20,047 bases of DNA from a virus: IMG/VR virus record IMGVR_UViG_3300031565_000493, positions 1-20,047 of that record; one strand, 5' to 3'. The notes under the pieces were generated by a model, which was not told where the DNA came from, did not search any database, and was given only the letters and a program-made list of their open reading frames with translations. The translations under genes and the position numbers were made by a program. Shown piece after piece: positions 1 through 20,047 of this stretch (position 1 is the stretch's first letter; each line of letters opens with the position of its first letter).

Positions 1-2337
1 GGTCCTCTTTCCAATATAGTTACAAAACAACGTTGGGGTGCCCATAGTCGAAATGTGTCTCTTGATTTTGCAGAAATGTCTGCACAGGCCTATGAGGGAC
101 TAATTGATTCTCCTCGTTTTCATATTTTCCAAGAAAAATTAGATTTAGCTAATGAGTTCAGAGTAGTTACTCTTGGGAATAAACCCATTTATTCTGCTTA
201 TCGTTGGGGTTCTCCATTTTTCCAAAAGGTTATTAATACTATTGGAAACTACCTACCAGCGGTAAAGCAATGGGCTAAAGAATCCCATTTCTTAGAAAGT
301 GCAATTCCCATAGAAGACAGTGCTCTCAGAGGTAGAGTAGAGGCTTTTGCAACTCGTGCAGCGAGTGCTCTTCCATATAAATTTGGAGCTTTTGATATTG
401 GTCTCACCAGAAGTGGTGAATTAAGTTTAATCGAAGCTCAACGTTATTTTGGAACTATCAAGAATCCTCTTGTTACTGAACGTGTTTTTGAAGCATTAAC
501 TGGCAAAACATCGAAGTTGGGAAAAGGAGCGATAGTTGGAGCGGCAGTCCTGGGGGCAGGTATTGCCTATGGTATATCTAACTTATTTTCTGGTAAAGAT
601 GATAACTATAATACTATTGAGGGCTTATCTCATAAAGGAATCGCCCAACATAAACGTAAACAACTGACAGATTTTGGTTCTGGATATGATAGAGCAAAGG
701 CTCTTGCTAAGATGGCTGTAGCCAGAAGATTTGGTAACTGGGTTATTGGAGGAACGGTAGAACAAACTGCTCGCGCTGGTCGACGTGGACTTTTTGCTAG
801 AGTTTCTGGATTTTTTAGAGAAAATAAGATATCAGTTTTACAACCTGGGTTTACTAGCATAGAGGCAAGTAAAGACATTTTAGAAAATACTGCTTTTTCT
901 CAACTACGTACAGAACTTACAGGAACAGGGAAAGCACGTATTGCACCAGTAGTTGGAATTCATAAACAAGGTATTCGAGAGATGATATCCTCTACTCTCG
1001 GTCGTCCTTTAACTACGCTAGAAAGAGAAAAGCTTGCGGTACCCTTTACTGTTTTTCATGAAACAGGGGAGGCTCAAAGTTTATTAAAAATTACTCAAAG
1101 AGAAGGAGTTTTTACTGAGCAGGCAGTAGGAAAAATTAGTTCCCGAGAAAGTATGATTACTGCTACTACTACAAGAGGAAAAGTTGCAGGACATCAAGGT
1201 TTTCTTCCAATTTTTAATGAGGGATATGCAGCGGCTCTTCATAGTAATGAAATGTTCACAATGGCTAAAAGCTATAGACTAGCTGAAGCTACTCGTGCAG
1301 TTGAAAATGCTTCTACTATTACACAGTTAAAAGAATCGGTTAACTATTTGAAAAAGACAGAACAGATATATGGAAATATAGAAAAGAAACTTATTCCAAG
1401 AATTGATGCAGTTCGTATTCCAAAACAAGGTGCCGCTATTAATCCTCTTGCTGGCGCTCTTCATCCTGGTGATCGGGGTATGGCTACACAAATTATTAGA
1501 GAAAAGACACCCTTTGGTTCTAAATTAGATAGAGTAAAAGTTTTTGCAGAAATGGCAGGTATGACTTTTGAAAAATTTACACAAAGTCCCAAATTTCTTT
1601 CACTTTTATCTGGATCTAAAGTTGTTAGAGAACTTGGTGCAGGTTCTTTTGGTAAAGCCTTTCTGAGAGAAACATCTATTGGTGGAGAGGCTTTTCAATT
1701 TGTTGAAAAAGTAGCACATGGAAAAGGTACTTTAAAAACTGCAGCAGAAACTGCCTTGGCTGGCGAGGCTGAAACTTTACAAAAATTAGCCGGGACTCCA
1801 GCGGCTCCATCTTTTTATGGATATGAAGCCAAAGGGAAAAGTTTTTTCTCTCGTTTGTTTGGAAAAAAACGATCCTCTCTTTATATGGAATATATTCCTG
1901 GAGAAGGGGCTGACAAAATATTTAAAAATAATCCTCTTGGAGATTCTTTACCTTTATCAGAAGAAGGTTCAAGAATGATAAAGGAAACAATAGCAACTGC
2001 CGCTGGAAGAGGAATCAAACATGCTGATATCGCTGGTAGAAATGTTATTTACAATTCACAGTCAAAAGAAGCTTTTTTAATTGACTGGGGCCTCATAGAA
2101 AGGGCAGCACCTACTCCAGAATGGACAACTCAAGCTATTAAAGAAAGTATGAAAGAAATGAAAAATTTAACCGCATTCACTGGAACGGCAAGTAGAGCTT
2201 CAGCTAAATTGACCAAATCAGCACAAGACCTTAGAATAGTTCAAGAAGAAGTGTGGAAAGGTGCTCATAGTGCCGGTAAACAACATGGTAGATTTGGAGT
2301 ACATTCGGTTCGTCAGCAGTCTAAACATGGAGGATAA
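1..2337 (+). CDS. Large phage protein with C-terminal protein-kinase-like domain (5' partial)
   Basis: The frame is open to base 1, so the gene starts outside the window; the GTG at 55 has no ribosome site and is not the start. Codons are counted from base 1. A Gly/Ala-rich hydrophobic stretch (about codons 176-198, GAAVLGAGIAYG) is membrane-like. Codons about 540-700 carry a compact protein-kinase pattern: glycine loop GAGSFGKAF (546-554), candidate ATP-binding Lys 570 in VEKV, hinge-like MEYIPGEG (629 onward), catalytic loop HADIAGRN (674-681, Asp 676 and Asn 681), and DWG in place of DFG (695-697). Only about 80 residues follow DWG, so the C-lobe is short, as in RIO/Bud32/WaaP-type kinases. 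The remaining long region is not recognised. The stop lies 6 bases before the next gene, whose ribosome site is inside this gene's end. The kinase fold is well supported by motifs; substrate and virion location are inference. Confidence 0.8.
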   Translation, partial: GPLSNIVTKQRWGAHSRNVSLDFAEMSAQAYEGLIDSPRFHIFQEKLDLANEFRVVTLGNKPIYSAYRWGSPFFQKVINTIGNYLPAVKQWAKESHFLESAIPIEDSALRGRVEAFATRAASALPYKFGAFDIGLTRSGELSLIEAQRYFGTIKNPLVTERVFEALTGKTSKLGKGAIVGAAVLGAGIAYGISNLFSGKDDNYNTIEGLSHKGIAQHKRKQLTDFGSGYDRAKALAKMAVARRFGNWVIGGTVEQTARAGRRGLFARVSGFFRENKISVLQPGFTSIEASKDILENTAFSQLRTELTGTGKARIAPVVGIHKQGIREMISSTLGRPLTTLEREKLAVPFTVFHETGEAQSLLKITQREGVFTEQAVGKISSRESMITATTTRGKVAGHQGFLPIFNEGYAAALHSNEMFTMAKSYRLAEATRAVENASTITQLKESVNYLKKTEQIYGNIEKKLIPRIDAVRIPKQGAAINPLAGALHPGDRGMATQIIREKTPFGSKLDRVKVFAEMAGMTFEKFTQSPKFLSLLSGSKVVRELGAGSFGKAFLRETSIGGEAFQFVEKVAHGKGTLKTAAETALAGEAETLQKLAGTPAAPSFYGYEAKGKSFFSRLFGKKRSSLYMEYIPGEGADKIFKNNPLGDSLPLSEEGSRMIKETIATAAGRGIKHADIAGRNVIYNSQSKEAFLIDWGLIERAAPTPEWTTQAIKESMKEMKNLTAFTGTASRASAKLTKSAQDLRIVQEEVWKGAHSAGKQHGRFGVHSVRQQSKHGG

Positions 2338-2343
2338 TATCTA

Positions 2344-2937
2344 ATGGCACTCACTAGTATGTGGAAAGGTTCAGGTGAGGCAGGTTTATCTTTAGGGAAA
2401 TTTCTGTTTGGTGGTAGTGTCCGACGTATTGGTGCCGGTGCAACTATTGGTGGTATAGTTGGCGGTATTAGAAATGAAGATAATTCCTCAACAGGTATGT
2501 TTCGTAGTATCGCTAGCGGTGCACTTGCTGGTGCAGGTATTGGCGCCCTAACTACACGTACTTCTCTTGATGTTGCAAAAGCGGCTGGGAAAAGAATTGC
2601 TAGTCAAGGTACCGCAGAATGGAGTTATCGAGCAGCAAAGGGAATCGGTCGTCACGGGTTCTCTGCTGCTGGAAAAGTCGGTCGTTTTGCTTGGAATCAT
2701 CCATATGCAACCACTGCTCTCGCAGGCGCGGGAATTGGAACTGTTGCCTTCGTGGGATCGGGTGTAGATAATAGTAGAATGAGTACCAATTCAATGTCTA
2801 GAATCGCCCAACAATCAGGTATCTCGTCTTCTGGATTTGAACCTGGAATGGGTGCAAGTGCTCGACAAGAAGAAAGACAAATGTTTATGGATAGTACCTT
2901 TGGTTTGACACAAGGTTTGCACAGAGGTAGACACTAG
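2344..2937 (+). CDS. Gly/Ala-rich membrane-like protein with glycine-zipper segments
   Basis: This 197-residue protein is not assigned to a named family. It has three small-residue-rich hydrophobic segments: GAGATIGGIVGGI near residues 31-43, SGALAGAGIGAL near 59-70, and TTALAGAGIGTVAFVG near 123-138. The repeated GxxxG spacing is typical of glycine zippers that pack or insert membrane helices. The first two segments are joined by a polar loop containing NEDNSS, which suggests a helical hairpin. The C-terminus is polar and ends in TQGLHRGRH. A GGAGG site at 2329-2333, inside the end of the kinase gene, lies 10 bases before the ATG and indicates co-translation. Role as a virion or ejected membrane protein is inference from composition and neighbours. 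Confidence 0.75.
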   Translation: MALTSMWKGSGEAGLSLGKFLFGGSVRRIGAGATIGGIVGGIRNEDNSSTGMFRSIASGALAGAGIGALTTRTSLDVAKAAGKRIASQGTAEWSYRAAKGIGRHGFSAAGKVGRFAWNHPYATTALAGAGIGTVAFVGSGVDNSRMSTNSMSRIAQQSGISSSGFEPGMGASARQEERQMFMDSTFGLTQGLHRGRH

Positions 2938-2947
2938 GAGAATGTAA

Positions 2948-3628
2948 ATGATAGGTCCACAGGAAACTTGGGGTCCGAACTTAGCTGGTACTGGTTGGAA
3001 TACTGGTTCTAATCGAGTTTGGGGATCTCTGCATCATCGTGTTCCTGGAATGGCTAGAGTGGGTAGTTCTGTGCGTTCCTATGCAGGAACCGCGATGCAC
3101 CAAGAAGCTATGAAATTTACCAAAGAGTCCTTTGGTATTGGAAAGGGACTAAGTCCACTTGGCAAATGGATGGGTCGCGGATTCGTCGGATTGTCTGCTA
3201 TCCAAGGATATCACGATGCCAAGAAGCAGGGCAAGAGTGGTGCTTGGGGTGCAACCAAAGGTGTTGCTCAATACGCCGCAATGAACTATGGATTTAAAGT
3301 AGCTACCAGGGCTCTTGGACTAGGTAGTACTGCTGGAGCTATTACTGCTGGTGTGGCTGTTGCGGGTTTAGCTCAAGTTGGAATGTTGACTCATATGGCT
3401 CAATCTGCTCAAGGTGGTGGATTAGGTCAGTTCTTAGCACGTCCTGCGGTCTACCAACATATGCGACAACGTGCTATGCTAGAGATGGGTCGTCCTGCCG
3501 TAGATCAGTTTGGGACTGCTGCAACAATGAGGCAAAGAAGTTTGGCAGCTATTCAAGATTCTAAATTAAATGGTAGAGTTGCTCTTGGAAATGAGGCGAC
3601 TCTTCTCTATCGTCCATATTTTAGGTAG
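2948..3628 (+). CDS. Hypothetical protein with Gly/Ala-rich hydrophobic segment
   Basis: This 226-residue protein has an N-terminal half rich in Gly, Trp, His and Arg, then a hydrophobic Ala/Gly segment near residues 125-150 (GSTAGAITAGVAVAGLAQVG). The C-terminal tail is basic and polar, with RQRSLAAIQDSKLNGR close to the end, a likely amphipathic helix. I do not recognise a named family. An AGGAG site overlapping the upstream TAG stop (2936-2940) precedes the ATG by 7 bases. It belongs to the same tight run as the kinase protein and the two other Gly-rich proteins, so a shared function in the virion or at the host membrane is plausible but not shown. Confidence 0.72.
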   Translation: MIGPQETWGPNLAGTGWNTGSNRVWGSLHHRVPGMARVGSSVRSYAGTAMHQEAMKFTKESFGIGKGLSPLGKWMGRGFVGLSAIQGYHDAKKQGKSGAWGATKGVAQYAAMNYGFKVATRALGLGSTAGAITAGVAVAGLAQVGMLTHMAQSAQGGGLGQFLARPAVYQHMRQRAMLEMGRPAVDQFGTAATMRQRSLAAIQDSKLNGRVALGNEATLLYRPYFR

Positions 3629-3639
3629 GAGGGATTATA

Positions 3640-4089
3640 ATGGTACGGGCACGGCCACCATCTCATTTAATTGGCGGGGGATTTAGTTGGGTTGCTGATA
3701 AACTATTACTTGCTGGCGCAGCTAGGTCTGGATCTACTTTAGGTTCCATATTCGGTCGAACAGGCGTTGCTGCTGCTGGTGCTGCGACAATGAATCCTTA
3801 TGCTAGAAGTGCTGCTTTAGGTGCTGGTGTTGGTGGAATGTATGGTGCCTTCTCAGATAATACAAGTATACTTGGTGGTGCTACTACTGGAGCGGCACTT
3901 GGATATGGTGGAAGGGTAGGTTGGCAAGCTGGTGGAATTGCTAGAAGGATGGGTGGCCTTACTAGTGGTAAGGCTTGGACCGCCATGGGAAAATATACTA
4001 AAGGACATATTGATAACACTCTTACTCGTGCATATAATCCGATTAGAAATCTCAAAGGATATGTCCCAAGAATAGCCCCGACTGGATAA
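3640..4089 (+). CDS. Small Gly/Ala-rich membrane-like protein
   Basis: This 149-residue protein is dominated by small residues. Its core has two glycine-zipper-like stretches (SAALGAGVGGMYGAF near residues 52-66 and GGATTGAALGYGG near 73-85) joined by the polar loop SDNTSIL. That layout resembles the first two segments of the gene at 2344, whose loop contains EDNSS, so the two may be distant paralogues. The C-terminal third is basic. A strong AGGAGGG site (3627-3633) overlaps the previous stop and precedes the ATG by 6 bases. It is the last gene before the terminase. Function unknown; membrane insertion or internal virion role is inference. Confidence 0.7.
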   Translation: MVRARPPSHLIGGGFSWVADKLLLAGAARSGSTLGSIFGRTGVAAAGAATMNPYARSAALGAGVGGMYGAFSDNTSILGGATTGAALGYGGRVGWQAGGIARRMGGLTSGKAWTAMGKYTKGHIDNTLTRAYNPIRNLKGYVPRIAPTG

Positions 4090-4094
4090 GGTGT

Positions 4095-6056
4095 ATGTCA
4101 ATAAATCTCAATCAATGTTCTGGTATCTGTCACAATTGTATTAAAGGCTATATAGGTAAACACAGAATTCAAAGGGGTCAGAATAAGACCTTTGAAGTCG
4201 AGTGTGATGGGATTCCTCTAAAGTATATACCAGATAGTATTCTTGCTTCTCTTGGTGGAGACACCTCCTCAATTACCGCAATGTTAAATCCAGTAACTTG
4301 GGCCAACAAGTATCTAGATTGGCATTGTATCGATCCTGATGGAGAAATTTGGAAACGAAAAACGGCCGAAGGTACTCTTCCTTCTGAATCTAGACCATAT
4401 GATCCCGTTTTAGCAAAACAGGGAAAGTCTATTTTTCATCGTCCATATCAAGCCGAAATGTTAACCTGTTCAAGTCGAAGAAAGATCTTTAGAATAGGAC
4501 GACAGGCAGGCAAGACGGAGGTGCTGTGTATTGCTATTTTGTATGCTTTGTGGACAAAAGAGAAATTTAAAATTGTTCTAATTGCTCCATATCAGTCCCA
4601 AATAGAAATGATTTTTAAAAGATTGTCAGATTCAATTCAGGGCAATCCCATGTTAAATAACTCTATTGCCCACAGTGTAAAGGCTCCTAGTTACAGGATA
4701 GAGTTAAATAATGGAAGTCAAATTGTAGGATTTACAGCAGGTACTCGATCAGGACAAGATGCTGGGGCTGCTCGTGGTCAACCAGCAAACATGTTAGTTT
4801 TTGATGAGGCAGATTATCTTTCTCCAAATGATATTGGAGCTACTCTTGCTACAATTGTTAACTCTCCAACTGCTACTGTATGGATGTCATCAACACCCAC
4901 TGGTCGTCGTGAGAAATTTTATGAAACCTGTCACAATCCGCTCTATAAGGAATTCTATTTTCCTTCTCAAGTAAACCCAAACTGGGGAGAATCTGAAGAA
5001 AAATATTACAGATCAGAATATACGGAAGAACAATATCGTCATGAAATTCTTGCTGAATTTGGTGAGCAGGAAGAAGGGGTCTACCAAGTTAAGTATGTTG
5101 AGGCAGCCCAAGCAAACTATACCTACGAACAAATGAAACCGATTCGTTCTTGGACCTATATGGTAGGTGTAGACTGGAACGATGTTAAAATAGGTACAAC
5201 TATAGCAGTAGTGGGATACAATCCTCAAGATAGTAAATTTAGAATAGTGGATAAGTATACTATTTCTAAGGGGGAACGTACTCAATTAAGTGCTTGTAAT
5301 AAAATAGCCGAGATTAATAGACTATGGTTTCCAGAATATATTTATGTAGATGAAGGTTTTGGAGCGACCCAGGTCGAGGTTCTTCATGAATTTGGGGCTC
5401 GTGCAGTTCAATCTCAGGGAGCCAATTCTCCAGATGCTAGATTGCGACAAATTGTAAAGGCTTATGGTTTTGGTAGAAGTATAGAAATTCATGATCTTTT
5501 TACTAAACAAATTATAAAAAAACCAGCTAAACCTTTCTTAGTAGAAAACTCTGTTCGTAGATTTGAAAGTTTGCAGATTCAATATCCTAAATCTGATAAA
5601 CATTATACGGAACAGTTACTTGGTTATACTATCCAGCGTGTTTCAATGACAGGTGCTCCAGTTTATCAAGCTAGCGAACGAGCGGGAGATCACTTCCTGG
5701 ATGCAGTAAATCTTGCCCTTGTGGCTTTCATATTGGAAAAAACTGCTTATGGTAAACCTACTTATAGTTGCGAAATTGCTATAGCTGGGAAATTTGGTGA
5801 TCCAGAGGGACCTAGTTTAAAAAATGATGTTGCAGAAAGAGTTTCTAAAAACCACTCTTTAAATAGAACTAGTTTTATAAGAGGAGAAGAAAACATTATT
5901 TCATCTGCCTCTCAGTTGCCAGCTAACAATACTAATAAAACACAGGTTCTTCCTTTGTGGTCTTGGCCAGGATGGTCTAGAGATTTACCAGCACCACAAT
6001 CAAAGAGTCACAATAATCGTACTAGACAATTTCGCCCCCGCCGTGTTAAGTTCTAA
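4095..6056 (+). CDS. terL: Terminase large subunit (packaging ATPase and nuclease)
   Basis: This 653-residue protein is the motor that pumps DNA into the prohead and cuts it. The ATPase domain has Walker A GRQAGKT (135-141), Walker B VFDEAD (235-240) and coupling motif SSTPTG (265-270). The RNase-H-like nuclease domain has acidic residues in GVDWND (Asp 360), YVDEG (Asp 419) and DHFLDAV (Asp 532, Asp 536). An N-terminal extension of over 100 residues carries a Cys cluster, C8-x3-C12-x2-C15 and C37, which could bind zinc and is not a usual part of the family. A basic tail ending in RPRRVKF follows the nuclease. The ribosome site is weak (AAGG at 4088-4091), 5 bases after the upstream stop, which suggests translational coupling. 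No small terminase subunit is recognisable in the window. Confidence 0.95.
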   Translation: MSINLNQCSGICHNCIKGYIGKHRIQRGQNKTFEVECDGIPLKYIPDSILASLGGDTSSITAMLNPVTWANKYLDWHCIDPDGEIWKRKTAEGTLPSESRPYDPVLAKQGKSIFHRPYQAEMLTCSSRRKIFRIGRQAGKTEVLCIAILYALWTKEKFKIVLIAPYQSQIEMIFKRLSDSIQGNPMLNNSIAHSVKAPSYRIELNNGSQIVGFTAGTRSGQDAGAARGQPANMLVFDEADYLSPNDIGATLATIVNSPTATVWMSSTPTGRREKFYETCHNPLYKEFYFPSQVNPNWGESEEKYYRSEYTEEQYRHEILAEFGEQEEGVYQVKYVEAAQANYTYEQMKPIRSWTYMVGVDWNDVKIGTTIAVVGYNPQDSKFRIVDKYTISKGERTQLSACNKIAEINRLWFPEYIYVDEGFGATQVEVLHEFGARAVQSQGANSPDARLRQIVKAYGFGRSIEIHDLFTKQIIKKPAKPFLVENSVRRFESLQIQYPKSDKHYTEQLLGYTIQRVSMTGAPVYQASERAGDHFLDAVNLALVAFILEKTAYGKPTYSCEIAIAGKFGDPEGPSLKNDVAERVSKNHSLNRTSFIRGEENIISSASQLPANNTNKTQVLPLWSWPGWSRDLPAPQSKSHNNRTRQFRPRRVKF

Positions 6057-6068
6057 TTGGAGATTATT

Positions 6069-6506
6069 ATGGGCTTAGGATTATATCGTCAACCAGATAT
6101 CAATACTACTTTTAGTGAAACTTCGCCCTTTACTGTCACATTAGATGGCAAGGTTGGTGGATCTATAGAGAAATGTATTTATCTTAGAAATAACGATACT
6201 ACTAAATGGTATAGTTCTATCCAAGTATCCCTTGTGGACGATTCGGGTAATGATATTACTAATGGGACACGTTCCGGTTGGGAATGGAAATTAAAAGAAA
6301 GTAATTTACTTCCAATGGTAGACGAGTGGGATGAGGTTGCTCCCGGCAATACTATCTCTTTGGGTTCTGATTTGGGATCTTCTACAAAAGCTGACACAGT
6401 AACTTTTTTATCTATTTGGGTTAAAATAATGATTCCTGGCAATCAGAGAATACAGGTTATCGATAATGTGGTATTTAATATTACTGCTACGGAGTCTCTA
6501 ATTTAA
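6069..6506 (+). CDS. Small beta-rich hypothetical structural protein
   Basis: I place the start at ATG 6069, because GGAG at 6059-6062 is spaced 6 bases from it; the in-frame TTG at 6057 has no such site. The product is 145 residues with alternating polar/hydrophobic strands, such as SSIQVSLVDDSG and VFNITATESLI, and no long helices, which suggests a single beta-sandwich domain. No cysteine pairs or catalytic motifs are evident. It lies directly after the terminase gene and abuts the next gene. A minor virion protein is the likeliest role, by position only. Confidence 0.7.
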   Translation: MGLGLYRQPDINTTFSETSPFTVTLDGKVGGSIEKCIYLRNNDTTKWYSSIQVSLVDDSGNDITNGTRSGWEWKLKESNLLPMVDEWDEVAPGNTISLGSDLGSSTKADTVTFLSIWVKIMIPGNQRIQVIDNVVFNITATESLI

Positions 6507-7088
6507 ATGGCTAAGAAATCTAATGATATAAGTTTTGAACAGGATGATTTTATCCTTAACTATAGACCTCAAATCTCTTTTATTGAACCTGCTCAGGAAA
6601 CTAGTGACTTTATTCCAGAGCCAGAAGAAATTCTAACAGATGACATTAAAAATCAGACAGATGAACTTGTTGCTGGACTGCACACAGCAAATGCATTAGT
6701 GAAAGCAACACAACAAAGAATTGATAATAGAGTTCAATCTCTTGGTGGTGTAGTTGTTAAATTAGACCCAATAAAAGACCATACCATAATAGCCGCTATG
6801 AAACGGCGTTTTCCCAACAAGGAAGACCCAACACAAATTACATATGATGATTATAAATCTGTTTTGGGGTGTGTGCGAGACAATGCTATCTCTCCTCCCA
6901 GTATATCGGTAGAAGATATCCGTGATGCCGCGCAAGATCCATATAGAATGGATTTTGGTAGTTTGGCAACATCTTCTGCAATGGAAACAATCACTCCAAT
7001 TGATTTGGAAGAATATCAAAAAAATGCAGTGTTAGCGATTTTTTCTATGATGTTACCTTTGTTAAAGAATCTTTTAAATCCTTTTTAG
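6507..7088 (+). CDS. Hypothetical protein with C-terminal hydrophobic helix
   Basis: This 193-residue protein is not recognised. The N-terminal 60 residues are acidic and low in order (EPEEILTDD). A helical region follows near residues 50-75, then a charged alpha/beta section, and the protein ends in a hydrophobic helix, VLAIFSMMLPLLKNLLNPF, which could anchor it in a membrane or pack against a partner. The ATG directly abuts the stop of the previous gene; GGAG at 6491-6494 is about 12 bases upstream, so coupling to the upstream gene is likely. The following long hydrophobic protein may be its partner, but only adjacency supports that. Confidence 0.65.
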   Translation: MAKKSNDISFEQDDFILNYRPQISFIEPAQETSDFIPEPEEILTDDIKNQTDELVAGLHTANALVKATQQRIDNRVQSLGGVVVKLDPIKDHTIIAAMKRRFPNKEDPTQITYDDYKSVLGCVRDNAISPPSISVEDIRDAAQDPYRMDFGSLATSSAMETITPIDLEEYQKNAVLAIFSMMLPLLKNLLNPF

Positions 7089-7097
7089 GATTAAAAT

Positions 7098-8522
7098 ATG
7101 AATAAGAATGTTAAGCCAAAATTTGATTATTCCAATATTGATATTAATAATATCGATCCTGATAAGTTAAGTATTGGTGCCCCTCTTCAGGATTGTTCTG
7201 TTATAGCCAATGCTTTTGAGCGTGGTGCTCATGTCATTCCTACTGAGGCTGCCATATTTGCCACCATCTCTAGAACTCTACAGAATCATCAACAATTAAC
7301 TAATTCTCTTATTACAAGTATGTCTTCCTATTCAGTTACGCCAGTGACAACTGCCACTAGTCAGGCTGCTGCTTTTGGTAGTCAAGTTGATAGTGGTGTT
7401 GCTGCGACCACAGATAGTGGTGCTCAGGCGTTTACTCTTGGAATACAAAAATCTGTTTTGAGTGAAGGCGCAGGAAAAAAACTATTGGATACACTTCGTA
7501 ATTGTATTCCATGTGATATAAGATTAATGGCGTTACTGGAACTACATCCAAATTTAGATCTTTTGGGTGGTTTAAATAAATATTTAAAAGATTTACTATC
7601 TACACTCGATTTAACCATAGATTTACTCAATAATACCGATTCTTTTGGTGATTTGTGTTCTCTTCTCAATAGTTTATCTTTTATGTGTGTTCCAGACCTA
7701 CAGAGAATTATTGCCACTCTAATGTCCTTGTTTATGTTGGATGCAATTCAGTTAGATGATCTCATGGGTCTTTTACAGGGACTTATCGCGCCAATGTTCG
7801 CGCCCATTCTATTTACAATAACATCTCTTTTGGACCAGTTTGTAGCTCTTGTTACCAATCCTCTAACGTGTGTATTTAATTCAATTAACGTTCAATTGAT
7901 AACTAGAGGTGCGGGAATTCCTGCATATTCAACCAACAGTGGACCTCCTAGTCAACAGCAATTAAATAGTTCACTAAGTCAATTAGCCTCCCAATTGCAG
8001 GAGGCTACTTCTAGGATTCAGGGTAAATTAGACTTTTATGTAAAACAAGTTAAGGCATTAACAGGAGAAATGGGTAGTAATGATACGGCCTATCTTCGTT
8101 CAAAAATGAAATTATTACAGATAGTTCGTATGATTGTTTTTATTAAGGCTATTATTACCGCAATGATGAAAGGTCACGCTGCGTGTTCTGATTCTGGGAA
8201 ATCTCCAGAACTATCAGAACTTGATAATTTCTTCCAAAATTTCTTGTCTCCCAATAGTCCATTTGATATTTGGATAGATGACAATAGTCAAATACACTTG
8301 GATGAGAAAATCCCAAATAGAGACAAGGTCTTGCCTGATGGCCAAAATGTGATTCAATTTGAGGGGAAACCTTTAATAGACCCGACATTAGTACCAACAG
8401 TAGAAAAGATAATTTCTGGTCTTTCTCAATCTGTTCGCACAGTATCTCCATGCAAACTTGAAGCAAGTGTGGAGGATATGGAAAAGGTTAATCAAGGCAT
8501 TAAGGAACTTAACCAACTATGA
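7098..8522 (+). CDS. Long hydrophobic hypothetical protein between terminase and portal
   Basis: This 474-residue protein is not recognised. After a polar N-terminus and a Ser/Thr/Ala-rich stretch (about 70-115), it has a long Leu-rich, helical and hydrophobic core at about 140-268, which includes LMALLELH, SLLNSLSFM and PMFAPILFTITSLL. It has scattered cysteines, including CIPC at 136-139 and further Cys at 187, 197 and 258. A Gln/Ser-rich amphipathic helix follows near 288-325, then a second hydrophobic helix near 338-360 (IVRMIVFIKAIITAMM). The ribosome site TAGGA overlaps the previous stop, 7 bases before ATG. Its stop overlaps the portal start (ATGA), so the two are translationally coupled. 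It might be a virion membrane-active or internal protein; this is inference. Confidence 0.68.
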   Translation: MNKNVKPKFDYSNIDINNIDPDKLSIGAPLQDCSVIANAFERGAHVIPTEAAIFATISRTLQNHQQLTNSLITSMSSYSVTPVTTATSQAAAFGSQVDSGVAATTDSGAQAFTLGIQKSVLSEGAGKKLLDTLRNCIPCDIRLMALLELHPNLDLLGGLNKYLKDLLSTLDLTIDLLNNTDSFGDLCSLLNSLSFMCVPDLQRIIATLMSLFMLDAIQLDDLMGLLQGLIAPMFAPILFTITSLLDQFVALVTNPLTCVFNSINVQLITRGAGIPAYSTNSGPPSQQQLNSSLSQLASQLQEATSRIQGKLDFYVKQVKALTGEMGSNDTAYLRSKMKLLQIVRMIVFIKAIITAMMKGHAACSDSGKSPELSELDNFFQNFLSPNSPFDIWIDDNSQIHLDEKIPNRDKVLPDGQNVIQFEGKPLIDPTLVPTVEKIISGLSQSVRTVSPCKLEASVEDMEKVNQGIKELNQL

Positions 8523-10708
8523 AGTTATTTGGATTTGAAATAAAACGGCAGGTTGATGATGCAGAAATTACCATTCGTTCGGTAAAACCATCAACTATGC
8601 CAATTTCCAAGGTTCCTGAAATTAAAATTGCTACATTAAACTATGCTCAGCAATTTGCTGTTGCTCGTAGTCAGTTCCTAGATCCTGAATTTGATTTGGC
8701 AGAAGTTGGTAAAGTTCAAGATACAGAGTCCTATGTCCGTAGGTCCTTCGAAAAGAAAGAAGGACTCATGTTTAAGGAGGGTCTTGGGCTACGTGGTAGA
8801 AATAAGGATACTCTACGTTATGTAAAAACCCGCATGGCTCAAATTGCTAGAGCTTCCAATATTCCCACAATCTCCCTACTTAAGCGTACTGCGGAAAGTT
8901 TAATCCGGGTTTCTAATGCATACCTAGTTAAAGCTAGAGATATTGAAGCTTCTGGAGGAAAAGAAAGAGTAACCGCTAAAGGAAAAAAATTAAAACCTAT
9001 TGCAGGTTACTTTCCCGCGGCGCCCGAAACCATGTCTGTGGAGATAGATCCCGATACAGGTAGAATTGTTAAGTGGCGACAATCACTTCCTAATGGAAGA
9101 ACTAAAGAATTTCCTCCTGATGACGTTATTCACTTTCATATTGCCCGTAGAGAAGGTTTCCTCTTTGGTATCCCAACAACAGTTCCAGTACTGGACGATA
9201 TCCGCGCCCTACGTCAAATAGAAGAAAATGTTGAACTTCTTCTTTATCAGCACCTATTCCCTCTCTATCATTATAAGGTTGGTACAGAAACCGCTCCTGC
9301 TGGCAAAAATGAATTAGGTGTAAACGAAGTAGACCTTGTTAAGGAAGAAATTCGTTTCATGCCTGCTGAAGGTGCTCTAGTTACTCCAGAGCGTCATGAA
9401 ATTAAGGCTATTGGGGCAGAAGGTAGAGCCCTCAATGCCGAAGCCTACATTCAGCATTTTAAAAAACGTGTTCTTGCTGGTTTGGGTGTTTCTGAAGTAG
9501 ATATGGGTGAAGGGAGTACGGTTAATCGTGCAACTGCCACAACTCTATCTCGTGCTCTTATTGACTCTGTTAAGGCTATCCAAGACAGTCTAGAGGCTCA
9601 ATGGGATCATGCTGTTATCGCTGAACTGCTTCTAGAATCTACCTTTGGGGAAGATGTCCTAGAGGAAGACAATATGGTTCATTTGAAGTTCCATGAAATT
9701 GACATACAAAACAAAATGGAACAAGAAAAACATGCGACAGAAGTATTTAAAGCCAATGGTTATACATGGGATGAATATCGTAGCGAACTTGGATTAGAAC
9801 CGATTCCAGTACCAGAAGATCCTGAAGATCAGGATCCTAGTAAATATCCAGAATGGCACAATACCTATTGGAAGTTATTTGGAGAACCAGAGTCTCTTAT
9901 TAAGGCAGTAGATGAACCCTATAGTGCCGCTTCACAAGCTGCCGCCGCATCTCGATCCTCGGGTGTAACGAATCAGCAAATTCAAACCGCCCAAAAAACT
10001 AAAGAAACAACTGCTCAAAAAGAAGCAGAAGCTGACAAACAGACCAAAGTTGCGGTAGCAAGAGTTAGTCGAAGGCAACGACAAGATTCCTATATGTCTG
10101 AAACTTTTAGAGAGTTGGAAGCTGACACTATTCAGCGTGTTGAATTAGGTCTTCAGTCCACAGGTAACGTCAATTTTGAATACCTAATATCTCATGCTCG
10201 CACCTGGGCTACAGATGCCACTAGCAAACTCTATAGTTTAGCTATGATAGAATTTATTCGTGGATTTAACGATCACACTGGCCGGCGAAGTTATGAGGCC
10301 GAAACCTTAATCGCTCTTGGCAGAGATAGAATTAGAAATCGTGTAAGTAATTATACAGAAAGACTTGCGATTCAAACTATAAAACTTTTTAAACAACGAA
10401 TGAATAATAATACTAATGCAAACACTATGGAAGTTTTGCGTAATGCGTTCGATTCCACACGCTATCGAACTGATATGATATGGCCGACCGAATTATCGAA
10501 GGCTTACAATTATGGTCATCTGTTAGGAACTAGACTATTAGATGAGGTTGGCCTAGAACTAATATCTCATCCAGAAGGTTGCGAAGCTTGTCAGGCTGCT
10601 AATGGTAGAATTATTTCCTCTACTAACGCTGATATGAATGATGTACCCCCTCTTCATTCGAGTAGTCGTATGAAATTTAGAACTATTTATAGGAATAATC
10701 CTAACTAG
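8519..10708 (+). CDS. Portal protein with C-terminal MuF-like extension
   Basis: This 729-residue protein is the likely head portal, the dodecameric DNA gate to which terminase docks. Residues about 60-430 match phage portals in layout: early helices, a beta wing region with PxTG-like turns, GFLFGIPTTVPVLDDI (213-228), a long helix rich in ENVELLLYQHLF, then VLAGLGVSEVDMGEGSTVNRATA (318-340). After an Ala/Gln/Lys-rich linker (465-515), residues about 520-729 form a helical domain ending in CEACQAANGR (688-697) and VPPLHSSSRMKF (709-720). This resembles the C-terminus of Mu gpF-type minor head proteins (CxxC...G...PPxHxxCRC), but with the last cysteines replaced. The start overlaps the preceding stop (ATGA). 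Portal identity rests on overall pattern and position beside terminase and protease; the MuF part is less sure. Confidence 0.85.
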   Translation: MKLFGFEIKRQVDDAEITIRSVKPSTMPISKVPEIKIATLNYAQQFAVARSQFLDPEFDLAEVGKVQDTESYVRRSFEKKEGLMFKEGLGLRGRNKDTLRYVKTRMAQIARASNIPTISLLKRTAESLIRVSNAYLVKARDIEASGGKERVTAKGKKLKPIAGYFPAAPETMSVEIDPDTGRIVKWRQSLPNGRTKEFPPDDVIHFHIARREGFLFGIPTTVPVLDDIRALRQIEENVELLLYQHLFPLYHYKVGTETAPAGKNELGVNEVDLVKEEIRFMPAEGALVTPERHEIKAIGAEGRALNAEAYIQHFKKRVLAGLGVSEVDMGEGSTVNRATATTLSRALIDSVKAIQDSLEAQWDHAVIAELLLESTFGEDVLEEDNMVHLKFHEIDIQNKMEQEKHATEVFKANGYTWDEYRSELGLEPIPVPEDPEDQDPSKYPEWHNTYWKLFGEPESLIKAVDEPYSAASQAAAASRSSGVTNQQIQTAQKTKETTAQKEAEADKQTKVAVARVSRRQRQDSYMSETFRELEADTIQRVELGLQSTGNVNFEYLISHARTWATDATSKLYSLAMIEFIRGFNDHTGRRSYEAETLIALGRDRIRNRVSNYTERLAIQTIKLFKQRMNNNTNANTMEVLRNAFDSTRYRTDMIWPTELSKAYNYGHLLGTRLLDEVGLELISHPEGCEACQAANGRIISSTNADMNDVPPLHSSSRMKFRTIYRNNPN

Positions 10709-10766
10709 ATGATGAAATTTTAAAAAAGGATGTTAAAATAGGAATTCATAAAGAGGTAAAATAAGA

Positions 10767-12875
10767 ATGGCTAATTACGTTCGTTTTTGGGATTCCGTAA
10801 ATATCGTACCTCTTGAGGACGGTAAAGACGATAAGGTTATTAAGGATCTATATCCCAATACGGGGCTGAGCGCGCAAACCGCCCCCCTGAGGGTTCGCAT
10901 TGCCGCTACTCATGCTGGTAGAATTACTCGCAATAATGGTCTCTATCTCCCCCACAAGATGAGAGATGCGGTACCTTCTTGGACTACACCATTTCCTAAA
11001 CCAGTACAGGTTCATCACGATAATGATCAGGCTCCCATTGGTCGTGTTGTTGCTGCTAGATATGTTGACTTGTCTCAGGGTGTTAGAACCCTACTTGCAA
11101 CACAAAATGGTTTAAAAGATGACGTTAATTCCCTGGAATGGTTAGACAAATTAGTTGAAGGTAGTCTTTCAAAAGACGAACTTATTAATACTGTGTGTGA
11201 TCATATTTTAACAGATGCTCATTTTACCGAAGATCCCAACTACGAAGGTTTGGGATATATCGAATTAATTGCTGATATTGCGGATCCAGATGCTAAACAA
11301 AAAATTCTGGATAAAAGATATCTTACTGGTTCCACTGGTTCCACTACCAATAGTGCTGTTTGTTCAAAATGTAAACAAGATTGGGCTGAGGCAGGAAGGT
11401 GCGATCACGAGCCTGGAAAGATGTATGATGGCATAAAAATGGTTCTAATAGCTGGTGATCTTTTATATGACGAGTTTTCTCTTGTCAATAAACCAGCCGA
11501 TCCCAAATCAATGATTATTGAAATTAGTGTTAACGGAATCACAGATTCTGTTATAATTAATTCTCAGGAGGAACGAAAAATGTTATTTAAAGAAGCCTTC
11601 TCATTAGTATCAGGAAATGAGAAATATAGTGTATTGGATAAACTTGAGGACAAGGTTAAGACTATTATAGATAGCAACCAAGACCTCACAGAAGAAAAAC
11701 TTTTCGAATTCCTTGATCTCCAACTACCTTCTCCTGCGGTTGTTCCGGAACCAGTAGTTATTCCAGTTGCCGACGCTGTAGTTGTAGATCCCAATGATCC
11801 CAAAGTTATCCTGGGAGATGAGTATACAAGTATTGTTGGTGACGATTCTTGGGGTGTTGAATATGCCAAGATGGTTGCTGAATGTATTAGTGGTCAACTC
11901 AAGAATGAGGATGGCTCTTCGCTAGAAGCTATTAAGGACGCAAAACTTTCTGCTGAACAGCGTAAAAAGATGTCAAGTTCGACATTCTGTGGTCCTGACC
12001 GAAGTTATCCAGTTAATGACTGTAATCATGCCAAGTCAGCGATGGCATATGCAAAGAAAAATAATGCTGGATCAACGGTTGTAGCCTGTATCAAACGTAA
12101 GGCTGCGCGACTGGGTTGCCCATTTAGTACCGAAAAGAAGTCCGATAGTGTTCAGGATTTGGGACAATTTATTCCTGACTACTTTGATTCGCTTTCTGAT
12201 GATGAACTAGTTCAAATGAATATGGGCCTTCATACCTCTCTCAAAGAGAGAGATTTGCAGTGTAATTGTGATTCTGTTGTAAATGAAAAGAAAATTTCTG
12301 AACTACAAAATCTTTATCAAACAAAAGAAAAAGAATTAAAAGAAATATCAGATAAACAAGTTAGTGAACTAAAGAATAGTCTAGTAGAAAAAGAGAAACG
12401 TCTAGAGTCGTCTCGTAATGAAAATAAGTATCTTCAGAGTGACATAGATAACATCATGGATTCACTAGCTTCTGCGACACTAGAAGTGCGCGCCGCAAAT
12501 CTTGCTCATCTTGTGGACCTCACTCTTCTCAACGGTGTAAAGAAAACTAGAGAAGAAGTTTCACTAGAATTAAAAGATAAAGGACTCGCTGAAGTCAAGA
12601 CAGTACTAGATGAGTTAACTCATAAGGTTGACATTCAAAAAATTAGCGATACTCTTAGTTCTGGGCTTACTAACAGAAATCCAACAACTACAGTAGTAGA
12701 CCCAACGGTTCTAGTAGATAATTCAAAAAAGAAAACAGTAGAAGGTTTACTACAACTTAACGAAAATCAAAGACTGAAGGCTTTGCAGATACGAACTAAT
12801 TATGGACCAGCAGCAGAGGAAAAATTCATACAAGACTCACTTGCTGTTCTAAATAGTAACTCTGAAAAGGAATAA
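10767..12875 (+). CDS. Prohead protease-scaffold fusion protein
   Basis: This 702-residue protein probably combines the capsid maturation protease with the scaffold. Residues 1-260 look like the protease: PVQVHHDNDQAPIGRV (79-94) supplies a candidate catalytic His 83/84, and TGSTGSTT (187-194) a candidate Ser. Directly after comes a zinc-type motif, C199-x2-C202 with C212-x-H214, then DEFSLVNKPADP (235-246), typical of prohead proteases. A second Cys module (about 394-451; FCGPDRSYPVNDC, cysteines 408, 419, 441, 451) resembles small DUF6582-like domains. A charged coiled coil (about 505-565) and a helical C-terminus fit a scaffold. The start is chosen from GAGG at 10753-10756, 10 bases before ATG, after a 58-base A-rich spacer. 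An internal in-frame start at 11580 may yield the scaffold alone. The exact protease family and active Ser are uncertain. Confidence 0.82.
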   Translation: MANYVRFWDSVNIVPLEDGKDDKVIKDLYPNTGLSAQTAPLRVRIAATHAGRITRNNGLYLPHKMRDAVPSWTTPFPKPVQVHHDNDQAPIGRVVAARYVDLSQGVRTLLATQNGLKDDVNSLEWLDKLVEGSLSKDELINTVCDHILTDAHFTEDPNYEGLGYIELIADIADPDAKQKILDKRYLTGSTGSTTNSAVCSKCKQDWAEAGRCDHEPGKMYDGIKMVLIAGDLLYDEFSLVNKPADPKSMIIEISVNGITDSVIINSQEERKMLFKEAFSLVSGNEKYSVLDKLEDKVKTIIDSNQDLTEEKLFEFLDLQLPSPAVVPEPVVIPVADAVVVDPNDPKVILGDEYTSIVGDDSWGVEYAKMVAECISGQLKNEDGSSLEAIKDAKLSAEQRKKMSSSTFCGPDRSYPVNDCNHAKSAMAYAKKNNAGSTVVACIKRKAARLGCPFSTEKKSDSVQDLGQFIPDYFDSLSDDELVQMNMGLHTSLKERDLQCNCDSVVNEKKISELQNLYQTKEKELKEISDKQVSELKNSLVEKEKRLESSRNENKYLQSDIDNIMDSLASATLEVRAANLAHLVDLTLLNGVKKTREEVSLELKDKGLAEVKTVLDELTHKVDIQKISDTLSSGLTNRNPTTTVVDPTVLVDNSKKKTVEGLLQLNENQRLKALQIRTNYGPAAEEKFIQDSLAVLNSNSEKE
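11566..11571 (+). promoter_or_regulatory. Strong internal ribosome binding site (AGGAGG)
   Basis: A full AGGAGG consensus lies inside the protease-scaffold gene, 8 bases before the in-frame ATG at 11580. The codons it occupies encode Gln-Glu-Glu, so it could be chance, but its strength, spacing, frame and position at a domain boundary together point to real use. Confidence 0.65.
11580..12875 (+). CDS. Putative nested scaffold protein from internal in-frame start
   Basis: ATG 11580 is codon 272 of the protease-scaffold gene and in the same frame. It is preceded by a perfect AGGAGG with 8-base spacing. The product would be 431 residues: the Val/Pro-rich linker, the Cys module with FCGPDRSYP, the coiled coil and the helical C-terminus, but not the protease. 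The position falls just after the protease's last recognisable motif (NKPADP), as expected if protease and scaffold are needed in different amounts. The same layout is established for lambda C/Nu3. The ribosome site is seen directly; translation from it is inference. Confidence 0.65.
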   Translation: MLFKEAFSLVSGNEKYSVLDKLEDKVKTIIDSNQDLTEEKLFEFLDLQLPSPAVVPEPVVIPVADAVVVDPNDPKVILGDEYTSIVGDDSWGVEYAKMVAECISGQLKNEDGSSLEAIKDAKLSAEQRKKMSSSTFCGPDRSYPVNDCNHAKSAMAYAKKNNAGSTVVACIKRKAARLGCPFSTEKKSDSVQDLGQFIPDYFDSLSDDELVQMNMGLHTSLKERDLQCNCDSVVNEKKISELQNLYQTKEKELKEISDKQVSELKNSLVEKEKRLESSRNENKYLQSDIDNIMDSLASATLEVRAANLAHLVDLTLLNGVKKTREEVSLELKDKGLAEVKTVLDELTHKVDIQKISDTLSSGLTNRNPTTTVVDPTVLVDNSKKKTVEGLLQLNENQRLKALQIRTNYGPAAEEKFIQDSLAVLNSNSEKE

Positions 12876-12897
12876 CCTCAGGGAGGATACGAATAAA

Positions 12898-14316
12898 ATG
12901 AGTTTCAATACTTTAAACCAGTACAGCGCGTCTCATAAAGTTTATGACAAAGTCGGTAACATAATTCCCGACATTTGCCATTCCGAAGGCGTTAGCCCTG
13001 CCGGGGAATTCAAACCCGCTCCTTGGCTACCAGTGCAGTTTAAGGACAAACACTTTGAGAACTGGATGGTAGTTCTTCCAGGTAAACTCATTGCCCTAGA
13101 TCCTGATGGCTGTGTAATGCCTGCTTCTTATGGCGCGTCAACTACACCAGATGTCACCTATACTCAGAATGATGTAGATGCTGGTGTCATCGATGTTGCG
13201 ACTGGTGTTCCTGTCACTGCGGCCAAGACTGTCAACCTCGAATACCTCACTGGTGTTCGTCAGGCTGGTTGGACAGCGGCTAACGCTGGCTATGATCATA
13301 CTTCCGGGTTTATGGGTCGTTATGGTGTAGCGTGGCCAGGAGCTAATAGTTCTACTGTAAGTCTCATTTATCCAATTGGTGTTGCTCCCTATGCATACCT
13401 GCAATGGTGTGGTGGGGACGGCTTCAATCCAACTGAGTACTACCAATATAACTACAATATGCAGCATCAAGTTGCGCCTCTTTGTGACTATGTAGTCAAA
13501 CTTCCATTGATTCCATGTCCATCAGGTTCTGAAACTGTTGATGGTACCGTTACTAGTTCAAATCTGATCTTTGGTACTCAGGCAACTTTTACCAAGGCTT
13601 ATGCGATTACCAATGCGACGGGACGTTACAATGCTACCACTGGTGTTGTTCCTCTCCTATCTACTCATACGGTCATTGCTCTAGCTCTTGATAATTATCC
13701 TGTAGCTCAGAATACTGCTCGCACTAGAATTTCATTAACTGCTACTGCTGGAGATGTGTCTAGTATTCTAGTTACTGAAAAAACTGCTCTAGCTGCCGTA
13801 ACTCAAGCTGGAGATTATTTCGTTGACTATCCGGTTGGCGTAATCTTTATTTATAGTTCGGATAGTGCGACTGTTCCTGCGGCACTAGTCGCGGCTACTA
13901 CTCCTGTTCTTGTTTATTACCATCTTGATGATGCGGCTACAGTTCTCAGTAAGTTCGCGTGTGTTCTTGCGGACACCACGAACCTCAAGGCTGGCGATTT
14001 CCTGAAGTGTAGTAGCTCAGGAAGTAACTGGGTTCTTGCTGATCCTACTAGTGATAACTTCGCTACAATTATGGGTCAAATCGTTGGATTTGAAGTTCAT
14101 CCCCGAGACCTATTGCAACATGTTCATACTGCTTACATGCCCGCTCTAGCCACAGATTCTTCAGGCTCAATGGCTAATGGTGTCGCAGGTTCTGCTAGTC
14201 TTAACCTTGGTCAGATGGATCAAATGCCCGGTTCAGCTACGGGTGGCGTCCCAGATATTCTTTCTTATGCTGGTGCGGCTGATACTTTGGTCCTAATTAA
14301 CATGGTTAGTCGTTAA
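12898..14316 (+). CDS. Unrecognised beta-rich structural protein upstream of major capsid gene
   Basis: This 472-residue protein is not recognised. It is rich in Thr, Ala, Val, Gly and Tyr, with short alternating strands (about 210-350: TATAGDVSSILVTEK, VGVIFIYSSDS) and few long helices, so it is mostly beta. It has some aromatic Tyr/Asn runs (EYYQYNYNMQ) and ends in a helical or loop segment NLGQMDQMPGS. It has a strong AGGGAGG site (12880-12886), 11 bases before ATG. By eye its codons are less A-rich than those of the left-hand genes and similar to those of the capsid gene, which suggests high expression. Between scaffold and capsid genes, a capsid decoration, head-fibre or second shell protein is plausible; this is inference from place and composition. 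Confidence 0.75.
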   Translation: MSFNTLNQYSASHKVYDKVGNIIPDICHSEGVSPAGEFKPAPWLPVQFKDKHFENWMVVLPGKLIALDPDGCVMPASYGASTTPDVTYTQNDVDAGVIDVATGVPVTAAKTVNLEYLTGVRQAGWTAANAGYDHTSGFMGRYGVAWPGANSSTVSLIYPIGVAPYAYLQWCGGDGFNPTEYYQYNYNMQHQVAPLCDYVVKLPLIPCPSGSETVDGTVTSSNLIFGTQATFTKAYAITNATGRYNATTGVVPLLSTHTVIALALDNYPVAQNTARTRISLTATAGDVSSILVTEKTALAAVTQAGDYFVDYPVGVIFIYSSDSATVPAALVAATTPVLVYYHLDDAATVLSKFACVLADTTNLKAGDFLKCSSSGSNWVLADPTSDNFATIMGQIVGFEVHPRDLLQHVHTAYMPALATDSSGSMANGVAGSASLNLGQMDQMPGSATGGVPDILSYAGAADTLVLINMVSR

Positions 14317-14363
14317 TTAACTAATTAATGTATATATATGAATCCTTAGGGAGGAAGACTTAA
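14317..14363 (+). promoter_or_regulatory. AT-rich leader of the major capsid gene with strong ribosome site
   Basis: This 47-base gap holds TTAATTAACTAATTAA-like sequence, then a TATATATAT run (14331-14339), followed by AGGGAGG at the end of the leader, 10 bases or fewer before the capsid ATG. The TA run could be the -10 element of a late promoter, but no -35 match is evident and TA runs are common in AT-rich DNA. The ribosome site is certain; the promoter is a guess. Confidence 0.3.
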
Positions 14364-15617
14364 ATGGAATTCAAATTAGAAGATCACCAAACTGTGGAAG
14401 AGTTCCGCTGGATCTGGGACCATAGTGGTCGCGTCGGCAATGAAAAGCAGATTGAGTTAAAGGATGCCCTCGCGGTACCTAATGCTCCCGTGCTTTTCCC
14501 CAAAGTTATTCAAAATATTGTAAGAGAAGCTATTGAGCCTCTCTTGGTTGGCACTAGTCTACTCCAACGTATTAATTATAGTGGCTATGGTCAGACTATT
14601 ACCTTCGGTAGTACGGGTGCTATTTATGCCGCCGATATTCCCGAGGAAGGTGAATACCCAGAACGTTCCCTCCAGGTTGGTCCTGGTACGGTAACTGCGA
14701 GCATCGGTAAAAGCGGTGTCGCGGTAAAGATTACTGAGGAAATGGTTCGTTACAGCCAGTATGATGTAATTGGTATGCATCTACGTGCTGCTGGTCGCGC
14801 GCTTGCTCGTCATAAAGAAGAGAAAGTCTTCAAGATGATCCGTAAGCTTGGTGCCACTGCTTTTGATAACCTTCAACCCGGCAAGGCGATCTTTGGTGTC
14901 TGTACGGGTCGTGATATGCAGGGCAATCCCAATGGTGCAGTTACCATGGACGATGTTTTCGATGCTTGGGCGCAGGTAATGGCTCAGGGATTCATGGCCA
15001 ACACCTTACTAATGCACCCACTTACTTGGACAATGTTTATTAAAGATGCTCAACTTCGAGCGTTTGTTCAAGCTAATGGCGGTGGCACTATGTTTGCCAA
15101 TTGGACAGGTAGTGCTCAACCTAAGTTCTGGCAAGGTGGTACTAATGGTCCAAGTTCAGGTATGAATGTTCTGCCTGGTCAGACTAGTGGTGGAGTTACT
15201 GCCCCACACGGTTTAACTCCAACTCCGCTCCTAGAATATCCCCAGGATATTAATTCGGCTCCACAACTACCGAATTACCTTGGTACTCCACTTCGTATCA
15301 TAGTTAGTCCATTTGTTAACTACGATCCACGACGTAAACTAACTGATATCTTCATGTTCGATAGTAATGAACTTGGAGTACTAGTTGTTGATGAAGAAGT
15401 TACGGTAGAGGAATTTGACGATCCTTCTCGTGACCTTCGTAAACTTAAACTTCGCGAACGTTATGGAATGCAAATGCTCAATGAGGGTCAGGGTTGCGTT
15501 TCCCTCAAGAATGTACACGTAGTCGCGAATGAGATTGTACTTCCTGCCCAGACCATGATTGATGTTTCAGGTAGTAGGCTTGCTAAGATAGCGCCTGATG
15601 CTTCTCTCTCACTCTAG
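14364..15617 (+). CDS. Major capsid protein (HK97 fold)
   Basis: This 417-residue protein builds the icosahedral head shell. The order of elements fits the HK97 fold: a helical N-arm; PKVIQNIVREAIEPLLVGTSLLQRI (46-70); a beta-hairpin loop region with ADIPEEGEYPERS (about 89-101); strand and long spine helix KITEEMVRYSQYDVIGMHLRAAGRALARHKEEKVF (about 122-155); and an A-domain part with TMDDVFDAWAQVMAQGF and LLMHPLTWTMF (about 195-225). The C-terminal part returns to beta strands (ELGVLVVDEEVTVEEFDD). Strong ribosome site, smooth codon use and the terminator right behind it fit very high expression. It follows the protease-scaffold gene, as usual. N-terminal maturation cleavage is possible, but no site is obvious. 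Confidence 0.9.
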   Translation: MEFKLEDHQTVEEFRWIWDHSGRVGNEKQIELKDALAVPNAPVLFPKVIQNIVREAIEPLLVGTSLLQRINYSGYGQTITFGSTGAIYAADIPEEGEYPERSLQVGPGTVTASIGKSGVAVKITEEMVRYSQYDVIGMHLRAAGRALARHKEEKVFKMIRKLGATAFDNLQPGKAIFGVCTGRDMQGNPNGAVTMDDVFDAWAQVMAQGFMANTLLMHPLTWTMFIKDAQLRAFVQANGGGTMFANWTGSAQPKFWQGGTNGPSSGMNVLPGQTSGGVTAPHGLTPTPLLEYPQDINSAPQLPNYLGTPLRIIVSPFVNYDPRRKLTDIFMFDSNELGVLVVDEEVTVEEFDDPSRDLRKLKLRERYGMQMLNEGQGCVSLKNVHVVANEIVLPAQTMIDVSGSRLAKIAPDASLSL

Positions 15618-15637
15618 TAGTTAAATTCTAGACAACG

Positions 15638-15673
15638 GACCCTGTGGGATCGCTTCTCACAGGGTCTTTTTTT
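15638..15673 (+). terminator. Rho-independent terminator after the capsid gene
   Basis: GACCCTGTG (15638-15646) pairs perfectly with CACAGGGTC (15658-15666), and a G-U and a G-C pair extend the stem inward. A short loop closes it, and seven T follow (15667-15673). It lies about 20 bases after the capsid stop, so it separates the capsid transcript from the connector and tail genes or lowers read-through to them. Confidence 0.93.
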
Positions 15674-15707
15674 GTTCTTTCCTCTAGTATTCTCCAAGCA
15701 GCAATAG

Positions 15708-15713
15708 TATAAT
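15708..15713 (+). promoter_or_regulatory. Possible -10 promoter element (TATAAT)
   Basis: A perfect TATAAT lies between the capsid terminator and the next gene, where a new promoter would be expected. The region 16-18 bases upstream does not match TTGACA and there is no extended TGn, so a host-sigma70 promoter is weak at best; a phage-specific late promoter is possible. Another TATAAT at 16371-16376 stands before the Ig-like gene. Confidence 0.3.
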
Positions 15714-15730
15714 GGTTGCAGGAGGTTGAG

Positions 15731-16369
15731 ATGCAAGTTAGATTAGCTAATGGTATTACAATGTGGTTTCTTGGAGATCCCAAAAATCTTCTTATTAATC
15801 TGAACTTTGTTAACCGTGGACCTGTTGAAGTAGATTTTATAAAACTTTCTGATACAGATCAAAATAGAATTATTAATGCAATACATTCTGGACAATTAGA
15901 GAGTGATATAACTGTCGAAGATTTAATTGCCCTCAAAGATAAACCAACATTAACAGTTTATCATGAAACATCGATAATAGACGAACCTACAACAATGACT
16001 GTTTCTGCTGGTTCTCCTACGGTCATAAATTCAATGGAATTTCTCAAAAACACAGCAGAGCAGAGAAAAATAGAAAAATGCCAGTTTATTCTTAAGGGTA
16101 GTGTGAGAAGTATTAAAGTAGCAGTTAGTGAAGCAAATGATATTGCACTTACAAAATTCCTTATTAAAATGGAGGAAATTAACAAATCACGCAAAAGTGT
16201 TCTAACATTCCTGAGAGAGAAACTGAGAACTCTGGAAATTGCTGTTATTAAATTTTCTGAAAAAGAAAAAGAAAAAGTTGAAAAACAGACAGAAGCATAC
16301 AATGTGATAGAATCAGACGAGAAGGTTGTGACCTTATCTCCTGAGGAATTAATTCAAGCGGGATATTAA
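15731..16369 (+). CDS. Hypothetical protein following the major capsid gene
   Basis: I take ATG 15731 as start, because AGGAGG (15720-15725) lies 5 bases upstream; the in-frame TTG at 15716 overlaps that site. The product is 212 residues. The N-terminal half is a small alpha/beta region (MWFLGDPKNLLINLNFVNRG). A Thr/Ser-rich linker follows, then a helical, Lys/Glu-rich second half with likely coiled coil (EKLRTLEIAVIKF to KEKEKVEKQTEAY). There are no catalytic motifs. Its place between capsid and connector genes suggests a minor head or head-completion protein, but I do not recognise the family. Confidence 0.7.
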   Translation: MQVRLANGITMWFLGDPKNLLINLNFVNRGPVEVDFIKLSDTDQNRIINAIHSGQLESDITVEDLIALKDKPTLTVYHETSIIDEPTTMTVSAGSPTVINSMEFLKNTAEQRKIEKCQFILKGSVRSIKVAVSEANDIALTKFLIKMEEINKSRKSVLTFLREKLRTLEIAVIKFSEKEKEKVEKQTEAYNVIESDEKVVTLSPEELIQAGY

Positions 16370-16398
16370 ATATAATAATTGGTGGTGAATTTTTAACA

Positions 16399-18165
16399 AT
16401 GAGTGAACTTATCTCCAATATTGTTGATCTTGTCCACCCAACCGTTTCGGGTCAGGGGATAATTTGCACAGATAAAGTATGGGTTCTTTTTGATAGAGAA
16501 ATTGATGAAAATTCTTTATCAAATGGAAATCTTTTTATCACTGGTCCCGATTTTGATACTTGGTCTGGTCCTGATCTTCAAATGTTCCTGGATGCTCCTA
16601 GTCTTGGTACCGAAGATGAGATTCTTCAATCTCCCGGTTATCACGGAATGGTGCAGGGAACTTTTGAATTTGAACGTATTTCGCTTACAACTCTAGACGA
16701 AGTAGAGACACTAGATATAGTAGGTTCAGGGCATCTATTTCGCACTAAAGTTATTTTTACCCCAGACAATAGATTTCAAGCTGATACTGAATATACAGTT
16801 TATCTGTCTGGAGATGAAGACGCAACTGATGATTATCAAACTGGACTCACCAGTCGCACCATATTCGATCCAATTAGCGCCGGTACGAATACTAGTATAT
16901 CGGAACCAGAATTTACTGGTAGTTATAATGGACTAGTTCAATCTGATACTCTTCGTTTAGATATCACGACTTCGGGTCAAGCTGATAGTGCTCGATTTAC
17001 CTTCCAGTTAACTAGTGATGGCTTAGTTCATGGTCCTTTCAGAACTAAAGAATCTCCAATTTTACTTTCTGATGGTGTGTCGGTAAGTTTTACTAATGGC
17101 ATTCTTCAAGTAGGGGATTATTGGACAGTTGCTCTAAAAGTTCCAGTAACATACTCTGGTAATCTAATATGGCCATTTCAAACGGGAAGTGGCAATATCG
17201 AAGAGCTTCCCGATAGTACTTCAACGACTGTATTAGGTACCGTTGGTACAGATAGTACTGTCTCTAGTTCAACTGTTGCTACTACTTTTACTGTTTCTTC
17301 TACTGAGCCTGATGATGGTGATTCTAACTTAACTCTCCCCACTGATGCATATGACATAACTGTTAACTTTAGTAGTGATATCAATTCTGCAACAGTAGTT
17401 AGCGGAGTAGATATCTCTGTTTATTCTGAATCTGTAAATGGCGAAAGTACTATAGGTGCCGAGGGAGCTATCATTGCAAATCCAGCAGTTAGTGGATCTG
17501 AATTAACTATTACAATTCCTTCTGGTGTTTTACGTCAAAATAATCTAGTTACAGTAACTCTAGATAGCACTATTGCTGGAACTAATGGGGTTAGTTTGGA
17601 AGAAGACTATGAATTTTCATTCACAACAGTCTATAATCCCATGTATTGTACCTTACGTAGAACTAAACTCAATATAGGTGCCTACATCGAAAATATTCCA
17701 GACGATACTGTTAATATGGCTATTTTTGAAGCTTCCAGAGAAGCTGATAATCTTACTTGGGATAAAAACTATACTAGCGACGAATATTATCTATTTGTTA
17801 GAAGTCAGTGGACATGTTGTCGTGCTGCTCAAATCTTACTTATTAACGCTACAGGTGGTCATGATAGGTTAAAGAGAAAAAAATTAGCCGACCTTGAGGT
17901 TGAATATAATGTTCAATCTGGAAATACCAATATTCCCTTACAGCGTGTAGAAGATTGTCTTGCTAGGTGGGAAGGAGCTTTACAAGCTGGTGGAAGACAG
18001 GTGCAATCTCCTGGATATGTTATTAAGGGAGCATACGATCCAGACCGTCCCGCAATAGGAAGATCATGGCTACATGCAGACTCCGATGGTAGTTTTCCTG
18101 CTGCAACTGTAAAGGGCACTATTACTGGTTCTAGACGATGGGCTCGCGGTTGGTGGAGACGGTAA
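16399..18165 (+). CDS. Ig-like domain protein with connector-like C-terminal domain
   Basis: This 588-residue protein is modular. Residues about 10-155 form an Ig-like domain of the SbsA/Big_5 kind (DKVWVLFDREIDENSLS, ending in FTPDNRFQADTEYTVYLSG). Residues about 170-275 form a second beta-sandwich (GSYNGL...GQADSARFTFQ...GDYWTVALK). Residues about 295-410 form a second Big_5-like unit (VSSTEPDDGD, ITVNFSSDI, VTVTLDSTI, YEFSFTT). The C-terminal part (about 415-588) is helical and soluble, with CTLRRTKLNIGAYIENIPDD and SQWTCCRAAQILL, and resembles head-tail connector proteins by pattern and place. A GGTGGTGA site at 16381 precedes ATG by about 11 bases. The likely role is a connector bearing surface-exposed Ig-like decorations. 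The Ig-like assignment is good; the connector role is inferred. Confidence 0.75.
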   Translation: MSELISNIVDLVHPTVSGQGIICTDKVWVLFDREIDENSLSNGNLFITGPDFDTWSGPDLQMFLDAPSLGTEDEILQSPGYHGMVQGTFEFERISLTTLDEVETLDIVGSGHLFRTKVIFTPDNRFQADTEYTVYLSGDEDATDDYQTGLTSRTIFDPISAGTNTSISEPEFTGSYNGLVQSDTLRLDITTSGQADSARFTFQLTSDGLVHGPFRTKESPILLSDGVSVSFTNGILQVGDYWTVALKVPVTYSGNLIWPFQTGSGNIEELPDSTSTTVLGTVGTDSTVSSSTVATTFTVSSTEPDDGDSNLTLPTDAYDITVNFSSDINSATVVSGVDISVYSESVNGESTIGAEGAIIANPAVSGSELTITIPSGVLRQNNLVTVTLDSTIAGTNGVSLEEDYEFSFTTVYNPMYCTLRRTKLNIGAYIENIPDDTVNMAIFEASREADNLTWDKNYTSDEYYLFVRSQWTCCRAAQILLINATGGHDRLKRKKLADLEVEYNVQSGNTNIPLQRVEDCLARWEGALQAGGRQVQSPGYVIKGAYDPDRPAIGRSWLHADSDGSFPAATVKGTITGSRRWARGWWRR

Positions 18166-18167
18166 AA

Positions 18168-18773
18168 ATGACTTTTAACCCATATCGACGATCAACAAGT
18201 TCAATTAATAATTACTATACCAGTGGAACTACTGGCTCAGAACCCAATATGCGGGAAGAACTCATTAGTTTTTTTGATGGAACACATCCCGAGATTCCCA
18301 AAGCAACCATTGGACTTTTACGCAAAATGCGTAGAGATACCAATGGATTAACTATTCCTTGTTCTTGTGTAGATATTGTGACTAGAGAACCCGACAAAGA
18401 TAGATGGTGTCCAATTTGTTTTGGTGAAGGTTATATTTGGGATGAAATAGAGGTTCAATATTATTCTATTACTATCGGTCGTGATGTTAGTCAAGCTACT
18501 AGAGAAAAGTTAAGTATACCGGGCTTGATAAATGTACCTTTCGTAGTATTCTATATACGTTATGATGTTCCTATAACTAAGCAAGATAAAATTGTCAAGG
18601 TTGCTTTAGATTTAGAGGGAGACCCAGCAATTCCTAGAAAACGTGATAGTATATATAGAGTAGTTCATACTTGGGGATATAGGTCAGATAACGGAAAATT
18701 AGAATATTGGAAGATTTTTACGAGCGAAGAACATACTAAATACTTGGATGTTCCAACTTATGTGAGTGGATAA
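18168..18773 (+). CDS. Small zinc-motif protein, probable neck or head-closure component
   Basis: ATG 18168 is preferred over the in-frame ATG at 18138: GGAG at 18155-18158 is 9 bases from it and the long overlap with the upstream gene disappears. The product is 201 residues. After a Ser/Thr/Asn-rich N-terminus it has a four-Cys motif, C65-x-C67 and C81-x2-C84 (PCSCVD...CPICFGEGYIWDE), typical of small zinc-binding folds. The rest is beta-rich (IEVQYYSITIG, VVFYIRYDVP, KVALDLEGD), ending in short strands. Its stop shares one base with the next start (TAATG), so the genes are coupled. Sitting between connector and tail sheath genes it is probably a neck or head-completion protein; the precise function is not known. 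Confidence 0.72.
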   Translation: MTFNPYRRSTSSINNYYTSGTTGSEPNMREELISFFDGTHPEIPKATIGLLRKMRRDTNGLTIPCSCVDIVTREPDKDRWCPICFGEGYIWDEIEVQYYSITIGRDVSQATREKLSIPGLINVPFVVFYIRYDVPITKQDKIVKVALDLEGDPAIPRKRDSIYRVVHTWGYRSDNGKLEYWKIFTSEEHTKYLDVPTYVSG

Positions 18774-19486
18774 TGAGTTCAGTTCTTCGAACAGATCTTT
18801 TAGACCCAGATTTAATAGTAAATAACCAGAAAGTTAAGATTATTGTAGACGAAGTGATGACTCATATCACAGAAAAGTCTATCCCAGATAGAACTAAGAC
18901 CCCTGGAAAAGCAAAAGATATTGTTGAAGTTATGGAACTTATTAGAACAGCTATAAAGGATTATGAAGCAAGAAACCATACGATTCCAGATGCTCAAGTT
19001 GGTATAGCTTACGAGAAACCAGATAAGGCATTTGAAACAGAATTGATAACGATGGCAGTAACAAGCAGGGTCCCTGGAATGTATCAACAGGGTAGACCAA
19101 ATGAAGGTAATATAAAAAATCGTAGACCATTGTTACGAGAAACTTTAGATGATCCAGATGCTCCAGGTTATAAAAGATTAGTTCTGGGTTATTTTTATGA
19201 CAACATATTGAGACTTACATGTTGGGCTAAAACGAATAAACAAGCAAATGAAAGAGCCCTTTGGCTTGAAACAGTGATGGAAGAGTACGATTGGTTCTTT
19301 GTTTATAGTGGTGTAAATCGATTATTGTATGAAAGTTGGAGAACTAACGAAGTTGTTGATATAGGTAATAATAGATACTATGGCAGACCAATTGATTTCT
19401 TTGTTAGAACAGAAAAGTTAATCAATATGAGAGAGAAGACGTTAGAACAAATTATCTTTAGACTTACTGTTAGCAACGAAGTTTAA
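18773..19486 (+). CDS. Probable tail-terminator or neck protein
   Basis: This 237-residue protein directly precedes the sheath gene, the usual place of neck and tail-terminator proteins in myoviruses. An N-terminal helical part (about 20-75) is followed by an alpha/beta core, with hydrophobic strands such as ELITMAVTSRVPGMY, YKRLVLGYFYDNILRLTCWAK and PIDFFVRTEKLI, broadly like tail-completion folds. No enzymatic motif is seen. The ATG overlaps the previous stop by one base and has only a weak GTGGA site, so its translation probably depends on the upstream gene. The role is inferred from position and secondary-structure pattern. Confidence 0.65.
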   Translation: MSSVLRTDLLDPDLIVNNQKVKIIVDEVMTHITEKSIPDRTKTPGKAKDIVEVMELIRTAIKDYEARNHTIPDAQVGIAYEKPDKAFETELITMAVTSRVPGMYQQGRPNEGNIKNRRPLLRETLDDPDAPGYKRLVLGYFYDNILRLTCWAKTNKQANERALWLETVMEEYDWFFVYSGVNRLLYESWRTNEVVDIGNNRYYGRPIDFFVRTEKLINMREKTLEQIIFRLTVSNEV

Positions 19487-19503
19487 TAGGGAGGCAAAAT
19501 TTA

Positions 19504-20047
19504 ATGGCATTCGAAAATTTACCTGGGATTTTTCCAAAACTTGCTGATGGTAATCTCCAGATTACTACTGTTAATGAGAATCCTGTAGTTCTCATTCTTG
19601 GAACCGCAACTAGTGGCCCTAGTGAGTCATTCTATTCAGTAGCCAGCATATCTCAGGCTGCCAAACTATTTGGTCGCGCTGATGGTACCCTGGTAAAAGG
19701 AATGTATGAAACTCGGGCAGGAGGAGCTTCAAACTTAGCCCTATGTCGTATTGGTGCTTCTCCAGCTACTCTTACTGGCGTTGGTACTGGTATCACTATC
19801 ACTACAGTTGAAAAAGATAATATGGCTGGTCTTAACTATAAGATGTTTTGGGATGACGATGGCGGTCAATTAAAAATTTGGCGTGTCTCAGACGATCTCC
19901 TAGTCTATGACAATAATCCTCTCTACCCATCGGGAGCAATCGATGAAAACGAGCTTTCTGTAACTGGTACAGCTAGTGGTTCACCTGGAGATATTGGTAG
20001 CCTTGCCGTACCTGTTACTTTAGCTGCTGCGAACGGACTTTCTGGTG
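19504..20047 (+). CDS. Tail sheath protein (3' partial)
   Basis: The reading frame is open to the right edge; 181 codons are visible. AGGGAGG (19488-19494) lies 9 bases before ATG. The protein begins MAFENLPGIFPKLADGNL, followed by a hydrophobic strand PVVLILGTATSGPSE, then SISQAAKLFGRADGTLVKGMYETRAGGASNLALCRIGA. The combination of an early P-G-[IV] element, LGTAxxGP, a LFG...G.L..G..E...GGA segment and an RIG strand is characteristic of the N-terminal domain of contractile tail sheath proteins. The sheath contracts to drive the tube through the host envelope. Its presence makes the phage a myovirus. The domains beyond about residue 180 are not in the window. Confidence 0.85.
   Translation, partial: MAFENLPGIFPKLADGNLQITTVNENPVVLILGTATSGPSESFYSVASISQAAKLFGRADGTLVKGMYETRAGGASNLALCRIGASPATLTGVGTGITITTVEKDNMAGLNYKMFWDDDGGQLKIWRVSDDLLVYDNNPLYPSGAIDENELSVTGTASGSPGDIGSLAVPVTLAAANGLSG

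Follow-up and report, generated by a model that had tools for sequence, protein, structure and literature searches.

A minimal protein-kinase domain among the exchangeable enzyme modules of a large phage protein encoded upstream of the terminase gene

The window, that is the whole stretch of DNA analysed here, is a viral record of 20,047 bases whose genes form one co-directional array. By sequence, it comes from a lineage of large phages with Acinetobacter phage ME3, Bacillus phage KLEB27-3 and Moorella phage MTATph1 as distant kin; these three are the named relatives of its terminase large subunit (TerL) and portal, at 31-39% identity. The first open reading frame (ORF; 1-2337, frame 1, 778 aa) is open at the left edge of the window and, being cut 5' by the contig end, leaves the N-terminus of its product unseen. 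Since only a few bases separate the genes from this ORF to TerL, they are likely to be expressed as a single late transcription unit. The original prediction had placed a kinase-like domain at the end of a very long protein with a membrane-like segment, among structural and not early genes. The description of the protein was right in kind, as relatives of the truncated product range from 457 to 2085 aa; the hydrophobic segment is present, over 300 residues ahead of the kinase; and the gene setting was borne out and is conserved in relatives. The features of the window are as follows.

1-495, + strand: C-terminal part of an ATP-grasp-like ligase module, its 5' end lost at the contig edge (homology, fold search, EFRVVT...AFDIGLT...LIEAQRYFG)
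526-588, + strand: Gly-rich hydrophobic, membrane-like segment directly before the linker (17-residue hydropathy 1.85)
586-687, + strand: linker motif FSGKDDNYNTIEGLSHKGIAQHKRKQLTDFGSGY (pattern and motif HMM)
703-1470, + strand: middle module with an HExxE sequence (HETGE, 1057-1071)
1441-1539, + strand: degenerate second linker copy (NPLAGALHPGDRGMATQIIREKTPFGSK), immediately preceding the kinase (matched weakly by the motif HMM, 8.5 bits, E 0.11)
1537-2235, + strand: minimal protein-kinase domain (Pfam, PADLOC, phmmer, alignment, AlphaFold2, Foldseek, PDB profile)
2257-2286, + strand: C-terminal tail KGAHSAGKQH, the window version of a tail common to the related proteins whatever their last module
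2344-2937, 2948-3628 and 3640-4089, + strand: three small Gly/Ala-rich ORFs, conserved 3' of the first gene (synteny in many loci)
4095-6056, + strand: TerL (phrog_2, E 8e-35; tblastn to the Moorella, Bacillus KLEB27-3 and ME3 phages)
8519-10708, same-direction array: portal
10767-12875, same-direction array, after the portal: homologue of a KLEB27-3 gene annotated as prohead protease
14364-15617, same-direction array: major capsid protein

No match to the small ORFs at 2344-4089 was obtained in a PHROG search. One of the small Gly/Ala-rich proteins encoded before TerL, dn2 (window 2344-4089, L005:3835-5286; related loci are numbered with an L), has homologues in KLEB27-3 and MTATph1. The 702-aa protein encoded at 10767-12875 shows partial homology to the prohead protease-annotated gene of KLEB27-3 and contains an internal Cys-containing PHROG_16160 segment.

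Upstream of the kinase, the truncated module at 1-495 matched the Pfam R2K_2/R2K_3 models weakly (E 0.06-0.18, 12-14 bits versus a cut-off of 26) and is 35-41% identical to the complete modules of L002 and L016. When a low-confidence AlphaFold2 model of the L002 module (pLDDT 42.8) was compared with the PDB, all 50 of the 50 matches listed were ATP-grasp enzymes (best E 5e-4). Regarding the hydrophobic segment, a hydropathy of at least 1.6 was found before 10 of 67 motif copies versus 1.3% of control positions. The middle module gave no match in a Pfam search; its HExxE sequence makes it a possible metallopeptidase-like module. The degenerate linker copy aligns with a clear copy preceding the L003 kinase. 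In a leave-one-out search the C-terminal tail was recovered in about 15 of 26 proteins, the window's own copy being weak (1.4 bits). A likeness of this tail to the GLHRGRH ends of the small downstream proteins was seen by eye and is not significant.

The catalytic landmarks proposed for this ORF were all confirmed by position in frame 1: the Gly loop GAGSFGKAF (1636-1662), a VAIK-type Lys570 (1708-1710), HADIAGRN (2020-2043) with the catalytic Asp676 (2026-2028) and Asn681 (2041-2043), and DWG (Asp695; 2083-2091). An alpha-C Glu589 lies at 1765-1767. The Pfam Pkinase model matched 1501-2337 with an E-value of 7.6e-5 and 22.7 bits, below its gathering score of 31.7, and ABC1 matched at E 0.005. 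The PADLOC kinase models matched the domain with E-values reaching 9.3e-10, phmmer against PDB kinases gave E 9e-5, and the profile of an alignment of 15 kinase domains (A2; 20-28% identity) retrieved 1866 PDB sequences below 0.001 with Rio2 as the best match (E 3.5e-14). In a reversed-sequence control the best E-value was 4.1, versus 1e-8 to 1e-117 for the real matches. Across the 15 sequences of A2, the Gly-loop Gly (G36) and Lys570 (K58) are invariant and the alpha-C Glu589 (E77) is nearly so; the Gly loop, Lys, alpha-C Glu and hinge Glu were absent from the pattern by which relatives were picked. Asp676 (D164), Asn681 (N169), Asp695 (D183) and Gly697 (G185) are also invariant in all 15, positions conserved partly by choice since the relatives were picked by a D...N...DxG pattern. 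The expected conservation thus held for Lys, D...N and DxG but failed for the HxD His, which is Asn in some relatives. A chance kinase-like pattern is ruled out by the Pfam and PADLOC matches, the conservation in A2, Foldseek and the PDB profile. As judged from these matches and from the predicted structure, the end of the cut-off gene encodes a true protein-kinase domain, as originally predicted, and the domain is probably active.

The AlphaFold2 model of the kinase domain (pLDDT 80.5, pTM 0.73) has the anticipated two-lobed fold with a short C-lobe: an N-lobe, the catalytic loop and DWG are followed by a single long helix of declining confidence and then by the linker and tail. The interval first proposed, 1621-2091, stands as the core and not as the full extent, the modelled domain covering 1537-2235. 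The full C-lobe of canonical eukaryotic-type Ser/Thr kinases, with its activation segment and helices F-I, is absent from the model, in which the C-lobe past DWG is missing or unrelated. In Foldseek searches of the PDB, the best structure match was CK2 alpha (E 1.8e-8, prob 1.00), with TMq values of 0.50-0.58 over about 174 columns for the PDB matches; viral kinases were matched as well. RIO, ABC1 and CK2 share the superfamily fold with the window kinase, and the ABC1 model passes its cut-off in several related kinases; the window kinase, with its minimal C-lobe, is about equidistant from these three families and is assigned to none of them. It resembles Kinase-PolyVal in having a truncated C-lobe with the active-site residues retained. 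In Kinase-PolyVal kinases, however, the conserved His and Asp are separated by an insert (PMC5512222), which the HADIAGRN of the window lacks, and the Kinase-PolyVal Pfam model gave no match at E<=1; on both grounds, membership of this family is ruled out.

The first gene of the window occupies a fixed slot. The order upstream CxxC gene, slot protein, dn1, dn2, dn3, TerL, portal holds in every locus with readable flanks, the small genes not being detected in all. About half of the slot proteins lack a kinase. A total of 16 kinase domains were found, in 15 proteins, that of the window included and that of L028 being weak; the L016 kinase passes the Pkinase cut-off with 42 bits and others pass those of ABC1, APH or RIO1. 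Most slot proteins with a readable start carry an N-terminal DEDD exonuclease, and one is predicted for the missing N-terminus of the window protein. Eight slot proteins have an SNase domain above cut-off (one pair being near-duplicates), P0003 has an RNase_H_2 (DEDD) domain, and HExxH/HExxE sequences occur in the segments between linkers (11/11 versus 0.9/3.4 in shuffles). A DnaJ module matched weakly. Modules read by eye as GNAT-like (L010, L014), PD-(D/E)XK-like (L017, L031, L042, L044), ART-like (L008, L042) and caspase-like (L037) are all below the Pfam cut-offs; the last of these (L037:6266-7567) contains SGHG...ESCNAR, appears caspase/CHAT-like and gave no match in a Pfam search.

In an all-against-all comparison, shared modules were found at different positions and in different orders. 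The L042 and L033 TerL proteins are 85.8% identical and the C-terminal tails of their slot proteins nearly so, whereas their kinases are 23.7% identical and their module counts differ. In L039 (1185-2567), two diverged kinase domains (26% identical) lie in tandem with a linker copy before each. Therefore, the ends and linkers stay while the payload turns over. By these sequence comparisons, the kinase is one of many interchangeable enzyme modules strung together with a repeated 30-residue linker.

This linker, whose interdomain pattern is FSGKDDxYNTIEGLxHGGxAxxxRKxxTDFGSG, was first seen as a repeated element in the L002 and L003 relatives. A pattern scan of 2.9 million viral contigs returned 38 stretches, two of which (L026, L035) look like chance, a count obtained with exact spacing, by which variants are missed, and in collections that may omit close relatives. 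The pattern had 0 matches in 100 shuffles, and a motif HMM located about 75 copies in about 32 non-redundant environmental phage proteins, with 1-5 copies each. Among 50,697 named phages none was found to carry the motif, and the P0001 and L016 proteins had no match when searched against named phages. The two matches in 257 Gb of bacterial and archaeal genomes were both due to chance, with little of the motif outside the pattern. A literature search on the linker returned no description. Synonymous and third positions of the copies are near saturation while the residues are conserved, so that the linker is conserved at the protein level. Copies within a protein are slightly more alike (0.63 versus 0.59, reached in 15 of 2000 permutations); a recent duplication as the origin of the copies was rejected, synonymous sites being near saturation except in L022. 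In that locus (L022:2517-5072), two linker copies are nearly identical in DNA and their flanks are duplicated, a recent internal duplication being likely. The linker may serve in docking, as a translocation unit or as a processing site.

Iyer et al. 2017 (PMC5512222) had already predicted multidomain proteins that bear kinase domains and are packaged in virions, and proposed capsid packaging and injection for these polyvalent proteins. Like them, the slot proteins are large and multidomain, their kinase, peptidase and nuclease modules can be exchanged, and their phages have a portal and terminase; they too hold several distinct enzymatic domains per polypeptide in a phage with a portal-terminase system. 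The slot proteins nevertheless differ from the published set in their kinase group, the repeated NTIEGL...FGSG linker, the DEDD N-terminus and the fixed slot before terL, and none of the matches at E<=0.01 in the scanned slot proteins was to a PolyVal-named Pfam domain. The kinase delivered with a virion had been expected to be unusual; given the earlier prediction of packaged multidomain kinase proteins (PMC5512222), this part of the claim held only in part, and it is the repeated linker and module swapping that are more unusual.

In the cultured Acinetobacter phage ME3, the corresponding interval, from the conserved upstream gene to TerL, contains ME3_11, which has an N-terminal DEDDh exonuclease (E 4e-7) and a C-terminal hydrophobic stretch and, unlike the slot proteins, neither the linker motif nor a recognised payload; this suggests that the payloads are later additions to a slot protein of older origin. 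A resemblance of the ME3_11 tail to the GRxH tails was noted by eye only and is not significant. The text of the phage 0305phi8-36 paper does not name the genes of this slot.

We consider it fairly probable that the first ORF of the window represents the 3' portion of the gene for an effector polyprotein of the polyvalent type, which is packed into the head and leaves it together with the DNA. The protein would be made late, together with terminase, portal and capsid, and would be loaded through its conserved parts, namely the N-terminal DEDD core seen in relatives, the Gly-rich hydrophobic segment, the NTIEGL...FGSG linker and the GRxH tail. Arriving with the DNA in the next host cell, its ATP-grasp ligase, possible metallopeptidase and minimal kinase would attack host proteins as infection begins. 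Phosphorylation of host targets by the kinase would parallel that by T7 gp0.7, a newly made early gene product and likewise a phage kinase with host proteins as its presumed substrates; the window kinase would instead be delivered. T7 gp0.7 is early and stand-alone, whereas the window kinase is a fused module in a packaging and head cluster. The multi-enzyme architecture, the synteny and the polyvalent precedent are consistent with virion delivery, and packaging and injection of the slot protein both seem reasonably probable. More tentatively, the linker might be a dedicated cargo element for docking, threading or release, such that an enzyme placed between two copies would be loaded and injected.

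Within this payload reading, it is rather doubtful that the linker is a maturation-protease site at which the polyprotein would be cut into effectors inside the head. The linker copies do lie between modules, the gene following the portal shows homology to the KLEB27-3 gene annotated as prohead protease, and the IE-G of the linker resembles the sites of Glu-specific prohead proteases. However, about 30 residues are conserved, up to FGSG, beyond the needs of a cut site, and several copies have Q, R, M, P, K or D in place of the Glu; because it varies in this way, a strict Glu-specific cut at the linker appears unlikely from the sequences.

Two other explanations dispense with delivery. It is unlikely that the protein is an assembly or packaging factor working in the producing cell on prohead or terminase, with the kinase phosphorylating phage structural proteins: the gene lies immediately 5' of the three small ORFs and TerL, and the DEDD exonuclease core is common and also found in ME3, but modules differ between close phages with similar TerL, which would not be expected if the protein were an enzyme central to assembly, the several modules of nuclease and HExxH type are ill-suited to assembly, and about half of the slot proteins do without the kinase. 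Still less probable is a superinfection-exclusion or competitor-directed toxin, acting late and unpackaged, whose modules would hit other phages or mobile elements in the infected cell. Although the toxin-like set of modules, with nucleases among them, and their fast exchange would suit such a role, it leaves the fixed slot in the packaging array and the hydrophobic and linker architecture unexplained, and an immunity gene was not recognised in the neighbourhood.

If the protein is injected, as we favour, host phosphorylation would start at entry without waiting for early transcription, and this one genomic slot would illustrate how injected effectors diversify in large phages. Should the linker be a cargo element, the slot protein would be a natural plug-in platform for protein delivery, its payload turning over more rapidly than other parts of the genome. 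With the linker conserved, the delivery idea is open to test, and the 30-residue motif can be used to search environmental phages for anti-host and anti-defence enzymes not yet known.

The window TerL is without an intein-like insertion; in relatives, such insertions interrupt the TerL gene at two different catalytic sites, lying within RIGRQ/CGKSE, at Walker A, in the TerL of L002 (11741-14797) and before CEEA, at Walker B, in that of L003 (12269-15490).
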